From Cladocopium goreaui (lineage: Eukaryota > Sar > Dinophyceae > Suessiales > Symbiodiniaceae), in contig CAMXCT020000253.1 in assembly GCA_947184155.2 (NCBI GenBank), positions 62,001 to 126,000 of the forward strand: 64,000 nt of DNA, read 5' to 3'. Below are positions 1 to 64,000 of the stretch, one piece after another (the stretch's first letter is position 1; the number at the start of each line of letters is the position of its first letter). The translations under genes and the position numbers were made by a program. The notes beneath the pieces are model-generated. The model did not search any database. It worked only from the letters and a program-made list of their open reading frames with translations, and was not told the origin of the DNA.

Positions 1-1155
1 GCCAAACAATCAAAAGCACGCTTGTTTTTGCTCTGAAGATCTGGTGCTTCTGAAGCATGAGCGCGGACACTGCCAAAAATCTCTTGGGATCGTTCAATAA
101 GCAGCTTGTCTCTGTTCAAAGGTTGCGCGATATCTATGCCACATGCGTGATATGCTTGACGAGCTTTCTCGTCAGTCAGAGCCATTTCACTGATCTTTGA
201 GCAGCACAAAAGAGCTTGCTGAATGTTCATGCTGCCATGCCTGGTATTCCATTGTGACTTGGTTCGGGACCACTCTCTGGCCCACAGCTGGTGTGGAGCC
301 TGGTCAAGACTGCACAAGGCCTTGGTTGAATAGGCCGGGAGCAGGAATATACGGCATCGGTGCCGCTCAGCAACTATGCAGAGCTCAGGGCTTACATGAA
401 GCCAGCATCCTCCTCCGCTATCGCAAATCAACACTAGCTCTTGAGCCAGCGGAACATGCCTCCGCATTGGCAGCAACCAGCACTGCTCCACAAATTCGGC
501 AAAAATGGCTGCTGAGATTGACCCGGATTGATTTGCACGAATGCACGCGGTGGGCCACGCTTTTTGCATATCGGGCGTGGTGCCGGCAAAAGGAACCACA
601 ACTCCCACCGGCAAATGAGAAGACATCTGCTGGTGTCTCTTGATGGGTAGAAAGGAGCAAATCGTGAGGTGGCTGAAGCCCAATTTGACACCAGTAGCTG
701 CTGCTTTGTGACGCATGTCTCGTGGTACTACTCCCTTGCTCACTTCATCCTGCCGTTGGCTCAAGCCTTTCTCATCTGTGGTGCAAACTCTGTGCGCTTG
801 CTCCTCAAGAAGCACAGCCTTTCCTGCCTGATTCTTTTCCATGATGCCAACGCTCAGGAGCATGTCCTCCAGCTCTTGGAGGCAGCCTACAATGACATCT
901 GGTGTGACTGTCACAACTTCTGCCAAAGACTTCTGCCTTAGGTTTTTCACTTGGATCCAATCCTCTTGGGGCTGGCAGCTCTTCACCCACTGACGAAAGC
1001 TTTGCCACAAAGTATCTTTGTAATAGTGGTCGAAATTCTCAGTGATGCGGGCCTGCATGTCCGCGATGCTTGGGTGATCTCCGAACAAGCCAGCTTTGGC
1101 CATGCGCAGGCTCACCTCAAAAACAAGTGGTGAAAAAGCATTGGCACAAACAAAC
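1..1155 (-). CDS. DDE_1/pogo-like transposase catalytic exon (runs off left edge)
   Basis: Reading the minus strand from about 1155 to base 1 gives one uninterrupted frame of roughly 380 codons that leaves the window. Motifs appear in the order expected for DDE_1 (pogo/Tigger, Tc1-mariner superfamily) endonucleases: VCTTDEKGLSQR matches the first-Asp DETGF box; HLTICSFLP with LPVGVVVPFAG matches the strand and 'price-of-goods' segment; LVLICDSGGGCWLHVSPEL matches the second-Asp DGHxSH box; IFLLPAYSTKALCSLDQ matches the LPPHTTHLLQPLD third-Asp box. A likely acceptor is the TGCCAG near 1155, because the frame is closed by TAA just upstream. The second-Asp box has Gly-Gly where His is usual. The role is inferred as cut-and-paste transposition or a domesticated derivative. 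Zinc/SAP-like exons lie upstream on the same strand. Confidence 0.62.
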
Positions 1156-1332
1156 TGGCAGAAACCAAAATGCCCAAAAGTTTAGCAGCCTATCCAATAC
1201 CATATTTCGAAACAAGGGGTGCAACGTCATGACGCAATTTCTAAATTGAGGCGCTATGGTTTTCGTGACATCCTGGCAAGAGAGCGGGATGCTGCAGCGG
1301 CAGTGAAAACGAATGACGGCCAAAAGGTCCAA

Positions 1333-2031
1333 CTATTCCTGTTTGGAAAGGCTGCTCTCCGGCGAAGCACCGATGCGAAACATTGAAGGGCACTCTTTGT
1401 GCAGCACACCATCTTTCTTGAGAATGTTCAGGACCTTTCCAAGCTTCAGGCGATTGATCTTCAGCTGCGCAAGGTCTTCTTCAGCCTTAAGTGCTGACTT
1501 GATTTTCTGAGACTGCACGAGCAAAGCAACCTTGCAGTACATCTCCCACCTCATCTGGTCCTCGGATGCTATGATCGAAGGATTCTTGGCAAAATCTTTG
1601 TACTCCTTCTTCAGGTCGGCCACACCATAGTCTGTGGAGATCTCCATGACAGCAAGCTTTTCATCTTCTGAAGCTGGTTCTGCGTCTTTGTCACAAGGAG
1701 CCGGCGCAGCTGCAGACGTCGTGGCCGTGTTTACGCCTGGCACTCCCTGCGCCACATGCACAGAAGATGCAGCAGCCGCAACAGGAACTTGGGAATGTGT
1801 GTTCTCAGCTTCATTGGCATTGGCTTGCTCGATCTGCTGCATGATGTCTTCTTGAGACTCCCACCAGGTGAAGCACAGGCCAGGCACTGGCGCCTTGTTT
1901 TCCGCACTGACACCAGCTCCGCACAGCAGGCATACGTCAGCACGAGCTGCTTTGCCCCAGGAAGACTTCTGGTTAACCAGCCTCAGATGATCATTCATAG
2001 GCGCTAGTTCCAAAAACAAGTTAGGAAACAA
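1333..2031 (-). CDS. Exon of the transposase gene, Ala/Pro linker and coiled-coil-like segment
   Basis: An open frame of 232 codons on the minus strand. The N-terminal third contains CLLCGAG, a lone CxxC. The middle is low-complexity Ala/Val/Thr/Pro. The C-terminal 90 residues are charged and helical, with LKKEYKDFAK, then LKAEEDLAQLKINRLKLGKV and an ending around CPSMFRIG. The true exon probably ends near 1370, before the GASPESSLSKQE tail and stop, but no donor was fixed. It lies between the proline-rich exon and the DDE exon of the same strand. No named domain was recognised. Confidence 0.45.
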   Translation of the reverse strand: MFPNLFLELAPMNDHLRLVNQKSSWGKAARADVCLLCGAGVSAENKAPVPGLCFTWWESQEDIMQQIEQANANEAENTHSQVPVAAAASSVHVAQGVPGVNTATTSAAAPAPCDKDAEPASEDEKLAVMEISTDYGVADLKKEYKDFAKNPSIIASEDQMRWEMYCKVALLVQSQKIKSALKAEEDLAQLKINRLKLGKVLNILKKDGVLHKECPSMFRIGASPESSLSKQE

Positions 2032-2199
2032 GTCCTAAGGCAGCAATCCATATATGTTTTTACAGCTTGGGTTACCATCTAAAGCCTTTACTCACCGCCA
2101 TGAGCTTCAGAAGAAACTTGGTGCATGCTTGGTCAAAAAGAAACCTTAATCAGTGGCAAGTCTAAGAACACATTTGCTCGAAAGCAGAGCTTGCACCAA

Positions 2200-2374
2200 C
2201 CAGGTAAGCTGGACAAAGTATCAGCCGACAACTCTCGCTTGAAATCATTGCATGTCACAACTTTGACGTTCGCCTCTGCCAGTTGAGCTGCTTTGACCAA
2301 GACTGTTGTTTCCGGTTGAGGTGGTGGTTCAGCTGGGGCAGGTAATGGTGGTGGAGGAGCACCTCAGTTTTGGG
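2200..2374 (-). CDS. Proline-rich exon
   Basis: On the minus strand a frame opens with GAPPPPLPAPAEPPPQPET and continues into a charged stretch (VKAAQLAEANVKVVTCNDFK, then RELSADTLSSLPGWCKLC). The frame is open for about 58 codons. It is consistent in strand and composition with a linker exon of the transposase-like gene. Boundaries are approximate. Confidence 0.4.
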
Positions 2375-2484
2375 CGAGATCTGGGCGAGGTCCGGGCGAG
2401 GTCCAAAAATGGCTCAAAGAGTCCCGCCCTGGACCCTCACACAACCCAAGCCCAGAAAGTGACCAAACACATCACAAAAATTAG

Positions 2485-2727
2485 GATCTGAATCTGCCGA
2501 GTGGCTAGAATTGAAGCAAGCTCTAGCAAGCAACGCCCGCAGTTCCATCTCCAAGCTTTCTGGGCTGAACTGCACATGCCAATCTCTCAAAGCACCCAAT
2601 AGCGAATCCAAGGAAAGCCTTGCAATTTGAGAAGGTGAGAAGGATTGGGGTTTCTTGACGGGGACTTCAGCGGCTGCAATCTTCTCTGCAGCAGCGGCAA
2701 TCTTCTCAGCTTTTCGTTTTTCACCTA
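2485..2727 (-). CDS. Exon with SAP-like repeat 2
   Basis: The minus-strand frame begins with a lysine/alanine-rich stretch (EKRKAEKIAAAAEKIAAAE) and passes into IARLSLDSLLGALRDWHVQF, then SPESLEMELRALLARACF. The pattern LSL..L..L.......LE.RA.LAR repeats that of the exon at 2789-2974, so the gene holds two related ~35-residue helical repeats that weakly resemble SAP DNA-binding modules (inference). The frame ends near SDPNF at a stop. Confidence 0.45.
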
Positions 2728-2788
2728 TAGTTGCTCAAAGTAAGTTGCTGAGACGGCTTAGAGGGAAACAAACTCACAGTTGTGCCAA

Positions 2789-2974
2789 TCAGAACAAGAA
2801 GCCTGCAGACTGGGCTGAAGGATCAGCGTCGAACAAATGCCTCGCCAATCTTGCCCGCAGCTCTAGATCATGATCTCCAGGGTGTGCTTCAATGCTTCGA
2901 TCTGCTAACTCCTTGTGTAAGTCCACAAGACTCAACCGCCCAACTTGCCACGCATTCAGCATCGAAGACGACAT
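2789..2974 (-). CDS. Exon with SAP-like repeat 1
   Basis: A 61-codon minus-strand frame with Met near 2974 and the core VGRLSLVDLHKELADRSIEA followed by HPGDHDLELRARLARHLF. This matches the neighbouring downstream exon and the hydrophobic spacing of SAP motifs only loosely. It could be the N-terminal DNA-binding region of the transposase-like protein. Confidence 0.45.
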   Translation of the reverse strand: MSSSMLNAWQVGRLSLVDLHKELADRSIEAHPGDHDLELRARLARHLFDADPSAQSAGFLF

Positions 2975-3390
2975 TGTGGTGTCGCGTGACTACGCACGTA
3001 GGTGCGGCACGTGAACCGCTTAGCGGTGCACGCTCAAGTATGGCTTAAGCAGCCACAAACATCAATGACATGCTGTGCTGTGTTCTGAATGACCCTTGCA
3101 AATGTCTCTCGCACAATCTGCCCGCACAAGTAAGTGCTTACGATTCAAACTGCCTAACTATGGAATGGACATGTGTGAATCTGGAATTCATGTCTCAGTC
3201 ATCTGCTCACTGCTCACTTGCTAGTTTGCTAGCACTACACACCAATCTCCAACTAAAGGCTGCGCAGCAATTTTGGCAACCTTCGTGCTTAAGTGCCCCT
3301 GTGTCCCCAAGTCTTTGCTAATCTGGCACGCCTGCAAGCATGCTGTTACACGCTTGCCTGCCAAGAAAATGTAACCCCAAAACAGCCAGT

Positions 3391-3849
3391 CTAAGCGGAG
3401 CCTTTCTTCGGCTTGCACCTAGCACAGGCACAAACATCCTTAGCACCCATCTTCTGGCGCTTTTTGGCGCTCACAGCCAAAACCAAATGTCTGGCACCAG
3501 CTTCATCAATCAAGTTCATAGAACGAGTTGGACCAAGGAGCTCAGCAGCTTTGCTGCAAGCATAACAGTAGGCACCACACAAACGCACTGCACCTTTGAA
3601 GCCCCTTCGGGTTTTCCACTTCCCCTGGTGCTTCTTGACTTTGCAGAAAACACATTCGGGGGCCGAGTCCGGCACACTACCTTTACAACCTAATGACTTG
3701 GCCTTCTCACGCACCTTCATGGCATCAAGCTTCGTGAAAGTCTCGGGATGAAACTGGCGCAGGCTGACTACGTACTCATGCAGCGACAAGTCCTTAGAAA
3801 CTTCCGGTGCAGAACAGTTTGCCAAATTGATTCTGCAAACCTCCAACAA
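3391..3849 (-). CDS. Cys-rich zinc-binding exon
   Basis: An open frame of 152 codons on the minus strand. It has CVFCKVKKHQGKW, then RLCGAYCYACSKAAELLG, and near the end CACARCKPKK, so at least three Cys pairs are placed as in a treble-clef or zinc-ribbon domain. The first 60 residues (including HEYVVSLRQFHPETFTKLDA) look helical. No specific family was recognised. It precedes the SAP-like exons on the same strand and is plausibly the N-terminal part of the same gene. Confidence 0.5.
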   Translation of the reverse strand: MLEVCRINLANCSAPEVSKDLSLHEYVVSLRQFHPETFTKLDAMKVREKAKSLGCKGSVPDSAPECVFCKVKKHQGKWKTRRGFKGAVRLCGAYCYACSKAAELLGPTRSMNLIDEAGARHLVLAVSAKKRQKMGAKDVCACARCKPKKGSA

Positions 3850-3995
3850 AGCACTTGCAGCAGAAAAAAGGGAAAGATCATCAAACCTATGGAGAAAAAA
3901 CTTTTATGCTTGGCATGTCCTTCACGTTTGTTACATGTGGGATCTTTTCTCCACGGGTCGTCTGCCATTCGTTTTGCATGGAATTGTTCATCGCT

Positions 3996-4205
3996 TTAAT
4001 CCTATCTATTTACTATCTATATACTATCCATATACTTCCTATATACTATCTATATTCTATCTATGTTATATCTATACACTATATACGACCTATAAAATTA
4101 CTACCTATACACTATCTATATTCTATCTTATATACTATCTATTTACTATCTATCTATCTATCTATCTGTCTGTCTATCTATCTATCTACCTACCTATCTA
4201 CCTAC
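3996..4205. repeat. TACTATC/TATC microsatellite
   Basis: Runs of TACTATCTA and TATC units with TCTG variants. Open frames through it (YLSIYLSI-type) are artefacts of the repeat. Confidence 0.9.
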
Positions 4206-4487
4206 GCGGCGCGGAAGCAAAGCAGCGCGCAGAAAACATCAACAACCAGCCGCAGCAAACGAAACCACCAGAGCAACGAGACACAAACCCAGCATCGCCA
4301 GCCAGAGCGCTCAACAGCATAGCCCACCAAGGACGGGAGCAGCGCAGCCCAACAGCAAAAGCAAAGCCAAGGATCCGAAGAGACTGCTTGTCCACGGCCA
4401 TCACCAAGTAGCACCTGGGCGACGCAAGGTTGCCGACATTCCGCAATCACAACAACGCGAGCGCGTATAGAAAGTATATAGAGTATA

Positions 4488-4640
4488 TCTGAAACACACG
4501 CATATATATATAAATATAAATGTGCATATATATATATATGTTATTATTAGATGAATATACATATATATATATACATACATATATAAATATCATATCATAT
4601 ATATATATATTACATATACATGTGTTACATATATTTAAAG
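4488..4640. repeat. TA-rich microsatellite
   Basis: Alternating TATATA blocks with CATATA and AATATA variants. No coding potential was seen. Confidence 0.85.
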
Positions 4641-4864
4641 ATGTATGAAGAAAATATGCGATGGATATACGCCTGAAAATCCTACCTTCAAACATCTGCT
4701 CGGTCTACAAAAGAAAACGCTGCGACCTTATCCCAAAAAAACTGTCAGCTGCTGACGTCCCACAACTTCCAATGGACCCAAGAATTCCTTGGATCCAAAA
4801 AAAATATTGGAGCCACACATGCTTGTGCCAAGTAGGCACCAGCCACGTCCTATTTAGAACATTT

Positions 4865-4991
4865 TAGAACAAGAACACGCCACCGTAAAATGAACATCTA
4901 GCTGCACCTTCTCTGGAGTATTCTCCACATCTGCTGGGCGTTTCTTTTCGGGTGTGACAATCATGTCGCACTTCCCACTGCCCTGCGCCAT
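4865..4991 (-). CDS. Possible first exon of the transposase-like gene
   Basis: From an ATG at 4991 the minus strand reads MAQGSGKCDMIVTPEKKRPA then DVENTPEK, a basic, disordered start. AAG|GTGCAG downstream could serve as a donor. Only composition, strand and position support it. Confidence 0.25.
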
Positions 4992-5319
4992 TGGTGCTAA
5001 AGGAAGTGCTGAAGAGCACGTGAGCGATCCCAAATGGCTGCAAAGCCAAGGAAAAAATGCTTGCGTGCACCATTCGCAGAATGCAGGCACAAGCTTCCCA
5101 CACACAAAAAGAAAGACATACAAAACAAGTTTCCCATGTGAAAGGTCGTTGTAAACCAAGGGAATAACTTGAACATCTAAATGTTTCATCTCCTTCAAAA
5201 CCTTGAAGCTGCATGTCACAACGAAATCGATGCGACTTCCCAAAAAGTTTTCGACGCATGTAATGGCAAGATTTAGCGCAAATCGATGCGACTAAAGTGT
5301 CTGACAGTAGCAACTAGCT

Positions 5320-6640
5320 GTTTTTAATGATTATTTAAAACCGCCATTAACAATAAAATTTGAGATGATTACTAAACACCTATAAAAACAACGAGTTTTT
5401 ACATGACATGGTTTTAAACAAAAAAACGCTATTAACAACTAGTTTTTTAGATGATTGTTAAAAACCGTTATTAACAACTAGTTTTTTAGATGATTATTAT
5501 AACCTGCTATTTGAATCTACTTTTTGAGATGATTATAAACCGCTATTAACGACGAGTTTTTATATTTTTACTATAAACCTCCATCAACAACAAGTTTTGA
5601 GAAAATTATTATAAACAACTATTATCAACGAGTTTTTACATGATTATTATAAGCTGCCATTAGCAACGAGTTTATAGGTGATTTTCTGCTTACGTATTAA
5701 CAACTATTTCTTTACATGGTTATTGAAAACCACTATCAAAAACTAGTTTTTAGATTATTATAAACCGCTTTTGTCAGATACGTTTTTTGATGATTATTAC
5801 AACTAGTTGTGTTTTTAAAGATTATCAAATTATTATAAGCCGCCATTAACAATAAGTTTTGAGATGATTACTAAAAACCTCTATTAACAACGAGTTTTTA
5901 CATGATTATTAAACACCGCTATTAACACAATGTTTTTTTAGGTGATTGTTAAAAACCGTTAGTTAGTTACTAACAACTAGTTTTTCAGGTGATTATTTAA
6001 AAAAACGCTATTAACAATTAGTTTTTAGATGATCATTATAAACCTTGATTAACAACTAGTTTGTTAGATGATTACTTTAAACCGCCATTTGTTAAGTTTT
6101 GAGATAGTTATTATAAACCGCTATTAACAACGAGTTTTTACATGAATATTAAAAACGCTATTAACACAAAGTTTTTTAGGTGATTGTTAAAAACCGTTAC
6201 TAACAACTAGTGTTTCAGATGATTATTAAAAACCGCTATTAACAATTAGTTTTTAGATGATTATTATAAACCTTTATTAACAACTAGTTTGTTAGATGAT
6301 GAATATAAACCGCCATTAACAATAAGCTTTGAGATATTTATTATAAACCGCTATTAACAACGAGTTTTTACATGAATATTAACAACCACTATTAACAACT
6401 ATTGTTTTAGGTGAATGTTAAAAACCGTTATTAACAACAAGTTTTTTAGATGATTATTATAATCCGCTATTAACAACTAGCTTTTTGGTGATTATTAAAA
6501 ACCGCTATTAACAACTAGTTTTGAAATGATTGAAATGATTATTATAAACCGCCATTAACAATAAGTTTTGAGATGATTCTTGAAAACCGCTATTAACAAC
6601 GAGACCTTACATGATTATTATATATAAACCTCTATTAACC
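5320..6640. repeat. AT-rich tandem array, 38-40 bp unit
   Basis: About 33 degenerate copies of a unit built from AACCGCTATTAACAACTAG followed by TTTTTAGATGATTATTATAA. Unit starts at 6241, 6279, 6318 and 6356 show 38-39 bp spacing. Variants alternate AACAACTAG, AACAACGAG and AACAATAAG. No coding frame runs through it. Confidence 0.85.
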
Positions 6641-7436
6641 ACCATGATACCACCATTCAGTGTTACGTTAATCTTATTGGATTTTTCCATGGTTCACCGG
6701 GCGAACCTTCTCAGCAAGTCCGGCAAGGCAGCCAGGCGACACTGTCCCTGGGATCCGTTTGAAAGTCTCGGGACTCGGGGAGGTCCAAGATGTAAAAAAC
6801 GATACAGGGAATACATGGGAATACTACATAAAGAAAAGATACATACATATATATATATATATCCAACTATATGTATCATATATGTATATAATTTAGCATT
6901 TTGATGGAAATTTGGGATCCAACTCAGAACTTCTAAATTCTGACCCGATTATTCACCACTATCTAAGACCCAGACTGCCGGTAGTTCGCCCCCATCGTTT
7001 TTGTTGCCATCTTCAGCTGTATCTTCCTGAAGAGGACTGAAACAGTTTTTTCAAGAAGGACATGGTTTGCTTCCTAGTCAGGACCCAATCCACCAGCATG
7101 GTCTATGTCTTGGTAGGGAAAACAATCCACAAATCTGGCTAAAGGGGTGGATGGTGCACTCGAAAATCTTCAGACGAATGGATCCCAGGTCTGGTAGATA
7201 CGACTGCATTCTTTCGACTTAAATCATCCAGAACCACTTCCCCCGAATCATAATACCCCCACAGGCCCCACACCAAACCCCCTGTTTGGTATTGGATCGG
7301 TCACACCGTGGGGTCCCTCATTCTGTCTCCATTCTGCCCCCAGAAACTGGGGATTTCCCGCATGGCCATGTGACTAATGACATCCGAGAGCAAGTGACTA
7401 ATGAACATCAACCGTAAAATATCCATCTCTAACCAT
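6641..7436. other. No supported gene; short TA tract
   Basis: This stretch holds a TA microsatellite near 6850-6895 and otherwise unique sequence. Open frames are short and unconvincing; I see no exon I can defend. Confidence 0.4.
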
Positions 7437-7650
7437 TGTTAACCAAATCCACATGTAATAATTAAATCCAAATCTAATCCACATTTAATCCACTTTGAAT
7501 ACACATTCAATCCACATTTAATCCACTTTAAATCCACATTAAACCCACATTTAATCCACATTGAATACACATTCAATCCACATTTAATCCACTTTAAATC
7601 CACATTAAACCCACATTTAATCCACATTGAATACACATTAAATCCACATA
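7437..7650. repeat. 11 bp minisatellite with 66 bp higher-order period
   Basis: Tandem AATCCACATTT-type 11-mers. Six variants form a 66 bp unit, seen as a 22-residue period when the minus strand is translated. The array covers a little over three higher-order units. Confidence 0.85.
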
Positions 7651-7667
7651 TCACCGCATGTTTTCAG

Positions 7668-7780
7668 CATTTTTCATCAGCCCCAATGGAGCTGTCGCCT
7701 CTAGGGCTTTCAGCAGTTGCTGTTTCAGCTCTCGTAGTGATCGCTGGGAACAGAGTTCCACCTGCCCCAAGAAAGCGCAG
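7668..7780 (+). CDS. Exon-like frame, strand uncertain
   Basis: After TTTTCAG at 7662-7667 the plus strand reads HFSSAPMELSPLGLSAVAVS and so on to APRKRR, followed by CAG|GGATAT. The minus strand also opens (VELCSQRSLRELKQQLLKAL), preceded by GGGGCAG. Either could be an exon; the plus assignment follows the exons downstream. Confidence 0.25.
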
Positions 7781-7786
7781 GGATAT

Positions 7787-7892
7787 ATCTGGGTAAATTT
7801 TAATATTTCACTAATCTGAAAAAGGGGGATGATTCCCCTTACTAACCAGTATTCCAGTGAGGTCACAGAGAGGTCACAATAATTTGCCCAGA
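7787..7892. mobile_element. MITE-like element, family M3
   Basis: Starts ATCTGGGTAAATTTTAATAT and ends with an imperfect inverted copy (AATTTGCCCAGA). Internal GAGGTCACAGAGAGGTCAC matches the other M3 copies at 22823 and 51357. Confidence 0.7.
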
Positions 7893-8058
7893 ACTATCAT
7901 GATTTACAGTGATATTATTATATGTTCACAATACGGCTAATCAAAATGCATAAATGACACATACCTAGGTCTTCCCTTAGGGTCACTTTTTTTGCTTTTT
8001 TGGAAGGAATTAGGTTTTCACATGTTTCGGCGATTCTTATGATTTCATGCTCCTTGCA

Positions 8059-8177
8059 GCATTTTGGGTATCCAGCCCCTACCTTTGACCTCGACTTGAC
8101 CGACCCTGAGCTCAAGATCACCAAGTGCGCTCTCCAGAGATTTCTCTCTTTTTCCTCCCATTTCTCTTTGGCTTGTA
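8059..8177 (+). CDS. Exon of plus-strand gene
   Basis: CTTGCAG precedes an open frame HFGYPAPTFDLDLTDPELKI then TKCALQRFLSF..., ending at TGTAG|GTACTT. Acceptor, donor and frame agree. Function not recognised. Confidence 0.45.
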
Positions 8178-8292
8178 GGTACTTGGCAGTGAGATGCTAA
8201 GCTCCAAGCGGCCAAAGCAGGCTGGCTGTTCTTCGATGTTACTTTCTGGTGAAATTTGCATTTTGATGGCCACTTAAATTACATTTGGGGGA

Positions 8293-8680
8293 TTGAATGA
8301 AAACAGTGCTGCCTCATCCATAGCCTCCCTGCTCAAAGCCTCACCAACGCTAGAGCTCACCAAAACCTTGGCCGGCGAAATGACTCAGCCTGTCCCCACA
8401 CCATTGCACAGGATGTGGGAGGACAAATCTTTGATTCGAGACAGAGCTAGGTCCCTGAAGAAGATTCTTGACTGGCCCACGGTCAATGGAGTTTACCTTG
8501 TTGGGGCGCCTTCTAAGAGAGCCTTTGCCATGAACAAGGTCATCTTGGATTTGACTGCCCAATGGTGGACCCCTCAAAGAGATTATCCCGAATCTGTGCA
8601 GATCGCATTGATTAGGGAAGAGGTGGGGGACCCTAGCAACAAAATGTTCAATTTTATTCCCCATGCACCTGCCAGGTGCG
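8293..8680 (+). CDS. Exon of unknown protein
   Basis: An open frame with non-repetitive, protein-like composition: SLKKILDWPTVNGVYLVGAP, then MNKVILDLTAQWWTPQRDYP, then MFNFIPHAPA. The frame continues into a TCC microsatellite. A donor CCAG|GTGCGG at about 8678 would end the exon before the repeats. The same donor position is kept (as CCAG|GTGAGG) in the second copy of the repeat module at 18.25 kb, although the exon itself is not present there. No domain was recognised. Confidence 0.5.
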
Positions 8681-9466
8681 GGTTGTTAGATTTTATCAGA
8701 GTTGTTCTTCTCCTCTTCCTCCTCCTCCTTGCTCCTCCTTCTCCTCCTCCTCTTCTACCACCTCTGCCTCCACTTCCACGTCCACTGTTGCCTTGCCAAC
8801 TCTTCTGGACCTCAACCTGGGACCTTCCCAGCTCAGTGCGCACCGCTGGACCTCAACCTGGGACCTTCCTAGCTCAGTGCGCACCGCTTGACCTCAACCT
8901 GGGACCTTCCTAGCTCAGTGCGCACCGCTGGACCTCAACCTGGGACCTGCCGAGCTCAGCGCGCACCGCTGGACCTCAACCCACGGCCTTCCGAGCTCAG
9001 TGCGCACCGCTGGACCTCAAAAGCCAGATAGAATGCCAGAAGATATGTCAGATAGAATGTCAGATGGAATGCGAGAAGATATGCCGCTATGCCAGATAAA
9101 ATGCGATAAGATTTGCCAGAAGATATGCCAGATAGAATGTTAGAAGATATGCCAGATAGAATGCCAGAAGGTATGCCAGATAGAATGCCAGATAAAATGT
9201 CAGATAGAATGCCAGAAGATATGCCAGATAAAGTGCCAGAATGTTTGCCAGATAAAGTGCCAGATGATATGCCAGATAGAATGCCAGATGGAATGCCAGA
9301 AGATATGCCAGAACATCTGCCAAAAGATATGCCAGGTAGAATGCCAGAAGCTATGCCAGATAGAATGCCAGATAAAATGCCAGAAGATATGTCAGATAGA
9401 ATGCCAGAAGATTTGCCAGTAACAAAACGTATAGATGTCATGGTGGGGATAACTCGAAGTAAAGTA
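8666..9466 (+). repeat. Minisatellite module, copy 1
   Basis: A composite block: splice-donor-like start, CT-rich TCC tract (about 8702-8760), a 41 bp tandem array (8805-9022; unit starts 8805, 8846, 8887, 8928, 8969, 9010) with core GGACCTCAACCTGGGACCTT, then an array of 12/24 bp units ATGCCAGATAGA/ATGCCAGAAGAT (9023-9420), then about 45 bp of unique sequence. The whole block recurs at 18243-19106 in the same orientation. Confidence 0.85.
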
Positions 9467-9472
9467 ATTTAG
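9113..9472 (+). CDS. Repeat-encoded open frame (MPDRMPED repeats), copy 1
   Basis: The 12/24 bp array stays open on the plus strand as MPDRMPED-type octapeptides followed by LPVTKRIDVMVGITRSKV, after which a stop arrives at once. In the second copy the same frame goes on for about 55 unique residues. This copy therefore looks truncated. Whether it is ever translated is unknown. Confidence 0.3.
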   Translation: MPEDMPDRMLEDMPDRMPEGMPDRMPDKMSDRMPEDMPDKVPECLPDKVPDDMPDRMPDGMPEDMPEHLPKDMPGRMPEAMPDRMPDKMPEDMSDRMPEDLPVTKRIDVMVGITRSKVI

Positions 9473-9768
9473 CAGTTCATAGCTAGACTCAGACCAGATT
9501 TATTTTTCATAGTATCTGTTCCGGGTTACGCTTGTTACAATAATTAGCAACATGAAGAATGTGCATGATCCTGAAGGTCAAGAAGTTCAGGGCCTTGCTC
9601 AACCTGGACCCGCTGGATGTTGCATCCGTCAGTGTTGATAGTTGGGGAATCAAAAAGTTGTTCTCTTACGCGCTGCGGAGATGGTGTGCAGCATCCTTGA
9701 ACCCCAGAGATCCTCACATGCAACATGCATTTTTTTGATTCATTCCACCCCTGTCATGGTTATGTCAA

Positions 9769-10161
9769 GTGGTTGACGTGGTTTTAAAAATTGATACCAG
9801 ATTAAAGCCCTATGTTCATCTAGCTCGATGCCAGGATGAATGTCTTCTGGACATCTATGACACCTTCTCAACCTACTGGGAGGACCCCTCTGCTGGCAGC
9901 AGCACTGACAATGACACTGGTGCATCGGCACCTGGGGTGGCCCCACCCATGTTGGCAATCCTGGATGGAAGTGTCTATGAGGTTGAAGATGATGATCCCC
10001 CTGTGGTCCCTGTGACTGGTGATGCATACATGGCGCCACCGGCACCTGTGCCTGCTGTGCCTGCTCCCATGAGCCCTGTGGCCCCGACATCTTCGGCGAC
10101 GCCGCCGGCGGAGAGAGATGAAATCCTCGCACGGCTGGCTGCCATCAAGCAACTTGACTGA
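9769..10161 (+). CDS. Exon, acidic/proline-rich
   Basis: The frame begins VDVVLKIDTRLKPYVHLARC, continues to ECLLDIYDTFSTYWEDP, then a Pro/Ala/Val-rich linker with DDDPPVVPV, and ends ERDEILARLAAIKQLD and stop. The linker composition resembles N-terminal exons of a large symbiodiniacean protein family. It could be the start of the gene whose core lies at 13.3-14.5 kb. Confidence 0.45.
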   Translation: MVDVVLKIDTRLKPYVHLARCQDECLLDIYDTFSTYWEDPSAGSSTDNDTGASAPGVAPPMLAILDGSVYEVEDDDPPVVPVTGDAYMAPPAPVPAVPAPMSPVAPTSSATPPAERDEILARLAAIKQLD

Positions 10162-10575
10162 AGGGTTTGGGAGTAGTTACAAGGATCAACCACATTCATT
10201 TCAAATCGATAAGCAGCATTTTTTTCATTGGTATATATATATCGATCTATCTCATTATGTTTAAAAATCGAAACTTGTAAATCAGCAATGGGCATAGATG
10301 TTCAGAATTGACCCTGACAAGAAATATTTATAATGCACATGTCCATGACTGCCATTGCGAGGATGGAAATGGACCGTCGGAAAGCTAGTCGGGCTGAAGA
10401 GCATGCTTCTGCTCTGACTTCGGCTGGAGGACCCTGACAATTGAAAATGGGGGGGGGCGGACTAAACAGTTTAGTTCCTCTTTGGTTGCACCGGGCCCAT
10501 TAAAGAAGTATGTGCCCAGTCAGACCACCTACATCCATCTACTATAAGCAGAAAAAATAAAACCATGCAGGACAG
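10162..10575. other. Intron-like, no gene seen
   Basis: Holds a short TA tract near 10232 and a G9 run near 10449. No open frame of note. Confidence 0.35.
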
Positions 10576-11012
10576 AGTGCCATTAGTGGCAGTGACCTGG
10601 ACAACATGGAGACCTTGCCTTTGGAGCCCACGGTTGAAGCCGCAAAGGCACCTTGTGATGGCCTGACAATCTCACCTCCCGAGCTCAGTTCCAGTGACCT
10701 CAAACAGCTTTCGCCTGAGAAGATCAGCCCTGAAGCTACCTCGAAGGAGGAGCAGGAAAACCAGAAGGTTGAGAACCAACATGATGGGAAGGTTGATGAG
10801 GCGCTCTCCCCTGCGCACAGCGGAGGGCCAAAGTCAGTGACGGAACCTATTCCGGAGGAAAGTGCTGTGTCAAAGAAACGGGTTGAAGAGGAGCTGCACA
10901 AGGGTTCTGGCCAGGAGCCCCCGACGGCCAAGAAGCAGAAGGCGGCAAAAGATGAGAAACCTCTGGTTGAGAATCAAGCTCCCGATTTGCTGGACATGGA
11001 GGCTTGGTGCCA
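10576..11012 (+). CDS. Acidic, lysine-rich exon
   Basis: Open frame from about METLPLEPTVEAAKAP to PDLLDMEAWC, rich in E, K, S and P and with AKKQKAAKDEK as a possible nuclear signal. It ends at CCA|GTAAGC. The next exon is in frame only if the junction G is counted in the upstream exon, so the boundary is ambiguous or non-canonical, as is common in dinoflagellates. Confidence 0.5.
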
Positions 11013-11187
11013 GTAAGCACCCAGCAGAACAAACAAAATCTATAAGGGCAATTTTTTTGACATCTAGCTGAGGTAGCAGGTAGCACTAGGCCTAGTCCAT
11101 CTTTTCGAAAAAACCTACTCAAATTTGAATGGGCTCCTTTACTGTTCCTTTCGTTTACTCTTCCTTCTGTCAACTTCTCCGCTGCAG

Positions 11188-11826
11188 GCCCCAATCGTCA
11201 AGCGCAAAGCCCAGCTTGGAAAAGTTGTGGACCTGGATGGCCCATGCCATTCGAAGGAGACTGAGGCCGATGAGGTTGTTGATGATGGTGAGGATGTTCC
11301 CGATCCTGGTCGCGGCCGTGGCAAAGGTCGTGGCCGTGGCCGAGCTCGTGGGCGTGGTCGTGGTGGAGCCAACAAAAAGAATTCCAAAGGTGAAGAAGCG
11401 ATGGTTGATCTGGACAGCGATGATGAGCCGGAGGCAAAGAAGAAGGACAAGAAGGCAGGAGAGGGAGGAGAGGTTGAAGAGCTTCCAACTACTACTAGCC
11501 CTGCTGAGACAGAGCCCATGGAGTCGAAGCCCAAGCGCAAGAAAAGAAAGGCAGCAGAAGGATCTGAGACACATGGGAAGAAGGCCAAAGGCAACAAAGG
11601 GAACACCCCCGTGGCAGAATCTGCTGGTTCGAAAAAGGACAAGGCGACCAAGACCAAGAAGCCAGAGGCTGACAAAGGCGATGCAGACAAAGGCAGCGAT
11701 GAGGTCACTACGTTTGGTGGCAGATACTGCCCCAAGTCAGGTGAGTCGCGCGATCGGTGGCTGGCACTTCGGGATGTTTTCAACACTGAGATCAAGCCGC
11801 GTGTCACGGCCCCTTCCAAGTTACAG
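11188..11826 (+). CDS. RG-rich and lysine-rich nuclear-type exon
   Basis: An acceptor GCTGCAG precedes APIVKRKAQLGKVVDLD. An Arg-Gly tract (GRGRGKGRGRGRARGRGRGG) follows, then acidic patches (DLDSDDEPE), then a long Lys-rich region (KPKRKKRKAAEG), and finally a more folded end, FGGRYCPKSGESRDRWLALR. The exon ends SKLQ|GTGATT and is 639 bases, phase 0. The next exon (12152) also starts in phase 0, giving a GT-AG intron of 325 bp that holds the TATC microsatellite. RG tracts of this kind bind RNA or DNA (inference). Confidence 0.6.
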
Positions 11827-11939
11827 GTGATTGGGCTGTCCGGGCAGGTATGTAAAAGAGACATAAAGCCTATAGATGTTCTTTATCAGTTTATCACTAT
11901 TTGTAATTATAGTAATTATTATGTGTACTTGTTTATTTA

Positions 11940-12105
11940 TCTTCTTATGTGCTTATCTACTTATATCCTTATCCTACTTGTCCATCTATCTATCGACATC
12001 TACCTACCTACCTCCTACCTATCTATCTATCTATCTGTCTATCTATCTATCTATCTATCTAGCTATCTGTCTATCGATTTATCTATCTATCTGTCCCTTT
12101 GTAGA
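11940..12105. repeat. TATC microsatellite inside an intron
   Basis: CTTATC, TACC and TATC runs lie between the donor at 11827 and the acceptor at 12151. Frames through it are artefacts. Confidence 0.85.
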
Positions 12106-12151
12106 CAAATTATCTTTATCTGTCTCACCGGGGAAACTTGTTTTTGCCTAG

Positions 12152-12300
12152 CAAAAAAATCGACCTGCACGCCTCTGGCAAGTCAAATGGTGGAACGTCT
12201 GCATGGCTTCCAAGGAGATCAAGCTGGCTACCGCCTATGAGGAGTTTAAGTCTGCCGCTATGAACTTACAAGCTGGGTTCCCTGGACCCTTCGGCTGCAT
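12152..12300 (+). CDS. Exon with WWNVC segment
   Basis: TTGCCTAG is followed by QKNRPARLWQVKWWNVCMAS then KEIKLATAYEEFKSAAMNLQ, ending AGFPGPFGC with GTGAAC next. Phase matches the exon at 11188. A W-rich helix followed by YEEFKSAA recalls the corresponding exon in other members of this dinoflagellate family (from memory). Confidence 0.5.
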
Positions 12301-12940
12301 GTGAACAAACGCTATTTTGGTATGAAATAGAAGCTTCTACCAAGCCCATGCCTGAATTAGGGACATTTTTCTTTTCTGTTCAGGGAAGCCGCCAACGTAC
12401 CCAGGGTTTCCAACTAGATCGACCCTTTGAAAGCTGAGGAGATTTGATCTCAACTGAGAATGCAGAGCCCGCAGTAGCAGAAGCGCCGGCCTCCTGATTT
12501 GTTACTGTATGATTCTAATCTTTTCTAGGGGTGCGACAGTTTGCATTTCAAACTGTCCAATTTGGAGTTTCGAAATCTAGGATCTAGCAACGATTGCCTG
12601 GTTCATGCTGGCAGTCCAATCCCATTCCAGTGCAGCAGCCTGCAGTCCTTGAGGGAAGGATGACATATCCAAGAACCTTTGGGGACTTAGCGGGAGAGCT
12701 GAAAATCATGTCTTGCGACGTCCAGAGCTGAAAAGAAAGCTAATTCTGTGAACAAGCTTTGACACTGATGGCCCGTATCACATTCAAAACTTGGGTCTCA
12801 CCATGTCACACCGTTTTGGGAGGTTAGCCACTGGACATGCCAAAGCCCGGAGCTTACTTCTCCACTAAATTTGGTGGTTGTTGATGTGTCTGATACCCAA
12901 GTCGGGCACCCATTCAGCTACCCGATGCCTTGTGCAGGAA
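12301..12940. other. Intron-like sequence
   Basis: No open frame that I can defend. The GTG-rich frame at 12871 looks non-coding. Confidence 0.3.
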
Positions 12941-13240
12941 GCGTGGACACATACCACATGCAGCCCTCATCCGTGGATACGGGGCCCCAGACTACAGTAG
13001 TTGCAGCGGGTCCCAAAGTCAGCCTGCCATGCTTGATGATGTCACCAAGTGCTCCACTGATAATTATTCCTTCTCCATTGGTTGCTTCAACTGCATGATT
13101 TTTGAACTCTACTTAGCAGCCCACTTTGCTTCAAAAAAAAGCCGGCCAACTTGGTTTCTAGCCATGTCGCCCCAAGCATTTGAACTGGTTCTTCGTCGGC
13201 TTATGACTTTGGGGTGCCCAGCTGATACTTGGATAATATT
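12941..13240 (+). CDS. Exon-like frames between WWNVC and EFFSG exons
   Basis: After TTGTGCAG the frame reads KRGHIPHAALIRGYGAPDYS and so on to KCSTDNYS (to about 13085). A second open part from about 13130 reads KKSRPTWFLAMSPQAFELVL then RRLMTLGCPADTW. Boundaries are not fixed; these may be two exons. Confidence 0.3.
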
Positions 13241-13329
13241 TAGAAAAGGACAACCAGTGCTACAGAATGCCCACACCCACTAGCACTCAAGTCTCTGAAA
13301 GTCGCCCCCCCAGGACTTTATCTATCTCG

Positions 13330-13565
13330 TGATCTTTGTCTACTTCATGGACCTGGGAGACTTGCATCATCAGACCTTGAAACTAGACCTGATTGAGTTC
13401 TTTTCTGGAGTAGCCCGTGTTGCCCGATTTGCAACTCGGTGTGGCTACAGCACAAGAGCTTATGATATCTCCTATGACAAGAAACACAAAGGGAAATTCC
13501 GATTTTCGACCCATAATGGTCAGAAGAAACGAGCCTTCATGGACATGAACGGGGAAGCTGGCTTT
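13330..13565 (+). CDS. Methyltransferase-like exon 1 (EFFSG motif)
   Basis: Contains LDLIEFFSGVARVARFATRC followed by GYSTRAYDISYDKKHKG and ends DMNGEAGF|GTGCTC. The arrangement FFSGxAxxAxxxxxxGYxxxAYD resembles a Rossmann-type SAM-binding motif I with the following acidic strand, as in DNA cytosine methyltransferases (inference). I recognise it as a member of a family abundant in symbiodiniacean gene sets. A TA microsatellite (about 13605-13655) lies in the following intron. Confidence 0.5.
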
Positions 13566-13769
13566 GTGCTCCTAGGCAGCCACAGGTCTTTTGGAATACT
13601 GATACATATATATATATATGTATTAGTTTTATATATATTATATATATATACGTATCAATATGACCCATGTCAATATACCCATGTCTGTCAACGCCATTTC
13701 CCACAATAATAAATTCATTTTCTGGGGTGGCCTGGACATGTTTCCAACCATTATTCCTAGATTTTGCAG

Positions 13770-13967
13770 CCCTTCAGCCATTCCAGGTTAGCTTTGGCAC
13801 TGGTCCTATGTGGATCTTGGGGTGAACTGCTGGTCATACTAGCTATCGTGTGTTCAAGCTGGAGCCCTGTCAATCTTGGAACATCAGAACGAGATTGCCT
13901 AATCCCAATGGGGGCGACTTACAAGCCTTCAGTTCGTTCAGCCAACAAAATGACTTCAAGGCCATAG
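13770..13967 (+). CDS. Methyltransferase-like exon 2 (CSSW motif)
   Basis: ATTTTGCAG precedes the open frame RLALALVLCGSWGELLVILA then IVCSSWSPVNLGTSERDCLI, continuing MGATYKPSVRSANKMTSR. CSSWS with the following polar loop occupies the place where DNMTs have the PCQ loop, but Pro and Gln are missing. The frame joins best if the intron ends just before an AGG. Confidence 0.5.
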   Translation, partial: PFSHSRLALALVLCGSWGELLVILAIVCSSWSPVNLGTSERDCLIPMGATYKPSVRSANKMTSRP

Positions 13968-14033
13968 TGTTTCAAAACTTGGACCACCTGTACTGACTAT
14001 GAAAGGTGTTTTCTATCGGGAAATGTCATTTTA

Positions 14034-14190
14034 CAACTACCATGGGCAGGTCAACTTTGTTGATGGCACTTATTGTGTGTATGGATTCAGTTTTCCTACT
14101 GGAAAACCCTGGTGGCTCATGCATCCTCCAACATGTCAGACTGCAATGGTTGTTCCGAAAGCTCAAGGAGTTTGACCACCCAGCACTTTA
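14034..14190 (+). CDS. Methyltransferase-like exon 3 (LENP motif)
   Basis: The frame GRSTLLMALIVCMDSVFLLE continues NPGGSCILQHVRLQWLFRKL and KEFDHPAL. LENP after a hydrophobic strand parallels the ENV motif of DNMTs (inference). Confidence 0.5.
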
Positions 14191-14283
14191 GCACATTTCA
14201 GCCCTTTGGGGTGTCTATTGATGTAGGAGGTTTTAGTTCAGTTTAGGGCCCCAATTTCCTTTTAACAAATCACACATGATACT

Positions 14284-14530
14284 CCTCCAGCCCTGCTCTG
14301 CCAAGGTATTTCGAACTTCGTTTTGGATGAGTGGCTTTGGATCACCCACCCCGAAAAGGACCCTCATTGCTGCAAATTCTTCTTGGATCAGTATGCTGGA
14401 AACTGGGGCCATGGTTCGAAAATTCATTGATGCAAAGGAATCTGACAAGACCTGTGAGCAATATGTTGACAGCAATGGTGTTGTTCGATACAAGGGGGCG
14501 CCTGGGTTGAAGCGATCCCAGAAACTAGGC
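14284..14530 (+). CDS. Methyltransferase-like exon 4
   Basis: KVFRTSFWMSGFGSPTPKRT then LIAANSSWISMLETGAMVRK, later EQYVDSNGVVRYKGAPGLKR. This is the segment that follows the LENP exon in related dinoflagellate proteins, as I remember the family. Confidence 0.5.
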
Positions 14531-14631
14531 CAACATTTAATAATGTTGTCACAATATTTCCCAAACTTGTTCATTTTGAAATTCTACCAAGAAGAAAAAA
14601 GTTGTTTTTTTCAATGCATGTGACCAAACCT

Positions 14632-14730
14632 AGGGTGTACACCCCGAAATTTGCAAGAGCCTTGATTGAACTCCTGCCCAAGACCCGAGCGGAGACCCGA
14701 ACCAGCATCCCTGCAGTGACTGGTCCATGA
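14632..14730 (+). CDS. Exon after methyltransferase-like core
   Basis: RVYTPKFARALIELLPKTRA followed by ETRTSIPAVTGP and stop/donor region. The xYPxxFA..L pattern fits the end of the core domain in the same family. Confidence 0.4.
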   Translation, partial: RVYTPKFARALIELLPKTRAETRTSIPAVTGP

Positions 14731-14899
14731 TTTGATTTGATACTTCGGTTTTAGCGTTTGTTCTTCAAATTTAAAGGGCGACAGATCTACTAACTGAACA
14801 TTACCTTTTGTTAGCAGGTCATGCAGACCAATCCTGCATCTGTCCTTTCTTTGCTACCCAGGCCAAACCAACTGTGCCTATTTGCGCGGCGGTGGCTGA

Positions 14900-15020
14900 G
14901 TTGGAGTGGTCATGTTGGGAAGAACAGTGAGCTGACCGACTGCTTGATGTATCTAATGGGCTCTAGCAAATTTAGACTGCCAAATGAATGGGCAGCCTGC
15001 GTTCCAACAATGGAACAGGT
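14900..15020 (+). CDS. Small exon
   Basis: SWSGHVGKNSELTDCLMYLM then GSSKFRLPNEWAACVPTMEQ. Short open frame consistent with the gene above; boundaries uncertain. Confidence 0.35.
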
Positions 15021-15127
15021 TATGGAGCTCCGATGATTCAGAACAGGTGCCTTATGACAACAATCCCATTCCAAATGTCTTGGATTGTCTTGATGACACA
15101 TTTTGAGAACTTATCGAAAACATATGT

Positions 15128-15192
15128 TTTTTTTTCGGCGATTTTTCCCGGCATTTCGGCGATTTTTCCCGGCATTTCGGCGATTTTACCCG
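15128..15192. repeat. 22 bp tandem repeat, three copies
   Basis: TTCGGCGATTTTTCCCGGCA repeated three times with a variant third copy (TTTTACCCG), within an intron-like stretch. Confidence 0.8.
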
Positions 15193-15428
15193 AACCGTGT
15201 TTTTCCAACTTTTCAAAGGACCCTGTTCTGAAATTAATGTCCACCAACTTCAATAGAATGGCTCGTGGCAGGGTTTTGCCCAACAAACTGGCATACCATC
15301 AGCAGGCAAAAATGCTTACAATCCCATCAGCTACATTGAGGATTGCTTGAGCTCCAAAATGAACATCAACGATTTCGAACATTATTGTTGTCCAGTTGAT
15401 TGATTTTGTGGCCCGAAAGGTGAAAAAT

Positions 15429-15548
15429 GTCCGACGTTCAAAAGGGTTGGTCTTGTAGCACCCTGATGGCGGGCGTGGCTGCGATAGGGCAGCAGGATGC
15501 CTTCCTCAGAAGTACTTCTGATGAAGCATTGGAACGTGAGTATGCAGC
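15429..15548 (+). CDS. Exon
   Basis: MSDVQKGWSCSTLMAGVAAI then GQQDAFLRSTSDEALER, ending GAAC|GTGAGT, a good donor. Function unknown. Confidence 0.45.
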
Positions 15549-15659
15549 CCCTACGTTCTGACTTGGAACGGTTTGGTTTTGTCATTGAAGTTGGGTTCCC
15601 ATACATAGGGTTAAAATTGGGATTCCTTACCTTTTAAAAAAAATGAAATCACACAGTTG

Positions 15660-15870
15660 GCAATCAGGAGCTTGTGGGGCGTATTGATGCTGTGCCATCC
15701 AGTGGCCAATTGCAAGTCGCTTCTGTTAAGTCAGTGATGAGTCCCCAAACAACAAAGAAGTACACTGCACAGGAGATGAGAGAGGTATACACGGATGCTC
15801 AGCCACGTAGTTCACCCTATTTTTCGCCACCGAATACTGAAGGCAACTCTCTGGCAGACCCTCAGGTTTA
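15660..15870 (+). CDS. Exon
   Basis: NQELVGRIDAVPSSGQLQVA, then KKYTAQEMREVYTDAQPRSS, then PPNTEGNSLADPQ before AGGTTT. Polar and probably disordered. Confidence 0.4.
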
Positions 15871-16051
15871 TAGAACAGTTTCTATTTTTTGAATTGGGTT
15901 ATGCATGTTTGTATGGGGCGATTTGTGACTAGACCACCTTGGGTATTATCCACTTATGAAATTAAAATTACACCCAACAAGCCGTAGCTTTCAACATTCT
16001 TTCTGGCAAAAGCCTCAATGAACACATGATATATATATATATATTTGGGCT

Positions 16052-16560
16052 CATATCAAGCTGAGGATACATACATCGACTCTGAGACCAAGAATGCCTT
16101 GCCCAGTAATGCCATCATACCAGTTCCCACTCCTGTTCGCCAGTCCCAGCCAACCAGAGCTCCAGGCCTTGCAGGCTTGATTCCTCGCAGGCTCGACTTG
16201 TCGCCTGCAAACCGACCGGGGAGGGAACCGCTCCAGCTTGAAAGTAGTGATGGGGAAAGTCCACATGAAGATGATGATGATGTAGAGTCTGATGCAGCTT
16301 ATTACGGTGGCCCCCCCCAAAAGATTACTGTGGAGATCCCGTCTATCACAGACACCGCGGCCAAGAAACCACGTGCTGGTGAGTTGAAGTTGGGTCCCAA
16401 CGCTATCAAGTCAAGAATGTGCCGTGTCTTCACACCTACTTTGAAAGGAACGTTGAAAGTATCGCAACAGATCATGGATGAGTGGAATTCCGGCCCCAAG
16501 ACCAAAAAACGTCAGCAGCTGGAACAAATCTTTGCTCTTTGTGGGTATGATCCCGAACTT
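16052..16560 (+). CDS. Large exon with acidic linker
   Basis: Open frame of about 170 codons. An N-terminal Pro/Thr-rich part leads to LESSDGESPHEDDDDVESDA, then VEIPSITDTAAKKPRAGELK and a basic helical end (KVSQQIMDEWNSGPKTKKRQ, LEQIFALCGYDPE). A TA tract lies immediately upstream. The C-terminal part resembles the region before the YISREDM exon in related proteins. Confidence 0.5.
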
Positions 16561-16674
16561 TGCCACACATAGCGAAGATTCTTTATTATATATTTTTCCC
16601 CCTTCATTTTTCTGAAGAGTTTATGGTTTCTGCTTTGGAAAACCCACTGTGCATGTCTTGATTCAATGAGCAGC

Positions 16675-16812
16675 TCCTTGCCCAGGAAACGTTCATTCAG
16701 GAAGTGGAGGTGATTCGGTCTGAGATGGAAGAATCTGAAGTGACGATTGAAGGGGAGTACATCTCCAGGGAAGATATGTTGAATGATTGGGGGTGGTCTG
16801 AGACACTTGACT
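16675..16812 (+). CDS. Exon (AQETFIQEVEVIRSEM)
   Basis: AQETFIQEVEVIRSEMEESE then VTIEGEYISREDMLNDWGWS. Acidic, helical; followed by an intron-like stretch. Confidence 0.45.
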
Positions 16813-16914
16813 GTTTAGCTTGTTCTCTGACCACTTTTTGTGGACACATGCATGTATCAAAACAACCCCAAGCTTTTAAATACTATTTTTGGGGAACTAA
16901 GATGGACTAAGGAA

Positions 16915-17113
16915 GCGAGTGTCTGCAGTGATTCGCTTCTGCCGGACCAATCCCGCCAAGTACATGAGGCCGCAGTGGCAACATCTATCAGATTCAATCT
17001 GTTTGTTTTGTAGCTAGTGATCCAAACAATCTACTCCATGCATCCAGGCGTGACCAATACGAGAAGAAGACCCTGTATTGGGCCGAAAAAACCGTGAAAG
17101 GCACAATCAAGTA
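16915..17113 (+). CDS. Two small exons (IRFCRTNP and YEKKTLYW)
   Basis: First VSAVIRFCRTNPAKYMRPQW (about 16915-16985), then SRRDQYEKKTLYWAEKTVKG TIK ending AAG|TAACTT (about 17042-17113). The two look like alternative copies of one short motif, an Arg-rich segment followed by a YxxKxLYW strand. Confidence 0.35.
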
Positions 17114-17194
17114 ACTTGGATTGCAGGTTTGTTCAAAAATAGTCACCAAGCACATCCAAGTTCCAAATACCTCACCCACTAGCACCTTAAGCTA

Positions 17195-17345
17195 AACCGC
17201 TTCCCGGCAAGGAAGAAGAGCTGCGTGGCCATGAACCGCAGAATGTCCTGGTTGGAACGGGGCGCCAGTGGGTCGATGGCGCCGGCTGAGTTGGGAAGTT
17301 TGTTGGCTCAACCTGTCAAAGCTACAAAGGAGGAGACCCCCCAAG
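17195..17345 (+). CDS. Exon (RKKSCVAMNRRMSW)
   Basis: FPARKKSCVAMNRRMSWLER then GASGSMAPAELGSLLAQPVK and ATKEETPQ before GTTGGC. Basic start, polar end; unknown function. Confidence 0.35.
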
Positions 17346-17536
17346 GTTGGCTTTGATATAAAACAACCTCTGGTTTTTGACAAGCCATCAAACGGTTTGT
17401 TGCATTTAGTATTGTAACTTTGTACATGTTCCAATCAATGCTGGACATCAGTTACCTGTGCTGGGAATTAAAAATCCCACTTGATTATTCACATCGGTCT
17501 TCCAAGTTTTTGCGGTTGAATCTTTCTTACCCCTGT

Positions 17537-17690
17537 AGATGAAGAAGAGTCAGCACCAGAAGATCCCGATGCCGATCTAGAAGCTGATCACCTTGGTAAC
17601 CTTCGAAAAGCAGCAGGGTTGCCAGAACTTCCTGATGATGGACTACCAAGCGCATCTGCCCAGAAAATGATGTGCCTAGCCTAGCTAGCA
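17537..17690 (+). CDS. Acidic exon
   Basis: CCCTGTAG is followed by DEEESAPEDPDADLEADHLG then NLRKAAGLPELPDDGLPSAS and AQKMMCLA. A TAGA microsatellite (17718-17762) follows. Confidence 0.4.
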
Positions 17691-17856
17691 TGATAGGGCG
17701 TTGGTATGATAGAAAGAAAAAAAGATAGATAGGTAGATAGATAGATAGATAGATAGATAAGTAGAGCAGTAGACCTATAATATAATTCACTGTATGTATA
17801 TATCTCTGTATCTTTAATATCTCTATGGTCCCCTTTGATTCGTTTGCCATACCCAG

Positions 17857-17965
17857 GACATGCTTGTCCAAGAGGATCACCAAGCTTCAGCAAGGCTTGG
17901 AAAGGTACACCGAATCAGATGCCCTATCCGAGCTCCAAAAAAGGACATGTGACTGGTAGAGTTTC
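17857..17965 (+). CDS. Small exon
   Basis: RTCLSKRITKLQQGLERYTE then SDALSELQKRTCDW. Helical, coiled-coil-like; phase unverified. Confidence 0.3.
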
Positions 17966-18242
17966 GGGGGCCCCAACTCTAGTCATGCGCTATGTGAATC
18001 ATTATATATATATAATATTAAATAATACTTTGAGATGAATAATGACTGGTGGTGTGCTGTCAAACTCGCTTTTTATACCCAACAACTCTAGGTTCCCACA
18101 ATGGGGGTACCCCTAAAGCATCAAAAATAGACCATGTTAGTATTGAAACCAATGATTTTTAGGGGTCCACCATTTGAAGAAAGCCCAATATTATACTATT
18201 TTGTTATCAATAGATTCCAGGTTGATCATGGGCATTTTTCCC

Positions 18243-19106
18243 CACCTGCCAGGTGAGGGTTGTTAGATTTTATCAGAGTTGTTCTTCTCCTCTTCCTCCT
18301 CCTCCTTCCTCCTCCTTCCTCCTCCTTCCTCCTCCTTCCTCCTCCTTCTCCTCCTTCTCCTCCTCCTTCTCCTCCTTCTCCTCCTCCGCGTCCTCCTCCT
18401 CTTCTACCACCTCTGCCTCCACTTCCACGTCCACTGTTGCCTTGCCAACTCTTGGCCAAGCTCTTCGCCAACTTCGGAGCTCAGTGCGCACTGCTGGACC
18501 TCAACCTGGGACCTTCCCAGCTCAGTGCGCACCACTGGACCTCAACCTGGGACCTTCCTAGCTCAGTGCGCACCGCTGGACCTCAACCTGGGACCTGCCG
18601 AGCTCAGCGCGCACCGCTGGACCTCAACCTGGGGCCTTCCGAGCTCAGTGCGCACCGCTGGACCTCAAAAGCCAGATAGAATGCCAGAAGATATGCCAGA
18701 TAGAATGTCAGATACAATGCGAGAAGATATGCCAGATAAAATGCCATAAGATTTGCCAGAAGATATGCCAGATAGAATGTTAGAAGATATGCCAGATAGA
18801 ATGCCAGAAGGTATGCCAGATAGAATGCCAGATAAAATGTCAGATAGAATGCCAGAAGATATGCCAGATAAAGTGCCAGAATGTTTGCCAGATAAAGTGC
18901 CAGAAGATTTGCCCGATGATATGCCAGATAGAATGGCAGATGGAATGCCAGAAGATATGCCAGATCATCTGCCAAAAGATATGCCAGGTAGAATGCCAGA
19001 AGCTATGCCAGATACAATGCCAGAAGATATGCCAGATAGAATGCCAGAAGATTTGCCAGTAACAAAACGTATAGATGTCATGGTGGGGATAACTCGAAGT
19101 AAAGTA
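18243..19106 (+). repeat. Minisatellite module, copy 2
   Basis: Same order as copy 1: CACCTGCCAGGTGAGGGTTG start, longer TCC tract (18281-18400), 41 bp array (unit starts 18494, 18535, 18576, 18617, 18658) and 12/24 bp array (18671-19065). Differences are expansion of the TCC tract, a few unit substitutions and one inserted CCAGAAGATTTG unit. Confidence 0.85.
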
Positions 19107-19268
19107 TTTTTCAATCTCTCACCGGATACTTGGATAAGATACCCCAGGATGAAAACGAAGATTGAAGAAACGATTTCAGCGCTGGAGAAGATACATGGTG
19201 ATATCGAAACTTGCTTTACCAATGGCGTGGTGGATGGTCTGAACAGGAAGCTCTTTCCTCAGAGTTGA
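18753..19268 (+). CDS. MPDRMPED-repeat frame with unique C-terminus
   Basis: The 12/24 bp repeats read as MPDRMPED-type units and lead without a stop into VTKRIDVMVGITRSKVFFNL, SPDTWIRYPRMKTKIEETIS and ALEKIHGDIETCFTNGVVDG, ending LFPQS. The 70-residue unique end has normal protein composition, which argues that at least it is an exon. The repeat portion could instead be intronic and only accidentally open. Confidence 0.4.
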   Translation: MPEDMPDRMLEDMPDRMPEGMPDRMPDKMSDRMPEDMPDKVPECLPDKVPEDLPDDMPDRMADGMPEDMPDHLPKDMPGRMPEAMPDTMPEDMPDRMPEDLPVTKRIDVMVGITRSKVFFNLSPDTWIRYPRMKTKIEETISALEKIHGDIETCFTNGVVDGLNRKLFPQS

Positions 19269-19555
19269 TGGGACAATTTCTCGTTTTTACATATTATATA
19301 ACCCCCGAAACCCTTATCATCCACTCAGGGTGGAGGGTGAGCTGAAGGGCCTCCATGGCACTGCGCAGCGGCTGTTTCGGCCTCAGGGCCACTGGTTCCG
19401 TCTTTGATATCTTTTCAATGTGCGTCCTACTGCCCAGGGCCATGGAAGCCGTAAACTTGGAAGGTCGAATGAGGCACGCCCAAACTTTATCCTTCACAAG
19501 CTACCTATCCAGACAAGTCCAAGAACCTAGCTTCAACTTTGCTGCAGGTCGCTGT

Positions 19556-19713
19556 ACCCCAAGAAGGAAGCTGAGCAGCGCCCCCGTCCCAAGAGGCGCC
19601 CGAGGCCAAAGGCCAAGGGCAAATGCAAGGCAAAAGCTAAGGCTGTCGCCGCCAAAACAGAGGAGCTATCGGATGATGAGGAACCACCTCGCAGACGCCG
19701 GCGTAAGTCATAA
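19556..19713 (+). CDS. Highly basic exon
   Basis: TTGCTGCAG precedes SLYPKKEAEQRPRPKRRPRP, then KAKGKCKAKAKAVAAKTEEL and SDDEEPPRRRR before GTAAGT. It looks like a nuclear localisation or nucleic-acid-binding tail. Confidence 0.45.
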
Positions 19714-19863
19714 TGGATGACTTGTGACTTTTGGGGTTGCTGTGGTGCACTTGCCATGAGGCTGCAAACATGCCCCAGTCCTTCTTCATGTTTAGTAGCT
19801 GCTTGTTTCATAAGCTACACATACCCCTGCATCTAATTATGTTATGCTTTTCTGGCGGCAGTG

Positions 19864-20045
19864 CGCTACCACCAGCTGTTCGAAATTTGATGCGTTGGAA
19901 TTCCAATGCCAATGAGTCTAGACACATCTTTGGGGATCATGGCTTTTCTGAGCAGAACAAAAAAGAAGGCCAAGCAGACTTCATGGTCAAGCCGTACAAA
20001 CTATCACCCATTCCCCTGGAAGTCACTTGCGAACCTGTGAGCTTT
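19864..20045 (+). CDS. Exon upstream of the large transposase-like frame
   Basis: GGCGGCAG precedes LPPAVRNLMRWNSNANESRH, then IFGDHGFSEQNKKEGQADFM and KPYKLSPIPLEVTCEPVS. Non-repetitive; unknown function. Confidence 0.4.
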
Positions 20046-20132
20046 ATTCAGAGATTATTCAACAAAATTTTGTTCCGTTTGCTTGTCCTCGTCTGCCAGG
20101 TTTATACCGCCCTGGCCCACTAGCAGAATCGT

Positions 20133-20232
20133 TTGCCGAAGCAGTTGCAGATGGAGCCAGGGCCCCATCAAATCCTTTTTGCTGAATGTGAACTTCGAAA
20201 TCTCTTTTTGGGGGATAGCGATTTGCCTTTTG
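20133..20232 (+). CDS. Small exon
   Basis: NRLPKQLQMEPGPHQILFAE then CELRNLFLGDSDLPFE ending GAG|GTAACC, a good donor. Confidence 0.35.
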
Positions 20233-20251
20233 AGGTAACCATCGGTGTAAA

Positions 20252-31463: not shown

Positions 31464-31571
31464 TACCCTCTGGCAATTTAACATAGCTATGGAAAATTGC
31501 CCAGTTATAGTTGATATATATATATATCAAAAGTGAGATTTTCGATAGTTATGTTAGTTTACCAGTGGGTA
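31464..31571. mobile_element. MITE-like element, family M1 (diverged)
   Basis: TACCCTCTGGCAATTTAACA at left and TTAGTTTACCAGTGGGTA at right; the core carries a TA expansion. Confidence 0.75.
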
Positions 31572-31879
31572 ATTGGAGGGGTACCAGTGGTAATCTGGTA
31601 CTAAAATGGCACCCCCCCAATTAAACAGCCAGGAGTGTATTGATCCAGGGTTGACAGGATGTTCACTTCTTGGTTCGTTCGAAAGCTACCGGGAGAGTTT
31701 ACTCGGGGTCGATCTCGGGATTGTTTTTGGCGTGCACCGTTTGGGGCGGAATCTTCAAGCATGAAGCAGCGTCAGGCAGCATGATGGCTTGACGACCAGG
31801 TGTCAGAAACTGATATGGTTCTTGAAAACATCTCACATATACATCAAGAATCTAAAATATATAGATTCATATATTAAAT

Positions 31880-32195
31880 GTATCTATATGTGTATGTATA
31901 TATATATACACATATCAATACATATATATATACATAAACATATATATATATATTACATCCATCAATACATATAATATAATATAATATAATATAATATAAT
32001 ATATAATATATAATATAAAATATATAATATATAATATATAATATATAATATATAATACATAATACATAATACATAATATATAATATATAATATATAATAT
32101 AATATAATATAATATGATATAATATGATATGATATAATATAATACAATATGCTATAATATAATTTTCATATTATAAATATATATATATATATATA
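31880..32195. repeat. TA and ATAAT microsatellite
   Basis: TATATA blocks followed by about 180 bp of ATAAT/ATATAAT units. Confidence 0.9.
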
Positions 32196-32199
32196 TACA

Positions 32200-33095
32200 C
32201 AGCATCTTCGTCTACGCCAGTCGTGGCCCTTCCACCAGCCTCAGATCCAGGAAACTGAGCCAGGGCCTTGGACCAAAGGGCCCCGGCCGGTGATGTGAAG
32301 GTTGGTTTATAAGTCTCTATTAAACGTATTGTTATAATGATGTTTATGATTGTGATATGTATATATATATTATATTATCAATACCATAATAGTGATATAT
32401 CGTGCTGAATTACGATTGTTTGAAAATGATTAGTTACAATGATGAGTTATAATGAGTATATTATAGTTACCTAGACCCTCCAAATACAACCCAACAAATG
32501 GTAAAAGTACTAAGATTAGTTATTGGGTAAAACATTTTTTGTTGCGGGTACAACCGGATTGTCTAGAGTCTAGATAGTTGTATCTACCATAAACCAAAGT
32601 TAAGCCCAAATTAGAAACCAACTTCGATTCTCTTAGGTCTTGGATATCTAGGAGGGCCCACGTTGCACTTTCCCCGATCATATAAAATACACCCAAGCAA
32701 TACCGATGGTTTAGTATTGGTTCTATCCATTGTGGGGGTTCATAGGGTGGTATCTAATGTTAGGGGCATTAGTTTGGTAGAAAAGCACCCATTGCATCTC
32801 TTTCAAGTTTCTACATGTTCCTTGATGCCTGTTCCGCTAGTCTTGAGTTGAATGGTCATCAATTATCAATAAAGTTATCAACATGAAAGGCGTCGCACGA
32901 CCAATGTTTCCACACATAGAAGACCTGACATCAAAACTGTGATTGAACGCTGAAGAAGAACTTCCTCGAAAGCCTCTTTCATTCTGAACAATTCTTAAAG
33001 TACTTGCAATATCTCAGACTCGGAAGTGCTTCAAGTTGAATAGGTGTATTCAGAATATCTCTATTAACTTTTGCAAGTGACATAAATACCATCAA
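32200..33095. other. Mostly unassigned sequence
   Basis: A plus-strand frame of 62 codons at 32663-32851 and short GC-rich pieces near 32210-32300 were seen, but no convincing exon. Confidence 0.3.
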
Positions 33096-33099
33096 TTAT

Positions 33100-33206
33100 A
33101 TGGAGGTTTTAAAATGTGGATACCCCTAAATCATCCGTTTTAATAGGACTTTCCATTATAAATCCTGTATTTTGGGCTACCCCCATGACTATGGAAACCC
33201 CCATAT
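33100..33206. mobile_element. MITE-like element, family M6
   Basis: ATGGAGGTTTTAAAATGTGG at left; right end CCCCATGACTATGGAAACCC. Core ATCATCCGTTTTAATAGGAC matches the M6 copy at 39272. Confidence 0.5.
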
Positions 33207-33443
33207 CAGGAGCTGACATAACCATGTCTATCCGCCACTTGGCCATGACAAACTCACAACGCCATCGGTCTCTGCCTGGACACACCTTTGGGGACTGAGA
33301 TACCGTACCCTGCAGCAAAGCTGTCGTTCACTTTGCGCCTCAGTTTTCTCATCATGGCTGTTTTTTTTGTTTAAATGTTGTTTTCTTATTTGGGCATTTT
33401 TTCTGGTATAACTTTCCACCACTTTCCAGTGACCCGAATGAGA

Positions 33444-33561
33444 TACCCTCTGGTTATTTGTGCCATAGCCATGGAAAGACCCATTTTGAAGTTCGGTAAA
33501 CCATCTATTTCGATGCCATGGCATTACCGTGGCGAACTGTGACTGTCATAACCAAAGGGTA
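33444..33561. mobile_element. MITE-like element, family M5
   Basis: TACCCTCTGGTTATTTGTGC at left and GTCATAACCAAAGGGTA at right. It shares the outer eight bases with M1 but has its own core (CCCATTTTGAAGTTCGGTAA). Confidence 0.7.
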
Positions 33562-33839
33562 GTTCAAAGGGTAACTATTCACCATGAGATAACTGAGGTT
33601 TTGACTGGAATAGTTGAGGTGTTCACTCAGGATATCAACAACCCAACCTCCCGGCCAAGTGAGGCAACATGACTGGTCCAAAAATCTTAAGATGTCAATG
33701 TAAAACAAAGAACAGGTATAGTCTATTTATAGTCTAGATATATTATAGTATTTAATAGCATTTATATCTATCTATACTTTATTTATAGTGTCATCATATT
33801 CATTTCATATTCATACTTGATCGTAATTAGTTCAACAAT

Positions 33840-33990
33840 TATTCAGTTCTCCACGCCGCGTCCGTGACTGGGATCCCGGCAAGCGCAGAACCACCCGCTT
33901 GCCGTCTTCGGACAGGTGATATTTGCTCTGATCTGCCACAGAGCTAAGCCCCAGCCAACCACTGAAGCCATGGAATGGAACCCCATAGGA
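33840..33990 (-). CDS. Exon-like frame
   Basis: GWLGLSSVADQSKYHLSEDG then KRVVLRLPGSQSRTRRGE. Good composition; minus strand. Confidence 0.4.
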
Positions 33991-34079
33991 TGGATAGGAT
34001 ATAGAAAATAATGGAAACTTGGAGGGACAATTGTGAGAATTATGATCTCCAACATTTTGAAAAGTGAATTGAAACTCAT

Positions 34080-34175
34080 CATCTCGATCCGACGCGATAA
34101 ATTCATATTCGGGACTCTGAAAGGGGCACCCCGCTGGAAGTTTGCTGCCCATCAAGGCGTTCGATTGTAAAATCA
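34080..34175 (-). CDS. Exon-like frame
   Basis: NALMGSKLPAGCPFQSPEYE then FIASDRDDE. It lies upstream (minus strand) of the 33840 frame and may be the preceding exon. Confidence 0.35.
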
Positions 34176-34199
34176 AACCGCGCAGCGCAGAATGTTGGC

Positions 34200-35095
34200 A
34201 ATTTCGGAATAGGAAACTGTGAAGAGCCCGAAAATCTCAATGACTCATTTAAAGAAAACATGGATTCATTGATTCATTGTGGGTTTTATTTCTTATTATT
34301 TCTCCTTACTTTAAAAGCACCAGCAGCAGCAACCTGGGAGAATTGCACCCCAGAGATTGAGCCACTGGAAGCGGTGAGTGGTGTGCATCCTCGGAGGGGT
34401 CAACTGTCAAGACCCCCTGTTTGTACCCCCAAAAAATGTTCAAAGTACTAAACTTACGAGGTAAAACGGTAAGACAAGGTAAAACACCAGTTGTAGACCG
34501 GCTACAAACGGAGGGACTTTTTTCCGGTAAGGAAGAAAAGTTGGTTTTAGGGACCACCAAAAAGGGACCGAAAATGAGACAAGAATATCAACCATATGTA
34601 GTATTCATGGGGCTTATAAACCCAAAAAAAACATCACTGGAGGGACTTCACCTTGTACCACTGAAATGGCCATGTCGCCATGAGCTGAGTTGACTGAGTT
34701 GACCATGGGGATAGAACCGACATGATGACTGGGGGGTTCTTTATTAAACTATAGGGGCTCCCCAAAACATCCCAAAACCATGGGTTTCAATAGAAAAAAT
34801 GCATAAAAATGACTTGGATGATTTGGAGGAAGCAAAAAATCACTGAACGGACACCTCCATCTTGGTATAGCTCCAATGACGATAAAACTCGAACGTCGAA
34901 CCCAAGCCCAAATAGTACAGTAACAATTTATGTTATCAATGGTTGTTCAGTGAAAGCCCTGTATACCAGCTATAAATGGTGTGTATATAATATGTATATA
35001 TATATATGGATACAATTTGTTATTAGTGGGGTTATTAATCCATAAATGATCATAGATGGATGATAAGTGACTTATAACTGGTAAAGAGCCATAAT
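34200..35095. other. Intron-like sequence
   Basis: Short frames on both strands without clear coding character; TA tract near 34980. Confidence 0.3.
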
Positions 35096-35109
35096 TGTTG
35101 GTCCTTCCA

Positions 35110-35427
35110 TATCTTTAGATTTTCATCTGTTGGTCTTGTTGGGGCTACATCAAGTACTGTCCAGGGGAATGAATGCATTCCTCGCAAGCAAATCAAAGAA
35201 ATTGTTTCAACAAAAAGTTTACATCCAGAGATGACTATGCAACTTGGGGTTGGTGGCGAAGTGAGGTAAGCCAGCGCCCAAACGGCACTTTGAACAAATC
35301 CAGGTGACAATGTGTCGGTCACGATGATGCGAAGAAGCTTCGGCCTGACAAGCGTGGCTTGACGAGTTCTGAGGTTATTGCCTGCCGGGAGGCTTTTTGT
35401 GCGAAGCAGCATCATAGTTCTTGGCAA
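35110..35427 (-). CDS. Exon-like frame
   Basis: RTKSLPAGNNLRTRQATLVR then PKLLRIIVTDTLSPGFVQSA and WALAYLTSPPTPSCIVISG. Open for over 100 codons on the minus strand; no family recognised. Confidence 0.4.
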
Positions 35428-35429
35428 AG

Positions 35430-36040
35430 CTAGTTACAAATTGTTGACGATTATTGACATCTTCCAAAAATGCTTAGATGTTCCATGTGTTTTTCTCCTA
35501 TGATATTCTATGATGTTCCATCATTTTCTATGGCCTATCAGGCAATCCCTGCAAGATCTGCTACTCCACGCTGCAAGATTTCCTTATCCAACAAACTTCT
35601 TGACAATGTCACTAGGAACCCCCTATATTTCATGGGGAAAACCATGGTTTACTCTAGACTTTCCCTTCAACCAATCCAGTGACAATGAGCTTCCTTCTTG
35701 CAAAAAATATCGACACGCACACACACACATATACATATATACATAATTAAATATATATATATACAGACATATATATATATAAATCAATCATATCAAATCA
35801 CGTAACGTTTAGCCATGTTTGACCGCAAAAACTATCCAATAAACTTGAATAAACACTTCCCAACATGATCACAAATAATCGCTACATATCAGTACCAGTA
35901 GGCTTCCCTTTTTCTCTGAAGAGGTGGCCCGCCCGACTCAGTAACAGCCAAGCCGATACGGCCTGATGTCGACCATCACCAATCCATTCCTCAGTGTTCC
36001 CGCCGGGTCCTGATGATAACTACATATATATATACACACA
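35430..36040. other. Intron-like sequence
   Basis: TA tracts at 35720-35785 and 36020; no supported gene. Confidence 0.3.
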
Positions 36041-36126
36041 CTATTTGGTGGTTTCAACCCTCTGAAAAATATCTTCCCAATATATTATATATGGAAAAAA
36101 ATAAAATGTTCCAAAGCACCAACCAG
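36041..36126. mobile_element. MITE-like element, family M2 (short)
   Basis: CTATTTGGTGGTTTCAACCC at left, CAAAGCACCAACCAG at right; the core lost the TTAGTCAATGGG part. Confidence 0.65.
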
Positions 36127-36397
36127 TATATATAATTATATATAGTATATGCCATTCGAGTCCATTCGACATATCAAATCATGATTAGTATGGCGATGTA
36201 ACAATGTGATATACAATAATTATGTATATTCTGTATACATCATTATTGTATATCGGGTTTGATAAATCAGCTCCTAACCACAACGACTTTCAATGTCAAA
36301 GATCAGCTCAAACCACATCTCAAACAAAATTCAGCGGGTCAAGTTTCCAGAATCCTCAGAACCTGGGATAGAACACCCGGATAGCCATTTTTTGGGG

Positions 36398-36505
36398 TAC
36401 CCTCTGGAAAACATACAAAAAACTATGGAAAATCACAATTTTTAATGGGTGAATCAACTATTTCAATGGCCATGTTCAACAGCTATGTTTGTTTACCAGA
36501 GGGTA
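36398..36505. mobile_element. MITE-like element, family M1
   Basis: TACCCTCTGGAAAACATACA to TGTTTGTTTACCAGAGGGTA. Confidence 0.8.
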
Positions 36506-36679
36506 CCTAGTGCCTCAGACTTATAGCTGTGTGGTCTTCACATTTCTTGTGGCATGGCTAATCTTTGAATATCTTTGATACATTTTGATACCCCTATTCT
36601 GTTTGAAACTGATCTACATATCCCCGTTCAGATTAGGGGGCAGGGGTCGCACCCGGCTTCTTCTAAGCATAAACCAGTG

Positions 36680-37390
36680 GGATTTTGAAAAGCCTTGTAA
36701 AAAGAATAGGTTTTAGGAATTTTGGCCCTTACAAAAAGCATAGGTTTTTAGCACCCACATTCGACTTTAAAATCCTATATCATTTTGTAAGGTGACAACT
36801 TTCTTCATGATATGAATGTTGTATCCCACTCGATGACCTTTTTATAAGAAATTGTGATTTCAGATAGCGTTTTCGGGCATCATTTTGTAAGGCAACAACT
36901 TCTGGTTCCCTGTTTCTGTTTTTCCGGACTCGTTGATTTTCAAGCAGCCTTTTTGTAAGGATTCCTTTTCTTTGCCACCTTTTATGTTGTTGTATTTTTG
37001 CTTCTTTGGCCTCATTGCCTACCACAACTCCTCTCATGATGTCTCTTTGCCTATAGATCTGAACAACAATTTGTATCAATGCCTAAAACGCATATTATTC
37101 TTACAAAATGGTTCTTCTACTCTTGACGACATCTCCTTACAAAATGTCATTGCACACCCTTCTGAGTTGTTTGTTTTTGTTTATGTTCAATAGCAGCATC
37201 TTGAGCTTATAAAAAGCCTCAAAACAACAATTTCGATGGTGTTATAAAATGAGTTGGCCCCTCAAAACTCTTACAACATGAACACTTCAAAATGGACAAC
37301 TTTGCCTTTTAGGTGCCCTGTTACAAAATGCCCTGGTTAGGGGGCTCATTGTAACTACAAAATGCCTATATATAAACCATTTATAAGAGG
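36680..37390. repeat. Dispersed TTTTGTAAGG motifs in both orientations
   Basis: CATTTTGTAAGG at 36782 and 36881, a variant at 36950, and inverse CTTACAAAATG at about 37103 and 37137 with decayed forms at 37315 and 37355. Spacing is irregular. Two overlapping frames (99 and 86 codons) on opposite strands are not convincing. Confidence 0.5.
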
Positions 37391-37466
37391 ATCGACCCCT
37401 TCATACCCCTTCCAAAATATAAGGGAAATTTGGTATCTACATCATGTCTATAGATGCCTATAGATC

Positions 37467-37690
37467 CTAGTTAATATGCATATGTCCCCATGCATCTAGT
37501 TCTGAGACAACACCATGCACGTCCTTTCCATGACCTCGGAAGCCAAGCTTCAGATTCAACATCTTCAAGCGATCTCCGCGTGTCGGTGCGGGCACAAGGG
37601 CCCATAGCAGCACGGTACGGTCCTGGCTCGTTTTTTTGGGCATGGGAATGACCCACCAATCGAATGGCTTCCAAACATGGTACCCTAGGG
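37467..37690 (-). CDS. Exon-like frame
   Basis: VWKPFDWWVIPMPKKTSQDR, TVLLWALVPAPTRGDRLKML and NLKLGFRGHGKDVHGVVSEL. This is the most protein-like of the small minus-strand frames, about 70 codons. Family unknown. Confidence 0.45.
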
Positions 37691-38879
37691 CCCTAGGGTA
37701 AACGTTTACATGTGGAAAATGCATGGGTTTCCTGTAGGAAAATCATCTACAAATTTCAAATGCTGGGTTTTCAACATCCACGGTAGTTTACAGGGGGTAC
37801 AGAAAAACCCTGAGGGGTGGGATGACCATGCTCCAATGGGAGATGGGACTATGATGACTATGGTCGACCATTGGAACATGGCCAGACAAAAAATTGGACA
37901 TCGTAACAGGCCTGGAACCAATAATATATTTATACATATATATATATATATATGTTTTATGTGTTTGAGATATGAACATAGCAGATTTACCTTCAATTTT
38001 TTCACCAAATTCAGATATTTCAGTCGTTTCCGCGTGCAATTTTGGGGTATGAACCCCCTTGTGGTCACGGGCCTCTTACAGTACAGGTGCCGCCACCATG
38101 TTTGTACAACCCATGACAAACCCATAAGTGGATCGACCAGGATCTATATAACAAGCTAACTGGGAAGACATGACTAGAGCTGGAAATATCTGATGATACA
38201 TTTGTATCTTACAACTTCAAAATATAATCCGATATTCAGGTGATGTTAAGGATCCATAGCTGCTACCTTTTGCTCACCCCCCATAGTTTCTCAGCCAATC
38301 TGTTTCGTGGGTCAAATCCGCCGGCCTGCCGGCGTGTCTGATCGACCAGCATAGGTTGTTCAAGCAGGCGCTTGCTACTCAAGCTGCTTCTGATCTACGG
38401 CTCTGTCTTCGTCTCATCTTCTTCCACTTCTTCCACTTCTTCCTCTTCTTCCTCTTGTTCCTCTTGTTCCTCTTCTTCTTATTCTCTTCTCTTCTGCTTC
38501 TCTCTCAGGCTTCCACTTAGCGTGCACATCAACTTCCCTTGGGGCAATCTCTCTCCGCTTCCACCGTGTCTCCTTCCATGCAGCGGTCTGCTGTCAAGCC
38601 AGAGGCTCATACATAGTACCTGGCGCTACTTTGCTGGGGGGTGTTATAGCCAGCACTTGCTACACAAGCCGCTTCCGTTTTAACTCCCTTGAGGCCACCT
38701 CTCTATGGCAGACGGGCTTGCCGAAGGCAATTAAATATCAATCTGGGTGTGACTCTGAAATTGATACCACCAAATGGCCACTATGAAAATGATGACGTGC
38801 CATTGGACTTGGTGATATATTCAATATATTCCCATTTTCTATTCCAAATCCCATGTGTTCATATATTTTTTCCAAAGAA

Positions 38880-39110
38880 ACCTTCAGCTTTTTCTCAGCC
38901 TTAGCACCTATTTTTCGCTGGCTGTCCTCGTCTCTGAAACTCCAGGAGGGTTCGGGGCTGCACACGGCATCCACATCTGCCAACCAATCCTGCCACAGAA
39001 ATTCAAGCAGCACATCTGTGAAGTAATTTTGTTGTTGAGTTTTTTGGAGACCTTTGGCCAAAAGTTGAACAACACTCATAAAAATCCCATCCAACATGTC
39101 TTCAATGATA
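38880..39110 (-). CDS. Exon-like frame
   Basis: NYFTDVLLEFLWQDWLADVD then AVCSPEPSWSFRDEDSQRKI and GAKAEKKLK. Acidic-aromatic followed by a basic end; minus strand. Confidence 0.45.
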
Positions 39111-39271
39111 ACATTCAACATATTTTTATCAGGTTTTATCAGCTTTAATCTCATTCTACACCACAAAAAGTATATAGAACAATGCCACACCCCACCATTT
39201 GGGGACCCTCTGGTGAACTTTGACGAAACTCAAACACCATCAGTAGATGACAAAAAAAATGTCAACAAAAA

Positions 39272-39392
39272 CATCTGGAGGTTTCCTAAGTCATGGGGCT
39301 ACCTCCAAATCATCCATGTATAGATGGATTTTCCATGAAATAAACCATCCAGCGAACTTGGGGTACTCCCGTGACTATGGAGTGTCCACAAT
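39272..39392. mobile_element. MITE-like element, family M6
   Basis: CTGGAGGTTTCCTAAGTCAT at left; core AATCATCCATGTATAGATGG; right end GTGACTATGGAGTGTCC is diverged. Confidence 0.5.
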
Positions 39393-39394
39393 CT

Positions 39395-39670
39395 TTTAGG
39401 TGTCCTCAGCTTCATGTCACTCCATGCGGATGAATCAGCAAGGCCTACGATTTTCATGGTGATTTGCTTTTCGAAGTGACTTGGTGAAGTTGGTGAAGAC
39501 AAATCCGAGTTTTGAATCACCAAATCTCAGTTTCTCCTGAGCTTGCTCCATCGGTCATCTGCGCCATGAGGGAAGCAGCCAAAGGGTGCCAATGATCTCC
39601 ATCGAATCCGCGTGACTTCGAATAGAGAAGGGGCGTTGTCATAGCTCCTTGAGGCATACCAGGTGCCATG
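39395..39670 (-). CDS. Two adjacent exon-like frames
   Basis: MAPGMPQGAMTTPLLYSKSR then GFDGDHWHPLAASLMAQMTD and GASSGET (about 39530-39670), followed on the minus strand by TSPSHFEKQITMKIVGLADS then SAWSDMKLRT (about 39400-39500). Confidence 0.4.
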
Positions 39671-39799
39671 TCACTTCAACCTAGTGAGGTTGAAGAACTT
39701 GTAAATTTGGGAATGGGTGAAGTAACAAATGGCGAACATTTTCCAATTGGGATTTCCATTGCAAATTGGGTTCTTATTGACATGCCGTTGGCTTTCACA

Positions 39800-39900
39800 A
39801 GTGGCATCGCAGAATAGGTTAACAATTTGCGGTACTTTGCGCGATCTCCAGCATGAATGATGCAGCAAAGAAATAAGTCGTGTTCCCGTTCTCAGGATCT
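39800..39900 (-). CDS. Exon-like frame
   Basis: HLADPENGNTTYFFAASFML then EIAQSTANC. Short; preceded on the minus strand by an M1 element. Confidence 0.3.
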
Positions 39901-39943
39901 GCCAAATGAATCTCAGTGGAATCTATGTCTGATCAAACAAGTG

Positions 39944-40055
39944 TACCCTCTGGTAAATTCACAGTTCGCTATTGAAAATGGCCATAGAAATAGTGGATTT
40001 ACCCATTGAAAATGGTGATTTTCCATAGTTTTTTGTATGTTTACCAGGCCGGGTA
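39944..40055. mobile_element. MITE-like element, family M1
   Basis: TACCCTCTGGTAAATTCACA at left; right end TTTACCAGGCCGGGTA carries changes. Confidence 0.75.
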
Positions 40056-40193
40056 TTTCCACGAAATCGATCGACTTGAAAAAGCTGCACTCCGAGCGGC
40101 ACTTTTTCTGAGAAAATTTTGCTCTGACACATTCCACCGCTGCGAAAATATAAACATGTCCTTCCACCATGGTGGCAACATATTCACACACAT

Positions 40194-40340
40194 ACCCATA
40201 GGATCCCATAGGATCCATGTATGGTATATATTGGTATATATGGTAACATTTACCAATATACCCCCTTTATGTTAGCATATATACCAGCACCATGGATCCT
40301 ATGGGATAGCAACAAAAATAGAGAGTCGTCTTTCAACCAA
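40194..40340 (+). mobile_element. Dispersed repeat, family M7
   Basis: Bounded by CCCATAGGATCCATG and CCATGGATCCTATGGG, followed by AGCAACAAAAATAGAGAGTC GTC. An inverted second copy lies at 49639-49780. Confidence 0.7.
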
Positions 40341-40634
40341 GCCAGTTGCGTTTTCAAAAGTACCATGATGGTTCCTTTAACAAGTCGCCCGAACGTTGTA
40401 ACTGGAAGATCAGCACGCTAATGGCTTGGAGGGACAAATGCAAGGGAAGCCTTGCAATCAAAGTTGGCAAGCGGCAGCGAGAATCAGGTGGAAAATAAAC
40501 CAGGATGCACAGGTATGGAAGATTATCATTTGTATATTAAATATATATATACATATGTATCAATGTATTTGTATATATATAAATATATATATATATTCAT
40601 GTATTTATTACAAATGTATATATAGTTGTGGTTC

Positions 40635-40800
40635 CATAATGTTGCAACACTTTATTGAAAAAAATCGTTTCCAGAAGTTATGGAATTGTCGACTGGACCA
40701 GTCTTTCTTCCTGCGCATCCCTTCAATGATAGGCCCTGCGCAACCAGTTATGTTGATCACGCTCGAAACAAGCCAAAGAACTGTTTTGTTTCTCTATATG
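40635..40800 (-). CDS. Exon-like frame
   Basis: TVLWLVSSVINITGCAGPII then EGMRRKKDWSSRQFHNFWKR FFS on the minus strand, just left of the retrotransposon. Confidence 0.35.
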
Positions 40801-40912
40801 CATGCACCTAGACCCTTCAAGTACATTTAAACATTGGGTTTTACCCACTATTTTTAGTATTGGAGAGTTTAATATATGTATGTTCTGCATATAATGTAGT
40901 CATTATATATAT

Positions 40913-41212
40913 AAAGACTCACAAGTTTGTCTGCCCCTTTTTTGCACAGCAAGACCTATTTGGTCATAAATTGAAAAGGAAAATAGGTTATAAAATTCCA
41001 AAAATACTGCACCGTCCAATTTGGACTGTTAACCATCATCCTCCCTGAAAATTATTTTCAGTCACTCCCCCCATACCCCCTCGCCAAGCCGAGGTGGGCA
41101 TGAGCCACAGAGTGAAGGTAGTACTGGGCCCCGCCAAGCCGGGGAACGACCAGTCCGCCTACCTGTTTTCTCTCTTCTTAACCAACGATTTCTTCTTGGA
41201 AGTTTTACTCCC
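40913..41212 (-). repeat. Split repeat B2
   Basis: 300 bp, matching 41305-41604 base for base at a constant offset of 392 as far as I can compare. Contains the coding sequence for the recombinase C-terminus (KKKSLVKKRENR) and the element's 3' end. Confidence 0.85.
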
Positions 41213-41233
41213 CATGTGGAGGGTGGTTGTGGG

Positions 41234-41305
41234 AGCTGAGCCGAAACTCGGCGAAAAAAGCCGTCATTAAACATGTTCGTCTTTACATTCGAGGGCGTTC
41301 ATTCA
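41234..41305 (-). repeat. Split repeat A2
   Basis: 72 bp identical to 48683-48754. It again encodes MFNDGFFRRVSAQL, the start of the gag-like frame, so a short chimeric frame of 71 codons runs from A2 into B2. Confidence 0.85.
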
Positions 41306-41604
41306 AAGACTCACAAGTTTGTCTGCCCCTTTTTTGCACAGCAAGACCTATTTGGTCATAAATTGAAAAGGAAAATAGGTTATAAAATTCCAAAAATACT
41401 GCACCGTCCAATTTGGACTGTTAACCATCATCCTCCCTGAAAATTATTTTCAGTCACTCCCCCCATACCCCCTCGCCAAGCCGAGGTGGGCATGAGCCAC
41501 AGAGTGAAGGTAGTACTGGGCCCCGCCAAGCCGGGGAACGACCAGTCCGCCTACCTGTTTTCTCTCTTCTTAACCAACGATTTCTTCTTGGAAGTTTTAC
41601 TCCC
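41305..41604 (-). repeat. Split repeat B1
   Basis: Starts inside the recombinase coding region (last ~18 codons and stop) and continues to the junction with A2. Identical to B2. Confidence 0.85.
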
Positions 41605-42606
41605 ACTTCCCCCTGCCCTGCCACGAGTGGCATGCTCAAGTTTTGGCAAGGGAGAAGTTTTGGCTCTAAGGAATTGCTGGTGAAACACTCGTGCATGAGG
41701 GGTCAATTTCAGATTTGTTTCAGCGAGAGTGGCGATGCCACTGTCAATATACATCCTTGCGGTTCTAGCTGATTGCCACCTCCCCTGAATCAGGAGGCGG
41801 TCTAGTTGACCATGGCGTTGAAAGTAGAAAGTTGCGCCACCCCGGCGCAGACTATAGGGTCTATACTGGTATGCAGTAAGCCCTAAGGATTCAATTGAAT
41901 CATTAAATTGTTTTCTCCACTTGTGGGGGGCACTACAGAGCGAAGTTCCTGGGGAGCAAGACTGTTTCCACTGCCACAACCTACGAAGGGTATCCGCCTC
42001 TGTGATGGTGACGCTCTCTGCTGCGCCTGCTCGTTTCCCTCCCTTTGTAAGCCCCAACGAAACAACTGCCACGGACTCTGCTGAGGCTTGTGAGATATCT
42101 TTATTGTGGAGACTCAAAAGCTCCCCTGTACGCAGGAGCCCAAAGAATCCCACTAGGAGGGAGAGCGCAAAGGTATAGTTGGAATTAAACAGTGCATGAC
42201 CTACCAGCGTTTGCAACGCTTGTTCGCTGAGAGGGGGTGCCCGAGCCGGAATTTCATTGGCTGACCACGTTCGCAGCAGGCGCCAGCTACAGACCAATTG
42301 CCCCTTGAGGCGAGGATCACGGTCTTGCAGGCCCGCCAAGGTATCCGATGCCAGGCTGCGTCCCTCCCCTTCGCTCCAGATATGCTCCAAAAAGTCTGAA
42401 ACCAAGGGATCTAAGTTTGCTCTTTGGCGTGGGAGCTCAATTTGGCGCTCATTCAAGAACCTATAGAAGTGGTTAACTGCTTTGGTGTATCTTTCACGAG
42501 TTTTGGGTTGTACTGTAAGCTGACGCAAGCTGCCTAGGCGGGCCCTGACGGCCTTTCTCTCTGTCTTACTCCTCCCTTCTAGATGAAGGGCTACTTTCTT
42601 CCCCAT
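41551..42606 (-). CDS. Tyrosine recombinase of the DIRS-like element
   Basis: About 350 residues. N-terminal SAM-like DNA-binding part (TKAVNHFYRFLNERQIELPR). Catalytic region: GLLRTGELLSL holds the first Arg; YSLRRGGATFYF holds the second Arg, with Tyr where HxxR recombinases have His; QGRWQS holds the Trp/His position; ARMYIDSG holds the nucleophilic Tyr. It integrates the circular DNA copy by site-specific recombination, as known for DIRS elements. The first ATG is at 42606; a frame-compatible GTG lies at 42615. The start overlaps the end of the RNase H frame. The C-terminal codons lie in repeat B1. Confidence 0.85.
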   Translation of the reverse strand: MGKKVALHLEGRSKTERKAVRARLGSLRQLTVQPKTRERYTKAVNHFYRFLNERQIELPRQRANLDPLVSDFLEHIWSEGEGRSLASDTLAGLQDRDPRLKGQLVCSWRLLRTWSANEIPARAPPLSEQALQTLVGHALFNSNYTFALSLLVGFFGLLRTGELLSLHNKDISQASAESVAVVSLGLTKGGKRAGAAESVTITEADTLRRLWQWKQSCSPGTSLCSAPHKWRKQFNDSIESLGLTAYQYRPYSLRRGGATFYFQRHGQLDRLLIQGRWQSARTARMYIDSGIATLAETNLKLTPHARVFHQQFLRAKTSPLPKLEHATRGRAGGSGSKTSKKKSLVKKRENR

Positions 42607-42851
42607 TTTCTGCACAGTCGCCCCCTTGAAGGGGCATCAGCGGGGTTCAAAGCAGTATGGATGTACGTCCACACTGCTACGTTTTGTGACAGGAGGAGCA
42701 GAGAGTTAATCCTGGCCAAAGTACGTCTTAGCTTACGGCTACTGGTTCGCCCTCGTGTGAGGGTGTGTAGACACACCAGCGAGTCGGTCAAATGAACCAA
42801 CCGTTGCTTCTTGGTCCTTTGCTTTAAAACACACGCCATCTGAGTGCACAC
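42591..42851 (-). CDS. RNase H C-terminal part in a shifted frame
   Basis: VLKQRTKKQRLVHLTDSLVC carries the third acidic residue (TDS), and LNPADAPSRGRL carries the fourth (the NPADxxSR box typical of DIRS and gypsy RNase H). The upstream half with the catalytic Glu ends in the pol frame at 42824, 28 bases into this frame. The change falls at GGCGTGTGTTTTAAAG; removing a GT would fuse the two. Either this copy has a GT-repeat mutation or the element uses recoding. Confidence 0.7.
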   Translation of the reverse strand: MCTQMACVLKQRTKKQRLVHLTDSLVCLHTLTRGRTSSRKLRRTLARINSLLLLSQNVAVWTYIHTALNPADAPSRGRLCRKWGRK

Positions 42852-45800
42852 AAAACTGCCCTGAGCTCAAGACAATTGATGTGCTCTTTACTCCCTTTCC
42901 ACTGCCACCCACAAATGGTTCGCCATACCCACAGATTTGATGGTATGCTCGCTCTGAGACGATGGTAGCGGAGTGTTTCTTCGCTAGAAGATGATAGGAG
43001 AATGTCCTCTCCCTTGATACTGACCATGTTGAGTAGTTTCTTGACAAGGGCCAATTCATTACCAGGCCTTAAAGGCTTCCTGGGTCCCCCCATAGGTGGC
43101 CGTGACAGAAAGCTAGCGAGGTCGTGGTTGGCCCGTGGGGCAGTACGTTCAATGCACTGTTGAACACTCAACGGTGGAATGATACCAAGCGGATGACATA
43201 ATTGTCCCAACAGCCATGTGACCACCGTCACATTCCATGAGTTACCCAGTAAGGTAAGCCGCAAGTCTTGATGTTCCGACGTGTTGTGCTTGCTCTTTGG
43301 TAAACACTGGACCGTGTAGTGACGAGGGAACCCCATTATTACCTCACGTTCTTCCACATTGAGTAGTCTGTGCTCGCTACCACGGACCACCTGGTAGCAC
43401 AACCGGTACTGATACGGGGGGAACCTGAACTGGTCCGCCTTCCATTGAGCCAGCTCAGTTTCATTGAGCTTGTCAATTCCTGCAGGTTTTCGGCCCGGGA
43501 AACTGCGGGGCCTGGATGTGGTGAAGGTCGGGAATGGCTCATCAGAGGCCCGTCGCCACCCAGGAGCTAAATAGGAGTCCGCTGGCACGTCCCCTGACAA
43601 AGTAACGGTGCCATATGACAACGCCTCCCCTGTGCTTGGAGGACTCAGCTCAACACCCAAGGAGTCTCTCAACTCCCATGTAATCCAATAGTACCTGGGC
43701 CGGCGTGCCAAACTGACTCCCTTTGCATCAATGCCCCAGGGTTGACTGCCAAAGGATTCACTCATAATTTCCCGATCAGCCTCATCCATGGACTGGACTG
43801 ACTCCATGAGTGTGTGAACTTGAGCCCACGGGAAAGCTTTTTTCACCAGTTCTCTAATACGCGTAACATGCACGTACAGTTTACTACGGTGATCACGAAG
43901 GGCTCCGCGCCTGTCGACGTTTAACCCACTGACGCCTTGGCATGGGGGTCCCCCCCCCAGAATTATCAAACCGACCTGAGTGAACTTCCCAGCCCACTCC
44001 TTCACCATAGTGAGGTCAACGGCTTCAACATCCGACACCAATATACTGCTTGGAAATCGGGACTCCAAGACTCGTGATGCGGCCGCATTAACCTCAACAC
44101 TCACATGACCTGCTACTGGCAAACCTGCGGCATCAGCTGCCACCCGCAGAGCGCCCACTCCATCGAACAAACCAATGGTCAGGATTTGAGTCATGTCGTC
44201 TACCGAGGCTACGTCTCCCCGCACACTACAGGAGGCTGCCATTTGCCCGACGTTGGTTAATCCGCGGCTAACTGTAACCCCCCCACCAGTGGTGGAAGCG
44301 TCACTTGCAGTGACCTGGTCATGCGGTTCCAACCTGAAATCCAGTTGCGCCAGAGGCATCATCGCCAAAAGCCTAACTATCTCCAGTTTCACCACCCGTG
44401 GGATTTCCAACCGGACAACTGGTGGGTACTTGTTGAACTCTTCAATGAACTGCCAAATGGCGTTCAAACTTCCCATCAGGGCCCTCTTGAAAGTGGCCAG
44501 GTAGACGAGTCCACCGGCGATCACTTGCATTTCTTTTTGCGAGCACCTCCCCGTACGTACGGTTAGGAGTGCCAACTGCGAATACTTAAGAATTTTCTCT
44601 GGCTTTGGGTAAGCACAGCCTCGCTCGCCGTCCACAATGGCCCCCTGGACTTCGGCTAGTGTGGCCCGTTGGACCGCCTTTTTTGGGTGGCGCGGAACTC
44701 CCCAATGCTCATATTCGCTTCTTAGGGCCAGAATGGATGGACTAGGAGTTCCAACAATGACCTCGGCCATGCGTTTGTCAACTTTCTCAAGCTCATCGAA
44801 GTTGTCAAGGTAGACCCTGTGCATGACCTCTGTGTTGGGGAAAGCCCGATCCTTTCTGAGCTCTTGATGACCTCCGAGCCTGCCTTCAACCTTTGCCCTT
44901 GCCCCTTTGACGATATTTCGGTGCACATTTTGGGCCAGACTCACGCTGTTCTTAAACCCCATGGGTAATACTTTAGCCACCAGGTAGTGCCGCCCTGGCT
45001 TGCCAACGTGAAACCTTCCCGAAACGGGTTTGTTGAAACCCAAAAACCGTTGCCAACAATGCGGCACACTGAAGATGTAGAAAAAACACCTAACATCTTC
45101 TGAGGATATTAGCAACTGGTCTGTAGGCATCAGATACAGCGGGCTGGCCGAAGACCATGCGGGCAGAGTAGCTACATCTCCTTGGATGGGACGGCATATT
45201 TGGTTGAGTGGAACCAAATTCATGATTAATCTATGAATTTCATGGCCTTCAACCGACTCCCCTTTTGAGACCCCGAAGAGTCCGTTTAGGAGTGGCTTTC
45301 CTTCCACCTGGAATAGCTCGTGTTCTGGCATGACGCCACAGATTCCGGTAGATATGAGCCCATCACATAGCTCATCCCAGTCCTGATCGCTGACCATTAC
45401 CCTTGGAGGGCGAGTGTAAACCCTACTGTCCTGGCTCACCAGGTAGTCTTCGAAATTGAGCACATAATGTCTACACCCCTCACTGACCACATCAGCGAGC
45501 TCCACGCCTCCCACTTCGGTGGGAATGGCCGACCTAAGGTTTGACCAGGAGGTAATACGAGCCGTGGCTACTTCATCTCCCACATAGTCTAAGCTGCGCC
45601 ATTTGAAAAACTCCTGCCACGAAATTTCTCCAAAACACTCACTCCAACCGCAAACTGAATTGACAATTGACCTAAGTTCCCGTAAGAGGTCCTTTTGTAC
45701 AGGAGAAACCTTCTTCTCCCCTTCTACCGACACCCCAGCATAGCTGTTTAGACCGAGGCAAATATTTACCAACAAGTCTAGTGCCTCATTTTGAAGTCCA

Positions 45801-46249
45801 ACCACACCTGCCAAAAATTCCGAGCTGGTGGGTAACGGAAAAATGTCACCCTTGGGCTGGGTCTTGCCGTGCAGACCATGGTTAATTACCTTTGAGTTTT
45901 CGATCAGCAGGGAACGAATAACAGGTGCGGCGGAAGAAAAAGGTTTCCCAGAAAGGTTTGGTTCACTCAACCCAAACCCTGACATCCCCTCAGCCGGATC
46001 TCTCTTTTTTCGACCACTCTCACGCAGAGGTCCACTGGCGCCTACCGGGTGACTAGTCCTAATGTCACCTCTGCAACGGCCGGAAAGCGCCCTTTCCCTC
46101 TCAGTGGCAGTCCCGTTGGTTGAAGAATTGTCGCTGCCAGCTAACCCCCAACTGGGCAACGCTGCTGTGCAAGTCTCAGCTACAGCCAAGACTTCTTCCC
46201 ATGGGCCGTTCTCCTGCTCTTCGGCAGGATGTCCGGTCCCTGGGGACAT
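42824..46249 (-). CDS. Pol: reverse transcriptase, RNase H and embedded DNMT3-like cytosine methyltransferase
   Basis: The frame stays open back to 47458, but the part before 46363 is the shadow of the gag-like frame; the first later ATG is at 46249. By genomic position: RT motif A SSEDVRCFFYIF (near 45098), motif B LPMGFKNSVSLAQ (near 44960), motif C VYLDNFDE (near 44806), where the usual YxDD is YLDN. RNase H first Asp TASDASTTGGG (near 44300). Then a complete C5 methyltransferase: GLFDGVGALR (motif I, 44170), GGGPPCQGVSG (motif IV with catalytic Cys, 43943), MESVQSMD (motif VI, ENV changed to ESV, 43806), ARRPRYYW (VIII, 43700), GFPRHYT (IX) and LLGNSWNV (X, 43245). RNase H Glu CLELRA follows at 42868. 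IX and X resemble DNMT3. Confidence 0.85.
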   Translation of the reverse strand: MSPGTGHPAEEQENGPWEEVLAVAETCTAALPSWGLAGSDNSSTNGTATERERALSGRCRGDIRTSHPVGASGPLRESGRKKRDPAEGMSGFGLSEPNLSGKPFSSAAPVIRSLLIENSKVINHGLHGKTQPKGDIFPLPTSSEFLAGVVGLQNEALDLLVNICLGLNSYAGVSVEGEKKVSPVQKDLLRELRSIVNSVCGWSECFGEISWQEFFKWRSLDYVGDEVATARITSWSNLRSAIPTEVGGVELADVVSEGCRHYVLNFEDYLVSQDSRVYTRPPRVMVSDQDWDELCDGLISTGICGVMPEHELFQVEGKPLLNGLFGVSKGESVEGHEIHRLIMNLVPLNQICRPIQGDVATLPAWSSASPLYLMPTDQLLISSEDVRCFFYIFSVPHCWQRFLGFNKPVSGRFHVGKPGRHYLVAKVLPMGFKNSVSLAQNVHRNIVKGARAKVEGRLGGHQELRKDRAFPNTEVMHRVYLDNFDELEKVDKRMAEVIVGTPSPSILALRSEYEHWGVPRHPKKAVQRATLAEVQGAIVDGERGCAYPKPEKILKYSQLALLTVRTGRCSQKEMQVIAGGLVYLATFKRALMGSLNAIWQFIEEFNKYPPVVRLEIPRVVKLEIVRLLAMMPLAQLDFRLEPHDQVTASDASTTGGGVTVSRGLTNVGQMAASCSVRGDVASVDDMTQILTIGLFDGVGALRVAADAAGLPVAGHVSVEVNAAASRVLESRFPSSILVSDVEAVDLTMVKEWAGKFTQVGLIILGGGPPCQGVSGLNVDRRGALRDHRSKLYVHVTRIRELVKKAFPWAQVHTLMESVQSMDEADREIMSESFGSQPWGIDAKGVSLARRPRYYWITWELRDSLGVELSPPSTGEALSYGTVTLSGDVPADSYLAPGWRRASDEPFPTFTTSRPRSFPGRKPAGIDKLNETELAQWKADQFRFPPYQYRLCYQVVRGSEHRLLNVEEREVIMGFPRHYTVQCLPKSKHNTSEHQDLRLTLLGNSWNVTVVTWLLGQLCHPLGIIPPLSVQQCIERTAPRANHDLASFLSRPPMGGPRKPLRPGNELALVKKLLNMVSIKGEDILLSSSSEETLRYHRLRASIPSNLWVWRTICGWQWKGSKEHINCLELRAVLCALRWRVF
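43230..44195 (-). other. DNMT3-like methyltransferase domain
   Basis: About 320 residues from motif I to motif X within pol. Cys of PPCQ, Glu of MES, the Arg pair in RRPRYYW and the Asn-Ser of GNSW are present, so the fold looks complete. The target-recognition region between VIII and IX is about 120 residues and includes FPTFTTSRPRSFPGRK. Expected reaction: transfer of methyl from SAM to C5 of cytosine. Family resemblance to DNMT3 rests on FDGVG, REVIMGFPRHYT and LLGNSWNV. Confidence 0.85.
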
Positions 46250-46362
46250 CCCCTGGAAATTGTTAGGGTCACAGGGGGGACATGCATCAGCTCCCTTATA
46301 TGGTGCCAGGAGCTGTTCGCCAACGCGCCTCTTTTTGCCTTCTACCACCTCGACTCCCTGAC

Positions 46363-47787
46363 CTAGGAGCCCTTCTTGCCATCCTCTCGATCTCCTTTCT
46401 TTCCTTTCGCCTTGTCTTTGCCTTTTTGTTCGCCTTTTCCCATCGGTCTCCATCCTCCTGGGTTCTCTCCTTTTCCTTTTTCTTTGCCCTTGGTCAGAGC
46501 CCTGACCTTCATTTCTTCTTTGTTTTCTTTTGCAGCGGCCTGCGCCTCGGCGCGGCTGGCCAACAGGGGCTTGTCGGGTGGTACCACCTCCACACGTTGG
46601 GATACCATCCAGCTCCCTCCATTGGCAGTCATCTCCACGCTCTTCAGTCGCTGGGACAGACAGTCCATCATGTCTGCCAGTTTGCCTTGGAGGCCCAAGT
46701 CCAAGGCCCAACACAAGGTGAGCGCTTCCCTGCTTGCTCCTCCTGAGAGCTTGCCTTGCAGCTGGTTCCGGAAGAACTGCAAAGCCACTGGGGGCACAGC
46801 CCCCGTATCCTGATCCCACACACTGCCCGAGGCGGTCAGGAGTTGCCGTTGCATTCCTCTCACCATGCTGCACGTCAACGCTCCCGGGGCCCGCTTTGCA
46901 ATTGTCCTTACTTTGTGTGCTTCTTCGAAGATATCCCCCGAGTCCCCGCTTCCTAAGGAGTCCACGCCAGAACTCCCCTCTGATGTGCCGTTGCTGCTTG
47001 TACTTTCCTCCTCTCTCCTCTTCTTGGATCTTAGTCGTTTCTTTACTCTTCTTCGCACTTGTTTCCTTACCCTGACGTCTGGATCCAGCCCCGTAGTGCC
47101 AAAGACAACTTTCAAGTCCTTCTGAGACTTTAGCTTCCTGTTCTCCTCCTTTGCTGCCTTCTTCTTGTCCTTCGAGGTTGAACTCTCTGACTCCTTGACC
47201 TTCTTCTTTTTCTGCTTCTTCTCCTCTCGCCTCTCTGGCGCTTCGGGCTCTCTCTCTCCTGCTTGGCGAGCGTCTTTCCTCATTTGCGCCAGCTCGTCTA
47301 GGCTCCCTTTGAGGTTCTCGGCCCAACCTCCTTCGTCCTCTCTGGACTTCAGCCTCACTTGCTGGCCGTGAACCAGTCCATTCGAATCCACCTTGTTGAG
47401 ACATGCCTTCCCACACAGATGGACACGAACTAAGGTGCCAGGGTTTCCCGAAATCCACTTCAGGAGCTCTTCGTGATCGGTTCCCTCTGCTGTGAGGGTG
47501 ATTTCAGAATCACCAGCTCCCTTCACCTGTAGTCCTTGTATCAGACCACACAGCTTGCACTTTCCTCCACAATACTCCCCTTCTACAACAATAGGAGTAC
47601 CTTGAATCAGGAGATCAGGAGGGGTTTTGTCTGCCTCAACGAAACCTCCTCCCTTGAATCTATCCTTTATCGCCAAGTCTTCTTCTCCCGCAACAGCCGC
47701 GGGGCGACGGAGCACTGCACGTGCTCTGACTTTCGCCTTGGGAGCAGCTTTCACAGCTGCTGCAGGCCTTCTGGCCCTCACTGACAT
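46363..47787 (-). CDS. Gag-like ORF 2
   Basis: About 474 residues from an ATG at 47787 whose A overlaps the previous stop (TGATG). N-terminus is Ala/Arg/Lys-rich. A CGGKCKLCG cluster and HLCGKACLN may bind zinc. Then a Lys/Glu coiled-coil region (EEKKQKKKKVKESES), a folded helical part (ALQFFRNQLQGKLSGGASRE, LGLQGKLADMMDCLSQRLKS) and a Lys/Gly tail (KGEQKGKDKAKGKKGD). Pol lies in the -1 frame relative to this ORF. No canonical slippery heptamer was seen near its end. Probably a nucleic-acid-binding structural protein. Confidence 0.6.
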   Translation of the reverse strand: MSVRARRPAAAVKAAPKAKVRARAVLRRPAAVAGEEDLAIKDRFKGGGFVEADKTPPDLLIQGTPIVVEGEYCGGKCKLCGLIQGLQVKGAGDSEITLTAEGTDHEELLKWISGNPGTLVRVHLCGKACLNKVDSNGLVHGQQVRLKSREDEGGWAENLKGSLDELAQMRKDARQAGEREPEAPERREEKKQKKKKVKESESSTSKDKKKAAKEENRKLKSQKDLKVVFGTTGLDPDVRVRKQVRRRVKKRLRSKKRREEESTSSNGTSEGSSGVDSLGSGDSGDIFEEAHKVRTIAKRAPGALTCSMVRGMQRQLLTASGSVWDQDTGAVPPVALQFFRNQLQGKLSGGASREALTLCWALDLGLQGKLADMMDCLSQRLKSVEMTANGGSWMVSQRVEVVPPDKPLLASRAEAQAAAKENKEEMKVRALTKGKEKGKGENPGGWRPMGKGEQKGKDKAKGKKGDREDGKKGS

Positions 47788-48723
47788 CAACGATAGTAGC
47801 GGCCTCTCCTCCAGGCCTTCTGCTTCTCTCGCTTCTTCACTCCTTTGTTCTCACCCCAGGCGTCCTCTCCTTCTCTCCGGGGTTGCTGACCCCTATAGCC
47901 ACCGTAGTAGTGCCACCCACGTTGGGCGTAACCACGATCGCTCCACCCCGACGGCGGATGTTCAGGTTCAGGAGGGCGAGCTGTCCTGTCCCGATGTCCT
48001 CGGGCGGCAGAGCTCCTCACAATGGGACTCCGACTGGACCTCGAGCGCTCCTCCCTTTTCTCTTGTGATGGACCGTGATGGACTAGCTTTCCTCTTCCTT
48101 GACCGACTTTTCTTGTTTTTCTTCTTGGCTTTCTCTTTTTTGGTGACCTCTCGTTTCCTGCTAAACGACTCCTCTGAAGGTTTCCTTTTCGTGGATCTCT
48201 CCTTGTGTTTCTTGCTATCTTTATGCTTCTTCTCGGTTTTCTCCTCGGCTTTTTCTTCTGGGACGGCAACTTCTATTGGACTGCTTGGCGCTTGACTTTC
48301 TTGGCTTTCCTTTGTCTCTTCTGGCTCCTCAGGAGACGCAAGTCTCCCTTCGCCCTCAGCTGCGGGCTCTTCTTTTGTCGCGGCCGGCAGCGTCTCCTGA
48401 GTGGTAGTTGGAGTGGGCTCCCCAAAAACCACGGGAGAGCTGGCCTTGGGAGTGGATGCAGCAACTGCCTGCCGTTCAGCGGCTCGCTGGCTGCAGATCA
48501 GAAATTTGAGCCTCTCCTCCTGCAAGAGGGATACCCACACCCTGGCCTGGTCGGTGGCCCAAGTCCGAAGGGCCACGGGCAAGCTCCTAGCCTCGAGGCT
48601 AAGGCGCCGCAGAGCCCGGCACAGAGGGCAAGTCCCGTCGATGTCTGCCAAATATTGTTGGCAGTCAGCGCAGGCTACCATTAGCTGAGCCGAAACTCGG
48701 CGAAAAAAGCCGTCATTAAACAT
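47787..48723 (-). CDS. Gag-like ORF 1, split over two frames
   Basis: Starts at ATG 48721-48723 inside repeat A1 (MFNDGFFRRVSAQL). CADCQQYLADIDGTCPLC is a CxxC-x11-CxxC zinc motif. Then WATDQARVWVSLLQEERLKF (helical), a Pro/Thr/Glu linker and a Lys/Arg/Ser region. This frame stops at 47968, but the adjacent frame (open from 48269 to 47787) continues with natural-looking sequence (GYAQRGWHYYGGYRGQQPRR) and ends TGATG at the next ORF. A frameshift near 48030-48060 would join them; mutation of this copy or an unrecognised intron are alternatives. Confidence 0.55.
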
Positions 48724-48754
48724 GTTCGTCTTTACATTCGAGGGCGTTCATTCA
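48683..48754 (-). repeat. Split repeat A1 (5' end of element)
   Basis: 72 bp identical to A2 at 41234-41305. Contains the gag-like start codon about 31 bases inside the element. Confidence 0.85.
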
Positions 48755-48934
48755 TATACACACATTATTGCCTATCAAACTCTGCTGTTACATTTTCGCT
48801 ACTTCAGACTCAGAACTGGTTCAGTGTTCCAACTGGGAGGTCAAATAGGCCAGCCACAATTTACATGCGTTTGTAAACACACTTTGCTACAAGTACATGT
48901 AAATATCGTAACTTGGGTTGTAAACATATAAATA

Positions 48935-48995
48935 AATAAATATATAATATATATGTAGTGTATATATATAAATACATATATATATATATATTCAT
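48935..48995. repeat. TA microsatellite
   Basis: TATATA/AATAAATA blocks right of the retrotransposon. Confidence 0.8.
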
Positions 48996-49074
48996 GTCGG
49001 TTTACCAGGGAGCTATCCATATTTGGTTTGAATCAATGCAGTTATAACTGGTTTTTGCAGGAGTCATCATTGCA

Positions 49075-49270
49075 GAACTCACTTCTTTTTCTTCTGCAAG
49101 GACTTCGCATAGCTGTCCAGCTTCTTTTGCGCCTCCGGGTCAGAAAACAATATTCCACAATATTCCCCATTCAACTTACAAAATAACAACAGAAGGGCTG
49201 TAGCCTTTTTTAACAAAAACCTTTTTGATTCAACAATGGGGACAATCATTCGTGCAATCCCCAAGTCCAA
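49075..49270 (-). CDS. Exon-like frame, Lys-rich end
   Basis: The last part, LFSDPEAQKKLDSYAKSLQK KK, is protein-like and is followed by GAA|GTGAGT, a donor. The upstream part (VESKRFLLKKATALLLLFCK) may be intronic. Confidence 0.4.
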
Positions 49271-49594
49271 GACTGCAAGAAAAGGCGAGCCAAGTCATTC
49301 TTTTAAAACACAGAACTCTGGAAATATCCGTATTAGCGAAGGGCTAGAACATGCTACATATATATATATATATAATAAAATATAATAAGTATAATGTGTA
49401 TATTTGATTGGTTTCATTATTAATTGCATTATGTTTTATTATTTATTCCATGGATATTTCTACATTACACGGGTTCGTCTGATATTCTCGGGAACCGAAA
49501 AAAAAAAGTTAGTGAATCACCTGGAATTTTCATGAATTTTCTCCCTAGGAAACTCACCATGTTTTGGGGATAGTCCTATATTATAATCCTATAT

Positions 49595-49637
49595 ATCTGG
49601 GTAAATTATAATATTTCACTAACTTGAATTAAGGCCA
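49595..49637. mobile_element. M3 fragment interrupted by M7
   Basis: ATCTGGGTAAATTATAATAT to GAATTAAGGCCATT, then M7 begins. The remaining part of M3 is not found on the other side. Confidence 0.6.
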
Positions 49638-49638
49638 T

Positions 49639-49780
49639 TGGTTGGAAGACGACTCTCTATTTTTGTTGCTATCCCATAGGATCCATGGTGCTGGTATATA
49701 TGCCAACATAAAGGGGGTATATTGATGGGATCCATGTTACCATATATATCCATATATAGCATACATGGATCCTATGGGTA
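49639..49780 (-). mobile_element. Dispersed repeat, family M7 (inverted copy)
   Basis: GGTTGGAAGACGACTCTCTA then the CCCATAGGATCCATG...CATGGATCCTATGGG body, the inverse of 40194-40340. Confidence 0.7.
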
Positions 49781-49804
49781 TTACAATCCTATATATATAT
49801 ATAC

Positions 49805-49930
49805 CTTATGTTCAGAAAAAAACACCCAGCACAGCTTCAGGGCCTTTTTGAGATCAGCTTTCTTCATGCCATCTCGGATGGACAGCATCGCCTCAGCCAT
49901 GAGCATCTCAGTTGAGACCCCAAAAAGAGC
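49805..49930 (-). CDS. Exon-like frame
   Basis: ALFGVSTEMLMAEAMLSIRD then GMKKADLKKALKLCWVFFSE H. Helical and unbiased; reads well on the minus strand. Confidence 0.45.
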
Positions 49931-50039
49931 TAACTGAGCTAACTGAGCTAACTCTACAACCGAAAAATCGCCGAAAAATCCAACATATATTAACCATATA
50001 TTAATAGTATGTTAACCAATATTATTAACCATATATTAG

Positions 50040-50190
50040 CGAGCATCGCGAACGCACTCTGGGCCCTCCAGGCAGCGTTCATGGCCTTGGCCAAGGATGG
50101 TTTCAAATCACCAGGGTGAAGCGACTCTTCGCCAAACTCCTGAAGGCCAGGCGTTTTTGCGTTGGGTGCGGTGCGGAACAACAAACAGTT
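50040..50190 (-). CDS. Exon-like frame
   Basis: FRTAPNAKTPGLQEFGEESL then HPGDLKPSLAKAMNAAWRAQ SAFAMLA. Lies upstream (minus strand) of the 49805 frame and may be its neighbour exon. Confidence 0.45.
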
Positions 50191-50279
50191 CGTCAACAGT
50201 ATTGACTTCTGTTTTGTTGGGTTTGAACAAGAGCATTGTTGTGCCTCCAAAATTCTACGATTATCTTTAATAAACAAAA

Positions 50280-51057
50280 CGGGCTTAATTCCATGTCCAG
50301 CTCATTTCACTTTTGACCCTGACCCCTGATTCTGACATGAAGAAAATTAATTGAAATGAAAAGGAGTTGAAAAGTAAATGAGTTTAAGAGTTTCGATTTA
50401 TATAGATGCTTTTAATTAAACATACTTAATCATGTTTTATATTTAAATATAATATTATTATATAAAAACAACATAAATACACATACAATCATACAGCACA
50501 TACATAACAAACGAAGATCCAGAATTTGGTCAAGTAAGTGGGGGCAACGTTAATCAAGATCCGACGTCGGATCGGCGTCGCGACACAGCAACGTTTACCC
50601 GGTCCTCTTTCAGCCGTTCCGCAGAGGAATACTCCAAATCCCCACCATTCTGCTCTTTCCTTTTCACCTCAACTTGGAGATGCCAAGTTGAACTCAAATT
50701 GAGCATGACGAATCACTGTCGCAACGGGCATTCTGGTTTTTAGAATGATCAAGTCTGATCCAGTTGCAAAGTGCAATTGGTTTGACACATCTCATTTTTT
50801 TTTCGAAGTACAGTAGAGCTGCTAATCCGATTTCAAACAAAAGATGAAAGATAAAGGTAAGATCAAGGAAACAAGAAAGTAGGGAAGAGGAAAAGAAGAG
50901 AGGAAAGGGTCTACTGTATCTGTGTCTGAGGCTATTTTTCGCATCGCTATGTAGAGGTATCGCTAATTTCGCCTCTTACATGTACACAACTTTGTTTAAA
51001 ACAACCTCGGATGTGGACATTCCGCAATTAATAATTATAGGCTATCAAAGTTCAATA
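50280..51057. other. Intron-like sequence
   Basis: AT-rich left half, GC-richer piece near 50540-50640, an A/G-rich tract 50845-50905. No supported gene. Confidence 0.3.
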
Positions 51058-51188
51058 TACCCTCTGGTAAACTAACATATAACATCATATAACTATGGAA
51101 AGATCCACCATTTTCAATGATTAAATCCACTATTTCAACTAGGGCCATGTTCAAAAGTGCGAACTGTTTTTGTCATTACCAGAGGGTA
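51058..51188. mobile_element. MITE-like element, family M1
   Basis: TACCCTCTGGTAAACTAACA at left and TCATTACCAGAGGGTA at right; core slightly longer than usual. Confidence 0.8.
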
Positions 51189-51194
51189 GGCAAC

Positions 51195-51335
51195 CGCTTC
51201 CGCTTCGGCCGAACATCCCAGGCTTCCCAACCACAAACTCGTCCATGTTGAAATTCGAAAGCAAAGCCTGCGTGCTTCCGCGACTTTGGTTGTCGCAACG
51301 GAAGCAAAAAAACAACGGCAAATCACCGCCATCTA
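51195..51335 (-). CDS. Exon-like frame
   Basis: FFCFRCDNQSRGSTQALLSN then FNMDEFVVGKPGMFGRSGSG. Between M1 and M3 elements; minus strand. Confidence 0.4.
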
Positions 51336-51356
51336 TTCTCATATATGTCACATATA

Positions 51357-51471
51357 TTCTGGGTAAATTATAATAATTCACTAACCTGAATTAAGGCCAT
51401 TTGGGGATGATTTCCCTTATTAACCATGATTCCAGTGAGGTCGCAGTGAGGTCGATATAATTTACTCAGAT
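51357..51471. mobile_element. MITE-like element, family M3
   Basis: TTCTGGGTAAATTATAATAA at left and ATAATTTACTCAGA at right. Confidence 0.75.
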
Positions 51472-52194
51472 ATATGTCACAGATGTCTATTTCAAAGACT
51501 TTCCGCAACAGAGTTTTTCACTACTTTTTTCGCCTCTTTAAAAAAAAACAGGTTGCTATGGAATCCATGGCCCAAAAAAGATCAAGCCAGTCGACTCTGC
51601 ATGGGAAGCTACGACGACTGGATGGCCAGGAAGCTGCAGATGTTCCCATTTTGAAACGAATTCTGGGAGTCATCCCTTAAAGAAGGCCTCAAAAACATGA
51701 CTCAAAAGTCATGGCAAGGCCACGAGACCAAGCACTTTGGAAACTCGAAAGTTCATTGTTGTTTTTTTTTATCACCCCTGGTTCATGGTTTCAACCCGAT
51801 CAAGGTTAGTTGGGGATCATCTTTCTTTTTGTATGGTCTTAGTATGGTTTATATAGGGTATGGTTTATATAGGGTATGGTTCATCAAAGATCAAAGTATA
51901 TATCTGCAACCACCAGTCCTCGTAGCCAAACAGTCCATCGTTGATCAATGAAACAAACTATCTCAAAATCGTAGACATATCACCATTTATTCAAGATGAT
52001 TATCCAAAATTGCGGTTCCAATATGATCAGCCAAATCATCTTAATTAAGTTGGTCGGAAAAAAAAAAAAATCATTCCGATATTCCTACCAGTTAAACAAT
52101 AGGATTTCCTACCAGTCATCCTATCTCATGACTATAGATAGAATAATCATGAAATCCTATCATTTTTCTCAAATCGAAAAAATCCCAGCAGATC

Positions 52195-52265
52195 AGGAGC
52201 GGCCTCCACCCAGTTCACAGGAGGGCAGAAGTCCACGTTGCCAGGTTCACAGAAGGCCTCGTTGA
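52195..52265 (-). CDS. Short exon-like frame
   Basis: EAFCEPGNVDFCPPVNWVEA APDLLG on the minus strand. Too short to assign. Confidence 0.3.
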
Positions 52266-52606
52266 AACGACATGAAGGAATCTGGCCGAAAAAATCTCTT
52301 GAAATGATGATTTGGGGAACCCACATGACATATGATAAATGATGATTAATTATGATTATATATAATGATGATTAATGTTGATTCTAATGATTAATGATTA
52401 ATGATGATTCTAATGACATTAATGATAGGGGGGATATAGGGGGTTTCTGAAAAAAAAAAACTTGGCTCATCACTTGGATGATTTGGGGAACCATGACTGA
52501 TTTGAACCCACCCCATATGTTGGAAGATGTGACCACGTCGCTGCCATGTTTCTCATTGGAACTTGGGAGATCAGTGAAATTTCCGGTCTGCCTAGATGCT
52601 TTGTGA

Positions 52607-52712
52607 TACCCTCTGGTAAACTAACAGTTTGCTATTGAAAATGGCCATTTATAGTGGATTTTCCCACTAAAAATGGTGATTTTCCATAGCTATGTTAAAT
52701 TACCAGAGGGTA
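52607..52712. mobile_element. MITE-like element, family M1
   Basis: TACCCTCTGGTAAACTAACA to GTTAAATTACCAGAGGGTA. Confidence 0.85.
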
Positions 52713-52714
52713 GA

Positions 52715-52900
52715 TCAATGCTGGAAAACTCTATGGAAAACTCAATGGAATCTGTGAAAAATCTCGAAGATCTGAAACTTTGCAACCCATTTCGACACAC
52801 TAAATGACGAACGATACCGGGCCAGTCCTTCTTGAACTTGCGGTTGATATCCATCTCCTGCTCAGCGCAGCAGCTGAGACATTCTGGGACCCTCACCCCT
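52715..52900 (-). CDS. Exon-like frame
   Basis: VRVPECLSCCAEQEMDINRK then FKKDWPGIVRHLVCRNGLQS and FRSSRFFTDSIEFS. Unbiased, minus strand, directly right of an M1 element. Confidence 0.45.
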
Positions 52901-52987
52901 AAAATGTCTCAACATCTACATGATTTGTAAACTAAAGGTCCATGCATCTGCCATTTTTGGAACAGACCTTAATATGTCACCACGATA

Positions 52988-53099
52988 TACGGTCTGGTAA
53001 TTCAATAGCTATGGAAAATGGTCCATGTATACATGATCTACACATCAGACATGGTGATTTATGTGACTTTCCCCATCTAGGATACATTACCAGAGAGAA
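52988..53099. mobile_element. MITE-like element, family M1 (diverged)
   Basis: TACGGTCTGGTAATTCAATA at left; right end CATTACCAGAGAG. Core differs at many sites. Confidence 0.55.
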
Positions 53100-53239
53100 A
53101 AAAGAAGATGTGGTCCATTGCACCTGGACCTAAGCCAAGCATTTTTCAAGGCACGGAGTTCTGAAAAACCACCAGTTTTTGGTGGTACAGTGTGCTTTGT
53201 TACGATAGTATGCAGTAGTGCAAAACTACAAAAATATAC

Positions 53240-53347
53240 ACATGGAGGTGTCCTAAAATGGGGGCACCCCAAAATTATGAAACATTAGACCATTTTTGTT
53301 CTGAAACCTATGGTGACTTGGGGATCCCCCAATTTAAGCACCTCCCA
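53240..53347. mobile_element. MITE-like element, family M6
   Basis: ATGGAGGTGTCCTAAAATGG at left; AATTTAAGCACCTCC at right. Confidence 0.5.
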
Positions 53348-53363
53348 AATGTATACAATAATG

Positions 53364-53458
53364 GTTGGTGGTTTTACCCATCTTGAAAAATATTGGTCAA
53401 TGGGAAGGATTATCCCATATATTATGAACAATATAACATGTTCCAAACCACCAACCAG
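53364..53458. mobile_element. MITE-like element, family M2
   Basis: TGGTTGGTGGTTTTACCCAT at left, AAACCACCAACCAG at right; adjoins a TA tract. Confidence 0.8.
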
Positions 53459-53538
53459 TATATATATATATATATACATATAATATGTAGTGCAGTGCAA
53501 CCTCACGCATCCTTTGTGTTTGTGTGGCTTCCTGAACT

Positions 53539-53731
53539 GTGAAGAATGCAGCTTTGAAAAGCATTTCTGTGCCGAAACCAGAGACATGTGGAAATTTTAT
53601 GAAATTTTCCCTGGAGGATTTGTACAGCTTCGGTGCGTCACGCCTTGTCCGTGACAAGGATCTGTGTATCAGCCTGGCTGCACATTGGAAGCTGATGACT
53701 GGCGAGCATCGGAGAAGACTTCAAGAGCTGT
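53539..53731 (+). CDS. Exon-like frame
   Basis: MKNAALKSISVPKPETCGNF then MKFSLEDLYSFGASRLVRDK and SLAAHWKLMTGEHRRRLQEL, followed by GTAAGA. Better on the plus strand than on the minus, unlike its neighbours. Confidence 0.4.
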
Positions 53732-53758
53732 AAGAAGGGAGCGGGTTTTTAATCATAT

Positions 53759-53850
53759 GGGGTGAACATCAAAATAGCTGGGATTTATGGATGTTCATCC
53801 CCTAACAGTATCAATAGGTAGTGATTCATAGCCATATCCCTGGATGACTG
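53759..53850. mobile_element. Dispersed repeat, family M4
   Basis: GGGGTGAACATCAAAATAGC then GGATGTTCATCCCCTA and GTGATTCATAG. Confidence 0.6.
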
Positions 53851-54008
53851 GCGCTGCATGTCCCCGTGTGAGCCTCGAGACCTTCGCCTTTAGCTTGAAG
53901 TCTCAAGGACAGCCTTGGGCTGGGGTTGACGGTATCAGGATGGTACCATGGGCAGTTCAGGGGTCAGTACCAACTCGGACCACAACACACACATATATAT
54001 ATATATAA

Positions 54009-54106
54009 CTGGTTGGTGGTTTCAACCCCTTTGAAAAATATTAGTCAATGGGAAGGATTATCCCATATATTATGGAAAATAAAAAATATTCCAAACCACC
54101 AACCAG
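54009..54106. mobile_element. MITE-like element, family M2
   Basis: CTGGTTGGTGGTTTCAACCC to CCAAACCACCAACCAG, 98 bp; also flanked by a TA tract. Confidence 0.85.
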
Positions 54107-54411
54107 ATAACTATACATATATACCTAATGGCAACTACCTATATGTATGATGAAATTGATGGCGAAACAACACTGCATATGCTATCATAGGCCCCACACT
54201 CAGAAAACATCTCCACTTCTTTGAATCTCAAGTTCAGACTCGCCACGATTTCCAAGCTTTCCAAAAAAAAGTGATCCTACTGTGGATGGAAGAAATCCTG
54301 CACCAGTTAATAGATGGTTTATCCCATTATTTATAGGCTTTCAACCATCCTTTTGGTGCAGGATTTCGCTGGCCCATCCACAGTAACATATCCTCCAGCG
54401 TCTCAAGGGAT

Positions 54412-54533
54412 TACCCTCTGGTAATTCAACACTTTGCGAACTGGAAAATGGCCATTGAAATAGTTGATTGTCCATTAAAAGTGGATTACAAGTGGTGATT
54501 TTCCATCGTTTTTTCTATGTTTTCCAGAGGGCA
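54412..54533. mobile_element. MITE-like element, family M1 (diverged)
   Basis: TACCCTCTGGTAATTCAACA at left, TTTTCCAGAGGGCA at right. Confidence 0.7.
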
Positions 54534-54654
54534 CCTCCATTGACAAACGACGAGATTTCGGCCCCCAACGGCTCAGTTGTCTCAATCTGAGGCGCCTCAG
54601 ACACCCAAATAGCTACCCAAAGTAGCTGGATGATGCTAGACATTTATTCCCCCG

Positions 54655-54832
54655 TCATATGGTAATATAATGTAATATATAATGTAATATATATATAATA
54701 TGATTATTATTATCATTATTATTACTATTATTATTATGTATATATATAATATTATTATTATCATTATTATTATTACTATTATTATTGTTATGTATATATA
54801 TAATATTATGTATATATATACATAATAATTTT
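54655..54832. repeat. ATT/TA microsatellite
   Basis: ATTATTATTATC and TATATA blocks, partly palindromic. Confidence 0.9.
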
Positions 54833-55084
54833 TGACCCATCCCCATATTCTCTCTCGTTGGCCATCTCTGATCCCCACCTGTGGGATCCACCCAATTTTC
54901 ATGCAGCGACAGGACATGAAAAAGAGACACACAACACACAAGGACTGCATCAAAAAGAGAAAAACATTGCAGAAATGGCAGAAATCCCAATCCAATGTTT
55001 GTCCAATTTTGAATCTTCCCTGTAGATCTATGTGCTGTGCAGTCAAAGTGAGTGTGCCTTCCAATTTCAACAGTTGTGTTTGCT

Positions 55085-55660
55085 TCAGAAAACAAGTCGT
55101 GCTTTACGTGATATGAAGTCTATGATCCAGAGCCGAAATTGAATGATAGAGAGCTCGGCACCATAAAATTGCCATATAATCACGGTAAAACCACCATAGG
55201 ACCAAAAAAAGCACCCTGGAAATCACTATAAAACCACCCAAGAGTCTTTGTTGAAATCTTCAGCAGGCTCCCGACCCATCCTCGGATCTCCGACAGAAAA
55301 ACCAGAAGATTCTGCATGCTTCGCCGCCAAAGCATTTAAATTCCTGACCGTTTAAACCGGGCGTGGAAAAGCACCAGGTTCTGCCACGAATGTTCTGCAG
55401 AAGTTGGCCCGAAATATCAGTTATATTGGAAAGTAAGTTATGAGCCCATATTTTGCTTAATAAGCCAAGTTATAACCATCTATATACCATTTGTAACTGG
55501 TAAAGAGCTTTCACCGTGGCAGGATATAACATGGCAGATTTGGAGATGATCTCTCCGCGCAAAGGGATCTTTATTGATCTCGGTCCATGTTGAACTCCAA
55601 AGCTAGGATGAAAATATTGAGTTTCTATCTACTTTTCAGTATTTCCCAAGAAATATTTCA
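55085..55660. other. Intron-like sequence
   Basis: A GC-richer stretch (55255-55420) may hold a decayed exon, but every frame has a stop. Confidence 0.3.
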
Positions 55661-55662
55661 GA

Positions 55663-55770
55663 TACCCTCTGGTAAACAAACATAGCTATTGAAAATGGTG
55701 ATTTATAGTGGATTTACCCATTAAAAATTGTGATTTACCATAGTTATGTTAGTTTACCATATATAGGGTA
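55663..55770. mobile_element. MITE-like element, family M1
   Basis: TACCCTCTGGTAAACAAACA at left; at the right TTAGTTTACCATATATAGGGTA shows a TATA change in place of CCAGAG. Confidence 0.75.
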
Positions 55771-56070
55771 TTTCCCAAAAGATCTCTTAGATATTCCCAG
55801 TTGCAAAACAAACCTATTGATGGCAAGCCAGATGTTTTCATCATCCAACTTCATGGTAGATTCTGGTCCCTAGATTTAAATTCACATGTTCTAACTGCCT
55901 GGTGAATACATTACATAATGTATGTATAATATAATGTATGTGATACATATATATGATACGTATATTACATGTTTCACACATACTACACATATTACATATG
56001 TTTCACATTATATTATAAATATACAACACGTATATATACATATGTTATACGTTGTTATACACATATTTGT

Positions 56071-56170
56071 CTGGTTGGTGGTTTCAACCCCTCTGAAAAA
56101 TATTAGTCAGTTGGGACTATTGTTCCCAATATATGGAAAAATAAAATTCATGTTCCAAACCACCAACCAG
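56071..56170. mobile_element. MITE-like element, family M2
   Basis: CTGGTTGGTGGTTTCAACCC to CCAAACCACCAACCAG, 100 bp, next to TA-rich DNA. Confidence 0.85.
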
Positions 56171-56274
56171 TTGTAGTATGAGAAAGTTGAACAGCAACCT
56201 CTCATCCAACCTTGTAGATGGTCCAGAGCACAGCACTACGTCACGTCCTCCGTGGCATGATGAAAACACTATGG

Positions 56275-56395
56275 CAGTGTGTCAAAACCCATGGAATCCC
56301 CTGTAGTTCACATCAAAATAGCTGGGATTTATGGATGTGAATAACCCACTAAAAATGGTATTTTCATAGGTATTGATCCATACCTAAATCTAGAT
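56275..56395. mobile_element. Dispersed repeat, family M4
   Basis: GTGTCAAAACCCATGG, CACATCAAAATAGCTGGG, and ATAGGTATTGATCCATACCT; the fullest of three copies. Confidence 0.6.
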
Positions 56396-57091
56396 TGTTT
56401 AGTGCTTTTAATGGGACTTAATGAGGACTTAAGAGCGATTCAAGGGGAAATATCATGAGATTTCTTCATTGGATATACAACTAACCCTCTAGTAATGACA
56501 CGTGGCTGGCTGGAATCCTCGAACTAAATGGGGGGTGTCCATCGCCGTTGATTTTTCGGCAGTTGGTGATTTGACAAATCTGTGGGGATAAGTGGTGGTG
56601 AAGATGATTGGTCATGTATCATTGGGAAGAAAGGAATGAAGTTGGGGAATTAACCATCAAACATTGGACCAAACGATTGAATATGGTGATTGAACTATCA
56701 TGGGGATAGATAGCTGATTTATGTGATTAGCAATAGCTAACTTGGTTTAGCTCAAAAGGTGAATTCTATGGTTTGTGGCAGACTTGATTGAACTAGTTAA
56801 TGGGGTTTATAAACCAACAAGCATAACTGGGGCACCAGCTTGCAGGAAACAGGGTTGCTCCCAATACCCCAAATACATTTGGAGGGGAAATTGGCTGATT
56901 TCTGGAGATTAAATTACAAAATTCACCCCCCCCGTGGGATACAGTTTATGGAAACAATGAACTACATGCAACTTTTCCCATTCACCAATTCTGGTATGAT
57001 TGACATCAAAATATGTGCCCGATCTGCAGAGTCGCAAGGAGGCCGAAAAAGCATCCTGACTGAAATAACAAGCCAGAAGCATAGACTATAA
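56396..57091. other. Intron-like sequence
   Basis: A plus-strand frame at 56985-57090 (MIDIKICARSAESQGGRKSI) is possible but weak. Nothing else supported. Confidence 0.3.
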
Positions 57092-57194
57092 CTGGTTGGT
57101 GGTTTAACCATCTTGAAAAATATGAAAGTCAATGGGTTTCGGATGACATCCCATATATGAAATGGAAAATAAAAGCCATGTTCCAAACCACCAG
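57092..57194. mobile_element. MITE-like element, family M2
   Basis: CTGGTTGGTGGTTTAACCAT at left, TCCAAACCACCAG at right. Confidence 0.75.
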
Positions 57195-57354
57195 AATAAT
57201 AATCCACCACATGTTTAATGGTTTATACCACACATAAAAAAATGGGATTATTATCCCATAGATTCTGCTGAAATCTTCAGCGGCGCCATGGTGCCATGGA
57301 TCATCCAAAGGCAACTCACGAAACCCACACAGCGTGCACTGGAATGATCATTCA

Positions 57355-57505
57355 CAATATGTATCTATATGTGCCTGTATATATATAACGTATATATGTA
57401 TATATAATATATATATATGTATGTATATGTATGTATAAATATATATATATATGTATGTATATATATATATATATACAATATATATATATATATATGTATA
57501 CATAC
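57355..57505. repeat. TA/TATG microsatellite
   Basis: TATATATGTATG-type blocks; resumes at 57675-57800. Confidence 0.9.
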
Positions 57506-57514
57506 TCAAATGTA

Positions 57515-57670
57515 AAATGTACGTGGGGATACAACAAAAACTCTTGCTGAGTCGAAACCACACCAGCATCCTGCCACCGGAGGAGATGTCCTCCAGCGAG
57601 CGCAAGGACATCGCCCAAGTGCATGATGGTAGCGACCACCTGAACCATGAAGCTCGAACCACCAGGAACC
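57515..57670 (-). CDS. Exon-like frame
   Basis: GGSSFMVQVVATIMHLGDVL then ALAGGHLLRWQDAGVVSTQQ EFLLYPHV on the minus strand, flanked on both sides by TA repeats. Confidence 0.35.
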
Positions 57671-58312
57671 CTATATATACATATTACATATAATATATGT
57701 GTATATATATATATATGGTTCTCGATATAGTTCTGTATAGCTATACATACAGTATATATATATACTATAATCACATATATATATATATGTACAAATATGT
57801 ATGTGTACAGTGATGTACAAAACAACTGATTTTACTGTGATGGCTGGTGATCTTAGGGTTCAATGATGAATCGCGACAATATCATGCAACTGGTCACGTT
57901 CTAAGGAGACCGTTTGCTAGACACGCAATTTCATCATCGACTCCCACACTGACTAGCAATGGATGCACTTCTATCCACATCATATCCACATCATATCCAT
58001 ATCATCTCCATATCATATCCACATCATATCCAGATTTACTGTTCAACTTTTGGGACAAGCACCGAACACCAAACACTGGGACAGTCCATTGGTTTCAACT
58101 GGTGAAATCCCAGCTTCCAACGTGTGATGGCCACGGAAAAGCGCCCAAAATTTGTTTCACAAAAACCCTTTATTGTGGGTCGGTGAAAATCGCAGCGTTG
58201 ATGATCAAAACCCAGTTTATCATTTGTTGGCATGTTAAAATCGCAAATGATTTTAATTCTTGCTTGATCACAACTCGAAGAGTATGTGTGGTTAACAACC
58301 GCCAATTTGCAG

Positions 58313-58416
58313 TACCCTCTGGTAAACTAACGTAACTTTGGAAAATCACAATTTTTAATGGGTAAATCCACTATAAATGGCCATGTTCAATAGCTATGTT
58401 AGTTTACCAGAGGGTA
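58313..58416. mobile_element. MITE-like element, family M1
   Basis: A full 104 bp copy, TACCCTCTGGTAAACTAACG to TTAGTTTACCAGAGGGTA. Confidence 0.9.
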
Positions 58417-58869
58417 TCACTGTTCAGCTTTAAGATGCTCATTCTTGGATGGTTAAAATCTCTACACACTCGGGCGGTCAAGAATCCTCGTGTTTTCGAT
58501 TGTCAACGAGTAGCATCCCGGCAACGAACATGTAACATAGACCCTGCCATGAGTGGAAACGGTTGGAAGACTACTTTCCCAAGTAAAACCAAATTCTCAG
58601 GGTCAATCTGTTAGTTGGGTGATGGTATATCCCACTAAACATAATACTATCATATATATATATATATATTCCATGATCATATCCCATGACATCCGCATTA
58701 CATCATACCATTCATTAGTTAAAGTTAAAGCTAAAGCCCAATTTTGCATGGTTAAATCACCATTTCATTTTGCAGCTCAACTGGTGCAAGCCCACTTTTC
58801 GATGATTAAACCATGTTAAACCACCATTTCACATTAAAGCGGTTATGGGTCCCAGATAATCCCATTTAA

Positions 58870-58990
58870 ACTGCCCAGGATCCCTTGCACTTTTCGCAAA
58901 ACGCGCCTGCCCAGCACTGTCCAAGTTTTCTTCCTCCGCCAAAGCTCCTCGGATGGCCTCTATCAAAGGATTCCGTTGGTGCAACAGCCA
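58870..58990 (-). CDS. Exon-like frame
   Basis: NPLIEAIRGALAEEENLDSA then GQARFAKSARDPGQFKW. Helical and charged; one of the better small minus-strand frames. Confidence 0.45.
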
Positions 58991-58999
58991 AGAGATTTG

Positions 59000-60370
59000 T
59001 AGTTAACTGATATGTTATGACTGTTATGATATGTTGATGTACAGTACATGTACAGTAAATGGGATATGAACTTGATATTACTTGATAAAACTGATTTCTT
59101 GAAAGATCTACACACTTTTGCAACATGCTTCTTTGAGATCTGAATGGATTTGACTCAAAATTGTACAACGTTTCGAACGAAAAAAAAGAGCTTGGCACAA
59201 GCAGCTACGTCTCAGCCTCCAAAGAACCCTGCCGACCTGCGAAGCACCACATGGGATCCAATCCATTGGGGTTTATTCAGCTGCGCAATCCACTCTGGAA
59301 ATATTTAAGGGTTAGTAGTGTGTCTTTAATGCGTTTTAATAATTGATACAGGTTAATCGGGATTAATGCTAGTGAATAATGAGATGTCATAGCATCAACT
59401 TGTCTTTTGGTCAAATGATTTGGTATATGAATGTACATGGATGATCATTTTTTGATGGAAATCTACGGGTGTACTCCTCCCTCAAAGGTCACTCCCTGTA
59501 ACCCTGACTTGGTGGTTCAGCCCACATCTAGCTGGACTAAGCCTACGTCTAGTACCCTAATATCTACATTCATTGATCCTAGGGTAACCCCCATGAACCC
59601 TTTACCCTCCAGTAAACTAACATATATAGATATGAAACATCCAGTAAAATCTATCATTTGTGGATCATGTCCTATGGAAATGCATGGATTTCAGTGTATT
59701 TTTGGTCTGTTTCGTGGTGGGTCTTGGGGCCTTTTCCACACCACACGTAGAAACACTTCCGCTGCTGACCTGCATTAATCACTGAGGTCCAGTAGTCTGA
59801 AGGCCCCGACAAGATGGCCTGGACGATGAACAAACAATTCCCGGGCGGTTTTTTTTTGCCCAGCTGATGTGATTTAATCGTAATGTTTAAGGTTTAATGT
59901 ACATAATCCAGTTTATCATAAGGTTACTGTATTATATCAACAAATATGACTGGATTACTTTGAGGTTATTTGGTAAAAATAATAATCCATTAATCATATC
60001 GAACCACCGCCTTGGACTCATTCGTGACATATCATGTTCTATCCCCCATTCATCAACCATTCATCAACCCAAAGGTTATATCATTTCAATTCAAAATACA
60101 TTACATAATAATCATTCATATTGTTTATCAACAATAGGCATGTTTAAAATCATATAAGTTGAATCATGAACCATTTTATTTCATGTCCATTCATCAACCA
60201 TTCATCAACCATTCATCAACCCAACAGTTGTTGGAATTATTTGGAGTTCCCTGGGGCCCCCTCCAGCTCACCGCAGGCCCCACCTCGCCCTGCCATCGCA
60301 CCGCCACCTGAGCGGTGGCAGACCACTTTTCAATGGTATATATGTACATATATATGTAATTATATATAAT
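59000..60370. other. Intron-like sequence with an M1 half-copy
   Basis: TACCCTCCAGTAAACTAACA at 59603 is the left half of an M1 element. Short tandem TTCATCAACCATTCATCAACC repeats occur near 60045 and 60190. A GC-rich piece (60240-60320) could be an exon on either strand. Confidence 0.35.
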
Positions 60371-60374
60371 CCCT

Positions 60375-61155
60375 TCCCCCTATTACTAAACGTCCCCCAA
60401 ATACTAAAAACAGGGGTCCATCTCCAATTTCAGAAAATTTCAGATTGGCCAATTTGACTTTTAATTGATCCCCTTTAGAACACATTTTAAAAATAAAACT
60501 ACCATTTGTGGGTTTTGCCCCGTAATAGTAAAAACTAGTTGACCCCGGGGTGTTTATTATTAGGGTCCGTCGATTTTTTTTTTTTTTTTTTTAATTTTAG
60601 GGCTTTTAATTTCTTATTTTAGGGAACGCTTCGAAAACCAATTTTTGGCAATATTTTAATTGCGTTATATAAGGCAATTTTATTGATTTTGAAATCGGAA
60701 AAAATACTGTTTATTATTAAGGTATTAATTTTATTAATAGGGCCCGCTTCGAAAACCAATTTTTGGAAATATTGTAATTACGTTATATAAGGAAATTTTA
60801 TTGATTTTGAGATTGGAAAAACTAGTTTTTATTATTAAGGTTTTAATTTTATCAATAGGGTCCGCTTCGAAATCCAATTGTTGGCAATATATTAATTGCG
60901 TTATATAAGGAAATTTAATTGATTTTGAGATTGGAAAAACATGTTTTTATTAATATTAAGGTTTTAATTTCTTATTTTAGGGAACGCTTCGAAAACCAAT
61001 TTTTTGGCAATATTTTAATTGCGTTATATAAGGAAATTTAACTGATTTTGAGATCGGAAAAACTAGTTTTTATTATTAAGGGTTTAATTTTATTAATAGG
61101 GTTCCCTAATAATACTAAAAACTACCTGAGGTGTTTATTAATAGGGGACAATATT
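60375..61155. repeat. ~120 bp tandem repeat block with inverted ends
   Basis: Four copies of a ~120 bp unit, seen by GCTTCGAAAACCAATTTTTG at about 60628, 60748, 60865 and 60985. Left end CCCCTATTACTAAACG and right end GTTTATTAATAGGGG are inverted matches. No frame. Confidence 0.7.
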
Positions 61156-61159
61156 CTTT

Positions 61160-61465
61160 CTGAATAGATGAATTATATAATGATTAATGTACAATATGTA
61201 TATGAATATACAATATGTATAGTTTCACTATAAATGAATAATTATAATATAGTGATACAATAATGAATATACAATATGATATACAATATGTATAGTTTCA
61301 CTATATTATATATAGGATATATAGTGTATTAACATGATATTATATGATACAAGTGCTATATATATATATGCTATATACCATATTTCATACACTATCATAT
61401 GATATATCCTAAATAATTCACTATATGATATATAACATATATAGGATTATAAATTACAATCATGC
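61160..61465. repeat. AT-rich repeats
   Basis: ACAATATGTATAGTTTCACTATA occurs twice (61206 and 61280 regions) within TA-rich DNA. Confidence 0.6.
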
Positions 61466-61469
61466 AAAA

Positions 61470-61615
61470 AAACTTCCATATTCCGGATCCGCAACTTCAC
61501 CTCCGACATCAGCTGCGGATCCACCGAGTGGAGCCCATGCCTGCCGGAAGGGTGGAACCATCAGCAGACCCTCCAAGTCCCGACATCAAAAATGGAGAAA
61601 ATTGCTGCATTCTAA
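61470..61615 (+). CDS. Exon-like stretch
   Basis: Plus-strand frames NFHIPDPQLHLRHQLRIHRV EPMPAGRVEPSADPP or SGSATSPPTSAADPPSGAHA both stay open; GC-richer than the flanks. Frame not decided. Confidence 0.25.
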
Positions 61616-61639
61616 TGCAATTGAAGCATTTTACTACAC

Positions 61640-62150
61640 AATTCTACTACATGGAGACAGACCTCTGAACCCAATTTTTATGAGAATTTGAGGGTCTAGG
61701 TATATACAAATCTGACTTGCTTTTTGAAATTGAGTTTTCTTCCAGACTACATATTCGGGCTTGCAATAAGAAAGTTCTGCATAGCTTGAGGGACAACCCT
61801 TTTTGATGTTCGTAGTGAAAAAAAAAGTGTTTGTTCAGTGGCCGAATTTGTTTACTGTAGTCTAAATACTCTACCAAATCATAAATGCGTTCTAGCAATA
61901 AAAGGTGAGAGTTAATTTGGCGGAAATATGGTTTGTCATATATTTCATGACACTTTGACTTTGGAGTTTGTTTGATTAGATTTGATGAATTGTGTGTTGT
62001 TCCTGCAACATCTGAACACAACATCCAGACATCAAACAACGATAAAATTTGAGAACAAAGAAACAAACAATGCGGAGATAATCTAAGATGTCGATTCCAC
62101 AAGCAAAGACATGTGTTGTTGCCACTGTAAGCAGGTTTTTACTTAGGTTT
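61640..62150. other. AT-rich sequence with a long minus-strand frame
   Basis: A 151-codon minus-strand frame (61647-62102) includes YFRQINSHLLLLERIYDLVE. Base composition does not differ from the flanks, so I do not call it a gene. Confidence 0.25.
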
Positions 62151-62439
62151 GATCATAAGTGAGAAATATATGAATTAAAGCTCCAGCACTGAAATTTTGC
62201 TTTCGTCAAATTCTGTGACTCAGTTCTACTCAGAACTGCCCTGCGTTTGTGAACCACAGCCGTGATGATGATGGAGTTCCCGAACATTGAACAACTGGAA
62301 AGATACATGGATTGCATAGGAATGCCACAGGGAATTTTGGTGCATGGATTGATATCATATCCCAGTGACATGAATTTTTGTGTTGATCATCCTTGTCAAG
62401 GGTCCCTCCAATCCCATCAAGCTGCTGGCTATGATCATC

Positions 62440-62540
62440 CCGTATACTTGGTTGAACAGCCATCCAAGATGTGCCAAGATGCAGCAGTAAATCGTAGTAG
62501 GCCTTGATGCATTCTGCCTCGGCGAATTGAAGAGTCAACG
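62440..62540 (-). CDS. Exon-like frame
   Basis: LQFAEAECIKAYYDLLLHLG TSWMAVQ on the minus strand; may extend to 62400. Confidence 0.4.
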
Positions 62541-62670
62541 GTGAGTGGGGATAAATCTCCGTGATAGGTCCATAGGTCTTCCATGAAACTCATTTAACAT
62601 CATTTAACCATGATTAAACTCAAAAGTGCAACTGGCATCTGTTTGGACACATCTCATCAAGTTTCAAAAT

Positions 62671-62774
62671 TACCCTCTGGTAACCTAACATAGCTATTGA
62701 AAATTGCCATTTATAGTGAGTTTTCCCATTAAAAATGGTGATTTTCCATAGCTATGTTAGTTTACCAGAGGGTA
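62671..62774. mobile_element. MITE-like element, family M1
   Basis: TACCCTCTGGTAACCTAACA to TGTTAGTTTACCAGAGGGTA; 104 bp, complete. Confidence 0.9.
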
Positions 62775-62939
62775 TTCAACATGTTCACCCAAATTCTATG
62801 AAATCTCTCTACACTTCGCTGGGTGCCGAACAGAGCCACCTGCAGCACCTGTGGCACGAGCGCTCCAGTCCTGGATCTGTGGCGCCACGCTCGCTGGGTC
62901 ACGTTTAGTTAATAAGCTGTATACCCAGCTGTAGAAATT

Positions 62940-63050
62940 TGATGGATATATATATAATATTATATTATATTATATAATATAATTATATTATATTATATTA
63001 TATTCTATTCTATTATATTATATTATATTGTATTATATCATATCATATAT
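62940..63050. repeat. ATATT microsatellite
   Basis: ATTATATTATAT units with TTC and ATC variants. Confidence 0.9.
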
Positions 63051-63084
63051 ATCCATTGAACGTATATACTACATCTCCATCGTA

Positions 63085-63170
63085 AAAGGGGGAGCCCAGT
63101 CCTGGATCCAGAGGACACGTTTGCCTTTGCCACTGCCGAGACTTCGAAGCACCTCACACGACAGATACCG
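63085..63170 (-). CDS. Short exon-like frame
   Basis: CEVLRSLGSGKGKRVLWIQD WAPP on the minus strand; short but unbiased. Confidence 0.3.
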
Positions 63171-63224
63171 CATGGTTGATTCCTATTGGTATATGGCCAT
63201 AAATGGGAATTCCAGGATCCTGAA

Positions 63225-63335
63225 ATGGAGGTACGTTAGTACCATATAATGCCATATTTTGTGGGGATATTCCCTTACATAGGCCTAAAAAATAGGCCTT
63301 ATATATGGTAGGTACCTCCAATTTAGGTTCCTGAA
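63225..63335. mobile_element. MITE-like element, family M6 (diverged)
   Basis: AATGGAGGTACGTTAGTACC at left, GTAGGTACCTCCAATT at right; flanking ATTGGTATATGGCC occurs on both sides (63185 and 63377). Confidence 0.45.
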
Positions 63336-63786
63336 ATGGCCATTCAATAAATACCATAAATATTTTGGTGTTCCTATTGGTATATGGCCAAATACACCAT
63401 ATGGAAACAATAATGGAAACCAATTAGGCCTTCGTCTTCAAAAAAACAGGTTGGTCCATCAACAGCAACGCAGAGAGCACGATTCCAGGCACTCATTGTT
63501 CCGAAAAGCTACGCTACACATTAGGTATATGGATGCGAAATGGGGTGTATCGCCTTATGGTCACTTTCACAGGAAAAATGATAATGAATCAGGTATTTGT
63601 TTCCGAATGTTTCAGGTACCAAATCCATATGTGCAGTGTTCAAAACATTTCAAAACCCCCAGCTGTTTGAATCCTGGTTGTTTTTTTGAACGGGATTTCC
63701 TGCAGATGATCATCAGCATATACAGGGTGAATAACCCCCAGCTTGTCATTCACCATCATCCCTACAAATACTTGATAAATCTATAT

Positions 63787-63913
63787 CTGGTTGCTGGTAT
63801 ACCTACCCCTCTGAAAAATATGTTCGTTCGTCAGTTGGGATGATGACATTCCCAACTGAATGGAAAGTCATTAAAAAAAACATACAATTCCATGGTTCCA
63901 AACCACCAACCAG
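63787..63913. mobile_element. MITE-like element, family M2
   Basis: CTGGTTGCTGGTATACCTAC at left, AAACCACCAACCAG at right; longer core with TTCGTTCGTCAGTTGGGATG. Confidence 0.75.
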
Positions 63914-64000
63914 ATATATAAATCTCCACTCTTGATGCTTAAGCCTGCTATAAAGGACCATGAACCCCTTCAGAATCATCCACGGACTTGCGGCACCTCA

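Follow-up and report, generated by a model that had tools for sequence, protein, structure and literature searches.

A Dnmt3-type cytosine methyltransferase (DNMT) with a tail of ~80 residues most likely sits between strands 2 and 3 of the RNase H domain of a DIRS retrotransposon from Cladocopium goreaui, with the RNase H expected to fold from its two halves, the DNMT to point outward and the cDNA of the element to be CG-methylated before integration. The window analyzed is a stretch of 64,000 nucleotides, in which an earlier, sequence-only reading had proposed a DNMT nested in a retrotransposon RNase H. This nesting is supported by profile alignment, by collinearity with a non-nested relative (L057) and by copies in the same genome; the element class, which was not given at the time, is DIRS.

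Layout of the element and of its pol frame

The minus-strand interval 40913-48754 is a DIRS-like retrotransposon whose split repeats run A1-coding-B1-A2-B2 on the element, the A-coding-B-A-B order. Its parts are as follows:

48683-48754, minus strand: repeat A1, 5' end of the element, direct repeat of 41234-41305
46363-47850, minus strand: gag-like ORF, 495 aa
42824-47503, minus strand: pol open frame, 1559 aa (a stop-to-stop length, so a start codon is not implied)
41551-42636, minus strand: predicted tyrosine recombinase ORF, 361 aa
41305-41604, minus strand: repeat B1, 300 nt, 100% identity with 40913-41212
41234-41305, minus strand: repeat A2, direct-repeat partner of A1
40913-41212, minus strand: repeat B2, 3' end of the element, copy of B1

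The name of the gag-like ORF is based on position and composition, and no convincing match to it was obtained from Pfam. The separate ORF at 41551-42636 probably codes for a tyrosine recombinase, as judged by homology to the recombinase of a second nested element, L058 (34%, E 7e-55), which itself matched PF00589 at E 0.0026, under that profile's cut-off. The motifs LRTGELL, SLRRGGA and GRWQS..Y are presumed to fit such an enzyme. At the 5' end of the element, a lysine-rich frame of 259 aa (47968-48747, minus strand) was observed with a possible short zinc-finger-like start (CADCQQYL..CPLC), for which Pfam gave weak matches only. The whole DIRS is bracketed by inverted repeats at 40205-40340 and 49638-49778 (87 nt, 98% complementary; 45 nt, 93% complementary), as if it had landed within another, terminal-inverted-repeat element. 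Other long frames of the window, at 20234-22168 (plus strand, 644 aa) and 3-1181 (minus strand, 393 aa, open at the window end), may encode transposon proteins.

Within and just beyond the pol frame, the following features were located:

44795-45106, minus strand: reverse transcriptase (RT) core motifs SSEDVRCFF (45106-45080), LPMGFKN (44968-44948) and YLDNFD (44812-44795)
44258-44329, minus strand: RNase H N-part, beta-1 and beta-2, with SDAS at 44305-44294 (catalytic Asp 44302-44300)
43175-44191, minus strand: Dnmt3-type C5 cytosine methyltransferase domain, boundaries taken from the model of homolog P0018
44167-44153, minus strand: DNMT motif FDGVG
43948-43934, minus strand: DNMT motif PPCQG
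43807-43796, minus strand: DNMT motif MESV
43705-43685, minus strand: DNMT motif RRPRYYW
43333-43313, minus strand: DNMT motif GFPRHYT
43252-43235, minus strand: DNMT motif LLGNSW
42932-43174, minus strand: post-DNMT tail of ~80 residues, part of the insert
42827-42931, minus strand: pol-frame portion of the RNase H C-part (beta-3, first part of helix A), with LELRA at 42871-42857 (catalytic Glu 42868-42866)
42591-42866, minus strand: remaining RNase H C-part in another frame, with HLTDSL at 42794-42777 (Asp 42785-42783) and NPADAPSR at 42647-42624 (Asp 42638-42636)

The first RNase H Asp and the catalytic Glu are 478 codons apart (~475 had been estimated) with the DNMT between them, and all of the C5-methyltransferase motifs claimed for this insert were recovered at their proposed places on the minus strand. 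DNMT and RT share one ORF in this copy. RT was assigned by its motifs and by the match to L057; its motif C reads YLDN (44812-44801), with the Asn in 78/78 homologs of the window's clade (clade A) and also in L058. The usual RT motif C has two Asp, and that of L057 is YIDD.

A profile search of the translated pol had been proposed for DNA methylase, RT and RNase H. The first was found in the main frame (PF00145, E 4e-9), and no match to RT or RNase H was returned there by Pfam at E ≤ 1. On the other frame, which holds the rest of the RNase H C-part, PF00336 was the sole match (E 4e-4, under the cut-off). The nearest PDB chain to the window DNMT was DNMT3A (E 1.4e-11) and the closest chains overall were DNMT3A/3B, which points to Dnmt3 affinity. 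The main frame ends just past the Glu helix, and the frame change falls between helix A and beta-4. The copy (L001) is classed as frame-broken because the later RNase H acids sit in a different frame; with this change inside RNase H, it is probably dead.

Evidence for a divided RNase H

In order to locate the insert, the nested family was aligned as a profile with L057, the one DIRS relative without nesting that this genome yielded. Two blocks were obtained (168-389 on 1-216, E 5.6e-14; 839-939 on 270-368, E 4.7e-14), and BLASTP returned the same two (E 1.3e-12 and 1.4e-11). At the junction of strands 2 and 3 of RNase H, 449 residues of the nested family take the place of 53 in L057. By this alignment, the TASDAS and CLELRA segments belong to one RNase H domain and not to unrelated ones. 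The two halves also aligned in adjoining register with the RNase H of fish DIRS-like elements (columns 56-74 and 80-140), and 0/60 column shuffles reached the score of either half; no comparable signal came from the tail, from a stretch of RT or from any third of the DNMT when these were compared with the same fish RNase H.

A structural model had also been called for, and in the AlphaFold model of P0018 (mean pLDDT 85.6) the strand and helix order of RNase H is kept with the DNMT between beta-2 and beta-3, a result that speaks to order and not to packing. Modelled alone, the C-part is predicted to have an RNase H fold: all 50 VIA rows were RNase H folds, and the best six begin at the third strand. 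In a fold search with the whole of P0018, methyltransferases alone made up the best 50 matches, a result that bears on the DNMT part. Pfam on the 14 rows of alignment A2 yielded one weak RVT_3 match (E 0.11) and three unrelated names, a PDB sequence search with the C-part profile gave 0 matches, and no relative of the C-part was found among viral contigs and genome contigs.

The isolated C-part model bears on a different layout, in which a full RNase H follows the DNMT, with substitute first strands supplied by the tail (LRASIPANLWKW), SDAS is a relic and the DNMT simply lies between RT and RNase H. Because most HIV RT rows start with model residue 13-14 on HIV 424-425, some tail residues overlie the strand 1 region in that model. 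In the full P0018 model, however, beta-1 and beta-2 are set at residues 371-394 and residues 804-830 are of low confidence; the first strands of L057 and of the fish RNase H align to SDAS, and the SDAS Asp is present in 77/78 aligned rows. This layout is accordingly given very little credence. A second beta-1-like motif was sought between the DNMT and helix A in 105 homologs, with 5 matches, of which 3 were a VDAT in the tail and 2 came from a scan begun too early.

The genome (1.17 Gb, 6202 contigs) was searched for further copies of the nested family, with at least 39 matches; as 30 of 9597 candidates were scored, match counts are lower bounds. From the 30 main places 28 were read, and in 26 of these both RNase H halves stand in one frame around the DNMT, 534-552 codons apart, with no stop between the halves in 19/26. 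The two frame-broken copies are the window copy and L002 (G000:C557), the closest copy among the matches listed (98% identity over pol residues 1-1191), whose lesions differ from those of the window copy. Copies with an intact RNase H outside the DNMT had been named as evidence against nesting, and by motif there was no separate complete RNase H in the 28 copies read.

These open frames also bear on whether the DNMT might be removed by RNA splicing or protein cutting before the RNase H forms, leaving RT-RNase H and DNMT as separate molecules. One protein, P0268 (240 aa; 3 sequences on 2 contigs), passes from beta-2 directly into the post-DNMT tail and RNase H C-part, and a number of predicted proteins come from spliced gene models whose quality is uncertain. 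P0268 nevertheless retains the tail, the frames of 19/26 genome copies are open across all boundaries, and the genes are called intronless in the text of PMC5890265, which makes such removal improbable to a high degree. In a protein-database search for non-nested relatives, P0268 was the one DNMT-less protein among the 35 of 120 listed rows examined; it has SDAA in place of SDAS and could be a DNMT loss or deletion, or a gene model. A nested arrangement in one chain remains our preferred reading.

Conservation and a second nested clade

Of 958 homologs obtained by the protein search, the 120 listed are the basis of the counts given here. Strict SDAS, LE[LM]RA and NPADxPSR patterns were found in 79/120; the distance from SDAS to LE[LM]RA was 474-483 residues in 75/79 (466, 488, 503 and 1085 in the other four), and that from LE[LM]RA to NPAD was 74 residues in 79/79. 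With looser patterns, 89/120 had motifs of RT, beta-1, DNMT motif IV, helix A, beta-4 and the last helix in order, and 25 of the other 31 miss 3' motifs only. Homologs chosen as complete from the 120 were used for a 78-row alignment (A1), in which the four RNase H acids (D-E-D-D) are kept in 77, 78, 78 and 78 rows. These acids lie on one chain in homologs and are spread over two frames in the window copy. RT D, D and N are kept in 78/78 rows, as are the checked DNMT residues except at three sites (68, 77 and 71 rows).

Such constancy speaks against a DNMT that is carried neutrally in a loop tolerant of inserts and contributes nothing to transposition. DIRS elements without a DNMT multiply too, according to the text of PMC5890265, and the element is not depleted in CpG (observed/expected 0.64 versus 0.58 in the rest of the window), ratios that speak against a strong trace of element methylation. 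The DNMT motif residues are nonetheless invariant or nearly so, and Ka/Ks of DNMT domains is given as <0.2 (PMC5890265). In our own segment dN/dS analysis, dS was usable in 9/325 pairs, of which 8 involve L015 or L016 (RT frame broken), and the one clean pair, L004-L006, gave an omega of 0.11. A neutral passenger is thus considered decidedly unlikely, and a DNMT under selection is preferred.

A second clade (B), represented by L058, has the same nested arrangement, with Dnmt3-like motifs and YLDN. Its DNMT matched PF00145 at E 7e-7, with DNMT3B as best PDB chain (E 6e-8). With 64 of 1646 candidates scored in a genome search, 64/64 matched, L058 itself counted; 60/64 span from residue 21 or earlier to 689-690, and a stop was present in 1/64. 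The four RNase H acids are kept by alignment in 5/5 copies read (L058 and four more). Clades A and B share 29.7% identity over 715 residues (E 3e-76), and judging from these alignments the nested DNMT is present in two deep clades at the same RNase H site.

The two clades could have taken a DNMT at this site independently. DNMT motif IV is PPCQG in A and PC[VT]DLS in B (5 copies read), and the text of PMC5890265 describes two separate Dnmt3 acquisitions in Symbiodinium DIRS, whose correspondence to A and B is not established. Yet the first Asp and the Glu are 478 residues apart in A and 477 in B, the RT of L058 shares YLDN, motif X to HIN measures 121 residues in both clades, and the tail outside the DNMT can be aligned across 80 of its 81 residues (21%), 11/19 conserved columns being common to both. 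Because of this equal spacing and recognizable common tail, a single insertion before the A/B split is favored, and independent gain is regarded as unlikely.

A domain of ~250 residues follows RNase H in the non-nested L057 (3083-5113, minus strand), with FAGKGELT, FGMPCGSFS and ENPKSS. By eye it was a candidate C5-methyltransferase; profile comparison did not support this (17/40 and 7/40 shuffles reached the score), and Pfam returned nothing.

Proposed working and known systems

The evidence in hand covers architecture and conservation, from which we infer copying and methylating activity. In the proposed scheme, the two halves of the RNase H would come together in one fold, the DNMT projecting from it as an insertion domain, and one chain would reverse-transcribe, strip the RNA and CG-methylate the new DNA. 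Linked in this way, RNase H and DNMT would both stay on newly made element DNA, and the copy would acquire its CG methylation while being synthesized or shortly afterwards, ahead of integration by the recombinase. One protein may hence both copy and methylate its own DNA. In yeast, SymbioDIRS DNMT domains on their own carry out de novo CG methylation, and cDNA methylation has already been proposed (both in the text of PMC5890265). A stronger form of the reading is advanced tentatively: the DNMT would be obligatory as an insertion domain in the RNase H fold and would physically couple RNA removal to methylation of the new DNA, with a single origin before two deep DIRS clades diverged and retention in both, while selection acts on RNase H, DNMT and RT alike.

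Retrotransposons carrying a DNMT are already known. Nesting in RNase H turns the role of the DNMT in them into a structural question: because the enzyme is joined to the part of Pol that deals with newly made DNA, whether an element methylates its own copy could be tested directly, and one genome supplies both a relative without nesting for comparison (L057) and another nested clade (L058).

The element is of the SymbioDIRS-Dnmt3 kind described by de Mendoza et al. (2018; PMC5890265), with which it shares a Dnmt3-type DNMT in the DIRS Pol ORF, a separate tyrosine recombinase ORF, A-coding-B-A-B repeats and the intronless state; the likeness is by text description and could apply to either of the two architectures in that paper. 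The text of that paper sets the DNMT in Pol with no mention of nesting in RNase H, though its Fig. 1e may draw it. No other description of such nesting was found in the full-text literature searched, which included parts of PMC3783388, PMC3266345, PMC6338049, PMC3985635, PMC1950709 and PMC7776569 and did not extend to subscription papers or preprints. KnitGypsy-Dnmt3 likewise has a Dnmt3 in a retrotransposon Pol ORF but is a Gypsy element with a separate acquisition, and the text does not say where its DNMT lies relative to RNase H (PMC5890265). DIRS1 elements with a Dam-like enzyme share the DIRS order and a methyltransferase in Pol, whereas theirs is described as an adenine methyltransferase after an uninterrupted RNase H, in the series RT-RH-MT (PMC3266345, PMC3783388); the window enzyme matches PF00145 and lies inside RNase H.

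Domains inserted in an RNase H-like fold are described for the DNA transposases P element, Hermes, Tn5 and RAG1 and for PARN (PMC7776569, PMC3985635). In all of them either the position or the insert differs from that of the window family. In the transposases the insert follows beta-5, ahead of the next helix, and is no methyltransferase, while the insert of the window family is at beta-2/beta-3 of a retroelement RNase H, the place where RNases H2 and H3 are reported to carry helices (PMC3985635). The present family enlarges the set of split RNase H folds, known from DNA transposases, by a retroelement member whose insert is an enzyme.
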